This document shows, piece by piece, positions 1 to 64,000 of a stretch of DNA of 64,000 nucleotides (positions are counted from its first letter, which is position 1; every line of letters begins with the position of its first letter). Below the pieces are notes generated by a model. The model worked only from the letters and a program-made list of their open reading frames with translations. It ran no database searches and had not been told where the DNA came from. Source of the DNA: Toxonevra muliebris (taxonomy: Eukaryota; Arthropoda; Insecta; Diptera; Pallopteridae); assembly GCA_963691655.1 (NCBI GenBank), contig OY829329.1, forward strand, positions 24,169,883-24,233,882, written 5' to 3'. The position numbers and the translations under genes were made by a program.

Positions 1-1193
1 TCGTCTTCATTCTTGATTCCTGCTGTTTGATACGAATTCATGGGATACGTTGGATATCCGTCATCGAGAGGTTCCTCTTTGATTTTAATGATATCCATAT
101 CACGGAAGTCTGGTTTTCGTTCTTTTGTGTCACGATCACGGTCCTTATCACGTCTGTCACGCTTTCTATCACGTCGTTCACGTGAAGAGTCACGCTCACG
201 TGATTTCGAACGTTGCTTCTTTTTCTTATCTCTCTCGCGTTCACGTTCACGATCGCGCTCACGATCCTTGTCACGACGATCACGTTTATCAAAGTCATCA
301 TAATCACGTTCTCGGCTACGTGGTCGCTTCCTACGCTCTCGTGATCTGCTGCGCGAACGACGAGGACGCTCGCGTTCACGTTCCCGTTCTCGTACACGTT
401 CGCGTGATCTAGAACGCCGACGTATAGAATCATTGCCACCACTTGCACTGCTACTAAAACGTCCACCACTACGTTCAATGCCGCCACCACGCGCAGTTTC
501 GCGATCTTCACGCTCACGCTCCAAACGATAGCGTTCACGCTCACGTTCATTGTCCTCACGTCCAGAGTGTTTTATGTTGACATCATTACCACCACGACGA
601 GTACCACCTAAGCCACCACCCAAGCGACGCGGCAACCATCCCTTCACAGTGCGAGCACGCTCAACGTCAACCAGCACACGCTTGCCATCGATCTTCTTAC
701 CATCGGCATGCTTGTATGCTGCGTGCATGTCACGCTCATGCTCATACTCAATGAATGCATAACCCTTTGGTTTACCTGTTTCTGGATCTGTAATCATTAC
801 AATTTTCTTTATTGGCCCATAGATTTCAAATTCACGTCGTAGTTTTGATTCTGAAGTGTCGTAGTTAACGCGTGCCACAAATAATGTACGAAAGGGATCT
901 TCTGTTGCATTTTTTATCTCTTGCGGATCCCACAAAGCAATTTCACGTTCCAGCTTGTAGGCAACCTGTTCGGCTTTTTCTCGTCGACGTCGTTCCAAAC
1001 GCTCTTGACGCGTCTCTACACGTTTTGTTGGCGGTGTATCTTTGGGATCTTCAAAGTCAGATAAAAAATTACCCACTCCAAGGTAACCGCGAGACTTTTT
1101 CTCATGTGGCAATTTGTCCACCGGTGCCATATACGGAATGGGATCGCGTGCAGCAAATAGCGCCAGCAAATTTGGCGGTAGATATTGTGTCAT
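1..1193 (-). CDS. snRNP-U1-70K: U1 small nuclear ribonucleoprotein 70 kDa protein (3' end beyond window)
   Basis: Subunit of the U1 snRNP; it binds stem-loop I of U1 snRNA and helps select 5' splice sites in the nucleus. Reading the minus strand from the ATG at 1193-1191 ([18 protein letters not shown]) the frame stays open to the window edge, about 397 residues in a single exon. Residues 1-100 match the family's N-terminal U1-70K region ([20 protein letters not shown]). An RRM spans about 102-180, with RNP2 LFVARV at 104-109 and RNP1 KGYAFIEY at 143-150, followed by the Gly-rich [10 protein letters not shown] segment and a long Arg-rich tail of RE/RD/RS dipeptides typical of the animal protein. 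The last visible residues (near [16 protein letters not shown]) resemble the end of the fly protein, so only a short C-terminus is missing. The overlapping plus-strand reading frames are shadows of the RS-type repeats. Identity is well supported; the gene symbol is by homology to Drosophila. Confidence 0.95.
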
Positions 1194-1956
1194 TTTGTTA
1201 CCTTATTTTTGAATGCTTCTCCTTCACTGAATTTTGTTTTCGTCTTCGAAACACCCAGCCAGCTATACAAACCTTAAATTATAATTGAGGTTAGTTTTCA
1301 CAGTCGTTTTCATTACCGATTTTCTGTAAGCAAACCTTATATTTCTTAGAAATCTTAAGCAAATAAAATACAATTGTACATTGTACTATACAATTAAACT
1401 ATAAATAACTTTATGGAACTATTTTTTGTAGGTTTTTTTTTAGTTTTTAATATTCAGCGAAAAAATTACTCGACTTTGCACGAATAAATGGCGTACTAAT
1501 ATGTGATTGAAAGCGAAATGCTTGATGCTACTATGTGTGTTCAGTGGTAATAAGAAAATTTCTAGTGAGTGTCTACGAGACGACAATCCCGACGCACATC
1601 ACTTTGAAACAAAAATTCAAAACGTAATATCAAGCAAGTTGCAGCTTTTATTACAAATGAAATTATAAAAATGGAAGAAAAAATAAAGAATTAGGATAAA
1701 AGATTGGATAATTTAAAGACGAAACAGAATGTGAAGCGTAAACTGTACAGCTGAAGCAGAGAATATAGCATAGCAAACGACGAAGCGAGACAAAGAAAAA
1801 TGTGAACAGAATGTGCATCTTTGAAGCTCATGTTTATTGTAATTGGAAGCACACACAATAATATTTTTCTCCACATTTTTGCAATCAGTGTTTTAAATTG
1901 CAAACCAATTAATTTCTGTAAATAAAACAGTGCATAAAGCAAAAAATAGTAATATA
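1194..1956. other. Intergenic/5' flank of U1-70K
   Basis: AT-rich, no recognisable coding sequence. The bases directly right of 1193 are the 5' flank/5' UTR of U1-70K. I see no clear core-promoter motif. Confidence 0.5.
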
Positions 1957-2254
1957 CTCTGATAGTCAAGCTGCTATCAGAGCGCTAGACTCAATTGAGA
2001 CCACCTCAAAATTAGTATGGGAATGCCAAGATCCCAGCAGAGCGGCTCTCTGTCTTAAGTTAAATAAAAGCCAACTAAGGCTAATAATGGGCTTCCTTTC
2101 AGGGCATTGCAAACTGGGGGAGCATATGAAAAACGTAGGTTTAAGTCAGGACAGCACTTGTAGATTCAGCAAAGAAGATAAGGAAACATCCGAACACATC
2201 CTGATGCACTGCGAGGCGCTCACTGAGATTCCTCAGCAAGATTGGCTTGTCTGA
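1957..2254 (+). mobile_element. Non-LTR retrotransposon fragment (RNase H C-terminus plus zinc-finger-like tail)
   Basis: An open frame of about 97 codons on the plus strand, from the DSQAAIRAL motif at 1961 to TGA at 2252-2254. DSQAAI-type sequence is the distal RNase H motif of R1/LOA/Jockey/I-type non-LTR elements. It is followed by the LSGHCKLGEHMKNVGLSQDSTCRFS...ETSEHILMHCEAL tail that in these elements forms a Cys/His knuckle. The second Cys of the usual CRFC motif reads Ser here, and no upstream reverse transcriptase is recognisable, so this is a 5'-truncated relic. Exact clade is not resolved. Confidence 0.8.
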
Positions 2255-3569
2255 CAGCCTGTGAACAGGTTACTATCGGGGGTACAATAGATCACACCCT
2301 TTCTAATCTATCTATCCTCTTTTTTATTTTGACAATCAGCTTTGAAAATTTTTTACTTAGTGCTTCAGCGGCAGTGGCAACGACAGCTTCACATTGTAAT
2401 CAAGCCCATATAAAGTACGTATATTTGACAGATTGAAGCGCTTCAGTTATTTCAGACTTCAGCTTTACATACGGTTCCCACTTTAAATTAAATTTCGGCG
2501 AAGCATAGATGTTGCACAGGCATGTCGAATCGTTTAAGCGCAATCGTCCACATGGCAAATTTCTAATTCTCTTTTGCGCCTATTTACGCTAGTGATAATA
2601 GAAAGGAATGCGGCAGGAATATGACAACTATCAACACTTATATTTCATTCATAGTTGCTGTTGAGAAAATTAAAAATTTCCGTCAGCAGATAAAATCAAG
2701 GAACAAAACGTTCAATTGGCTGAATACCCAAACCAAGCAGTTATTCAAATCCCGCAAAGAGCAAGGAAAATAATCATAAAAGTTTTTGCAACTGCTTTAA
2801 TTTTTTACAGAAGAAAGTAATGTGTCTTCGCAAACAGGACATAAATAAAAATATTAAAAAAATTAAGTTCTTTAGGCGGTGTACATATTTGCAAAACAAA
2901 CTGTCAACTTTGAGTGATTCCAGTCAAAACTAATAGTATGTATAACTGATAGTTGAAACTAATGGTTACCAAAAATTAATGCAGTTTGACAGCTAGCTGC
3001 CATATTCTTTTGATTTAAAAATGCGCACAAAATTTTCGTCAGTCAAAACTATAATTTGAGTAATGAGGTGAAACTATCAGATCACGGTTGCACTTTTCTT
3101 AAAATCAAGTTGCATATGTAAAGAGAACAAAATATGTGACGACAAATACTTCTTGAAACAATTCAAAAGACTCTCTTGCTTTGATATGAAGAGGTTCACT
3201 TTCGAGCGAAAAAGTTCTTGCTGAAGTATGGAGTTCTAGTTTTAATTTTAAAGAAATATGTTCAGTGCGTGTTTCTTATTCACTTCAAGCACAACTACAA
3301 CTGCCACAAATTTGGCAGCACTATGCAAGATGCAAACATTCGTCAAGTTCTTCATTTTCAAAATAATTCCAACGTTTCTCCAGCTGCTTGCCTACTTTTT
3401 ATTCTGAATTTAATTATAATCAAAATTAATATAAAAGATTTATTTCTATTAACCACAACTAACAATTTTTTGTTATCAAAGAGTAAGCATCATCTCTACA
3501 TTATCTTCTTTTTGCGTGTGAGAATATATTAAACTCATTCGCTGGTGAATTGCAAACTAATAAAAAAAA
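2255..3569. other. Intergenic region, no gene seen
   Basis: AT-rich sequence between the retroelement relic and the next gene. Around 2920-3080 short motifs (GTCAAAACTA, AACTATCAG and their inverses) recur, suggesting an old small repeat, but I could not define ends. Reading frames here are short and unlike any protein I know. Confidence 0.4.
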
Positions 3570-6500
3570 ATGTCAGGATTGGAAAAATTTCAAGCGAATG
3601 AAAAGTGGCGCTCGCAGTTTAAACAGTTTCTGCTCATGGATCGGTAATTAGTATAGCATGCAGCAATCATTTTTTAATTAAATAGTTTGTAAATTAAAAT
3701 ATGTATCTAAAACAAAATATTAATGTTTAATAACTATTAGTCCTTATGATTTGAAACTCCGCGATTTTAATTGTACATAATTTATTAATTTGGCAGCATA
3801 TTCCATTGAAATTTTTCCAATTTATTATAAAACTTGTTTAACTTTAGTATATTGTAAAAAAAAAGTAAAATTCATGAAATCATAAAACAGTAAATAGAAA
3901 TTAGTAATGAGTAAAGAATCAGTCGAATGTGTATGAGGTAATGTGTGTTGCCTTTATTTTATCGGCGTTGACCTCAGTTCCTGATTAACTCCATACAGAG
4001 CAAAACATGACCCTTGTTATAGTGTGGTAGATACTTTTCCATTTCTTAAGTTATAGCGTCTAGTACTAGCCATTTCATTACTTTTTGTAGTTATAGCATA
4101 TTTAAACAATTTATTGTGTCAAGATTTACACTATAAACTCTTGAAATGTTATTTAATTATATAAAATTTGCACTTTTCTTCTTTCTATCATCACTATAAC
4201 TTTGATTGATTAATTTTGTGTGTCATATGCGCTTTCAATTAAAACAATCGTATTTTGTGTATATTTTATATTTTTTGAAATAGCAAACCGATACCTCAGC
4301 CCACTGCGCCCATAATTAAAACGCAGCATTTTAGTTTAGATATTGAAGAAGATTTAAAAGCGATTATCGAAAATAAAATAACACAAAAAGGTGTTACTGA
4401 GAGACAAGCGCTCGAATCAAACATTAAACCTACAAATAATAAAGAAACTAACAAAAAAGGCAGCATAATGATTCATCAAGAAGATAAAGAAAACCAATCG
4501 GCCCAATTAAATAAGCCTCAAACATTGCCACTAACTAACAAGAAATTCCAGCTTAAAGTAGTGGATGAAACTTTAAGCTGTTGCGATGAAACCACATATA
4601 TGGAAGAGCAGGAAGATGTCACACAATGGCAACAACCCCCTATCTCGGATGAAAGTTTCGAAGCTATGGAAAAAATGTGCGATAAAACTGTTTCAGATCC
4701 GAATAGTACATTATACCAGTATATGCATAGCGATAATAAAAAGCAAATCGTGGAAAAGGCTAAGCAACGTAGTTTGGATAAGAGAGGTAAGTTAATATAT
4801 GAATAGAAGTAATTTTCCCAATCTAATGAATTTAATAAAGTAACTTAGATTTTCCAATAAATAAAATTTTTTTTTAATAAAATTTTTAAATAAAATTCCT
4901 AAAACTAAATTGTTTTGAAAGATGTTTTAACAACCTCAGCTCAATAACTGAGATTCTTTTTGATGCAAAAGTCTTAGATATCGGCCAAATGCTATTGTGA
5001 TTTTAGAGCTCGAAGCCATCTCTGCAATACTTTATATGAACAAGTAAAATGTAGGTTGAGTGGTGTTAAATCGGGAACAATTCTTATTTGACTATACAAA
5101 AAAAAATAACGTTTCAATAATTCAATGATACTATCCCTATTGATCAAAAATATTGATTAATATATATTTTTTAAGTTATAAAAAATTGAATACAGATCGT
5201 TAATTTAATTCACGTCTTAGACTCATATTTATATATATTTGCTTAAAACCTTCAGTAAAATGAAACAGAAGGTTTATATGAACGTTCCATGGTTTTGAAG
5301 TTTGCTTGCAAAAGAATCGAAAACTGAAACCACAGTAAAACTTTTTCTACCACTGTTCTAGCACTTCAATTGTGGTGAAAACAACGTCTCATGAAAACCT
5401 GTGGAGCATCATTTGCCAATAGTCAGAGTACTTCAAACCTTCCCGATTTACTCCCATTTTCTCTATGTATAATTTAAGAAACTTCTAAATTATACTCTGT
5501 AGTAAGAAATATTGGGACAAGAAATCGATCGAAACTCAAAATCTTTTTTAAAGTACATACATTAAAATGGTAAGTAGACGGAAATGAAAATCTCATACAT
5601 TTTGATTGTTGGTCATAGGTTACGTTGGAGTGGTTGTCGAGCGACACACTTAAGCCTGAACGGCCCATTGCGATACCACATAGTTGGACCTACACTTTAA
5701 TATCGATTCCGAACGACGGTGTGGGAATTTTTTATCGGCTTGGGAATCGAACCCGAACCTTACGGATGAAAGTCTAGTGCACTACCCACGAGATTATCGT
5801 TGGTCATGCATCAAACAAATATTTAAAGAGACGAAAATATTACAAAAAATACTTTCCTTAGGAAAAGTTTGTAACATCGGAAATGCCGAACATATTTCTA
5901 TCCATTATCAACAACCTACATCGTGATCGAAGATTTATTATTAAAGTTCCGTCAAGAGAATTCTGGCTTCAAAGATCTGGTGCGTTTGCACTGACGCCTT
6001 TAAAACCGAATTTAACGTAACTGCAGCATTCTTTGTGCCTAGCGTTAATACTAAAAAATCCTTTAAACTTCCAGTTAGTGGTTTTCAAGCAATGTAAAGT
6101 GAAGGACAAAAGTCTAAATGCACCGCAGGATTTATAGATTGTGGAGAGTTTGTGATAACACAATGAACCTGACTGTCTATGTGAAGCATTTGCCGACACT
6201 GTTTTTAAAAAATCCACACAGCTTAAGGATGTAGACTGGTGTTCCGGCCTAATTTTCAAGGTTTTTTCGGGAATTTTTTATTGTAACAAAATAAAATACA
6301 ATCATTTCAATTTTTTATATGCTATTATTGACATCATTAACTGTACCAAAAAAATTTTTGGAGTTTATTTTACGATATTTTATTAGTGTTTTTTACGCCC
6401 AAAGTGGACACGTAAAAAAAAGGTGCGTCGCTGGCCCGAGTGATTGCGGCACTTGAAGTCATATGAAACAATATAAAATAGAATATCGTTCTGTAGACTT

Positions 6501-9500
6501 GCCATTCTGGCAGGTAGTAGATTTAAACATTTTTATTAAAAAATAACAAAATGGCAGTCTTCTAAAAAAAGAAAATTTCAAAAATCACGCATTTTTTTTG
6601 GTGAAAATTGGGATAAAAAATAAGAAATAATGATTAGAAATAAACAATTCTACTACCTGCGAAAGCCATTGGTGTGTGGAATAACCTGTTACAATTTCAG
6701 CCTAATCGGTTTTATAAAAAACGTTGTTTCGAGAAAAACGCTTTTAAAGTTTTACCAACACACAGTTTCCCCAACAGGCGCTCTCGTCTATGCGCTATAA
6801 CTTCGTTAATATTTTAGTATGAAATTTTTACAGTATACTTTAAATATATTGTATTTTCGAAATACATAATAAAAAAGAAAACGAGTTTTTGAAATTCGAA
6901 CACCAGACTACATCCTTAAATGTCTGAATTTGGTAACTCTTTTACTTGATGAGCTTGCCAAAGAACACAGATATATACAAATACAATGAGTTCGAAGTTA
7001 TTTTTTTCTCTGCAACACTAAGGAAATTTTTTATTTTCTTTCTTTTTTTTTGCCAAGATTTTTTAAATTTTCTGTTCTTTTATACATGTAATTCAAATTC
7101 CGCTTATTGTCTAATTCTTTAATATAAAATTTTTTTCACCTTAGTACGTGCGTATGATGAAGAGGCCAATGCATTGGAACGTCTCCTAAATGAGTTGCGT
7201 GTCGAAGAACAAACCCAATTGGAAAATGAAAGCCCATTAAAGGGCGTCGATGTAACGCTGCTCGATGATATTGAAGCACCCTCACGTTTATGGGAAAATA
7301 CAATAACAAATGAGACAACGCTACAAACATCACCAGTTAAAATGGTGGGATTATTGCGTCCCTCAACCATACTAGAAGAGTGCAATGAAGAATCAACGAG
7401 GTCGTCGACAAGTGGCTGCACAGCAGATATTTCTTCGTTAATCAGTTTTATGACTGCATCAAAACATGACGATGAAGATGAAGTAATCGAAAATGATGGT
7501 GATGAGGTTGCTTCAAGTTGTTATGACACTGCACATGATTCCACAGCAGCAAGCAGCAATGTCGCTACTGATAATAAGGCAGGTAGTGGCGTTATACAAA
7601 GCGAAGAACTTATGTATTTTGATGATGATGAAGCAGATGATGCTGTTGAAGTAACATGTAATCTTATTGATTTAGAAGCTACCTTTGGTCCGAACCGTTT
7701 ATCTCCAACGTTGACAATTGAATTGGAGGAAGAGAGCAATCAAGAAGCTGGTGCTGCAGTTCCTATAAAAGTAACTCCACCGAAAGCACCAATTGCAATC
7801 ATATCTGAATGTGATTCAGAGTCCGAATTATCAGATTCAATCATAGAAATTGAATCCGACGATGAAGATGGCGATGATGAAATGGAGAAGTGCGGCAATA
7901 ATAAATCAACACAAACTCCTGTAAAACTGGAAAAGGTTTCCATAGCTACAGATGCTACATTTGATGCTGCCACTTCTACTGCTAGCTCATCATTTGCCGC
8001 GCAAGATAATACCGCAAATATTACAGAATCTTTGCTTACTATGAATGACGATGAAGAGGATTCTTTACATTTCAATGATACTATGGAAGAAGTTGAATAT
8101 ATGATGAAGAAAGGCATGGAATATATGGCAGCAGCAGAAGCTAATAAAGCTACTGCGGCTTCTTCAGATGTAGCTGAAGCGTTACACTCTCCTGCTATAA
8201 ATGCATGTAGAGGCCTAAAGGAAAATAAATTGTTGCAATCACCAAAAGCGAACGAGCAACATTATCGTTCACCATCACCGATGTTGCATAAGCACAAACC
8301 ATTATTTTCACCATCAATTAAAGGTATTTACATTAAGACATTTATTTTCAACATAGCTTGAAGTTTATGTTATTGTTACAATTTTTTTTCAAAGGTTCTA
8401 CCTCCACCGGCACTAAACCCAAAATTATTGGGCCTTCAACTTTAGCTAAACCCAAGCCGGTAAATCGTTTTCATGTGGACATTAAACCTATACCAAAGTT
8501 GGATCTATTCAAGAAGCCACTGCCCGCACACACTGGCATACCAACAAGTGCTAGTATACGTCATCACAAAGAGCTGGCTCACAAACAATTCTCACATATT
8601 GTCAGTCCCATAGGTGCTTACATGAAGAAAACCGCCACCACGCCACTGATGGCTACCATGAAAGATACACCCAGTAATGATGCTCACAATGCCACAGTTT
8701 TTCGTGAACTTGAATTTGAATCACGTACATATCAGCCAAAATTTGAAACACACGCCGGCACCACAGTCACCGGTTGTAGTAATATAAAGTTGCCAGCAGT
8801 ACCATGTGGTTTGCCAAAGAAAGCATATATCTCATCAGAGTTTAAGCATGTAAGTTAATTTGATTTGATTGTATTATTGAAGAGGTTATTCTAATTGTAT
8901 CGCAACCTAGGACCTTTTCTCTGTCCATTCGTTCATCTAGTATATTTATCCCAGTTCCGTCTCCGTCAAGAATTAAAGTTTGCAACAAAGCCTATGGCTG
9001 GTAGTTTTACACTGTGTCTAGCTAGGCATTTCCTTCGTTCGTGGATCAGGCTAGGCAATGTTTTATTCTTCTTCCACGAAACGTCATGTTGACCAAAATC
9101 AGCTCGTGCAAGAAAAGAAAAGCTCAAAATCATCTAATGATAGCGAAACCACACCAAACAGTGCATTTTGCTGAATGCATTGGCAGCTCTTGTATTGTCT
9201 TTAGTTGCTCATTACATCAAATGTGAAAATGAGAAAACGGATCTTCTTCAAGTTTTCTTAATTCCCACTCACCGAAAATTCGACACTCTGACAGGATGCC
9301 CGGCTTCAATTCTTGAACGGATGGACTAATCGCGGCCAGCTAAGAGGTGATGTCGTTTAGAAATTCTTCTTATTTTCTATTTTTGAATTTTAACATTCCC
9401 GAGCATCGAACCTGGACACCAGTCTATTACACTAATCACTACGCCACAGGCTTTACCGTCATTAAAGATGATAGAACTCTTGCCGCAGTAAAGGGATTAG

Positions 9501-10051
9501 CCACTATAACTACAGACCTACCTCCGTGTGAGCATTCTCTGATGGTGCTGACTGATATAATGCCAAGTCATATTGTGATCTACCCTGCTCCAGAGGAGAC
9601 CATTTCTCATATCCATCACGATGCATTATCTACTCATTTTTAAGAAGAGTTTTTTCATGTTGACAGGTTTCTTTCACATCTCGTAATCCCAAGATTTTTT
9701 CTGTTAATCCATGCAGAGTAGTCTTGGTGGATCTGCCTGTTTTATAAGCATGCTGACTTATTTTAATATACTAATGTTAATAATCTTTTCCAGATTGTTG
9801 ATGAACGTACACCCATCACCATTCCCGGTGGCAAGAAAATACAAAAGTACTTAGAAACCGCAATGCTACCCGCGGTGGTACGACATGAAGGTAAGGCTAA
9901 AATGCCTGCAAATGCTGGTGTTACAGGTGGAGCATCTTCAACGAATACCGCTGCGACACATCCTAATAATGCCAGTCTGGCAGATTTGTCACTTATGTCC
10001 GGTGATGTCTCCATATATACAATAAGAGATGCACAGAAATTTCAACATTAG
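3570..10051 (+). CDS. Unrecognised five-exon gene, 822 aa, acidic Ser/Thr-rich protein
   Basis: Exons: 3570-3643, 4284-4786, 7145-8323, 8395-8849, 9794-10051; every junction has GT/AG and the phases (2,1,1,0) add up to 822 codons plus TAG. The start is the first ATG of exon 1 (MSGLEKFQANEKWRSQF); the frame then passes through KPIPQPTAPI in exon 2. Residues 1-60 and the stretch around the exon 2/3 junction (SLDKRVRAYDEEANALERLL) look folded or helical. The middle (exon 3) is strongly acidic with many Asp/Glu/Ser runs and looks disordered. The last two exons are basic and Pro-rich, with PIPKLDLFKKPLPAH, HIVSPIGAYMK, ITIPGGKKIQKYLE and a terminal DLSLMSGDVSIYTIRDAQKFQH, which look constrained. 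No catalytic motif, signal peptide or membrane span is visible. The composition would suit a cytoskeletal/cell-division or nuclear scaffold protein, but that is only a guess; I do not assign a family. Gene structure is well supported. Confidence 0.85.
5739..5798 (-). repeat. tRNA-Glu-derived SINE-like fragment
   Basis: On the minus strand this reads like the 3' two-thirds of a tRNA: GTAGTGCACTAG (A-box region), an anticodon arm with CTTTCATCC and then GGTTCGATTCC, a perfect B box (plus-strand 5743-5753). The CTTTCAxCC...AAGG pattern matches insect tRNA-Glu(TTC), but the acceptor stem does not pair, so it is not a functional tRNA gene. It lies in intron 2 of the unrecognised gene. Confidence 0.6.
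6227..6915. mobile_element. 689-bp TTAA-flanked non-autonomous DNA transposon, copy 1
   Basis: Both ends abut TTAA (6223-6226 and 6916-6919), the target duplication used by piggyBac-type transposases. Terminal inverted repeats start GGATGTAGACTGGTGTTC at the left and GGATGTAGTCTGGTGTTC (reverse complement) at the right: 17 of 18 match. No coding capacity. The termini lack the CCC start usual for piggyBac, so superfamily assignment is tentative. The right two-thirds recurs at 18985-19384. It sits in intron 2 of the unrecognised gene. Confidence 0.7.
9398..9451 (-). repeat. tRNA-like SINE fragment in intron 4
   Basis: Minus strand reads GCGTAGTGATTAG (A-box-like), then GGTTCGATGC (B-box-like, plus-strand 9403-9412) ending in CTCGGG. 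Spacing between the boxes fits a tRNA-derived RNA polymerase III promoter, but no acceptor stem forms. It lies between exons 4 and 5 of the unrecognised gene. The tRNA of origin is not clear. Confidence 0.45.
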
Positions 10052-10313
10052 GCGCTTCTTTAAGCAGTGTCTATTATTTTCTAATTATTATTAATAGTTT
10101 TCATTTTTGTTTATTTTTAATGAAGTCGCACTTTATCACTTTGGATTGATTCTTCTGCATTGTCCTTACGTTATTGATATAAATTTAAATTTATGTTTTA
10201 TATACCTCTGTATGTCTTTTACTTTTTTGTTTAATTTAATTTAATTATTAATTAAATACTTTTATTAAAATACATATTTATATTTTGCTTTGTGTTTTCT
10301 TTTTTTGGTATTA

Positions 10314-10319
10314 AATAAA
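10314..10319 (+). terminator. Candidate poly(A) signal AATAAA of the 822-aa gene
   Basis: AATAAA lies 263 bases after the stop codon at 10049-10051 in AT-rich 3' flank. Other near-consensus hexamers occur in the same region, so this is a candidate only. Confidence 0.4.
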
Positions 10320-11252
10320 TATAACTATGTTTTATATCATCACAACAACATTTAAAAATACATATATATTTTTTTACAAACTAGTAAATGCAAACAATTT
10401 TCATTTAAATGCTTTATAAGAAATTTATGGTTTTAAACAATGAAACAATTCTGTGTCAAAAAGGCAGTGCATTTGCTTTGTCAAGCGAGCTTTATAGCAG
10501 TGAATAGAAATATTTAAGAAACAATGATCAATTTTAGAATACTTTGCACACAGATCAAAGGTTATTCTTATACCTTGAGTTTTTACACTTCGAGAAGCAG
10601 AGTAAGATCAGAACGCAATCTACGAACCTCATTTACTTTGTAAAATGCTTATACGATCGGTCAATATGCAGAATTCTACATGAAAATTAGTTCAATAGAA
10701 TTTATGGTAGCACCAAACATCATTGCGCATTATTTTTGGTAGTAAAATTAGTTTTGCTGATCCACTGCAATTATATTATTTCTAAGACAAATGCTCAGTG
10801 CTTCACTCATCAAAGTGCTAAGGACTTCAAGGACTCATTTACCCTTAAGACAATCTGTTTTAATGGTTAGATCGGTTGTATAATTTGGGATTCTGCTTAC
10901 ACTTGCCATAACGATAGGGTTGAATAAATTTAAAAAAGATTTACTCGATTTGCCATATCAAAGCTTAATTAGAATTTCGATCCAACGTATTCAAGCCGCT
11001 GTGCTCTCTTGGCCTTAAAAATGTTGACAAATAGAGGACACTATTTTCTGGTACTTTTTGCAAGGGAGGTGCTGATGGGTCATATTGACTGTTCTCCCCT
11101 TCTTGCTTTTTTTTTTTAACTTATATGCACCAGAAAGGCATATTTCAGATGCATGTGTTGTTTTTTTTTTATTGTTTTGACATCTGTCAAGAATATTTAG
11201 TATGGCACATTTCAAATTCTATACAACAACATAGTTTTTTATCCCATTAAAA
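10320..11252. other. Intergenic region between convergent genes
   Basis: AT-rich sequence downstream of the 822-aa gene. No coding sequence or defined repeat was recognised before the mariner relic that starts near 11253. Confidence 0.4.
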
Positions 11253-12135
11253 ATGGAAAACTTTGTAGCAGAAAATCATGTTTTGTGGATTTCACTTGGT
11301 TTTTGTTTCATTGTAAAGTGAAGCTGGAACCACTTCTAATGCTTGTACGAGCTTATGGTGAACATGCTTTAGATGAAAGTTCATGCAGCAGATGGTTTTG
11401 ACAATTCAAAGACAATGATTTTGTTGTAAGGAATGAAGAACGTGGAAGACCACCAAAAAATGTGAAGACACCGAAATGCAAGTATTTTTGGATGAAGATG
11501 ATACATTAAGTCAAAAACAAATGGCAGAAATGTTAAATGTTACTCAACCATCAATTTCTGTACGTTTAAAAACAATGGGAAAGATGCAAAAGTGTAGAAA
11601 ATAAGTACTTTATGAATTGACTGAAAGGCAAGAAGAAAATCTAAAAATCATCTGTACATCGATTCGTGCCTGGTGGGACCAGAAAGGTGTTGTGTATCAT
11701 GAGCTCTTAAAACTTGCTGAAACTGAAAATACTGATAATGATCAATTTGAACCATGCACTGATTGAAAAACGATCAGAATGGGCAAGAAGATATTGTTAA
11801 AGATATTTTGCTTCATGACAATACACCAGAACAAAGAGTAAAGCCAGTTCAAAAAGTAATAAAATCACTTGGCTGGTATTTGTTACTTCACTCGCTTTTT
11901 TCACCAAACTTAGCTCCTTCCGATTGACTTTTATTTTCAGCAATGGTACACGCATTTAGCAGCACTTCAAAATATCTGATGAACTGGAAAATTAGGTCCT
12001 TGAATAGCTTTCATCAAAAGATGAACAATTTTTTTTTTCGCGTGGTATTCACAAATTGCAGGAAAGGTGGTAAAACTGCGTAGAAAGCGGTGGGATATAC
12101 TTTGAATGAAATATGTTCCATTCTTTTTAAATAAA
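11253..12135 (+). mobile_element. Decayed mariner transposon (transposase pseudogene)
   Basis: A mariner transposase can be followed across frames: a MENF start at 11253, then YGEHALDESSCSRWF, a helix-turn-helix region (EDTEMQVFLDEDDTLSQKQM, NVTQPSISVRLKTMGKMQK), WWDQKGVVYHELLK, LHDN (second catalytic Asp) and PNLAPSD (third Asp of mariner DD34D). Several frameshifts and stops interrupt it, and the segment holding the first catalytic Asp is not recognisable, so it is inactive. Ends are approximate; I could not identify terminal repeats with confidence. Confidence 0.85.
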
Positions 12136-12178
12136 CGTGTTATTTCGTATCACAAAGGGGGTATTTTTGTATATGAAT

Positions 12179-13012
12179 CAGGGATGCCAACTCATTTTTT
12201 CTCTCTCCCAGATAACCCTCGAGAAATTCCCCGATTTTTGATCGAACTCTCCGCACTGGTATAATTTTATATTATAATAGCGCTACACGCAGTTTTCATA
12301 TAAACATTTTATAAAAACAATATTGACCTCAGTGAGTGGTATTTTAAGGCGCCCCAGAACTTTCTCGGCCCAAAACTTAACAAATTTTTATGGGACTGGT
12401 AGATTAATAGGTAGATTAAACGTACTTTCTGACTGCGGAATTCTTAACGCTTATAATATAAACTTTCAACATTTTGGAGTTTATAATGAAAAATACGCAA
12501 CAGGTTTTTAGTCGACTTTTGAGTTTAGCTGTTATTTCTTATTGCCACAAATATGTTCAGCCCACTTTTGGACATCAAAGTTCTCAAAGTAGAAGACATA
12601 AGATTTCTTTTGACTCAAATAAAAAATGGCAAAAACATTGTTTTGAGAAAAACGAGTTCAAAGTTTTGACTATCGGTTTTTAACATAAAAAAATTTAACT
12701 TTATCTTCATCAATTTTTACACAATATAATACTTTCAAATAGCACACTTTTTTAAAAATGGATTTCTCTAAACCAATAAATTGCAGGGCCTGCTTAAGAA
12801 AAGATGACGATTTTAAAACCCAAAATATGAAATATTTCATAAGTTAAACGTGTTACATTACATAAAATTTGACAAAAAATATTCTACAGACTTTAATTAC
12901 TAAAAGCTGAACGACTTCAAATTCTACGCAAAAAAACAGCTCATTCCCCGATTCCCCGTACTAAGTAAAATTCCCCGCAAATCGGGGAATTCCCCGTAAA
13001 TTGGCATTGCTG
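12179..13012. mobile_element. 834-bp hAT-type MITE with 8-bp target duplication
   Basis: The element is bounded by an exact 8-bp direct repeat ATATGAAT (12171-12178 and 13013-13020), the duplication length of hAT transposons. Its ends are imperfect inverted repeats beginning CAGGGATGCCAACTC and (reverse complement of the right end) CAGCAATGCCAATTT, matching the CAG..TGCC tips typical of hAT elements. Subterminal TTCCCCG/CGGGGAA motifs recur near both ends, likely transposase-binding repeats. There is no transposase. It inserted next to the decayed mariner. Confidence 0.85.
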
Positions 13013-13020
13013 ATATGAAT

Positions 13021-14009
13021 ATTAGAAAAATAATTGTTTATTTTTATCTATCAAAAAGCAAGGGGATCAAAATTACAGTGATAATGAAAAAGAGATAGTG
13101 GACTTCAACTCTGCATCATCAGATGATTTATTTTGACAAACATTTGGGGAAAAGTGTCCAAAAAGAGCTTATTGAAATTTGATTTACTCGAACTGACGTT
13201 GTGTTTTTATCGATTATATGAGGTTTTTATTTGGAACTATACAACTTGGTTATGACAAAATAAAAATCAGTTGTTCTAAAAATAAAATAAATGAATTTCA
13301 TATTTGCTTGATTTTGTGAAAACAAAGAAATCTACTTTATATGAAATGACTAAATCCTACTCTGTATTTTAGGTTTTCATTTATTGCTCAAAAACACATT
13401 TTAAAAAAATTGATCATACCCAAATTTAAAAGATTTAGAATCTTTAACCTTATATTTAGATAAGTCATGACTTACAATGCAAACCTTTAATTTGACACAT
13501 TTTGAAAAGACTAGCTACTCGCTTTTGTTAAATTACGAGAGAAATCACTGGACCCAGAGAAAAGTAGAAGAGAGAAGGAACATGTGTGAAGAGGGCAGTT
13601 CGAAATAGAGGTGGTGAGAAAGTAATCAGACTAGAGTGCAACAAAAAGATTAGCCCTCGATAGATAACAATGGAAGCATTTTATTATGGCGCTAAGATAC
13701 TCATTGGTGAAAGGACTAGAATAAATATAAAGGTCAATCTTGGCTCTGTGTATAACTCTAAAAATAGTTGAAAAATATTGGATTTTATAGTCACAAATTC
13801 TGTAATACTCTACTTGCGCGATATTGTTTTGCCTTTTTTCCACAGAATTGTTTGCAATCACTTCAATCAATCAGTTTGGGAGTGAATAGTCTGATCTCTG
13901 AACCTGCAACTCGTCACGTAATTCACCCAAAAATGCATACAAAATACTAAATTTTACTTGACGAGCTGTACGTTAATAGATCAGACTTTTCGACCCTTTC
14001 ACTTGAATC
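13021..14009. other. 3' flank of HMG-CoA lyase gene, nothing recognised
   Basis: AT-rich sequence with no recognised coding region or repeat. It holds the presumed 3' UTR of the minus-strand HMG-CoA lyase gene at its right end. Confidence 0.4.
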
Positions 14010-15195
14010 TCAGTTTTGTTGTTTTTGGGCTTGTGGCCCTTTCCAAGCGCGATTCACTTTCGACTCTGATTCTCTACCCAATTCGTGGCAAATATACCTG
14101 CCTACAGAAATAAGTTTTTCCAAGTTGATGCCTGTATCGATGCCCATGCCATGTAGCATGTAAACAACATCTTCGGTTGCTGCATTGCCGGAAGCACCAC
14201 GCGCATATGGACAACCACCGAGACCAGAAACTGAAGCGTCCACAACAGATATGCCTGAAATATATGTAGGTTTACATATTAGTTCCGTTCAAGTGAAATG
14301 ATAACTCGGAGCATATCGTTTAACATTCTCTATCTACTCCTTTTTCAATTAAAATATGCACAACCTGTACTTACCATATTCTAATGATGTCAAAATATTT
14401 GGCAACGCCTGTCCATATGTATCATGGCAATGAACTGCCAATTGTCCTGCTGGCACTACCTTAACCACCTCGCTTAACATTTTGCGCATTGTACCCGGTG
14501 TACCTACACCAATAGTATCGCCCAGCGAGATTTCATAACAACCCATTGCATACAGACTTTCGACAACCTTTACAACTGCACTAGGTTCAATGGCACCCTG
14601 ATAAGGGCAACCAACTACCGTCGAAACATAACCACGTACACGCACGTCTGCTTTTTTTGCTGCTTCTAATACTGGCCGAAAACGTTCTATTGCCTCTGCT
14701 GCAGTACAATTGACATTTTTCAACGAGAACGCATCGGAGGCAGCACCGAATACCGCTACTTCTTGTGCACCCGCTTTAAGTGCACTCTCAAAACCTTTGA
14801 TGTTTGGTGTTAGTACTGGATATGCAATGCCCGGCACTTTACGTATACCCTGAAGTACTTCAGCGTTGTCGCCCATTTGTGGAACCCATTTCGGGCTAAC
14901 AAAACTGGTTACCTCAATTGTTTGGAGGCCTGTGCAGGACAATTGATCGATTAGTGAAATTTTAACTGCTGCCGGTAGCAGTTTGGGTTCATTTTGTAGA
15001 CCATCTCGTGGGCCGACTTCTACGATGCGCACTTGTGGTGGAATTGCAGCAGCAGCAGTAGCGCGCTAAAAAAGTTTGCAAATTTATTATAAAGGATTAC
15101 TATTAATTCCTGTGGTTAAGCTAATTTTATCGTACCGTTGCCAAAGTTCTTCGCGTTAATGTGTGGGAAAATGTTCGTAGCACTCCTGTAGCCAT
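14010..15195 (-). CDS. HMGCL: Hydroxymethylglutaryl-CoA lyase, mitochondrial
   Basis: Cleaves HMG-CoA to acetyl-CoA and acetoacetate, the last step of leucine breakdown and of ketone-body formation, in the mitochondrial matrix. Exons (minus strand): 15195-15136, 15065-14375, 14254-14010; GT/AG borders with consistent phases give 331 aa, against 325 in human. The start gives [20 protein letters not shown], an Arg/Ser/Thr-rich acid-free leader fitting a matrix-targeting peptide. The mature domain begins [15 protein letters not shown] (metal and substrate Arg-Asp pair), followed by [14 protein letters not shown], the metal-binding [14 protein letters not shown] histidines and [14 protein letters not shown] with the catalytic loop Cys. 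Unlike the human enzyme, which ends in a peroxisomal CKL, this one ends QKQQN, so a dual peroxisomal location is not supported. Same orientation as UBE4A upstream, convergent with the 822-aa gene. Confidence 0.96.
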
Positions 15196-16632
15196 GTTAA
15201 TTAGTTAGTTTGTTACGTATACTACCCGAATTGCAGCCAGCACCAAAAGTTAATGCGATCAACTTATGATCAGCTGTTTCTTCTTATCACAACAATCGTA
15301 CAGTGTTGAACTTTTTTTCAAATGGGGATTATAAGGGGGAATTTCTGCTAACGCGTAAAGCTTCTAATTGATTACGGTTTTGGCGATCGTGTTTTTTTTT
15401 TGAAGGACGTGTTCAATCCACCCACATTCCCTTTTTATATCTTTAATTGGAATAGAGTTGGATACGTCCCTTCCCATTTTAGATTGTGGCTGGTCGGAAT
15501 ATTCTGAGTAATTTGTGGAGATAGTGATTAATAAGAATTAGTAGCGTTTGATATACCGAATTTGGTTATAACAGAGAGGCTCAATATTTCTTAGTGTAGA
15601 TCCGCAATACTTTAGTTTGGTTGATTTTTAGGCAAGCTCTTGTTGCTGGCCCTACGCAATTTGGATGATTTGGCAGTATATATGTATGTACGCCAGTAAG
15701 CATCACATATCGTCATATATCAATTAAGGAATGGAGGACTTGATTTGTTTGTCCCTTTTAAATTCATGAGAAACGAAAATGTATGCGATATTCATCGAAA
15801 AAGTGGGGGTAGCAGAGATATCCTACCTTTCATAATGCGCAGTTGCATTTTCTAAACTTTAAATCCAGTCGAAATTATAGAAGCAGTTAAGTAAATCACG
15901 ATACAAACTCTAATATTCGGTTGCGGTGATTCATAATACGTGTGAGTCGTATTGTGTGATAAGAGTCCTCAATATAATTTTTTCTTTTCTTTTTTACTTT
16001 AAAATATTTGTAAAATTTAGTTTTACTGTATTTCACCCGTCGATCGGACTTGGCTGCCTACAAAAGCTTCGCTAGGCCTACTGCATTCAACTCCTTAACC
16101 TATTCTTTCCAGCGGAAATTATGACAAACTCCAAGAATATGATCCATAGCAACAAACCAATATCTGAAAACTGTAATGTTTTTAAATATCTCGCCCAAAA
16201 ATTTATTTATTGATAAATTTTCATTTGAATACTTCACATTGTGTATATTTAATATATAGTAAACGTATTTATACCACAAATAACCTGAAATGGAATACAC
16301 ATAAAACATATAGGAGTAAAAATTAGAGTATGATAAACTACTCTTACATATCCTAATTGTATTTTATTCAAGAAAACCTTAATTAAAAAAATTATTGCAA
16401 TCACCGGAAAATATGCTCCTTAATACACAAAACACAGAAACGATAATCAAACTTTTACAAAATACATCAATATATGTTCGGCTTGCAATTACATATTTAT
16501 GAAAAGGGCACAGGACAATTATTATTTAATATTACTGACATCTTTGGCTAATTTTGCATACTACACACACTTAAACACTTACTGGTACATGTACATACAC
16601 ATAACTATATAAACTATGGAGTGTTTCTTTGT
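15196..16632. other. Intergenic region between HMGCL and UBE4A
   Basis: Contains the HMGCL 5' flank at its left and the UBE4A 3' flank at its right. No additional coding region or defined repeat is recognised. Confidence 0.45.
15269..15278. promoter_or_regulatory. Core-promoter E-box upstream of HMGCL
   Basis: ATCAGCTGTT matches the AWCAGCTGWT E-box found in many Drosophila TATA-less core promoters and lies about 75 bases upstream of the HMGCL start codon, where the transcription start would be expected. Motif match only. Confidence 0.35.
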
Positions 16633-19600
16633 TCAACTTTCAGTACGACCACCAGCGGCACGTTTCTCGACGATCCATTTTTCAATTTCCAATTTCAATG
16701 ACTCATTCGGTTTTACTTTGTCCATTGTGAGCGGTGCACGATTGAAGGGATCAGTTTGATCGCTAAGCAAATGACGTGCAATTGTTGAACGATCGACGGT
16801 AACATTGGAACTGGGTAAAATAACTGGATCGGTCATAAGTGTAGACATAATCGGGTCCAAGTATTCATCAGGTGCATCGGAAATGAATTCCTGTTCTGCT
16901 TTGTATTGTGTATCCATTTTGTCGACCTTTTGCGCAAAATCACTAATTTCACCAATTAATAGACCACCACCAATACGCACCAGTATACTCTCAGCATATG
17001 AAAACAATAGTGAGCTATAAGAGCGTCCATCCTGTGAAACGGCCAAACAAAAACGATCACTACTGCTCAGATTGATGTAAATACGACAAATTTCTAGTAC
17101 GGTTTGTGCTGGATCAAATTCAAACTCTTTCTTATCTTTAACTTTGAATTTCTCCTTTTGCGGCCCAACCAAATTTAAGAGGAAATAATTTAACATTGCT
17201 GCAATACGTTCGACCATGCTATTGTCACAGAAAATACTTTTGATTTCGGTGGTTAGCAATTTGAGAATATTGATTGTATCGCGTCCGAGTATGTTGTCGA
17301 AACGTGCCAACATACCCAAATGATGTAAATTGGTTACATGTTGTTGGCGTTCGGTCTGTGCGAGAGCATCCCATTCACCACGTGTTTGGGCCTCTTGAAG
17401 TTGGCGTATTTGTTGTAAGTTGGAAAGGGATTCATCTGTAATAAAAACAAAATATAATAAATTTAAAAAAATGTTGAGTCATACATAAGTTACTATTGAT
17501 TTGAATACCAATTTGGCTCAAATGGTTGTTTAACACGACTTGTTTGACCAATCCATTTGCTGTCGAATATTGCGAAACAACTTTGTGTCAAACGGTTTGA
17601 CCTTACATTACTGTCAATAATGAAAATATTAATGCAGTCACACACACTTACCCAACAAAAATATGGCATCATTAATTAGTAAATTAATAAATCTTAAAAA
17701 TAATGGCGGTTCTATAGCTTCCATATTCAATTCAGCCTCGATTGCTAAATCTCTGAAACACTGCACCTGATCCTCTTTAGTCCACAGATATTCCATAATA
17801 GCGTACATCGGCCGTCGATAGTTGAACTTTTGCTCGAACTGCACCGACTGTCCGGTCATTTCGATGCTAACGAAAACATTCAATAAACTCCGAACGATCT
17901 TTAAGCGATCGTTATGGTTATCGAAGACATGCGTTAAGAAAGTATTGCGCAGACTGCCGGAAATCTTTTTCGGCAACAAAAACTCTAATGCTTCAGCAAG
18001 CTTTGCGCGTAAATGTGGATTTTTCACCAGATCAGCGCTGCCCATGAAGAGTATGATCATCTTGAAGAAAGCATCATGCGACGATTGGTATATCTCGATA
18101 AATTGACCAGGAAGAAAATGACGACTAAAATTCAAATATGCCACAATATTATCGATAATATTTTCGGGTACCGATTTCAAGTATGCCGGTATAAACTCCA
18201 CATTTGCATTCGGTAAATCGCGATTCCGACGTGTATGCGGTGAAAAATCTTTACACGCTACGAATCCATCAAACTCTTTCCTTGAGACTAGTGCGATTTC
18301 TGTTAACCAAATTGCGGAGGCTTCAAAGAATTTCAAAATGTGCTTATCATTCTCAGGCTCCATTAGACCGTTACGCATGCATAGAAATTGTTGCATCTGC
18401 TCCTTGAGCATGCGTAATAAGTTCCTGGCCAAATCATTGTTAGGATTACTGTTGGCCACATCTTGATAGGCTGTTTGTAGATTCTGCAGCTCCCGGGTCA
18501 TACGCAGATAACGTTCGATGCATGTGCGATAGCTGAATTCGTATGCTTTGTGTGTCATATAGAAGAGCTCAGTAACAAAATTATATTTTTCGGCAATGAA
18601 TCGTTTCTCATTTTCCTCCGTGGGCAGTAAACAGGTTTCGTCGGTAGCCTTATGCATGCTAACCAGTTTAGCTTGACGGTCTTCTTCTATGACGGCACAA
18701 TATGTGGGATCGACAATAAGTACCTGCAAGTATAAAGTGAAACAGTTTTGGAGAAAAAAAAAGTACAGAGAAGGGAAATTTTAAGATTTAGTTTCTTTAA
18801 GGAACATAAGAAGTTCAGATGGGACGACCTTTTTTCTACTATGATATTGCAGCAAGCTATATTCTCTATATTTCTCTTGAAAAAGTACCTGTTACCAACC
18901 AGAACCCGGTTCAATTATTGTTTTGGAGCCGTCTCTGTAGAAAACATGTGTAAAATTCCCAAGAAAGATCTCAGAATTCTTCCCGTAGGTTTGTCATTTT
19001 GGCATGTAGTAGATTTAAACATTTTTATTAAAAAAATAACAAAATGGCAGTTTTAAAATTTTTTTTCAATAATCGCGCTTTTTTTTTGTTGAAAATCGGG
19101 ATATAAAATAGGAAATAATGCTTAAAAATAAACAATTCTAAAACCTGCGAGAGCCATTGGTGTGTAAAATAACCTATTAAAATATCAGCCCCTGGACCGA
19201 TCGAGAAAACGTTGTTTCGAGAAAAACGCTTTTAAATTTTTAACAACTTAAGGCGCTCTCGACTATGTGCTATAACTTCGTTAATATTTTAAAACTTTTA
19301 CAGTATACTCTTAATATATTTTACTTTCGAAATACATAATAAAAAAAAATCTATTTTTTGGAACTCGAACACCAGACTACAATCTTAAATTACTGGAACT
19401 CCAGTGAGAACTAGCCTTCTTCAAGGTCGATCAAAGACACGTTTACTGGTGAGCGCAATAACTATCGATGTCTCCCTCATCAGTCATTATTTGCTCTTGC
19501 TTTTGCTATCTAAAGTCACGCGAGTGATAGCGTAAGGACTAAATCATTAACCATTTCAATTCGTATCGTCCATTATATATCTGTATGTTAAGACTCTACT

Positions 19601-21085
19601 GCGCTTAGACCTTGACATCTTCAATCGACATGGAAATTTACTCCTAAACTCTGCTGTGATCAGCTGTAAAAATTTCACCGGTGCTACACCGAGGTGTTAT
19701 ATTTCAATATTCCCTAGGCCCTTCTGCATAATCCCAATTTCCAAAATTTCAATTTAAAGAAAATTAAGTGATAAAACATAAATATTTCACACAACTCATT
19801 CCTACCTTCATTGACGGCTCACAGAGTGGTGCGCAGAGTCGCAATAGAACAGCAGTCAAGCCAATCATAAATGAATCGCTAGCATTCTCATTAACCACTT
19901 GTTCAAAACTCAGATTCATATTACTCCACAGATGACCACGCGCAGTGTTTGCCTGCAAACAATTTGCGATCCATTGAAGTGTTTTTTTTTTGGTAGTGGA
20001 GCTAAGCAACAGCAACTGCTTGACTAGTGCAAACATTGCTTCCTGATGTAGAGCCATCAATTCCCAGAGTGAGGGATCAGTATGCTGTGATTCAAGACTA
20101 ATTTCACCAAAAAATTCAAATGGCCCATTCGAGTGTTTCGGCATAATTGAAAGGCAAAGTAATTGACCGAATAATGTTTCCATGTACTCACCACCTTCAA
20201 AATACAAAAAGTAATTTAAATAATAAAAAAAAAAATAAAAAACTTGAATTCCAACCAGCTATGTATTAAATGCTTACCTTTCGCACCCGGATTCGGTGTC
20301 GTATAATCAATTAATATTTCACCCAGCTGCGGCACACGTTTATTCGTTACAAAAAAACCCAAAATATGAAAGATGTTCTGTTTAATTGTTATGATATTAT
20401 CATTCATTAGCGGGCGTTGCAATTGTTTCAGCATTGGGTAAAATATGGCTTTGAGCGCGCCAATCGCAGTAATACGATCATCGTCGGCAATCACCTGCTC
20501 TACAATTAACACGAGAAACTCTCGCGTCAGAGTGTCATCTTTTTGCCAGCATTCTTCCATTATTTCTAGCCATTGCGAGTGTAAGACTTGATTTTGAAAC
20601 AGCTCTGGCTGTCGCATACATGTGCTGGCGTTGGTCAGTATAAGTGATTGGATTTTATCGCAATCAGCAGCTTTATCTGGATGCTCTACTTTGGCGTATT
20701 TGCATGCTACAAATGCGCTATGCAAATAACAAAATGCTCTAGTTTCTAATGCTTTTTTTTCGTCCGTGGTGTCGGGGTAGCAATTTTTCAACTTTGTGTT
20801 TGTGTGGGACGGATCGTAAACCAAATATTGTTCCGTATCCGTCAGCATTAAGCGTTCAAATAATAAATGAGCTAATAGCTCCTCGCTCATGTTACCATCG
20901 CTGCTTCCCATATCCGCTACAATGACATCCGCTAGGCAAAGCAGCGCTTTGCAAGTGGAGCCCGACGACGGCTCCGTAATTTTGCGCAATGTAAAGAGAA
21001 AAATGTTCTCAATCAATTCTTTGCTAATGCCATGAGAGGAATCGGATAGGAGCGCGGCAAATGGATTATTCTGTGAACTTGTCAT
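16633..21085 (-). CDS. UBE4A: Ubiquitin conjugation factor E4 A (U-box E3/E4 ligase)
   Basis: UFD2-family U-box protein that recruits an E2 and extends polyubiquitin chains on substrates. Exons (minus strand): 21085-20278, 20194-19806, 18723-17652, 17435-16633, all with GT/AG and compatible phases, giving 1023 aa (human UBE4A 1066). The Ufd2 core occupies most of the protein (for example [20 protein letters not shown] and [16 protein letters not shown]). The U-box is at residues 946-1023: [20 protein letters not shown], then [11 protein letters not shown] and [11 protein letters not shown]. The [22 protein letters not shown] wording is closer to UBE4A than to UBE4B. As in all U-boxes, no zinc-binding Cys/His set is present. 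Intron 2 (18724-19805) holds a copy of a TTAA-type MITE. The first exon starts [14 protein letters not shown]; upstream minus-strand ATGs in that frame were not seen. Confidence 0.95.
18985..19384. mobile_element. Truncated second copy of the TTAA-flanked MITE, in UBE4A intron 2
   Basis: About 400 bases matching 6494-6915, including TAGATTTAAACATTTTTATT, the GTTTCGAGAAAAACGCTTTT motif and the right terminal repeat GAACACCAGACTAC followed by TTAA at 19385-19388. The left end of the element is missing, so this copy is 5'-truncated. Confidence 0.75.
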
Positions 21086-24000
21086 TTTCTTTTTTGTAAT
21101 TTAGCACAATATAATTAAGTTTCACAATTTTCTGAGTTTTCTTTTTATTAACAAACAGCCAGCAACAAAAGTCTAATTTTTCCGAAAAAAAAAACACTTA
21201 CTCCTACTGTCAAATTGAGGGCATCAGTGTTGCCATTGTACAGTAAAGTGATTTCCCATACTTGCAATTTGTGCATATCTGTGAATTGTTTGTTTTTTTT
21301 ATCAACTTACCTTGATTCGATTCTTAAAATGCTGCTAATAGTGAAGCACACGAGAGCGAATTTCGTTGAAATTCTGAATTTCAAATTTAGTGAACACACT
21401 ACAAAAAGGTATATCAAAATCGCTTTTCGGTAAAATTGTGCTTTAGTCACTTTTTTTAATAGAATAGCAGAATTTTTTTTTTTTTTTTAAAGGGGTGTCT
21501 TTTGGTCTTCCGATTACAAAAAAGGCAAAGCGGATCAAGAGTTTTCATTATTTATTCAAAAAAATTCAAAATTCTGTCGGACCTATGCTGGTTTTACGTT
21601 GTTTCATGAATAATTGCAATCGTTGTCACTCCACTACCACTATTAATTCACTTCATTATGGGGATACGCGTTTGTTGCATCGAAAATTAATTTTCTCGAA
21701 ACGAAAATGTTTGCTTTAGAAAAAAAACGCAAAACTTCATTTTCTTCTATTTGAAATGAAACGTGCGATAACTGAAATATTATAGAGTGGAGCAACAAAG
21801 AATAAAACACTGTTTCAATAATTAAGGCTAGCAAAAAATTGTTAAAAAAATATGAGATCAATAAACGTTATCGAATGAGTTAAAAATAAAAAAATGATAA
21901 GTTTTTTTCTCTCCCTGCAAGTTTTCCGAGTACGTGAATACGTTGCTAGTAAAAACTATTACTAATTTGTAACAATTTTTTAACGTGAACAGACCTTTCG
22001 TGTCACTACAATTGTTTCTGTTTCATTAATTGAGTCGTCGGTCTATTCTTCTATTTATATTGAGAAAATATGATTTTACAAATATTTAACAAATATTTTA
22101 CAAATATTAAATATTAATTTAAAAAGTTGGAATTGAATTGTATATTGATATTAAACAGCCAACTCGAATATTATATCTGTTCTACTATATGAATCCTAGT
22201 CTTAAGGGTATACACGAGCACTTACTCGAAAACCACAAACATTTGTCAACAACGGCTTGCTGCAAATTTTAAAAAATTGGTGGCCTATAATAATTTCAAA
22301 ACTAGAGAGGTTCGTCTCTTTCATCAACGAAAAGTGAGCTTTTGATATAAATTTGTTGTGAATTCCCTGTCGAGTGACTTGCTGAACACCTATTGAACTA
22401 AAAATTCGTAATAAATGGAAGTGCAAAACCAAAAGGAACGCTCCACCCTCTGGCTAGAAATCCCAGGAAGATCAAAGCATACCTGGGTCTGAATTCCCTA
22501 GTTGTAAGAAAATAGAAGAGGCACACCGCTCGGAAAGAAACAGACTGACCAAATTGTTTGCTTTTTTTTTGCATTGAATTTAATTTTAACAAATTAAATT
22601 CAATTTTACAAAATAACAAACTATAAGTTCCCAAAATTTTCAGCGTACAATTGAAAGCTCAGAGAATATATGGCGTCGCATTGTCAACGAAACATAGGCC
22701 AAAATAGCATGTGTTATAATATACACATTAAATCAGCGGCAAGGAGTGAAGTGATCCTTAAGCTTAACCTCCATATCGTGCGTTTTATGCCCTTCGACCT
22801 TGAGTGCTTTTTTGTAATTTTTGAAATGCGAGTTAGCGTAAAACACGTGTTATGGAGTTCGAGTTTTAGAGAGTTAATTATGACAGTTCTCCAATTTCAA
22901 GTTCATAATTCAAAATTTCATTAAAAATTTAGGCTTGCAGTGAAATTTACTTATTTTTGCATTAATATTAGAATGCAACTCTGCGTTTAGAGTTTGTTTT
23001 GGAGAGTACAATACACACACACATAAATACCAATTGTCAATGCTGTGTGCCTTTTTCCAATCGTCCTTTCTTGAATTTTCGCCGTCGCCGTTCGCAGTAT
23101 ATTTTTTGCCTCATACGAATGTGGAGTGAAGACGCAATAAAAAAAAGTATATAAATGATAAAGGGAAACTTTACAAAATATTCCAAATAAAATTAAAAAA
23201 TAGTGATTATTTCAATAATTATTGAATAAAATAAGCGTTCAGTTTTTGAAGTATATGCTTTAAAATATTACAGCTTCAAAACGCGTTGGTCTATATTAGC
23301 AAAATAATTCGGTCCTTAAAGGTAATAGTGCGGGTTTAAATATCTGTGGATAAGAAAATTTATATTTGCGTGTACGTATTGTAAAATTTGAATAAATGTT
23401 TGAAATTAATTTTGAAGGTCTTCCCCTACTTCTTTTTAGTATCTGCTGTAGCTTTTAAAATCATTTCTGCTTAGTAGATTTTCTACATTTTTCTAACTTG
23501 TGGTGGTTAAGCGTATGTTTTAGTTTGTTTACTGTGCTGAAAACAGTTTATTTTTTTAAATTATTTTATTGCAGCATATTTCCAATTCGTTAAATACATT
23601 TTACATAAACATTTTCAAGTTGAATTAACTCCCAATTGCCTTTTTTGCTAATATATTTGTAGAGATTTTGACTGACATCATTTTGCACGTACTGTTGTAA
23701 AGAAATTTCACTATATGCGCAGAGTTGCATTTGAAAAGGGTTGCAGAAGCCACTAGAATAAAAAATCGTAAATCAAAAACTACAAAAAAGAAAATGTCAG
23801 CCCCAAAGTGAGACACGGCAATTTTTATTGCTCAATTCTTAACTTTCAGTTGAAGAGAGAGGGAAGACGAAAAGGGGTGTACAGAATTGTTTGTGTTGTT
23901 CCTTTTTTGGCAATTTCTTTTGTGTTGTTTATTCTCATTGTTTATAAACTTTTAATTAGAAATGACGTGCTTAGACGCAATTTTTACGAATTTTTAATAA

Positions 24001-24424
24001 CTGCGCAATTAAAATTATCAAATAAATATATCGTGAGATATTCTCCCTCTTTGTATGTATGTTTAAGATTGTCTAATATATTGAAGCGCTTCGAAGAGAG
24101 TTTTTATTTATTATAAAAACAAATTTTTGTGAAGCTAACTATCGGAAATTTGTGCCATGTCTTGTAAAAAATTATAATGTGCTATAGTAATTATTTGAAT
24201 TATTTTGCATTTAGAATCACTGCTTCAAAGTTTTTCACAAAAACTTTATAATCAGTTTTTGATGCTAAATGCCAATGTGACAATAAAATTTTCACTTTAC
24301 ATTAAAATTTCGAAAAATTTAAATTTTAACTGTTTATAAAATCTAAAGAAATTTCCATTGAAAATTCGACTTGGCCAAAAGATTTTTAAAGCGAGATTCA
24401 AACTTTTCCGAAAGCCTTAGTTAG
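21086..24424. other. Long non-coding stretch upstream of UBE4A
   Basis: The left ~150 bases are the UBE4A 5' flank. Beyond this I see AT-rich sequence without recognisable exons. The short motif TGCAACTCTGCGT at 22974 recurs at 25468, and TTTTCGCCGTC occurs after each copy, a hint of an old duplication. No RNA gene recognised. Confidence 0.4.
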
Positions 24425-24503
24425 TTACCCCGCTCGGGAATGACTTAAGCAATCTCCGCCTTCCGGGTGAAAGCCTAGTGCGCTACCTACTAAAATATCT
24501 AGG
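24425..24503 (-). repeat. tRNA-Glu-derived SINE-like fragment
   Basis: On the minus strand TAGCGCACTAGGCTTTCACCCGGAAGGC closely follows the D-stem/anticodon region of insect tRNA-Glu(TTC) (GCTTTCACCC.GAAGG). The T-arm is decayed and the acceptor stem absent, so this is a relic and not a tRNA gene. It is related to the fragment at 5739-5798. Confidence 0.55.
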
Positions 24504-25769
24504 AAGGTGTTATTAAAGAAAAAGTTTTATAAAATTAAAGTAAATTTGTATCACCTCTTGAAATAACCTTTAGAACAACTGTTGCTAACATCGGGCAATA
24601 GCCACGATTACTATAAAGGTTAGTTTTTCAAAGAAAATGTAAATGCGAATACAACAGTACGAAATTACATTACAGTTAGTTTAATAAATAAAGAATTTCA
24701 TCCCACCTACCGTTGACCCATTGAGCACGTCTGTAGGTAACCTTATTGCACCAGGTATAGTTCCTAAGATAGGTTGTTTTTAAAATAAGCTGGGTTGTCG
24801 CAAAGAACAGAAACAAGCTAAAAGTACTAGCTTCTTTGGCAAATGTACTGAATTCTGGTTCTATTGCTCTTGGTTCCGTCTCTATTTCTGTCGCAATTGT
24901 ACTGAATTCTGTTTCTGTTCTTTCCGACAACCTGGCTTTAAGAGAAACGTCAAGTTTTTTTGGGTAAGGTTTTTTTTTTTCGTAAGGCAAAAGTTATTGT
25001 TTTTTACCTGACCTCTTTCATTCTTACGCTGTATTTATACCGCACGAATGAATGAAGATTCTTTAGCTAAAAAATTTACGTTTGTGTAACCATTTACACC
25101 GGTCGAACATTGGCGCCAAACAAACATCAGAAGCCATCTTGTTCGCTCGCCCGGTGTAGATGGCACAACCGCAACACTGCATTCGCACTTAAAATCGAAC
25201 TCAGTCCTAACAGCACGAATGAAGATTTTATCATTCGTTCACATTGCTTGTGAGCATTTTGTAGCGAATCATTGTTCAACCTTGGTTTAACGCTGCACAA
25301 TTTACACTGGCCGAACGAATGACGATGCTTTCGTTCCTTGGTTCGTGCAGTCTAAATGGAGCGTTACACTTTACTATATTACGACACTCATCGCCCCATA
25401 TAATTTCGGTCTCTGGAAAGAAAGTAACCATTATAGTTCTTTGGCTTGCCAAAAACACTTCTCCAAATGCAACTCTGCGTCTCTTTTTCGTCTGTTGATA
25501 CCAATTGAGTACTTGTTTTGATTTTTTTTATCATTCATTTTTTTCTTTCGATTTACTTATTGGATTCAGTTTTTCTCTCTGCCTTTTGCATTTTCGCCGT
25601 CATTGTGGTTGGTTGTTTTTTTCTTGTGTGTGACAGTTAATCGCGATTGCTTTTAGCCAAAAATTGTTCCATATATAACATTTTTTTTTGTTTCTCCATA
25701 ATATATACATATTTTTTGTATTATTGCACGTGCAATGTTTGAAAAATCATAGTTATTTTGTTCTGCAAA
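24504..25769. other. Non-coding stretch, short repeated motifs
   Basis: No coding sequence recognised. The motif TTTACAC(C/T)GG(C/T)CGAAC occurs near 25090 and 25300, and GCACGAATGAA..GAAGATT near 25043 and 25213, indicating a small degenerate duplication. Confidence 0.35.
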
Positions 25770-26621
25770 AAATAAAAGAAAAAATGTTTGCTAAGAAAAA
25801 TAAATGAATTTGCGATTTTCAAGCGATAACGAGATAGTGGCAGTGCAGAGACACATACTGAAATTGTGTAACGTTAAAGAAAGACAACCACAAAAGATAA
25901 CGTGAACTAAAATCTAATTTACTGAGAGGAAAATACAAGCAAAAGGAAAAAATTGCACAAAGAAAAAAGTAAGAATAGAAAAAAAATTGGTTTCAAAATA
26001 TTTTGTGTGCTGAAATTACACCTGTCAGGCTCTCAGGTGATATCAGACGAAAAATTTAAACAAAAAGAAATCCAGAATAAGAAGTACGACACAAAAGTCA
26101 AATGAGTGTATAGAGAAAAATCAAAAATAAAAAGTGAAAAACAAGCAGTAAGAAAAAAAAAAAAAAATAGAAAAGGAAAATTAGCAAGTGAGTTTAAATG
26201 TGAAGAAAAAGTGGAAAATATCCATAAAAAAAAGAAAACAACAAAGCAAAATACACGCGATGCAATAGTGAGAAAAAATAGAAAAGAGCAATAAAAATAA
26301 AGAAAATACATAACATAACAAAGAACGTGATAAAGTAAAACAGACGCAAATACAAATCGTGCTATAAGCAAACAACAAAAAGAAAAAAGTAAACGCAAAA
26401 ATAAAACGAAAAAAAGTTCTGCGATAACAAACACAAAGCAAACAAAACGCAAAGAAAAAGCATGTTGCTTTTGTAGTAGAAAAATACAAAATAACCCACC
26501 AAACAAGAAAACAACAACAACGTACAAACCAATCACCCATACACCACCCACTACTTACCCCCAACGCGGCTAAAGCAAAACAAACGTTGAGTGAAAGAAC
26601 AAAAACAAAAAATAACTTTAG
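25770..26621 (+). other. A/purine-rich tract, candidate non-coding 5' exon of the 30.3-kb gene
   Basis: About 850 bases of strongly A-rich, T-poor plus-strand sequence with CAAA/AGAAAA runs, as in long fly 5' UTRs. It is followed by a possible splice donor TTTAG|GTAATA (GT at 26622). The exon at 30309 begins with an acceptor upstream of its ATG, so a non-coding upstream exon must exist; this tract is my best candidate. The 172-codon minus-strand frame across it is low-complexity Phe/Leu/Ser and is a composition artefact. Confidence 0.3.
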
Positions 26622-27407
26622 GTAATATTGTTGTTTGTGTTATTCTCATTTTCGCGCTTACTCGTCGCCCTCACTTCGTTGCCGTTACCTATGCTTCTTC
26701 TTGTTCGCCTTTGCTATTCTCAAACACGATTTTGTAATTTTCATGGTTTTATCAAAATAAAAAAAATAAAAAAAAAATACACAATACACAGCTACATACA
26801 TACTTGCATATAATAAAATTTTGTGCTAGTGTTTGTACCAAGTGAAGTGTGATGGAAGAGTAGGTGAGCGGCGGCGTAGAGCAGCAGCAAGAGATAATGA
26901 AAATATTGTGGGGTTATAATTTGTTTTTGTTCCTTTTTTTTTGTTTAATTGACACATTTCTAGCGTGTTGTCGACAGAGACGTTTAGTCTATATATTTTG
27001 TTTTTAGTTTTTGTGTGGTTTATGTATATTCAAAGGTGTATGCTACATGCATTTTTTCGTCACTTTTTCTTGGAAATTTGTATTTGATTTTTTATTCACT
27101 AAAAGTATGCACTTTTGTTAGAAAAACAAAACACAGTAAACTGCGAAGTTTGTGCAGCCGTATATAAGAATTAAAAAGTTAGCCTTGACAAATTCTGAGA
27201 TCATCCGTGAAGTTTTCCTTTGTTGTATACCTAAAAATTTTCCGAGAAAATTTATTGCAGTTTTTAAAATCTTATTAGTTATTGTTGGATTAGCTAAGGA
27301 AGTGCTTGCAAATTTTTGACTACGGTCAAACTTGGTACAAAAAGTTTATTCTTCAATAAAAGTGATTTAAATTCGAAAGTATTAAAACTTAGCTAAAAAA
27401 AATGTAA

Positions 27408-27530
27408 GTGAAACCGCGCTCGAAATTTCCGTGTTTTGTGCTCCCCGTGTTATTCGTTACGCTTTGTTACCCTTTCTTTCTCTATAAGTCAGGGTGACTA
27501 GTTTTAGAAACAGTTTCGCATTATATATGC
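27408..27530 (+). repeat. Degenerate direct repeat, copy 1
   Basis: Shares with 28078-28190 the order GCCGCGYTCGAA, TGTTTTGTG, CTCGTTAC/TTCGTTAC, TTTCTCTA and TTTYGCATTATATATGCA. Divergent old duplication; function unknown. Confidence 0.45.
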
Positions 27531-28077
27531 ACGCCCAGTGTAGCAAACTTTACTTTCTCAAAATCCGCTAAAATGAAGAATAAAGCGCGTAATTTCTTTA
27601 TAAAAGCGCTAAATTTGTTTCCTCAATACATTTAAACTTTTTCACTAATACACGCACACATTTGTTACTTCCATCCAATGAAAATTTCTTTGATTTTTCG
27701 AAGATAATACATATTCTCAACTTACAGCAGTTTATTTGAATGTTTATGTTGTAAAATGAAGTAAAAAATTACAGTGTTTCGATTAAAATTTTGTTAGGAT
27801 TATTCAGTAAATGGATTATTTAGTGGAGCACTTAGTGTCTTTTAATTGAAAAAAATGCCAAAAAAAAAGACGCGCTGACCACCGCTAAATTACTTTTTTT
27901 CGCGTTTCAATTTTCAAAAACAACTAAATTTAGCGGGAAAAGCGCTGAGTTGGCCCCACTGTGCACGCCAAGGAGTCCGTTAACATTTATTTCCTCAATC
28001 CTATTTAAAAAAAAAAAAAATCATTCCACTACTTATTTTGGTGTGCCACTAAAAAACTAAAGCATCATATTTTGATG

Positions 28078-28190
28078 GAAGCCGCGTTCGAATTTGCTGT
28101 TTTGTGATCTCCTTGTTACTCGTTACTCTTTTTCTCTACGCCATGGCTGTTAGTTTTTTTTTAATAGTTTTGCATTATATATGCATGTCA
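28078..28190 (+). repeat. Degenerate direct repeat, copy 2
   Basis: Second member of the pair with 27408-27530, about 670 bases downstream. It ends in TTTTGCATTATATATGCATG, as does copy 1. Confidence 0.45.
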
Positions 28191-28662
28191 AAGAGCTTTA
28201 AAACTCAACCCAAAGGAGTTCCTTCACAATTATCTTTTCAATTTATGTTCAACAAGATCGTCCGACTACTCATTGTGGCCGTGTCAGCAACAAATTAAAG
28301 CGTCCTATTTTGATGGAATTACCCATGCCTCTAGCTGATGGTAGTTGGACAAGAACTGTAGTTGAAAAGAAACATAATGTGTGAATCATCTGAAGTCTAT
28401 GCTCATTCCTAATAATCCCATCATTAATTTTCAAATTTCATCATACTCTATTGCATTTAATCTCATCTGAAATCAATTTTAAAAAGGTTCCAGGCGTCGC
28501 TCTCTTGCGTTCTTTCTATGCCGTTCTACGTCTAGCTACCATCCTCGTGTCTGCATTATTAGATTACAATAATTCCTAAAATAGGCAAAGTTCCTATAAA
28601 GGTAAATTCATACAGATCTATACTGCCATACTTAACATAAAAATTGTGGCTTGTGCTTTTAA

Positions 28663-29181
28663 CCCTTAAATACGCACTGGTCACTGCAGTGACCAACCAC
28701 TTCCGCGACTGCCTGTACCGCCATTTTACGTTCGCCATTTAAAATAAACATTTGATCTTACTGTCTAAAGTTTTCTTTATCGATACGTATAAATAAGAAT
28801 GGAAAAATGACAACTGCCCTACAGTTATAGTTATTTTTAGCTTGAAAAGCATGTTTTGCAAAAATTTTAAACAACTAACTGAAAAAAAGGTGTTTTTATT
28901 TTCGAATTTTGTGTAATAAATGTATTACCGTGTGGACAAATTTGTGTCAAACGGTATGGGATAACACCAAATAACTGTTTTTAAAAATTATTGCGAATGT
29001 ATTTTAATTTATTCTCCAGATAATCGCCAAAGGTTACTACAGATGTCAACCATGTAAATTAAAATAACTGCACCTTAAACTAATTTATTTGAAAGCACGT
29101 AGAACAAACGTTGTTCGGAATCACAAATACTACCTCTGGGTATGTTTTTAATTGAAATCGGACGTATTGGGCGTTTAAGGG
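28663..29181. mobile_element. 519-bp piggyBac-type MITE
   Basis: Flanked by TTAA on both sides (28659-28662 and 29182-29185) with termini CCCTTAAA...TTTAAGGG; a CCC start next to TTAA is the piggyBac hallmark. Inside the left end lies a perfect 16-base palindrome GGTCACTGCAGTGACC (28679-28694), possibly a subterminal binding site. No coding capacity. Homology between the ends fades after about 8 bases. Confidence 0.8.
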
Positions 29182-29609
29182 TTAAAATGAAGATTCTGAA
29201 CTTTTTAGCACAGGGGTTAAAATAAATAATTAAAAATAAAACTACTCATCTAAAATTTAGAAAATTCAAAAATTTATTTTAGTTTGTGTACCGCACCAAT
29301 TATACAAAAAACTGAAAAAATTTTCAGAGTCGTTTTTGAAGGATCAACAAAATTTTATTAATCGAGTGTGTCAGTATTCAGGCGCAAGATACGGGTCTAT
29401 TTACTTCCATAACCGCATTTTCGCATAATATTGGAAAATGATGATTGGTTTTGTGGTACTCATTAAGCGAATAACCTTGATACGTTGTGACAATCATTAT
29501 CATAGATTTGGAATCTATAAAAGATGAGCAACTCTGCAATGAGCTCAATGTAACCACTTTGACCGAGCACGAAAGGAAATGTTTTGTGTTCGCCGAATAG
29601 CGAACACTA

Positions 29610-29836
29610 AAGTGAGGAACAGAATGTAAAGCTGAAGCGTGAAGTAACAATCTGTCAAATGTGAAATGAATACATTTTTATTGTAACTAAACACAATGGG
29701 TGCGTTTCCCGGGTGCAAAATCAAAAAAAGCTGCTTTCAAAGTGTGTTAGAAACGCGTCGGTGAGTGAAAATGTATACATTTTACTTTTAACAGATTGTT
29801 ACTTCACGCTTCAGGTTCACATTCTGTTCCTCACTT
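29610..29836. repeat. Hairpin (inverted repeat with ~69-base arms)
   Basis: The left arm from AGTGAGGAACAGAATG and the right arm ending CATTCTGTTCCTCACTT are reverse complements over about 69 bases with few mismatches (shared core GAAGCGTGAAGTAACAATCTG), separated by roughly 90 bases. Sequence just left of it (29530-29572) is shared with the MITE at 33965-34253, so this may be a related foldback-like repeat. Confidence 0.65.
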
Positions 29837-30308
29837 AATATAATCACGCACTTAAGAATACATGAATTTTAAGTTTTAAACAGATGTAGTCGTGGGCTTT
29901 AGTGCAATACTCTCAGTAAATTCGTTGTTCTCAATTGAGAAAGTAATTAACTGTTTGTAGACAAGAGCAATCTCTGCTTCTCTTACTAGAGACTCTGTCA
30001 CGATACCTATAACTTTCTACATAGTGACCTTTTGGTAATAGGATGCACTACTTCTCTTTAGAATGAGCTACTGTTAATGTGAATTCCTGCTTTTCCATTT
30101 AGTTGCCATCCATAGAATAGAAACTCAGTACTTCTTCTGTCAAATGGAAACTATTGTTCTACTTAGCGGTCTGTTGTTCTCCTATAACCAGTCAGTTTTT
30201 CCTATGAGTCTATAAATAGCAATTAAATATTAAACCCTAGTATTCTCCGTCTTAATAATTTTTTTTTAATTTCTTATTTTGTTTTCTGCTAACTCGGTAT
30301 CCAAATAG

Positions 30309-31500
30309 AAGACGCAAAAAGGAGCGCGGAAACAATTAAAAAAATAAAAATAAAACGAGAATATGAGTAATATTGAAAATAATGTAAGCGAAAGCCAACA
30401 AGATTCAATTATAATTGATGAACCAACGTCATCGTCGTCATCATCAACAATAACAACTATTTCAAATAATGAGTATAAAAATGAAAATTTTTCTAAACCA
30501 ACAAGTGAAAGAAACGACGAAAGTGGTACTGATGATACAGAGGAGGGGCGGCGGCAGCAGCAGCATCATCCGCATCAGCAGGAGGACGAGCAGGAGCAGA
30601 GTTCTTCGGCAGTAAATAATGATAATGAAGAATTTGAGATTTTAAATATTGAATGCGTGACAACAACTGCTGGTACAGTGCTGATGACAGCAGAAACGGC
30701 AGATATGTTGTCAAGAGTTGAACATATTGCTGAAGCATTGACGCCAACAACGACAATAACAGCAACAGCGACCTCAGCGGTAGTAGGAGAAAATGATAAA
30801 ACGCCATCAGCAGCAACAGTAAAACTTGACAATATTTTTAACACCACCACTACAACTGTTGCTGAGGCTAAAGCAGCTACTACAGTTCAACAACCATCAA
30901 CACCAACACCCATCGTTGTTGTAATGGATACGAAGAAAATGGCTGACGATACGACAAAATGCATTAAAAATGCGATTGCTACATCTATTACAACATTGTC
31001 GTCAGCCTTGCCATCGACGACATCAGTCGCAGCGCCGGCAGCAGCAAAACCACCAATCCCAACATCACCAACATCGCCATTATCACCAACATCAGCCGCT
31101 GCCGCCGCCATCGCTTGTGGACCTAATTTGCCACATATTGCGAGCGAACCAATATTCGGTCTACCGTTGCGTCGAAATCAACAGCAACAGAAAATTAAAA
31201 ACTATCACGACAAACAACAAACGACAATTTATTGGAGTGGTAGTGGTACTATTGATGCTACAACAACGGTGGTGGCAACAGGTGGTTCTAGTGCTGGTGG
31301 TTGCGGCGGTGACATCGGTCTTGCCACTACTAGTACTACAATTATTAAAAGTGGCACAGTTAGCGCTTCGGCATCACCAAGCATGATACGTAAAATATCA
31401 GATTCATCTGCTTGTTTTTTGCCGCGACGTGTCTCATTTCCAAAGAGTGATCAAGAATTAGTCACCGGCTACTTGGAACCGGTTAATCCACGGGAGCTTG
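30309..31500 (+). CDS. First coding exon of a PP1-regulatory (PPP1R37-like) protein
   Basis: The exon starts after an acceptor (CCAAATAG, AG at 30307-30308), has 54 bases of 5' UTR, an ATG at 30363 (MSNIENNVSESQQDS) and 379 codons plus one base to a donor at 31501 (CTTG|GTGAGT). Residues 1-340 are low-complexity Ser/Thr/Ala/Pro with Gln/His runs, as in long fly regulatory proteins. At the end, residues 356-359 are RVSF, a canonical protein phosphatase 1 docking motif, in the context FLPRRVSFPKSDQELVTGYLEPVNP. From memory this resembles the start of PPP1R37 (LRRC68), a leucine-rich-repeat PP1 inhibitor, where an RVSFP motif precedes an (I/L)V.G..EP..P segment. The leucine-rich repeats would have to lie on later exons, none of which is in this window. 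The reading frame continuing past 31500 is intron. Confidence 0.7.
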
Positions 31501-32078
31501 GTGAGTACTTACATAGATTTTTATGTATTTTTTATATAATTATAGCATTTGTTATTAAGTATCATTACAATTAGATATGCTATAGCAGTGATAAGTTTTA
31601 GCATTCTGCATTTGTTCTGATGACTCTGTTATTTTAAATTTTTATTTCCGATCAAACCTCGAAAAATAAAACTTCGTTTTTATGAGTATTGATCGTTAAA
31701 CTTTCGAATCGAAATCAACATTGCGCAGAGTCGAATGAAGCCATTGGTTCTGCTATAATTTTTTCTTTTGTTTCCAACCCGCCTATGTTTAGTTTTTAAC
31801 AATTAGTTATTTTTAGAGAAAATTTCCTACGGATATTTCCCAATTGAGGTCATTAGCGCCATTCACTTTCAGTATGTTAGACAACGATATTTATAGCAAG
31901 TCAGATAATGCAAGCGACAGTCTATCTTAGATGTTCCTTTTGCAAAATTTCTAGTAAACCTAAGATACTTTTAACCAAGGTTAACTCGCGAGTCGATATG
32001 GTTTACCGGGAAGTGAGTACTTAGCCCTCCGGGACAGTTTCTTAGAGCCAAAAGTAAAAGGTGAGTTATTAAAATGAT

Positions 32079-32300
32079 TAGGCTTTGAATGAACAATGAT
32101 GCCAGAAGAATTTCAAAAAGTTCACAGAACTAGCAGATCAGATGATCGTTTCGGAACCAGCTACGGTTCCTCATCAGTGATCTTTGTGATAGTTCCTTAA
32201 TTTCAACAATCTATATAAGTTAAAATACTGTAAAGCAAATGAGAATTACAAAGACAGTTATTTTCACTGAATAGTATTATTGAAAGGAACTACCACTACC
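32079..32300. repeat. Inverted dispersed repeat, left member
   Basis: About 220 bases from ATTAGGCTTTGAATGAACAA to GAAAGGAACTACCACTA; its reverse complement recurs at 36985-37207 with moderate divergence (shared GATCGTTTCGGAACC, AATTACAAAGACAGTTATTT). Confidence 0.75.
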
Positions 32301-33119
32301 GTTTTATGTACTTTTTCCCATTCTTCTTTGACACTTGTATTACATATTGGTCAGATTTTCTGACATCTAATATGAATCGTGTCTGTTTATCGTATGAACA
32401 AATTTTTTATTGAAAAATTTGTACATACTTAGAGACAGACAGGCCTTCTTCTTTTTTTATTGTGTTGTTTAGTGAAAAGCGCTCGGTGATTACTCACACG
32501 ACCATCCTAAGTTGAACTGAGTTTTCAGTTTTCTTATAGTTGTTCCCTTTCCGGAATCTTAGACTAGATTATTTAAATTGTTCAATTCTTATCGATTTTC
32601 TTTGGGAATTGTTCTTTTTGTTTACACACCACAATTTTTGTGGCAAGTATTTGCAGAAATTAATGGTCCGTCACAAAAGAAATTGCTGAAGTACTCTCTC
32701 TTCCCCTTTGATCTTTTCTTTCTCTTTCCTACGAAGTTAAGAATTGAGCATTACGAATTTCCGCGATAAGTTAGAACTTGATAGCTTCAACCGCGCTCTT
32801 TCCATACCTATTATCATCAGAGGTAGAAGTACTGAATTATAGAATCGCCTGAGAGGTAAGTAAGATGAAAAGCAATGAGAGAATAAGATGATAGTAATAA
32901 ACTAATTTGTGCTCTCAACGCTCTCTCAACACTCGAAACAGCAACCCCATGGGGAATAAGGTTGACAGGCTGAGAGGAAAAGCGGGCTAAAATTTATATA
33001 AGAGCAAAAGTGAAATAATTTCGAGTGTCAGTGCAAGAATGGCATAAGTAATACGGTTTAGAGTGAAAATGAAACGCCATAAAAGTAAGAACAAAAATGG
33101 TATAACAATTCTTTCAGAA

Positions 33120-33215
33120 CAAGAACAGCATAGTTTTTTACTCCGTTTTCGCTCTGAACATATTTCGTTTCACTTTTGCTCTGAACATATTTCGTTTAGC
33201 TTTTGCTCTTAAGTA
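33120..33215 (+). repeat. Short tandem repeat of ~28-base unit
   Basis: GCTCTGAACATATTTCGTTT occurs twice in tandem at about 28-base spacing, with a partial third unit (TTTTGCTCTT). Minor local duplication. Confidence 0.6.
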
Positions 33216-33964
33216 AAATTATTCCACTTTTTTGTGAACGTAGAAGTTATACCACTTTTCTTCTCAGCCTTAAAAAAAATTTTTTGTATCAAACCGATTC
33301 CACATAAAGGATTTATTTTAAAATCAAGATTATTTTTAATCTTTTTCCTTTTATGTATATTAACTTGAAAAGACTCCAGCGCCTATTTCATAGTTCACTT
33401 TTAACCCATCAGTGAACAAAATTTAATAACAATCGCTTTTCAGAGATCGCCTAATCAATCGTGCCTCATCGTGCTCTTAGGTTTCATAGAAAACAAAAAT
33501 CCAAGAGTATTTTAGATGTAACGGTGAGCTGGAAGGAGACCTTCCATAGCACTCAGTCTTTTGGACCATTGTACAGAGTATGAGATCAGCCTTTGCGTTG
33601 TTTGGCTTTTGTTTGTTTGTGGAAATGAGTGCTGTTTAAAAAATTACTTAATAATTTTTATAAAAACATAAAAACATGGTAATTCAATGGTCAAGTAACA
33701 AAGTGGCGAAGCTTATTTTAATAGTTTGCAAATTTTAAAGATTATTTTTCTGCGTTTTGCAGTATGCAATAGTTTTTGTATAATTTGTGGCTATTTTTAC
33801 CAATATTATCTCATATTATAATTATTTTCCATACAATTTCATTCCAATTGTTGAATTTTCATTCACTCCAAAATATAATTAAATACTTTTTAGTTGGAAA
33901 AACATAGTTGCACATAAAAGTATTAAAAAATAACATTCAGCAAAAAACTGATAGTGTAAGACTG

Positions 33965-34253
33965 TGGTTATATTGCGAGTATGCTCGGCGAACACCATGA
34001 AATTGTTGTTGCACCGAACACAAAGAGAGAGTGTACTCACTCTCACACCGAACACGATATGCTCGGTGTATTGTACACCGAGCACGCCTAGTATTCAGGG
34101 TGGCAATGAGTTATTTTACAAAACAGTATCATTACATTCAAAATAGTATTAAACAAACGAGTATATTTTGACAAAAAGCAATTCTGCAACGAGCTGAATG
34201 TAACCACCTCGACCGAGCACGTGTTGGTCCAACACCGAGCACCAATATAACCA
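33965..34253. mobile_element. ~289-bp MITE-like element
   Basis: Ends are inverted: TGGTTATATTGCGAGTATGC at the left and TGGTTATATTGGTGCTCGG (reverse complement) at the right, each followed by further GCTCGGTG/CACCGAGC motifs inside. No coding capacity. I could not find a convincing target-site duplication. Internal sequence 34179-34220 resembles 29530-29572. Confidence 0.6.
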
Positions 34254-34783
34254 GGCACTAAGCACTTAGAGTTTAACTGCACATGCATATAAATTGTTTG
34301 AAAGATGCGCTTTCTATATAGTTAATACATTCTAAGATCAAAATCGATTGAAAAACTGAAATATTTATATAAAAAAAGTTATAACCACATTCTGCTGATT
34401 ATATTAGTCAAGTGTTTTAAAGATAAAACACAAAGACTATTGTTTTTCGTACGATGTGCTTGATTGCATGATTTTGTGTCGCAAAGAAAAATTTATAAAA
34501 AAAAATATGCAAAATAAATTATTTACTTTATTATTATTTTTTTTCAACTTTTTTGCTTTTTCTTCACTTCCCTGTTTTTCTTTCTTTAGATGTTTTCAAT
34601 GTGTTTAATTTACTTATTTTTTCTGTATTTGTTTTTGTTGAGGAAAAAAATGTCTACAATATTTATTCACTTAACTTCATCATATCCCGAAAGCAAATTA
34701 TAAAATAATTTATTTAATTTGTGCATATATCAGCTTGTCACATTTTAAACATACATGCATAACACATACAATCAAACATGCAC

Positions 34784-34806
34784 ATACACACACACACACA
34801 CACACA
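34784..34806 (+). repeat. (CA)n microsatellite
   Basis: Uninterrupted CACACA run after ACATA. Confidence 0.9.
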
Positions 34807-35278
34807 GTTTCACACTGAGACGTTCCAACTCAAACATTTCTCTTTGCTTTCTTTAGGTTTTTGTAAATGATTTTAAATCAATTAAATTTATGAACTTTTT
34901 TGCAAATTAAAGTCAAGTTCAACACAAAAATCACGGAAGCTGATGTGATTTTTTTTCTTCTTGTCATTGTATGTACTCTTGGCGTACTATGTATTATACT
35001 TGTACTTCATTTTACTTCCTGCGATTTATTTCAATTGAATTGATTTATTTATTATTCAAGTAACATTATAAAATATGTATAAATTGTAAATGGCTTGTGG
35101 TACAGCAGCGGCAACAGCTTCAATGCTGAAAGATGTTGAAGAATCTTGTTGTCAAATCAAAGAAAATCATAAAAAGTCGTTGATTAGTCGTACATTGTTT
35201 CTTGCTCTTCCTCGCCGCTCTAGCTACGTGCATTGCAGCGAAAAATTCCCATTGGGCACTGCAACACAATGCTGTCCC

Positions 35279-35300
35279 TCTCTCTCTCTCTCTCTCTCTT
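35279..35300 (+). repeat. (TC)n microsatellite
   Basis: Uninterrupted TCTCTC run following TGTCCC. Confidence 0.9.
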
Positions 35301-36984
35301 TGTAGTTTAACTACAAAGGGAGTGTGTGTGCCGTTCGTTCTTCTCCTAAAGGCATTGCATTAACACAGCAAGAAGAAGAAAAACAAAAAAATATACGCAA
35401 AGAGAGCCAACGTAAAATTCGCTGCGGGTGCAGATTCTTTTTTTAATTTCGTATAGTTAATGTAATCAAAAGAAAAAATTAAATTTAAAAATTGCAGCAA
35501 TGTAATTTTTTTTTTACGTTTGTTTCTTCTACTCTTCTTGTTCGCTTGCATTCAGCTGTTGCTGCTGCTACTGTTCCACTACTTACGCCCGCTCTACATT
35601 CATCCTCAGTGTTAGGGGAACCTATTATTTATGTTGGTGCTATGTCGGAGATTGGCGGCATGTCTTGTTGGTGACATTGTGGTGCTAGTTCCCTCAATCA
35701 AATATTTCGCACATAAATAATTTTCATTCAAGTGTACGATGCACACGTTTTTATTTTACATTCCTATTTGTGAATTTTTTTTTTTTTTTGGGAGGGATTT
35801 GACAGATGATGGTCAAAATTAACTCGCTGACAATTAGCCAAAAAAAAAAAAGAAAACAAAAATCTAAAAATTGCGTTAAGGTTACATATGCTATAGTTTT
35901 AAATTGAGCGTGTAGTTAGTTATGTGCATTTCCTTGATTATTTTTCTAGTTGTTTTTGGTTCTAATTAAATTTTGATTACTCTGAGTAGAAATTTCACAT
36001 TTTGCGCTCATTTGAGCGAACTCAAAAGGGGACGAATTGTGAGAGTAACTTGAAATTAGCGCTCAAAACACAAACGATAATGGCGGAACCAACTAATATA
36101 AAAAGATACTAGATGAAAAGCTAAGTTTGGGCGTGGCTGAGTTTTAAATATGTTCATATATTCATATCAATATTTCTGTTATATGAGAGGTAGGTTAGGT
36201 TAGGTGTAAAAGCTGCCCAGCAGGACACACTTAGGCCAAATATGGACCATTGTGAGAGGTAGGTGTGTTTTTATTTACCGATGTTGATAATATATTTTGT
36301 AAAACTTAATCTAGAGATGCCCTATATCATCCTTCGTCTTGAAAACATAAAAGTGATTAATAGATATTTAAATTTGGTAGGCGCTCCGCCCCTTAAAGTC
36401 ATGTCAGTAGAGACAACTCCATTCATTAGATAAAAAGTCAAAGTATCTCTCACTTGTGGATATCTCCCATTCGGAGAAAGTACATTTAAAGCTGGAGTAG
36501 TTCGCTTGCCACTCCTTGGGAGCGTAATTGTAAACTCATTGTTTTAAGGTTTGGAACGTTCAGTGCTGTGTTTTTGCATATGCGATAAATCTGGTAAATA
36601 TCTTAGCACGTTTACAGAGTTTATATAAAGAACTTTCTCGATATTATCTAGCTGGTGCCATAGATGTGGCCTAAGTATTAATCCAAAAATAATTCTTCTT
36701 CACGAAAATGCAAAAAATTCCTTCTTTTGTCTCATCTGCACTGAATTGATGTCATTATTATTCGAAAAGCTTATTCTATACAGACTGAAAATAAAGGATT
36801 CAAAACAGATTCAAAAGAGCCATTGAAAAAAATGGGTTCTGCAACAAATGAAGAGTGATTCTATTACAATTCGCTTTCTCCCTAAACAAAATGCCTGGGC
36901 TGTGTAATTAATCGTTTATTCAAGAGTTATTTATAATTAATAAAAATGCTTGATTAATCAATTACTTGATTCATCAAGATTTGA

Positions 36985-37207
36985 TTAGTGGTAGTTTCTT
37001 TCAATAATACTATTTAGTGAAAATAACTGTCTTTGTAATTCTCATTTACTTTACAGTATTTTCACTTATTTAGATTGTTGAAATGAGGGAACTATCACGA
37101 AGATCACTAATGAAAACCCGAAGCGGGTTCCGAAACGATCGTCTGATCTGCTACTTCTATGAACTTTTTGAAATTCTTCTGGCTTCATTGTTCATTCAAA
37201 GCCTAAT
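36985..37207. repeat. Inverted dispersed repeat, right member
   Basis: Reverse complement of 32079-32300; ends ...TTGTTCATTCAAAGCCTAAT. The two members are 4.7 kb apart and have no shared sequence inside, so they could be two insertions of one repeat or arms of a larger foldback structure. Confidence 0.75.
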
Positions 37208-37222
37208 AATTATAATAATAGA

Positions 37223-37388
37223 AAACTAGCAGTTTACGGCCAAATAGTTGAGCAGGCTGCAGATTTTAATTATCTTGGCGCTAACATAACATCTGGTAGA
37301 AACATTACCACTGAAGTGAACACCCAGGCTAATAAGGCTGCCCGGATATCGTGATGCCTTAAGCAAACCATTTGGCGGAATAAATATC
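37223..37388 (+). mobile_element. Reverse-transcriptase C-terminal fragment (RTE-like non-LTR element)
   Basis: Plus-strand translation reads VEQAADFNYLGANITSGRN, then NTQANKAARIS, a TGA stop and CLKQTIWRNKY, the familiar thumb-region signature (F.YLG..ITS......EI..R/Q..KA) of RTE-type and related endonuclease non-LTR elements. One in-frame stop, no flanking domains; a relic. Confidence 0.7.
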
Positions 37389-37907
37389 CTAAATATTGTT
37401 GTAAAAAAAACAGGACACAGTCCTAAATAAAAAAGAAGAAGAAAATTTTGTTGATTAATGAAAATCCAGCCCTAATTGATATGAAATCAATATTAAATAT
37501 TTCTTTGAACGAAAACCTTTTGTCAGCTATATTATATTTGTCGTGTTCACAATCATACCCGTTGCATTTCTCTTTTATTGTAAATCTTTCAAATACTGAA
37601 TGCTACTACAGTTTGTGATATTTACATGAAATTATACGAAAAATTCGTTGCCTTTAACTTGAAAGTTCGCAACACTAATTACATACATACTTTTTAGTTG
37701 CAACACTGTCGTTTTATAAGATTTTTTACAAACTTATCGCTATTTTCAAATTTGCCACACTGACTTAGGGAAAATTGTTTGGCCAATTAAAAGTTCACAA
37801 ATGATAGATACAAAAAAATGCTAGGGCTCTGCATATAAATTTTTTTAAATCTGCTAGCAAACTCGAGAATGCGATTTATAGAGCTGAATATTTTGAGAAT
37901 TATCATA

Positions 37908-37916
37908 AAATAAACC
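37908..37916 (+). repeat. Left 9-bp target-site duplication (AAATAAACC) of the foldback element
   Basis: Identical to 48937-48945 on the other side of the element. A 9-bp duplication is what Mutator-like and Drosophila FB elements make. Confidence 0.9.
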
Positions 37917-38375
37917 AACGGTGTGAAGATAGCCACGCGTGGCTATCTTAGCAAATACACAAACCACAAAATGTAAAAATTTCTATGTTAACTTAACAGA
38001 AAAAATGTTAACCAAAAAATGTAATGTTAAGCAGAATATAGAATATTCTATCGGATCCTAATGACCATTTGGAGAACTGACTGTGACCACCAGACATACC
38101 ATTCCATAGGTATTGAACTACAGTTTTATCCTGCATACACAAATTTCACATATTTATCTCAGATTATTTTTAATTAATTTCTAAAATATATCATTTTGTA
38201 AACTGAGTTGGAGGAATCTGGTGGTTATATGGAGCACTTCTACATATGTGCCAGATATCACATGGGTATCAGTGGATAGGTATTGAGGAGTAGATCAATC
38301 CAGCATTTCCCAAATATCTAACATTAATTTCGGTCTACTAGTAACGGCTGTTTGAAAATTTGCATGTTGGGTGCA
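37917..38375 (+). repeat. Left terminal inverted repeat (459 bp)
   Basis: Reverse complement of 48478-48936. It includes the 24-base palindrome 37926-37949 and, from about 38219 inwards, one repeat unit in inverted orientation; array orientation flips just after 38375. Confidence 0.95.
37926..37949. promoter_or_regulatory. 24-base perfect palindrome near left tip
   Basis: Half-site AAGATAGCCACG followed by its exact complement, 9 bases in from the element tip; mirrored at 48904-48927. Possible transposase-binding or hairpin site (inference). Confidence 0.5.
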
Positions 38376-41300
38376 TGTTGGACCGAAATTAACGTTAGAT
38401 ATTTGGGAAATGCAGGATTGATCTACTCCTCAATACCTATCTACTGATACCCATGTCATATCTGGCACATATGTAGAAGTGCTCCATATAGCCACCAGTT
38501 CCTCCACCCATTTGCACCTAACATGCAAATTTTCAAACAGCCGTTACTAGTAGACCGAAATTAATGTTAGATATTTGGGAAATGCAGGACTGATCTACTC
38601 CTCAATACCAATCCACTGATACCCATGTCATGTCTGGCACATATGTACAAGTGCTCCATATGACCACCAGTTCCTCCACCCATTTGCACCCAACATGCAA
38701 ATTTTCAAACAGCCGTTACTAGTAGACCGAAATTAATGTTAGATATTTGGGAAATGCAGGATTGATCTACTCCTCAATACCTATCTACTGATACCCATGT
38801 CATATCTGGCACATATGTAGAAGTGCTCCATATAGCCACCAGTTCCTCCACCCATTTGCACCTAACATGCAAATTTTCAAACAGCCGTTACTAGTAGACC
38901 GAAATTAATGTTAGATATTTGGGAAATGCAGGATTGATCTACTCCTCAATACCAATCCACTGATACCCATGTGATATCTGGCACATATGTACAAGTGCTC
39001 CATATGGCCACCAGTTCCTCCACCCATTTGCACCCAACATGCAAATTTTCAAACAGCCGTTACTAGTAGACCGAAATTAATGTTAGATATTTGGGAAATG
39101 CAGGATTGATCTACTTCTCAATACCTATCCACTGATACCCATGTCATGTCTGGCACATATGTACAAGTGCTCCATATGGCCACCAGTTCCTCCACCCAAT
39201 ATGCAAATTTTCAAACAGCCGTTACTAGTAGACCGAAATTAATGTTAGATATTTGGGAAACGCAGGATTGATCTACTCCTCAATACCTATCCACTGATAC
39301 CCATGTCATGTCTGGCACATATGTACAAGTGCTCCATATGGCCACCAGTTCCTCCACCCAATATGCGAATTTTCAAACAGCCGTTACTAGTAGACGGAAA
39401 TTAATGTTAGATATTTGGGAAATGCAGGATTGATCTACTCCTCAATACCTATCCACTGATACCCATGTCATATCTGGCACATATGTAGAAGTGCTCCATA
39501 TGGCCACCAGTTCCTCCACCCATTTGCACCCAACATCCAAATTTTCAAACAGCCGTTACTAGTAGACCGAAATTAATGTTAGATATTTGGGAAATGCAGG
39601 ATTGATCTACTCCTCAATACCAATCCACTGATACCCATGTCATGTCTGGCACATATGTAGAAGTGCTCCATATGACCACCAGTTCCTCCGCCCATTTGCA
39701 CCCAACATGCAAATTTTCAAACAGCCGTTACTAGTAGACCGAAATTAATGTTAGATATTTGGGAAATGCAGGACTGATCTACTCCTCAATACCAATCCAC
39801 TGATACCCATGTCATGTCTGGCACATATGTACAAGTGCTCCATATGACCACCAGTTCCTCCACCCATTTGCACCCAACATGCAAATTTTCAAACAGCCGT
39901 TACTAGTAGACCGAAATTAATGTTAGATATTTGGGAAATGCAGGATTGATCTACTTCTCAATACCTATCCACTGATACCCATGTCATGTCTGGCACATAT
40001 GTACAAGTGCTCCATATGGCCACCAGTTCCTCCACCCAATATGCAAATTTTCAAACAGCCGTTACTAGTAGACCGAAATTAATGTTAGATATTTGGGAAA
40101 CGCAGGATTGATCTACTCCTCAATACCTATCCACTGATACCCATGTCATGTCTGGCACATATGTAGAAGTGCTCCATATGACCACCAGTTCCTCCGCCCA
40201 TTTGCACCTAACATGCAAATTTTCAAACAGCCGTTACTAGAAGACCGAAATTAATGTTAGATATTTGGGAAATGCAGGATTGATCTACTCCTCAATACCT
40301 ATCCACTGATACCCATGTCATGTCTGGCACATATGTAGAAGTGCTCCATATGTCCACCAGTTCCTCCACCCATTTGCACCCAACATGCAAATTTTCAAAC
40401 AGCCGATACTAGTAGACTCCTCAATACCAATCCACTGATACCGATGTCATGTCTGGCACATATGTACAAGTGCTCCATATGACCACCAGTTCCTCCGCCC
40501 ATTTGCACCTAACAAGCAAATTTTCAAACAGCCGTTACTAGTAGACCGAAATTAATGTTAGATATTTGGGAAACGCAGGATTGATCTACTCCTCAATACC
40601 TATCCACTGATACCGATGTCATGTCTGGCACATATGTACAAGTGCTCCATATGGCCACCAGTTCCTCCACCCAATATGCGAATTTTCAAACAGCCGTTAC
40701 TAGTAGACGGAAATTAATGTTAGATATTTGGGAAATGCAGGATTGATCTACTCCTCAATACCTATCCACTGATACCCATGTCATATCTGGCACATATGTA
40801 GAAGTGCTCCATATGGCCACCAGTTCCTCCACCCATTTGCACCCAACATCCAAATTTTCAAACAGCCGTTACTAGTAGACCGAAATTAATGTTAGATATT
40901 TGGGAAATGCAGGATTGATCTACTCCTCAATACCAATCCACTGATACCCATGTCATGTCTGGCACATATGTAGAAGTGCTCCATATGACCACCAGTTCCT
41001 CCGCCCATTTGCACCCAACATGCAAATTTTCAAACAGCCGTTACTAGTAGACCGAAATTAATGTTAGATATTTGGGAAATGCAGGACTGATCTACTCCTC
41101 AATACCAATCCACTGATACCCATGTCATGTCTGGCACATATGTACAAGTGCTCCATATGACCACCAGTTCCTCCACCCATTTGCACCCAACATGCAAATT
41201 TTCAAACAGCCGTTACTAGTAGACCGAAATTAATGTTAGATATTTGGGAAATGCAGGATTGATCTACTTCTCAATACCTATCCACTGATACCCATGTCAT

Positions 41301-44300
41301 GTCTGGCACATATGTACAAGTGCTCCATATGACCACCAGTTCCTCCACCCATTTGCACCCAACATGCAAATTTTCAAACAGCCGTTACTAGTAGACGGAA
41401 ATTAATGTTAGATATTTGGGAAATGCAGGATTGATCTACTCCTCAATACCAATCCACTGATACCCATGTCATGTCTGGCACATATGTAGAAGTGCTCCAT
41501 ATGACCACCAGTTCCTCCGCCCATTTGCACCCAACATGCAAATTTTCAAACAGCCGTTACTAGTAGACCGAAATTAATGTTAGATATTTGGGAAATGCAG
41601 GACTGATCTACTCCTCAATACCAATCCACTGATACCCATGTCATGTCTGGCACATATGTACAAGTGCTCCATATGACCACCAGTTCCTCCACCCATTTGC
41701 ACCCAACATGCAAATTTTCAAACAGCCGTTACTAGTAGACCGAAATTAATGTTAGATATTTGGGAAATGCAGGATTGATCCACTCCTCAATACCTATCCA
41801 CTGATACCCATGTCATGTCTGGCACATATGTAGAAGTGCTCCATATGTCCACCAGTTCCTCCACCCATTTGCACCCAACATGCAAATTTTCAAACAGCCG
41901 TTACTAGTAGACCGAAATTAATGTTAGATATTTGGGAAATGCAGGATTGATCTACTCCTTAATACCAATCCACTGATATCAATGTCATGTCTGGCACATA
42001 TGTACAAGTGCTCCATATGACCACCAGTTCCTCCACCCATTTGCACCCAACATGCAAATTTTCAAACAGCCGTTACTAGTAGACCGAAATTAATGTTAGA
42101 TATTTGGGAAATGCAGGATTGATCTACTTCTCAATACCTATCCACTGATACCCATGTCATGTCTGGCACATATGTACAAGTGCTCCATATGGCCACCAGT
42201 TCCTCCACCCAATATGCAAATTTTCAAACAGCCGTTACTAGTAGACCGAAATTAATGTTAGATATTTGGGAAACGCAGGATTGATCTACTCCTCAATACC
42301 TATCCACTGATACCCATGTCATGTCTGGCACATATGTACAAGTGCTCCATATGGCCACCAGTTCCTCCACCCAATATGCGAATTTTCAAACAGCCGTTAC
42401 TAGTAGACGGAAATTAATGTTAGATATTTGGGAAATGCAGGATTGATCTACTCCTCAATACCTATCCACTGATACCCATGTCATGTCTGGCACATATGTA
42501 GAAGTGCTCCATATGACCACCAGTTCCTCCGCCCATTTGCACCTAACATGCAAATTTTCAAACAGCCGTTACTAGAAGACCGAAATTAATGTTAGATATT
42601 TGAGAAATGCAGGATTGATCTACTCCTCAATACCAATCCACTGATACCCATGTCATGTCTGGCACATATGTAGAAGTGCTCCATATGACCACCAGTTCCT
42701 CCGCCCATTTGCACCCAACATGCAAATTTTCAAACAGCCGTTACTAGTAGACCGAAATTAATGTTAGATATTTGGGAAATGCAGGACTGATCTACTCCTC
42801 AATACCAATCCACTGATACCCATGTCATGTCTGGCACATATGTACAAGTGCTCCATATGACCACCAGTTCCTCCACCCATTTGCACCCAACATGCAAATT
42901 TTCAAACAGCCGTTACTAGTAGACCGAAATTAATGTTAGATATTTGGGAAATGCAGGATTGATCCACTCCTCAATACCTATCCACTGATACCCATGTCAT
43001 GTCTGGCACATATGTAGAAGTGCTCCATATGTCCACCAGTTCCTCCACCCATTTGCACCCAACATGCAAATTTTCAAACAGCCGTTACTAGTAGACCGAA
43101 ATTAATGTTAGATATTTGGGAAATGCAGGATTGATCTACTCCTTAATACCAATCCACTGATATCAATGTCATGTCTGGCACATATGTACAAGTGCTCCAT
43201 ATGACCACCAGTTCCTCCACCCATTTGCACCCAACATGCAAATTTTCAAACAGCCGTTACTAGTAGACGGAAATTAATGTTAGATATTTGGGAAATGCTG
43301 GATTGATCTACTCCTCAATACCTATCCACTGATACCCATGTCATATCTGGCACATATGTAGAAGTGCTCCATATGGCCACCAGTTCCTCCACCCATTTGC
43401 ACCCAACATGCAAATTTTCAAACAGCCGTTACTAGTAGACGGAAATTAATGTTAGATATTTGGGAAATGCAGGATTGATCTACTCCTCAATACCTATCCA
43501 CTGATACCCATGTCATATCTGGCACATATGTAGAAGTGCTCCATATGACCACCAGTTCCTCCGCCCATTTGCACCTAACATGCAAATTTTCAAACAGCCG
43601 TTACTAGAAGACCGAAATTAATGTTAGATATTTGGGAAATGCAGGATTGATCTACTCCTCAATACCAATCCACTGATACCCATGTCATGTCTGGCACATA
43701 TGTACAAGTGCTCCATATGGCCACCAGTTTCTCCACCCAATATGCGAATTTTCAAACAGCCGGTACTAGTAGACCGAAATTAATGTTAGATATTTGGGAA
43801 ATGCTGGATTGATCTACTCCTCAATACCTATCTACTGATACCCATGTGATATCTGGCACATATGTAGAAGTGCTCCATATGACCACCAGTTCCTCCGCCC
43901 ATTTGCACCCAACATGCAAATTTTCAAACAGCCGTTACTAGTAGACCGAAATTAATGTTAGATATTTGGGAAATGCTGGATTGATCTACTCCTCAATACC
44001 TATCTACTGATACCCATGTGATATCTGGCACATATGTAGAAGTGCTCCATATGACCACCAGTTCCTCCGCCCATTTGCACCCAACATGCAAATTTTCAAA
44101 CAGCCGTTACTAGTAGACCGAAATTAATGTTAGATATTTGGGAAATGCAGGATTGATCCACTCCTCAATACCAATCCACTGATACCCATGTGATATCTGG
44201 CACATATGTAGAAGTGCTCCATATGACCACCAGTTCCTCCGCCCATTTGCACCTAACATGCAAATTTTCAAACAGCCGTTACTAGAAGACCGAAATTAAT

Positions 44301-47300
44301 GTTAGATATTTGGGAAATGCAGGATTGATCTACTCCTCAATACCAATCCACTGATACCCATGTCATGTCTGGCACATATGTACAAGTGCTCCATATGGCC
44401 ACCAGTTTCTCCACCCAATATGCGAATTTTCAAACAGCCGGTACTAGTAGACCGAAATTAATGTTAGATATTTGGGAAACGCAGGATTGATCTACTCCTC
44501 AATACCTATCCACTGATACCGATGTCATGTCTGGCACATATGTACAAGTGCTCCATATGGCCACCAGTTCCTCCACCCAATATGCGAATTTTCAAACAGC
44601 CGTTACTAGTAGACGGAAATTAATGTTAGATATTTGGGAAATGCAGGATTGATCTACTCCTCAATACCTATCCACTGATACCCATGTCATATCTGGCACA
44701 TATGTAGAAGTGCTCCATATGGCCACCAGTTCCTCCACCCATTTGCACCCAACATCCAAATTTTCAAACAGCCGTTACTAGTAGACCGAAATTAATGTTA
44801 GATATTTGGGAAATGCAGGATTGATCTACTCCTCAATACCAATCCACTGATACCCATGTCATGTCTGGCACATATGTAGAAGTGCTCCATATGACCACCA
44901 GTTCCTCCGCCCATTTGCACCCAACATGCAAATTTTCAAACAGCCGTTACTAGTAGACCGAAATTAATGTTAGATATTTGGGAAATGCAGGACTGATCTA
45001 CTCCTCAATACCAATCCACTGATACCCATGTCATGTCTGGCACATATGTACAAGTGCTCCATATGACCACCAGTTCCTCCACCCATTTGCACCCAACATG
45101 CAAATTTTCAAACAGCCGTTACTAGTAGACCGAAATTAATGTTAGATATTTGGGAAATGCAGGATTGATCTACTTCTCAATACCTATCCACTGATACCCA
45201 TGTCATGTCTGGCACATATGTACAAGTGCTCCATATGACCACCAGTTCCTCCACCCATTTGCACCCAACATGCAAATTTTCAAACAGCCGTTACTAGTAG
45301 ACGGAAATTAATGTTAGATATTTGGGAAATGCAGGATTGATCTACTCCTCAATACCTATCCACTGATACCCATGTCATGTCTGGCACATATGTAGAAGTG
45401 CTCCATATGACCACCAGTTCCTCCGCCCATTTGCACCTAACATGCAAATTTTCAAACAGCCGTTACTAGAAGACCGAAATTAATGTTAGATATTTGGGAA
45501 ATGCAGGACTGATCTACTCCTCAATACCAATCCACTGATACCCATGTCATGTCTGGCACATATGTACAAGTGCTCCATATGACCACCAGTTCCTCCACCC
45601 ATTTGCACCCAACATGCAAATTTTCAAACAGCCGTTACTAGTAGACCGAAATTAATGTTAGATATTTGGGAAATGCAGGATTGATCTACTTCTCAATACC
45701 TATCCACTGATACCCATGTCATGTCTGGCACATATGTACAAGTGCTCCATATGACCACCAGTTCCTCCACCCATTTGCACCCAACATGCAAATTTTCAAA
45801 CAGCCGTTACTAGTAGACGGAAATTAATGTTAGATATTTGGGAAATGCAGGATTGATCTACTCCTCAATACCTATCCACTGATACCCATGTCATGTCTGG
45901 CACATATGTAGAAGTGCTCCATATGACCACCAGTTCCTCCGCCCATTTGCACCTAACATGCAAATTTTCAAACAGCCGTTACTAGAAGACCGAAATTAAT
46001 GTTAGATATTTGGGAAATGCAGGATTGATCTACTCCTCAATACCAATCCACTGATACCCATGTCATGTCTGGCACATATGTACAAGTGCTCCATATGGCC
46101 ACCAGTTTCTCCACCCAATATGCGAATTTTCAAACAGCCGGTACTAGTAGACCGAAATTAATGTTAGATATTTGGGAAATGCTGGATTGATCTACTCCTC
46201 AATACCTATCTACTGATACCCATGTGATATCTGGCACATATGTAGAAGTGCTCCATATGGCCACCAGTTCCTCCACCCATTTGCACCCAACATGCAAATT
46301 TTCAAACAGCCGTTACTAGTAGACCGAAATTAATGTTAGATATTTGGGAAATGCAGGATTGATCCACTCCTCAATACCAATCCACTGATACCCATGTGAT
46401 ATCTGGCACATATGTAGAAGTGCTCCATATGACCACCAGTTCCTCCGCCCATTTGCACCTAACATGCAAATTTTCAAACAGCCGTTACTAGAAGACCGAA
46501 ATTAATGTTAGATATTTGGGAAATGCAGGATTGATCTACTCCTCAATACCAATCCACTGATACCCATGTCATGTCTGGCACATATGTACAAGTGCTCCAT
46601 ATGGCCACCAGTTTCTCCACCCAATATGCGAATTTTCAAACAGCCGGTACTAGTAGACCGAAATTAATGTTAGATATTTGGGAAATGCTGGATTGATCTA
46701 CTCCTCAATACCTATCTACTGATACCCATGTGATATCTGGCACATATGTAGAAGTGCTCCATATGACCACCAGTTCCTCCGCCCATTTGCACCCAACATG
46801 CAAATTTTCAAACAGCCGTTACTAGTAGACGGAAATTAATGTTAGATATTTGGGAAATGCTGGATTGATCTACTCCTCAATACCTATCCACTGATACCCA
46901 TGTCATATCTGGCACATATGTAGAAGTGCTCCATATGACCACCAGTTCCTCCACCCATTTGCACCCAACATGCAAATTTTCAAACAGCCGTTACTAGTAG
47001 ACGGAAATTAATGTTAGATATTTGGGAAATGCTGGATTGATCTACTCCTCAATACCTATCTACTGATACCCATGTGATATCTGGCACATATGTAGAAGTG
47101 CTCCATATGACCACCAGTTCCTCCGCCCATTTGCACCCAACATGCAAATTTTCAAACAGCCGTTACTAGTAGACCGAAATTAATGTTAGATATTTGGGAA
47201 ATGCAGGATTGATCCACTCCTCAATACCAATCCACTGATACCCATGTGATATCTGGCACATATGTAGAAGTGCTCCATATGACCACCAGTTCCTCCGCCC

Positions 47301-48640
47301 ATTTGCACCTAACATGCAAATTTTCAAACAGCCGTTACTAGAAGACCGAAATTAATGTTAGATATTTGGGAAATGCAGGATTGATCTACTCCTCAATACC
47401 AATCCACTGATACCCATGTCATGTCTGGCACATATGTACAAGTGCTCCATATGGCCACCAGTTTCTCCACCCAATATGCGAATTTTCAAACAGCCGGTAC
47501 TAGTAGACCGAAATTAATGTTAGATATTTGGGAAACGCAGGATTGATCTACTCCTCAATACCTATCTACTGATACCCATGTGATATCTGGCACATATGTA
47601 GAAGTGCTCCATATGACCACCAGTTCCTCCGCCCATTTGCACCTAACATGCAAATTTTCAAACAGCCGTTACTAGAAGACCGAAATTAATGTTAGATATT
47701 TGGGAAATGCAGGATTGATCTACTCCTCAATACCAATCCACTGATACCCATGTCATGTCTGGCACATATGTACAAGTGCTCCATATGGCCACCAGTTTCT
47801 CCACCCAATATGCGAATTTTCAAACAGCCGGTACTAGTAGACCGAAATTAATGTTAGATATTTGGGAAACGCAGGATTGATCTACTCCTCAATACCTATC
47901 TACTGATACCCATGTGATATCTGGCACATATGTAGAAGTGCTCCATATGACCACCAGTTCCTCCGCCCATTTGCACCCAACATGCAAATTTTCAAACAGC
48001 CGTTACTAGTAGACCGAAATTAATGTTAGATATTTGGGAAATGCAGGATTGATCTACTCCTCAATACCTATCTACTGATACCCATGTCATATCTGGCACA
48101 TATGTAGAAGTGCTCCATATGGCCACCAGTTCCTCCGCCCATTCGCACCTAACATGCAAATTTTCAAACAGCCGTTACTAGTAGACGGAAATTAATGTTA
48201 GATATTTGGGAAATGCAGGATTGATCTACTCCTCAATACCTATCCACTGATACCCATGTCATGTCTGGCACATATGTACAAGTGCTCCATATGACCACCA
48301 GTTCCTCCACCCAATATGCAAATTTTCAAACAGCCGTTACTAGCAGACCGAAATTAATGTTAGATATTTGGGAAATGCAGGATTGATCTACTCCTCAATA
48401 CCTATCTACTGATACCCATGTCATGTCTGGCACATATGTAGAAGTGCTCCATATGGCCACCAGTTCCTCCACCCATTTGCACCCAACATGCAAATTTTCA
48501 AACAGCCGTTACTAGTAGACCGAAATTAATGTTAGATATTTGGGAAATGCAGGATTGATCTACTCCTCAATACCTATCCACTGATACCCATGTGATATCT
48601 GGCACATATGTAGAAGTGCTCCATATAACCACCAGATTCC
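38376..48640 (+). repeat. Tandem array of ~60 copies of a 172-bp unit
   Basis: The marker AATGTTAGATATTTGGGAAA recurs at 38563, 38735, 38907, 39079 and so on to 48528, at steps of 172 bases, with about a dozen steps of 162 where the CATTTGCACC segment is lost and CCAATATGC remains. One unit near 40410 carries a ~50-base deletion that removes the marker. Units differ by recurring single-base variants (CTACTC/CTACTTC, ATGTCATG/ATGTGATA, GTAGAAG/GTACAAG) arranged in larger duplicated blocks. No coding potential. Confidence 0.97.
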
Positions 48641-48936
48641 TCCAACTCAGTTTACAAAATGATATATTTTAGAAATTAATTAAAAATAATCTGAGATAAA
48701 TATGTGAAATTTGTGTATGCAGGATAAAACTGTAGTTCAATACCTATGGAATGGTATGTCTGGTGGTCACAGTCAGTTCTCCAAATGGTCATTAGGATCC
48801 GATAGAATATTCTATATTCTGCTTAACATTACATTTTTTGGTTAACATTTTTTCTGTTAAGTTAACATAGAAATTTTTACATTTTGTGGTTTGTGTATTT
48901 GCTAAGATAGCCACGCGTGGCTATCTTCACACCGTT
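48478..48936 (-). repeat. Right terminal inverted repeat (459 bp)
   Basis: Mirror of 37917-38375. Its inner part is the last array unit; the outer 300 bases are unique to the arms, including the palindrome at 48904-48927. Confidence 0.95.
48904..48927. promoter_or_regulatory. 24-base perfect palindrome near right tip
   Basis: Same palindrome as at 37926-37949, placed symmetrically 9 bases from the right tip. Confidence 0.5.
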
Positions 48937-48945
48937 AAATAAACC
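48937..48945 (+). repeat. Right 9-bp target-site duplication (AAATAAACC)
   Basis: Exact copy of 37908-37916, directly abutting the right terminal repeat. Confidence 0.9.
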
Positions 48946-49806
48946 GAGGTTAATTTTTAGAGGTGTACAACAATTTTTTTTTTTCGTGAAGCACCTTAAT
49001 TATATGTATATAATATAATTAATTACTTGGGATAATTTAATTTTTTTTGTACTTTCAATACATTAATACTTTTTATTCATATGCTGCGAAATGAAATAAA
49101 TGTTCCTTTTATTAAAAAAAATAGGATGAGACTTTTTTACTCTCAGTGACACTTTTTTTGCAACTTTTTAAAATTTATCAACGGCCACGCTGGTTGTGAG
49201 AGATCAGTGAGAAAAATCGTCGTACAATCATATGTGAACATCCCAATTGTTTTGTGGACTTATAAATTTGTCTTAAGTTGTAGTAGAAATGCGCGCAATT
49301 TAGTAGAAGAGAAGACAAGGTGAATTAATATGAGGTGGAGTTACCAGCAACTCATTCTTCTTCTTCTTTTTTAAAGCGCCATTTTTTTTTTTTCGTGGTG
49401 AGGAATGTTGGCTGGTTGTCAAAAGTTTGTTTATGTTTGATTGTTTGCTTACTTTTTTCTAGCCCGCCAAAATGGCCGCAAAAACAAAGATCTACTGCGA
49501 TTGCCGTGTTGTACTACTGCTTTCGTCAGCTGATTTTGACATTCAGAGTGTTTCGCCATTATGGCCGCAACAACAAAGCCCTGTTGTTGTTGCTGTAGTA
49601 AATTTGTTGTCACCTTGAGCGAAGATCAATAAAAACAGCATAATGTAGGCTTATACGATGTGGACTAGTCCCATGAAACTTTTTGACATTCTCTTTTGAG
49701 GTTTTCCATTAACCTGTCGCTTCTCTCCTCTTCCCTTCACTTTTGAGAGCTGCATGAGACTAGTCTTATCGTGTAAATGCTGACATATGTGAGAGTGACT
49801 CAAATT

Positions 49807-49852
49807 CTCTCTCCCTCTCTCTCTTCAGAGAGAGAGAGAGAGAGAGCTCTCT
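49807..49852. repeat. (CT)n-(AG)n inverted microsatellite
   Basis: A CT-rich run followed by an uninterrupted AG run; the two halves are complementary and could form a hairpin. Confidence 0.85.
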
Positions 49853-50633
49853 GAGCACAATTTTTTTACTGATTCGAATTACTATAACCAATTTTTTTTT
49901 TCGTATGAAAAAAAAACGCATTCCTGTTTATTTTCTATTTATGCAAGTATGTAAATTAAATTATCAACAATTTTTTTCAGATTTTATTTCATGTTTTTCT
50001 AAGTCGTGCCACAACTAACCGTACACAATAATTTCTATGTTTTCATACAATGTTTTAGTATTATTTCATTCAAGTTGTAATGGAAAAAATATTAAATACT
50101 CCTACTGATAAGACACGCTATTTGTATTTACTTTTTAATTTTTCTGTTAGATAAACAAAACAAACAAACAACTGAAAAATTATCAAACCAACGACATTTT
50201 GTCTGGCCACATATTCTACTCTACTACTCATATCAAAATTTCGTATGATCTTATGAAATAAAAAAAAAAAAATAGTAAACAACATGTGAGCTGGAAAGAA
50301 TTTAATGTGTAACAATATAAATACGTGACATAATTAAATACTTGAGAATTTCTTATCAGCAGAGAGTTTACATTAACTATTTACTACAAAATTATATAAT
50401 GTAATAAATATTTATTCTTAGTATAGTAAAAATACAGTACATTGTTATATCTGTGATATTTTTGAATTGACCTAAAAACGAAAATGTTTATTTAATGACC
50501 TTAAAGTTCTTTCAGATTAATTATGGTATGACTTTTATATATATACAAAAAATATAAAATAACTAGAGAATTATCGCACCAAAAATCTTTTCTCTGGGTC
50601 TTTATAATTTGATGCTTAGTCTGCTTTTCACCT

Positions 50634-50885
50634 ACCGATTTGTGCCCGATTTTTCGCACCGATTTTTACATATTCGTTTTTGTTATCTTGTTCAATCGTC
50701 GACAGCGGCCATTTTACATGAGCGAAACAAAGATGCGAAATTTGTAAAAGGCAAACGTCAAAAATCGATGTAATTGTTGGTACAGCCGATTGTGACTCGT
50801 TCACTTTCGTCTCCCCTTCTTCTCCAACAAACAGAAAATCGGTGAGGGAAATCGAGCAGAAATCGGTGTGTGTAAAAGCTGACTT
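50634..50885. repeat. Inverted repeat with triple CCGATTT arms (MITE-like)
   Basis: The left arm has CCGATTT three times (CCGATTTGTGCCCGATTT..CACCGATTTTT); the right arm (AAAATCGGTGAGGGAAATCG..AAATCGGTGTGTGTAAAAGC) is its approximate reverse complement with the same spacing. About 250 bases overall. No target duplication found. Confidence 0.45.
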
Positions 50886-52213
50886 GAACAGTTTAGTTTC
50901 TGAGCTCATAAATAGAGTTACTCTCATCAGCTGATGCTCTTTGTTTGTTTTTATTTTGAACCACTCTCACCAATTGTTGCTCTTCCTGTTTTTTTTTCTG
51001 CTTTGGTAGAACAATTTGCTTTTAGAGCGCAGAAAACGAGTTACTCTCTACATATGATTCGCTCTGCTACCCTATATCCAGCCAACCTCTTATTTTTATA
51101 AACAATCGTGCAGTGATGGAAAGTTGTGCGTTTAAATGGAAATTATAGTATGCGCTCTACAAGAATCTAAACTAATATTTCTATATTATATACACAAAAT
51201 ACACATGCCTGCCTAAAAATCAAATTCATTTTATAGTTTCTTTTCTATTTTTCAAAAGGCTAACTCAAACTTGAAGTAAACAAATCTAGACATTTGGCAT
51301 ATGTAAATGTGCTATAAATTTGTTTTTTTTTTTTAAACATTTAGCTAATTTGATACTTAAATGAAAAATAAAAAAAATCAAATTGCCCATTATTTGTTTG
51401 TATTATTCGACTAAATTTTAAATTATATTTGATAGCAATAAGTATAAAGAATGATTTATAACTACCGATAAATACTAAAAAAGTAGAAAAAAGCTTTAAT
51501 AAAAAATTAATTATCAACATTAATTTTTCAAAAATACACCAATACACGCACACGCATACACAGAAATAAAAATACAATAACAACCTTAATATAAAATCGA
51601 ACAATGTGTGTAAATATATATTATTGACAAAATTTGATAACAAAATGACCAACATCAATATTTTTGTTGTTGTTTGTGTTTTTCTCCTTTTTTTTGTTTG
51701 CTTTTTTCCTTTTTTTTTTTTTTGGTTATTTAATGTCTCACCATAATCGTTATTGACGTAGTCAGTAGTAACACAAAACTAACACGCAAAAAACAGAAGT
51801 GGGCAAACAATCGCTTTAGATATTTAGTTATTGTAGCGAGAGTTTATCGGGTAAAAGATAGTGGTAAAAAGTACCAACAATTTTGCAAAACTGATAAGCA
51901 AACAATGGAAAATTTATTAGTAAAAGTTTTTAGTAAAATCCGCTCTCCAAAAAGAAGATTTACCCGCTCGGCAATGAGTTGCTTTGTTTTAGGTTTGGAG
52001 AGTACAAATCAAGGTAAGCTACTGATTTTTAGTCCTAAATAAGTTTCGAGTATTTGGGTACTTGGTATTCGATACTAAGTTGTAAAGTAATCACTGAATA
52101 TATAAGAAGTACTCGATTCTATTGAGCTACATGTTTTAATAATTGAACCAATTTTCATCAAGCAAAGTAGTTGTATCTTTTGGAAACTTTTCATGTTTAG
52201 CTCAATATAAATA

Positions 52214-53500
52214 AGGAGTGAGATTGAAAAAATCTTAACACACTTTTTACCTAATAATTTTTTTTGGGTGTAAAATTTAAAAATTTCTTTGATCTAGTTA
52301 TCTTTGAAAAATATGTCAGTTGTTATTTTTAATGACAAACATGTTGATTTATTGTGAGTTTGATCAAAATGAGTGAAGAAAAAGAAGTATGTTTTAAAAT
52401 TATTAAAAATTTTGAAAAAAATCCAAATTGGTCCTACAAAAAATTGGCCAAAGAATTGAAGGTCTGCCGTCAAACTGTTTCCAATGTTATTAAGCAGTTT
52501 CAGGAGAATTTAACCATCGATTGGAAACCTGGTTCGGGAAGAAAACAAGGACCACATGATATTGGGAAAGCCAAGAAAATAGAAAGCATATTGAAAAGAT
52601 CTCCAAGCACATCTGGTAGAAAAGCTGCCCGGTTAGCCCAGTGCTCTGGCTATTTGGTGTGAAAAGTTAAAACCAATGTAGGTTTGAAAACATACAAAGT
52701 CAAAAAAGTTCCAGACAGGAATGCTGCAAAAAATTTAGACGCCAAAAGTAGGGCTCGGAAATTAAAATCGAATTTCATACAAAAATATTCATGTTGTATA
52801 ATGGACGACAAAACGTATGTTCGGCAGATTTTACGCAGCTTCCGGGTCAAAATTTTTATGTTGCTGATGCTCGAGGAAATGTCGAAGAACAATTTAGAAA
52901 CCAAAAGCAGACAAAATTTTCTAAAAAATTCCTTGTATGGCAAGGTTGCGGCAAAAGAAGCAAGTCATTTGCTATAGTGGGCTCTATTAACACCGAAATA
53001 TACATCAAAGAATGTTTGAAAAAAAGACTTCTTCCTTTCATAAGAGAGCACAATGTGTCCACATATTTTTGGCCCGATTTGGCATCATGTCACTACGGCA
53101 AGAAAGCTCTGGAGTGGTACCAAAGTAATAACATAGTTTTTGTACCAAGAGAGGCCAATCCTCCAAATTGTCCGGAGCTAAGACCAGTGGAGAGATATTG
53201 GGCTCTTGTGAAAAGAAACTTAAAGAGCATAAAAAAGGTGTCCCAAAATATCGAAGATTTTAAAAGGAGATGGGCAAACTGTTCCAAAAAGGTGTCTGAA
53301 ACAACTATCAAATCTTTAATGGAAGGTTTACCAAAAAAGGTCCACGAGTTCATAAATAGTGGTTAGAACTATAAAAGTTATATTTTTGTGTAATTTGTAA
53401 AATATTATCAATTAAATAAAAAAAAAATCAAATTTCTAAGATCAACCGTTTAAAAATTATTGAATTTTATATATGTTGAAATTTTTTCGATCTCACTCCT
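52214..53500 (+). mobile_element. 1,287-bp Tc1/mariner-superfamily transposon (DD37E), transposase broken
   Basis: TA lies immediately outside both ends (52212-52213, 53501-53502). Terminal inverted repeats begin AGGAGTGAGATTGAAAAAAT and AGGAGTGAGATCGAAAAAAT, about 29 bases with four differences. The transposase starts at ATG 52369 (MSEEKEVCFKIIKNF) with a helix-turn-helix (SYKKLAKELKVCRQTVSNVIKQF). A TGA at 52660-52662 interrupts it; the same frame resumes (VGLKTYKVKKVPDRNAAKN, first catalytic Asp in MDDKTYV). A frameshift near 52818 moves to another frame through FWPDLASCHYGKKA (second Asp) and CPELRPVERYW (Glu), ending at TAG 53366. There are 37 residues between the second Asp and the Glu, so DD37E. 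Only two lesions: a young inactive copy. Confidence 0.9.
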
Positions 53501-55553
53501 TACTACCCTGATTTTTGCAATGTTATAAGTAGAGACACAAATTTCATGCACGATAAAATTTGTTTTCTATAGTTGGCATTGATTTTCAAATTAGAATTCA
53601 AATGTCTGATATAAGAAAGAAAAACACAGAAATACTTAAAATATTATTATTAGGTATTTCCGTATTTGTCTTTCATATAGCCAGAAATTAAAAATTTTAA
53701 ATTTCTAATTTGAAAGTTAACTATGTGCAAAAAATAATGCCAAAAGAAAGCCAAGCTTGGTAACATTTCAATAAAAAAAATTAAGGCAAAGCTATGTGCA
53801 AATATGACAAAATTTCTTTTTAATATAAAAAGAGATGTAAACTATTGTCGCGAAGTTTGCCTCAAGCGGAGGAGTTTCCAATTTAAACTCGGTTGAGGAT
53901 GTAATGATTTAATAAAAATAAATATTTCCAACTATGTTTTTAATTGGGGTGCAAAATATAAATTTTGGCTGCATCTTTTTTACAGTAGAAAATTATACGA
54001 ATGAATTCAAATAAATATTTGTTCTGCAAAGTATCAATAATACCGAATAAAATATCGAATACTTACTCGAAAAGTATCGAGTATTGAAAAGTATCCAATT
54101 TATGCACAACAATGATTTGGACTTGTTCGTTCTTACGAGACTTTCTCTAGTTTGTTAATTTTTCTTGCTAACTCGCTCGTTCTCATACGCCTATAACTCG
54201 CTGGTTTCTTTGCTATTCGCTTGTGCTCATTTTTCTGCGTTCTTTTCTGTTAAGGCGAATTTACCGACCAAGTGCCGTACTCTCTTTTCGTGTTTTTGAT
54301 ATGAAGTTTTTCTCTCGCGTAAGAACTTCATATAAAAAAAAAGGAAAGAGAATTGTGTATTCGTTCGGAAAGCCCCCATTTCTTCCTTGTTCTCATCCTC
54401 TCTTTTTCTCTGGTTTGCTCATCTTTTCTGTCATTTGCCCTGTCCCATAAGTATTGAGGTGAAAATTATAAAGAGCAATGGCGGCAGATATGACGACGTA
54501 GAACACCATGTCGATGGTTAAGCTCAGTTAACTACGTTTTCTTCTTCTTCAACATATTACCTGCCTAGTGTGTAGTTGTTGTAAGTGACTAACCAATCAT
54601 ATTGGTTCAAGACGCAGTTAAAGTCGGTATTTAATCTTTTCTATCTCCTTTCTCTCTGTGAATGTTTTGCAAATTTGAATTTTAATTTTTCAACTGAAAT
54701 GAACTCTATTTAGCATTTTTTCTGTTATGTCTGGGAGAAATAAATTCCTATAAATTTTTTATTGTTAACAAATCAAATCTTTTTTTTTTACTGTTTTCAT
54801 AACCTATCAAGATTAATAAAATTTTGCAATAAGTATTTAATGATTTTTTTTATCATTAATATAATGACAGCTTTAATTTCCATTGACTTATGTAAGATCT
54901 ACAAAAACACATAATTATCTGTATAAAAAATATCACACAGTTGTAAGCAATGAGGGTGTATAATTTAAGGCCCCCCATATTTAATAATGCGCCGCCACAT
55001 TGGATCTAATGACTGCGATCAATTAACTTGTCTAACTGGTTTTTTTATATAGTGTTGTTTTTTTTTTAGTTGTTTTTTGTATTTTATTTCAAGTTGATTT
55101 TATATTTTGTTTACTTTTGCTTTTGTTTTTTTATTGTTGTTGCTGTTTTGTTCGAATTTGTGGTCTTTTTTTTCTATATGAATTTTTTTTTCTATATACA
55201 AGTAAAGTAAAGCCAGGTGCTGGGCACATTTTGTATTGAGCTTTATGTATTTTCGTTGTTTTATTTATTTATTTTTGTTTTGTTTTTCTAATCAATATTT
55301 GGTTGGTGAAGTAGTACTCATAGTAGTTACTAGTAGTAGTTGTTGCTGTTATAGGTATATTTGTATCTTAAATTGGTAAAAATGTGTAATGACTACTGTT
55401 TGTGGAGTTTTATATTGCTGTTAATCGGTCAGTTGGTTGATTGTATTAGTTTTTATTTTAAATATCTTTATATTGAAACTAAATATATGAAGTAAAACTG
55501 GTATAAACTGCTTAGAGAGGGTTTAAACTCACTTATTTATGTTCTATATTTTG

Positions 55554-55561
55554 TGACGTCA
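55554..55561. promoter_or_regulatory. CRE-like palindrome TGACGTCA
   Basis: Perfect CREB/ATF consensus in non-coding sequence; motif match only. Confidence 0.25.
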
Positions 55562-58229
55562 CCACCGCAAAAGTTTCTTCACCTCAAAATTTGTAAATAT
55601 ACTTTTATTAAAAAGATCTGGAACATGCGCATGTAAAAATGTGTGTACCTACTCAGAGAGAACATCAAAGACAACAACACATACTCTCAATATTGCAAAT
55701 ATCCCCATTATCCCCATTTGTAGAGAAAAAATTAATGAGAAAAGGGATTAATAAGACTGCCTTTTCAAATTATCCAGAGTAAACACTGAAGTGGGCAATA
55801 TTTTCAAAATTGCAGTTACTATAAGTTTTCATTAAATATCGTTTGGGTAACCAAAATCAGAGCAATACAAGAACTTTGACATACGCAGGCCTTCCTCTTT
55901 TAGAATTTTGGTACCGAAGGTCCCCCAAGCATTTTTTTTCAGCAATATGGTTGTCAGAAATGGTTTCCACAGCTCTACAAATTTGCGGGTATACAATAAA
56001 TTTCGTTCAGAATTTTCATGCTGGGGAATTTCGGGCTGAGGACCAAAATTTTTTACCATTTACTTTAAAAGCAAATGTGGGAAGATGTTTCAGTACAGAA
56101 ATTTGCATAAAACTATTTTTTCTCAAATATTCCAAAACAAAATGGTGTTATAAAATGTGCCACTATACTTATGGCGACTTCAAATCAATTATGTCTTTTA
56201 TGTAAAATCGGGACGCAATCATACATATATATATATATTATGACTTATTCTCTCGAGCGGGCCGTTCTGATACATTAGTGATTCGTTTTGTTTGAGAAAA
56301 AATTCTATAAGTTTATGGTACTGATACACTTCTGATTCGTTCTGTGAAAGAAAGTCATTTTCACATAATTGCAACTCATTTTATATGAGCGGAAAATAAT
56401 ATAAGAGCAAGTCAGAATCAGTTTAACCCCAAGTAATGGGCAACTTTGTTTCCACAAGTTATTATTTTGACGTCTTACCATTGGTAAAAGAAAAAAAATT
56501 ACAAATTATTTTGTTCTTTGTGTGACAAATCGTAAACTTGCCTTTTTTTTGTGTTATTTATTTACAAAGCATTTTTTAAATTTTTTATTAATAAAATATC
56601 TTGTTATTTGTTAACGAAAACATTTTCTTATCATCAAATTTTGATGCGTTGATACTTTTTCTTTTTTAAGATGATACATTTGATACTTTTCTGCCTTTCA
56701 GAGTGATACTTTTTGTTTTCAGTCAGTGGTAACACTGGTCACAATGATACAACCCAAATAGGTTTCTTACGAAGTCTGGTTATATCGATAACAAAAATAA
56801 ATATCTATGATTTGACTTCTAATGACCATTACAAACTTTTCATCCAAATGAATGTAGTTAGTCTAGTAGCAAATTGCAGAGCATACAAATAACTATTATA
56901 ATAATTTTTTTTTTATTCGAAAAAAAACTTGATTTTTTAATTGAACACACATACCCACACAAATGCAAATTAATTATAATATTTAGAGATTATTCAACTT
57001 CTCACTAACCAAATATGACCGACGAGTATAAAGTGTTCGTGTAAACATTGATTGGAATCATAATGTTTGATAGGTAATCATTAGTCTGCTGCTGCTGCCT
57101 GTCCCAGCTGCTAATTAATTGATTGAAGTTAAATAAGGTCATTCCTTCATGCAGTCGTCACGTCATTCCATTCATTCATATATTTAATAATTAATTATGT
57201 ATATTTATACATTTTATTTATTTTCCATCGATATTATGTAAATAAACACACTTTTGGTAGTGTAAATATTTATTAAAAATGTAAATAAAAATGTAAAATA
57301 AAAATCAAACAAAAATCAAATCAATCTCAAATATCTTGGAGCTAAACCTAAGTTTGCATGTATGTATGTAAAAAAGTACTCATTAATGCTGTTTGTTTTT
57401 GTCGTGTTATTGTTGTTGGTTTAAAAAAACCAACGTCGTTGCTCTTATTGTTTCTTGTGGTTTTTATTTGCGAGTGTCGATGACATCACATATATGTATG
57501 CGCAAATAACAACAACAAAAAATCAGCAAAAATGTAAACAACAACAATAACAGTAATAAAAAGCAAGTTTGAAGAGCAACACACACCAAAAACCTACCTA
57601 CTTATGAACCTCTTCGGGCACTCCTCTCCTCCTCGTATATAACACTTTCGTTGTGTATCTTATGAATCTATGCACATACACATAAACACTTAATACGTAG
57701 TATCTCTATCACATGGCTCGCACTCTACTATACTAGACTCTTTTCTTTTGTGTGTGCCTACTCTTTTGTATTCTTGGAATAACTTCAACACACGAAACAC
57801 TCAAATAAACAAACAAAAAACCGTCAAAAAAACAAAAAAAGAACGAACAAAAAAACAAAACAAAAAAAACTAAAAAAAAAAATTTTGTTAAATTTGCTAA
57901 ATGTATACATAAACAAATTAGCATATACAGCCAAATAGAGTGCTAAAAAAAGTAATTTTATTATAGTATTTTTTGTTTTTTGTTTTTCTATTTATTTATA
58001 CATAGTTATTTGCTTCCAATTCTTTTGTTGTTACATTTTAATTATTATTAATTTTAAGAAATTTAGTAAGAAAAACGTGCATATTTCGTATGTTAATTAA
58101 GTTTATTAAAAGTTGCATGCAAATATATTTTGTTGTTATTATTTGACCTTTGATGTCTTTTGATACGGTAGCTTTTACTATACTAATTAATAATTCCATC
58201 GAATATTCGTGCACCAGCTGAATTATTTA

Positions 58230-58935
58230 AAATTTCTTCTTTAATTTGAAAAAGAGTGCTGCCGAAAAGTATTGATTGTTGTCGGAAGTTTATGGTGAAT
58301 ATTCTCTAAAAGTAGAGATTTTGATACGGAAGGCAAGGAATGCCCTGGCCAAGTGAAAAAGTTTGAAGATGAAGAATTGGAGATGGAGAGGAACTTGCAA
58401 CAATATTGGGAGTTGCTCAATCAGCAATTTCCTAGCGCCTGAAATCATTGAGGTTCATTCGAAAGAAAGGAAATTGGGTGCCATACGACTTAAAGTCTCG
58501 AGAGACGTCGAAATGCGATTTTGCATGTGTGTGATGCTGCTTCACTTCTATAAAAATACGTCGTTTTTGCATCGAATTATTACTAACAACGAAAAATGGA
58601 TTTATTATAACAGCAGAATATTCATGGCGCCAAGGTAATGCTCTGTGTTTGGTGGGATCAGAAGGATATCATCTATTACGAGCTGCTAAAATTAGGTGAA
58701 ACTATTACGGGGCAGCTGTATCAAAAACGATTGATTTGTTTGAAGAGAGCAGTGACCGAAAAACGACCAGAGTATACAATCAGGCGCGTAATTTTCCAAC
58801 ATGACAACGCGATGTCGTCCTCTGATTCGTTCATAGCCTCAAAAGATGGGCGGTTTTTTTTTTTTTGGCAAGGAATCCATAAATTGCAAAATATCATAAC
58901 TTCCGATGGACATTATTTTGAATAATTTATGCATT
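58230..58935 (+). mobile_element. Decayed mariner transposon (irritans/mauritiana-like)
   Basis: Across frames the plus strand gives EVYGEYSLK, FDTEGKECPGQVKKFEDEELEME, a run ending FLHRIITNNEKWIYYNS (the GDEKW motif of mariner, its catalytic Asp now Asn), VMLCVWWDQKDIIYYELLK, GETITGQLYQKRL, KRPEYTIR and VIFQHDNA (second Asp). Multiple stops and frameshifts. It differs from the mariner at 11253 in retained segments and is a separate insertion. Terminal repeats not identified. Confidence 0.85.
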
Positions 58936-59364
58936 CTATTTTGTTATTGAAATAAAGCTATAATTTTGTAAAAAAAATCCCTCATTTTCAAGTTATACAC
59001 CAAATAGAAAAACAATATTTTCCAATTTATTAATTTTTGCGTTCAAAGATCAAATTTGAAACGAAATAACAGAAAATGATAATAAATGGCAGAAACACCC
59101 AAAGAAATCCGAGCACGTTCCTTAATGTGTATCCCCTTTACAACTCACCATTCTCACCAACACAACCAGTCACGCAGGGGAAATCTACTCATGTTAAAAG
59201 TAAATTTTAGTGATATTTGGTTGAGGTTGGAACGCCCTGAGTGAAAATTAATTTTGCGATTTTTTGCATATTCCAATTTAGTTGTCTTATTCCAATTTAG
59301 TTGTCTTAACAAGTACAAGTAAATAACATAACAGGTCATATATAAAAATAATAATTATTTTCCT

Positions 59365-59890
59365 GTACTAACTAGGAATTTTTTGATTAAATGATGTGCT
59401 CCCTGAATCAAATATCAAACTCAATTAATTACAACAATAGAGCAGTATCTCAGTATCGTCTCACACTGAGAAAGCTGACGTCAGTGCCTCTGCCTCTGCT
59501 TATCTATATGAGCCCGATCTCCATATGTTCAAATGAAAAAAATCTACATCCGAGGTCGGCTCTCTCAGTGTCGTCTCATGTACTCTATGATTACAACAAC
59601 CACATGGCTTCATTCGATGCTGCGAAGAAGTCGTCTCGTGTTTTCCGTTTTTTCATATGCTAATAATAGCAATAACAATGCTTTGAGTTATTACAACAAC
59701 CACATAACTTCTAACTGTACAACTGATAAATTTTATGACTTGTTTTCTTATGATCAGATGTTTTTAAAATTTACAAGACAAAATAAATTAAAAGTTAAAT
59801 ATTTCGTTAATAAATGAAATAAATAAACTGAAAGTCTATAAAAAGGTCTTTAAAAATTCGTCCTCCATTTCACAAGACTACCTTACCAAA
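59365..59890 (+). mobile_element. LTR-like repeat, plus orientation
   Basis: The right part (from about 59636) is shared in inverted orientation with 63686-64000, including the run CATATGCTAATAATAGCAA.., TTAAATATTTCGTTAATAAA and the ending TTCCATTTCACA...CTTACC. It has a TATA-like TCTATATGAG and AATAAA hexamers, and just downstream at 59930 a GGGTTTGGTCCTCATTG motif that reminds me of the leader of BEL/Pao elements. No gag/pol follows. LTR identity is inference; the repeat pair itself is certain. Confidence 0.5.
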
Positions 59891-62420
59891 AATTTTATTT
59901 TAGCCTCGCATACTCCAAAATTATTGGGTTTGGTCCTCATTGCGGGGTTCCCAGACGATATAGAGAAAATCTAAGAATAGAGTCGGAGTCAGCGTCCTCG
60001 AGTACATTTGTTATTTTGTTTTTGTAAAATGTCAAATTGTAGCACAGTGTAATTAGCACAAAGAATACATATGAGACTCACTTCCACTTAAATATTCAGG
60101 AAAAATCTGAAAAATATTACCGCAATACTATTTTTATGTTTAGTTAAAAACCTCATTGAAAATTGAAAGCAACCGTTACCTTGCACTGCAAGAATCACGT
60201 TTTTGGATGCAAGGCTCTTCGATAACTTAGCAGATAAATATATAATAATAATAATTTGTTAAGAGAATTAACTGCATTCAATTTGGTAACATGTGAATAT
60301 AGGTTCGTGGTTGTGTTCCAAAAAACAGAAAAGCAAAAGACTCACATTGCAACGCAATTGGTCTCCTTTCTAAATCTAACCTAACCTATAGTGAATTTGC
60401 TGATTTGAAAAATTTCAAAAACAACATTAATTCGTAAGCACCTATAAATGCACTTTACTTTTATTATTTCAATATCGTAATCATAACTTTATGATACTCA
60501 ATCAACCACAATCATCAATAAAACAATAAAAAATTATCGTAATTTTAAAATCTTTGATATGTACACGTACATAAGTGTAGTATCGAAATCTTTTTTGATA
60601 TTTATATCAAGTACGTGCACTTTACGTAGGACTCACTATTTTTGCTATGCCAAATTTGGTAATACATTCAAAAATCATAAAAGCGCAAATTAGTCAAAGT
60701 AAAATAGAAGGAATACTTAAACCATAGTCAATTGGCAGTTGGTGATGATGGTGGCCAATTCAAATTTTCAAAATGTTTTTTTGGGGTTTTTTTTGTTGCT
60801 GATTTGTGTATTTATTACTCGGGTACCACCTTTCTTTACACTACTACTACTGTCAATGCTTACAAAAATAATGTCGACACAAATGAAATAATGCCTAAAA
60901 ATAGAAGAAAAAAAAAAAGAAAATATATACATACATACATTCATAGAAACAGTAAGTACTTATGTACCTGTGCCGCTATTTACGTATATACTTTGTACAT
61001 ATGTATAATAATCATTTATATAGGTAGATACTAATTGAATACAAAACTATAGAAGATTATTGGCCTAGTCTGTAACACCACAGCCCACCTCACAGCCAGC
61101 AGCACAAACACTGAATTGCTCAGTCAGTCATTCAGTCAGTCTGACGTTTAGTTGTTGTTTTCGGTTAATTTTTAGGCAATTTTTGAATGCATATTTATAA
61201 TAATAATTTGATTTGATTTTCTGTATTTGCTTAGCAATTTTGCGATTGCTGGTTGTTCACACAATTTTATTTTCTATTTATGATGTGATTTTGTTTTCTT
61301 TTTTGCAATCTTACATTTTTTGTGATTTTTTTTTCTTTTTTGCCAACGGTGATAATTAATTATTTTAAAATCTCGAATTTTTGACATTTCTTTTATTTAT
61401 TGTGTTGTTTAGTTTTTTTTTTTTTGTATTTGCTGCGGTTTTTTGTGGTTTATGTCTTTTTAAGCATGAGCGCATTTTACGCACTGATTTTATTTTTTCT
61501 TTTAGCTTTTGTATTATTGCATCATCTCCTCTTGACCTAATCGGAATTTATAGATAGATAGGAGCAAGTGCAGTCAATTATCCATATTTCATTTTGAATT
61601 ATCATTGAGGGGGAAAGAGAGAAAGAGAGAGCGATATACTCTCAAAACACTTAAAGGGATATTAAAGAGCTTTTGCTGTTGTTCTACGTCTTAACCCGTT
61701 TTCAGCACACCATCAACTTTAAGAATTTTTCTCTTTTAATCTGCATACGATATCATCTTAATAACTTATGGAACTAAATGCTAGATTAAACCTTTTTAAA
61801 ATCAAAATATTTTGATTTGCTGTATTTGTTGACTTATGACAGTCTTTTAGTAAATGAGCGATGTCTACTTGGAAGTGGGTTGAGCCCCTATTAGATATTA
61901 TATCTTAATATTGAATATGGTACAGAAACTTCAACTGAATTCGTGAAGCTCCTGCCCACGGATGCGGATTTAACTCCTTTTTGAGACGGGTATAGGTAGT
62001 GTAGATCATGCGGAAATGAGTTCGAGTGAGCTATTTCTAAAATCCATACTTATAAACCTTTCCATTCAAATTATGAAGAAATCATTGCATAAAATTAGGA
62101 TGGAACTATTTTGAGTTAGGGCAGTATTCAAAATGATTTTATATTAAAATGAAAGTGATTTCAGTCGGCGGTGGGGAATGGAATCCTTATGACTACAATT
62201 TGATGTTATGTAAGCAGAGGAATCTTTATGTATTTAGTGATTTTTAAATGTAAAATACAAATTTGTGTGAGAGCAAATAATTTATTCTTATTTAAATATC
62301 TTTTCACTTCAGATTCTAACCAATAACTGTCTCCTCTTCTACCGGCAGCCATACTTATTCAATCTTTCATTTTCAGAGTTTGCTTTTGAATTTGTTTTTG
62401 AATTTAAAACAAAGTTTTTT

Positions 62421-63643
62421 TAGGGGACATTCCAGTTTAAAATTAGAAAAAAATAAAGTGGAAAAGTATCTTATTGAAGAACAAACAAACTTTTTTGTTG
62501 GCAACTTTTAATCCAAGATGGCGGTGGTAGAGGGCATCTCCAAAAAAGTCCATTTTTGGTAGAAGGATGTATGCCGAGCTTCCTAATAAAGCTAAAGACA
62601 TAAACTAAAATTAATTTTTTTCGCTAGACATTTCTAAGTGAAACCAAATTAAAGTGAAACTTTCCACTCCCCTTTTTTTATCAAAAAAAAAAAAAAACGA
62701 AAAAACACCTTTCTACTTGGAATTTTTCTTATAGAAAAAAGGAGTGAGGCAATATTCCAATTTTTGAGGCTCCACTTACAGCCATGATGATAACGAATCA
62801 AACGCCAAAATCAGTTTAGTAGAACTCGAGATATCAGTCTTAGCTGTTCAAAAAAAAAAATTTTTTGGGAAAAACTAGTTTAAAGTTACTTTTAAATAAT
62901 TTTTACGTTTAAAAATTAGAATATTCGCCACCTAGGGGTGGATTCTCAACGTTAAAAAAATAGATTTTCTCTTTTTCGGTGATTCTAATCAGATGTCAGT
63001 TTTTCAAAATGGCGGATCCAATATGGTGAAAGATTTTTTAAAAATTGATCTGATTAACTGAAACCCGTTACTCGGAGGTTTCCGGTGTAGTTGATTGAGA
63101 ATCTAGCATCAGATTTTGAAGAAGTTGATCAATATGGCAGAAGAATTTTAAAGAATTGATCAGATTCGCTTGAAACTCGTTATTAGGAGATTTTTGGGAT
63201 CACTGATTATGAATTTAATGCCAGATTTGTAATCAGCGACCCTGAAAACCCCCAAGTAACGAGCTTAAAGCGAATCCGATGAACCTGTAAAATAGTTGGG
63301 CATATTGGATCTGTCATTTTGAGCTTAGAAAATCCGATGTCAGATTCCTAATCAGCGTCCCCAGAAACCACCAAGTAATAAGCTTCAAGCGAATCTGATA
63401 AATTTTTAAAAACTCTTCTTCTATATTGGATATGTCATTTTGAATTTTAAAAATCTTATATCAGATTCGTAATCAGCGATCCTGAAACAGCTGTTTTCTC
63501 GAAAAATTGTTTTAGTACATCAAGGCACAATCATATGTACGAGTATAACTTTCGTTTTTCACTAATATTTTAGGAGAGTATTTTTGAAACTATAAGGAAC
63601 CCAAAAATCAATGTTCTTTAAATTTTAAACTGAAATGCCCCTT
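62421..63643. mobile_element. ~1.2-kb non-autonomous DNA transposon with inverted interior
   Basis: Terminal inverted repeats GGGGACATTCCAGTTTAAAA (left) and GGGGCATTTCAGTTTAAAAT (reverse complement of right); the right end abuts TTAA, the left TTTA. Inside, a ~130-base module (GGATCCAATATGG, CTTGAAACTCGTTA..AGGAG, CTGATTA) occurs about twice in one orientation (62960-63225) and twice reversed (63225-63490), with the switch near 63225. No coding capacity. Confidence 0.65.
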
Positions 63644-63685
63644 AACATTTTGCTAAAGGAACACATTTTGGCGTAGAATACGTCT

Positions 63686-64000
63686 TTCGGTAAGGTAAGT
63701 GTGTGAAATGGAAGACGAATTTTTATGGACTTTTTATAGACTGAAAGTGTGTTTATTGATACTTAATGCATTTATTTAAAGATTTAAAATACCCCAGTCA
63801 GTTTATTTATTTTATTTATTAACGAAATATTTAACTTTTAATTCATTTTGTCTTGTAAGTTTTATGAACATTTGATCGTAAAAATACAAGTCATAAAGTT
63901 TTTCACTTTCTGCTTTTACTGTAGAAGTCATGTGGTTGTTGTAATAACTCAAAGCATTGTTGTTGCTATTATTTGCATATGAAAAAACGGAAATCACGAG
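63686..64000 (-). mobile_element. LTR-like repeat, minus orientation, running off the window
   Basis: Reverse-complement relative of 59636-59890 (translated frames of the two share SVFSYANNSNNNALSYYNNH and KVKYFVNK). An extra ~50 bases occur between the AATAAA region and the CTATAAAAAG motif. It is cut by the window edge. Confidence 0.6.

Follow-up and report, generated by a model that had tools for sequence, protein, structure and literature searches.

How does a kilobase-scale satellite array come to lie between the ends of a transposon, and what becomes of such an element once it has inserted? Transposable elements are well known as carriers and sources of satellite DNA (PMC12628747). The question is raised anew by a locus in the fly Toxonevra muliebris, where the 64,000 nucleotides analysed here (the window; C4:24169883-24233882, free of Ns, in a 491-Mb genome of 96 contigs) contain an insertion of 11,020 bp (37917-48936) that consists mostly of tandem repeats. 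The answer that we consider likely is that the insertion is a non-autonomous, recently mobile foldback element that carries its array as a block, and that 42-bp scars elsewhere in the genome arose by collapse of such elements between palindromes in their tips.

Anatomy of the element

The two inverted arms match at 458 of 459 bp, and AAATAAACC stands intact on both flanks as a 9-bp target duplication, both as reported in the first-pass annotation. The same annotation saw no open reading frame, in agreement with the lack of any stop-to-stop frame of at least 120 aa inside the element; an Rfam scan of the window gave nothing at gathering score. From the tip inward, each arm is composed of AACGGTGTG, a 24-bp perfect palindrome (bases 10-33), unique sequence, for which the alignment used here extends over 284 bp (base 284), and satellite units, which in both arms have the same orientation relative to their own tip. 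The window copy is strongly lopsided, with one unit in the left arm and 60 in the right (Table 1). A second palindrome of 14 bp, ATAGAATATTCTAT, is located at 38038-38051 (arm positions 122-135).

Table 1. Features of the foldback element, in window coordinates
Feature	Position	Strand	Remarks
Left target site duplication AAATAAACC	37908..37916	.	9 bp
Left arm	37917..38375	+	459 bp, one mismatch to the right arm
Left-tip 24-bp perfect palindrome	37926..37949	.	also a direct repeat of the right-tip palindrome
Diverged 'unit 0' within the unique arm part	38066..38198	-	similar to satellite unit, score 55, shuffle maximum 43
Single satellite unit of the left arm	38209..38375	-	inverted relative to the main array
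Tandem array, 60 copies of a 172/162-bp unit	38394..48644	+	continuous with the right-arm unit
Right arm	48478..48936	-	459 bp
Right-tip 24-bp perfect palindrome	48904..48927	.	inside the right arm
Right target site duplication	48937..48945	.	9 bp

Outside the element, the window holds an HMGL-like host gene (14349-15065, minus strand), a host gene for a Ufd2/U-box ubiquitin factor that is split into several pieces (16633-20258, minus strand), a 119-bp tandem repeat of 2.2 copies (63222-63479) and, at 52752-53366, a frame of 204 aa that matches the DDE_3 transposase family weakly (E 0.00026, short of the curated cut-off), presumably a Tc1/mariner-type remnant.

A dispersed and recently mobile family

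Copies dispersed over the genome combine long inverted arms, within which the number of tandem repeats varies, with target duplications of their own; the element is a foldback-type TIR transposon, non-autonomous, dispersed and recently mobile. A 429-bp arm query returned 481 matches in the genome, a figure in which satellite units are counted (20 of 239 candidates scored), and the expectation that the arms would be present elsewhere is confirmed by 28 full-length matches among those listed, each 99-100% identical. The 33-bp tip has 174 matches genome-wide (up to 3 mismatches), the reversed control none. An assignment to foldback elements that make 9-bp duplications, made at first sight of the sequence, is borne out by the two-ended copies (the window copy and L009-L017): exact duplications, each different, flank seven of the ten, and L013, L015 and L016 are without one. 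This count leaves aside L018-L027, in which the ends of one copy are not both readable or form a mixed pair (L021, L024), and L028, which is the window itself. The duplication of L014, TATTATTAT, sits in a simple repeat. Exact 9-bp duplications also occur at the tip pairs L045/L046 and L055/L056 and are absent at L031/L032 (one copy) and L041/L042. When full copies and scars are pooled, 18 duplications are all distinct and 78% AT. The left-arm match of L031 ends at position 139, near the 14-bp palindrome.

Runs of 200 Ns lie inside or beside 9 of the 58 loci checked (L015, L016, L020, L022-L026 and L041), and some array lengths at these gap-bearing loci are minimum values. The three copies without a duplication were considered as inversion breakpoints and set aside, given the N gaps in L015 and L016 and a contig of L013 that begins after a gap; a flank match between L015 and L024 was discarded as well, as it consists of Ns. 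Other tandem arrays were seen at or near gaps adjoining foldback arms, namely L023:5205-7544 (period of ~487 bp) and L025:3443-4808 (~165 bp).

Among 47 aligned arms, all alignable from base 3 or earlier through base 270 or later, 34 fall into one cluster and the other 13 differ at 11-46 positions outside the tip. The 33-bp tip is identical in all 13, 12 of which were found via the tip itself and are biased in this respect; L021 alone is free of the bias, and its arm has 35 differences outside the tip and none within it.

The 9-bp duplication falls within the 8-11 bp characteristic of the Mutator-like superfamily, and the element would be moved by a Mutator-like transposase. The autonomous Mutator-like partner envisaged in the first-pass annotation did not emerge from the 11 genome matches to PF10551 (MULE), none of which is closer than 170 kb to the tips listed, and in the one match that was read (L086) no foldback tip occurs in 2.85 kb, which led to the rejection of the MULE at C4:24029712 as a partner. 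At the MULE-family match of L086 there is a 471-aa open frame (L086:687-2102).

The array as a repeat domain of the arm

TRF assigns a period of 172 bp to 38381-40417 and 40668-48644, and a conserved 17-mer is found 60 times in the array (up to 3 mismatches). The copy number of about 60 given at the outset is thus accurate, but the unit comes in two lengths rather than one: the 59 spacings of the 17-mer are 172 bp (44 times), 162 bp (14 times) and 301 bp (once). Mean identity among the units is 93%, and the array contains an exact internal repeat of 915 bp.

The array is a repeat domain belonging to one arm and not a separate cargo, since it runs on directly from the unit of the right arm. The unique part of the arm carries a further, diverged unit (best local score 55 versus a maximum of 43 in 2000 dinucleotide shuffles), and on these two observations a random cargo was dropped as an explanation. 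The diverged unit is consistent with growth of the array out of arm sequence. An origin from the arm's unit, inferred in the first-pass annotation along with the right arm's orientation, is therefore compatible with the diverged unit and with the continuity on the right, whereas the picture of arms around a distinct cargo gives way to one in which arms are unique sequence plus unit. The tie to the right arm likewise holds for the window copy but not in general, as the end regions read at two tip pairs, L045/L046 and L055/L056, each contain no fewer than 7-8 units. The tips of these pairs lie 20.5 and 3.6 kb apart, respectively. With one pair spanning 20.5 kb and the architecture already published for Tetris, the window array, which had been called unusually large, may not be exceptional.

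Writing each distinct unit as one letter allows the order of units to be compared between copies. Long unit runs are common to the window, L009, L010 and L011, which are located on C4, C4, C3 and C1, respectively. The window copy and L010 are identical over the first 3,534 bp from the tip, unit order included, and over a further 2,150 bp after a shift by one unit, which upholds the original claim that a mobile element carries the array. L012 and L014 have exact stretches of 2,056 and 1,416 bp in common and differ by a multi-unit duplication; the unit strings of L012, L014, L015, L016 and L017 are largely unlike the window array. A unit order common to copies at different sites shows that the array travels as a block, and the differences between copies amount to single whole units or blocks of several. 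Since identical arrays are found at sites that are unrelated, satellite arrays of kilobase scale can evidently be moved as a block and need no regrowth at each new site.

Uniform 42-bp scars

A palindrome reads the same on both strands, and the one in the tip therefore gives the inverted ends of the element a direct repeat as well. The longest direct repeat common to the first and last 300 bp is in fact this 24-bp palindrome, followed by one of 14 bp. Computational deletion of the sequence between the two tip palindromes of the window copy leaves a 42-mer, AACGGTGTG-palindrome-CACACCGTT, flanked by two copies of AAATAAACC. The same 42-mer occurs at 12 places in the genome, all with 0 mismatches (3 allowed), and the control gave 0.

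Flanks were read at all 12 scars. An exact 9-bp duplication is present at nine, all different and one of them, ATTTTTTTT, of low complexity; at a tenth (L029) the duplication matches at 8 of 9 bp, L085 has none, and L067 is composed of an outer 122-bp arm and the 42-mer inside an exact outer duplication. There are no scars with 1-3 mismatches, though arms of the family show 11-46 differences outside the tip, and this uniformity implies either that all scars are young (with quick further loss) or that they are a library artefact. Within the loci extracted, a second version was found for three of the 12 scars (L029, L036 and L067) and for none of the other nine, for six of which the flank compared was only ~50 bp.

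One site in different states

One insertion site is represented in three states. L029 (the scar, on C1) and L065 (a 640-bp copy of the element, on C3) are each inserted in a copy of the same host repeat. Their flanks agree at 74 of 74 bp to one side and align over an 87-bp stretch with a single indel to the other, and the imperfect 8/9 duplication is common to both; L025, a third and more diverged copy of the repeat, is empty, with a single target and no insert.

A second case is found on C3. At C3:41663831, an outer 122-bp arm contains a nested, uncollapsed element; at C3:41676559, the left flank and outer arm are as before, the 42-mer takes the place of the nested element, and the outer duplication TCAATATAG follows. 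The corresponding loci are L075 (C3:41663750-41664150), a copy nested in the arm of another copy, and L067 (C3:41676500-41676780), the collapsed version, in which the inner left tip is joined to the outer right end. The left flanks show 0 differences in the 181, 401, 251 and 79 bp compared, the identity extends right up to where the second contig begins, and the uncollapsed version meets a gap 3 bases past its right end. We read the pair as one locus assembled twice from a sample that contained both forms; without flank differences these are not evidently two haplotypes, and the two forms may be alleles, mosaic cells or library products.

In the third case, the scar at C1:32233404 (L036) and a 4.1-kb copy at C2:95665749 (L013) have identical left flanks over the 1500, 201 and 101 bp compared, with identity persisting at 1.5, 3 and 4 kb, and differ in their right flanks. 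A plain contig overlap may account for this pair but meets a difficulty: at equal offset, C1 has no match to the first 74 bases of the C2 contig, which lie ~4.9 kb out, within repetitive sequence or next to it. Both this pair and the one on C3 adjoin scaffold gaps.

Proposed collapse between the tips and its rivals

Each arm is made of a unique outer domain and a variable number of ~172-bp tandem units. In the mechanism that we favour, the palindromic bases 10-33 would bring two direct copies of one 24-bp sequence to the base of the hairpin, and everything between them could then be deleted, either by slippage or by annealing in repair, with a 42-bp 'solo' scar left between the two 9-bp target copies; annealing in gap repair or the joining of excision overhangs might yield the identical product. 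We would go further only tentatively, to the idea of a self-erasing foldback whose palindromic tips let the hairpin be removed at replication or repair at the price of a uniform 42-bp scar. In such an element, a second deletion, this time between the 9-bp duplications, could bring back the empty site and would account for the absence of aged scars.

The perfection of all 12 scars is equally what would be expected if the 42-mers were artefacts, produced by polymerase slippage over the foldback during library preparation or by mis-assembly. The N gaps in the family point the same way, as do the left flanks of the scars at C1:32233404 and C3:41676681, which also enter a full element elsewhere with 0 differences in the flank compared. 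Full copies of 3-11 kb did assemble, however, the window copy included, and second versions among the loci extracted are confined to the three scars named above, with the short flanks at six of the others to be borne in mind. Moreover, L029 and its second version, the 640-bp copy, lie on different contigs, in a host repeat of which one more copy carries no insert, and on balance we regard an artefact as unlikely. Excision footprints of the transposase would result if staggered cuts left ~21 nt per end and the overhangs joined at the palindrome centre, and the 42-mer is indeed identical to the 21 terminal bases of one end of the element joined to the 21 terminal bases of the other. When Muta1 was assayed in yeast, excision from donors that lacked a duplication occasionally left up to 13 bp of the TIR behind, but donors with an 8- or 9-bp duplication gave ~90% precise excision (PMC5225508), unlike 12 identical scars. 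The junction in L067 between an inner left tip and an outer right end is explained equally easily by slippage, and we hold footprints to be quite improbable.

The exact and differing duplications at nine of the 12 scars would also suit a 42-bp palindrome that is a minimal transposon in its own right and inserts with 9-bp duplications. Against this stand L029 and L065, in which a common site and a common imperfect 8/9 duplication argue that one form is derived from the other, and the position of L067 at the end of another copy's arm; such a transposon seems very improbable indeed. Another alternative concerns the array, which the element may have captured or grown and which may now be seeding free arrays, as the term nursery in the first-pass annotation implied. 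Mobile copies with target duplications do hold 15 to 60 units, and satellite-like arrays of Tetris reach 66 copies (PMC4079207), but no free array came to light among the loci read, and we find this reading rather doubtful.

If the scars are real, inverted-end transposons would have a solo-LTR-like route of loss, one that could be counted in genomes and would skew any estimate of the number of past insertions of such elements. If the foldback is self-erasing, large satellite cargo could come and go almost without trace.

Comparison with known systems

A foldback architecture with variable arm repeats is known from FB elements and is found likewise in Tm1 and Galileo, with repeat units and tips that differ from those described here. 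Tm1 makes 9-bp duplications (PMC3169594), and Galileo belongs to the P superfamily (PMC3573991). The array has its nearest parallel in Tetris, a non-autonomous foldback of Drosophila virilis with 8-10 bp duplications, in which each arm combines an outer domain with tandem repeats of ~220 bp that vary in number, the repeat has a 37-bp stretch in common with the outer domain and arrays comprise up to 66 units (PMC4079207). As in Tetris, the array is the arm's own repeat domain with a variable number of units; unlike in Tetris, as far as the two can be compared by description, long arrays lie here between intact ends and are 100% identical over kilobases among copies. The available portion of the Tetris report is silent on palindromic tips and on scars of 42 bp (PMC4079207).

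Muta1, a MULE of Aedes aegypti classed as 'type 2 Foldback', makes 8-9 bp duplications and has a palindromic terminal motif (10 bp, imperfect) and arm tandem repeats (PMC5225508). The present element resembles foldback-type MULEs of this kind in the length of the duplication, the palindromic terminal motif and the arm repeats, whereas Muta1 encodes a transposase, has 12-bp repeats and a short imperfect motif, and appears without mention of 42-bp scars in the part of the report available (PMC5225508). No account of uniform palindromic foldback scars was found in the available open-licence literature, as distinct from TE sequence libraries, and among the matches listed for the tip letters in the same literature there is no transposon paper by title. 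The combination of a palindromic tip and a predicted 42-bp collapse product is the part that looks new.

Slippage deletion itself has precedents. In the yeast lys2-InsH system, inverted repeats draw flanking 9-bp direct repeats together (PMC9262586), albeit in a 69-bp inverted-repeat reporter and not in a natural element with a direct repeat inside its tips; precise excision of IS256 has been hypothesised to involve slippage that requires at least 8 bp of homology (PMC5225508). The closest precedent is bacterial, namely the nearly precise excision of Tn10 in E. coli, in which a deletion between short direct repeats of 24 bp, located close to where the long inverted repeats end, likewise leaves a short remnant, here of 50 bp. 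A second-hand mention of the process is found in PMC12524634. By analogy, we read the scars as the probable outcome of foldback collapse by slippage or annealing, comparable to this excision. Self-erasure, if true, would provide a eukaryotic counterpart of nearly precise excision in Tn10 and, for elements with inverted ends, the equivalent of the solo LTR.
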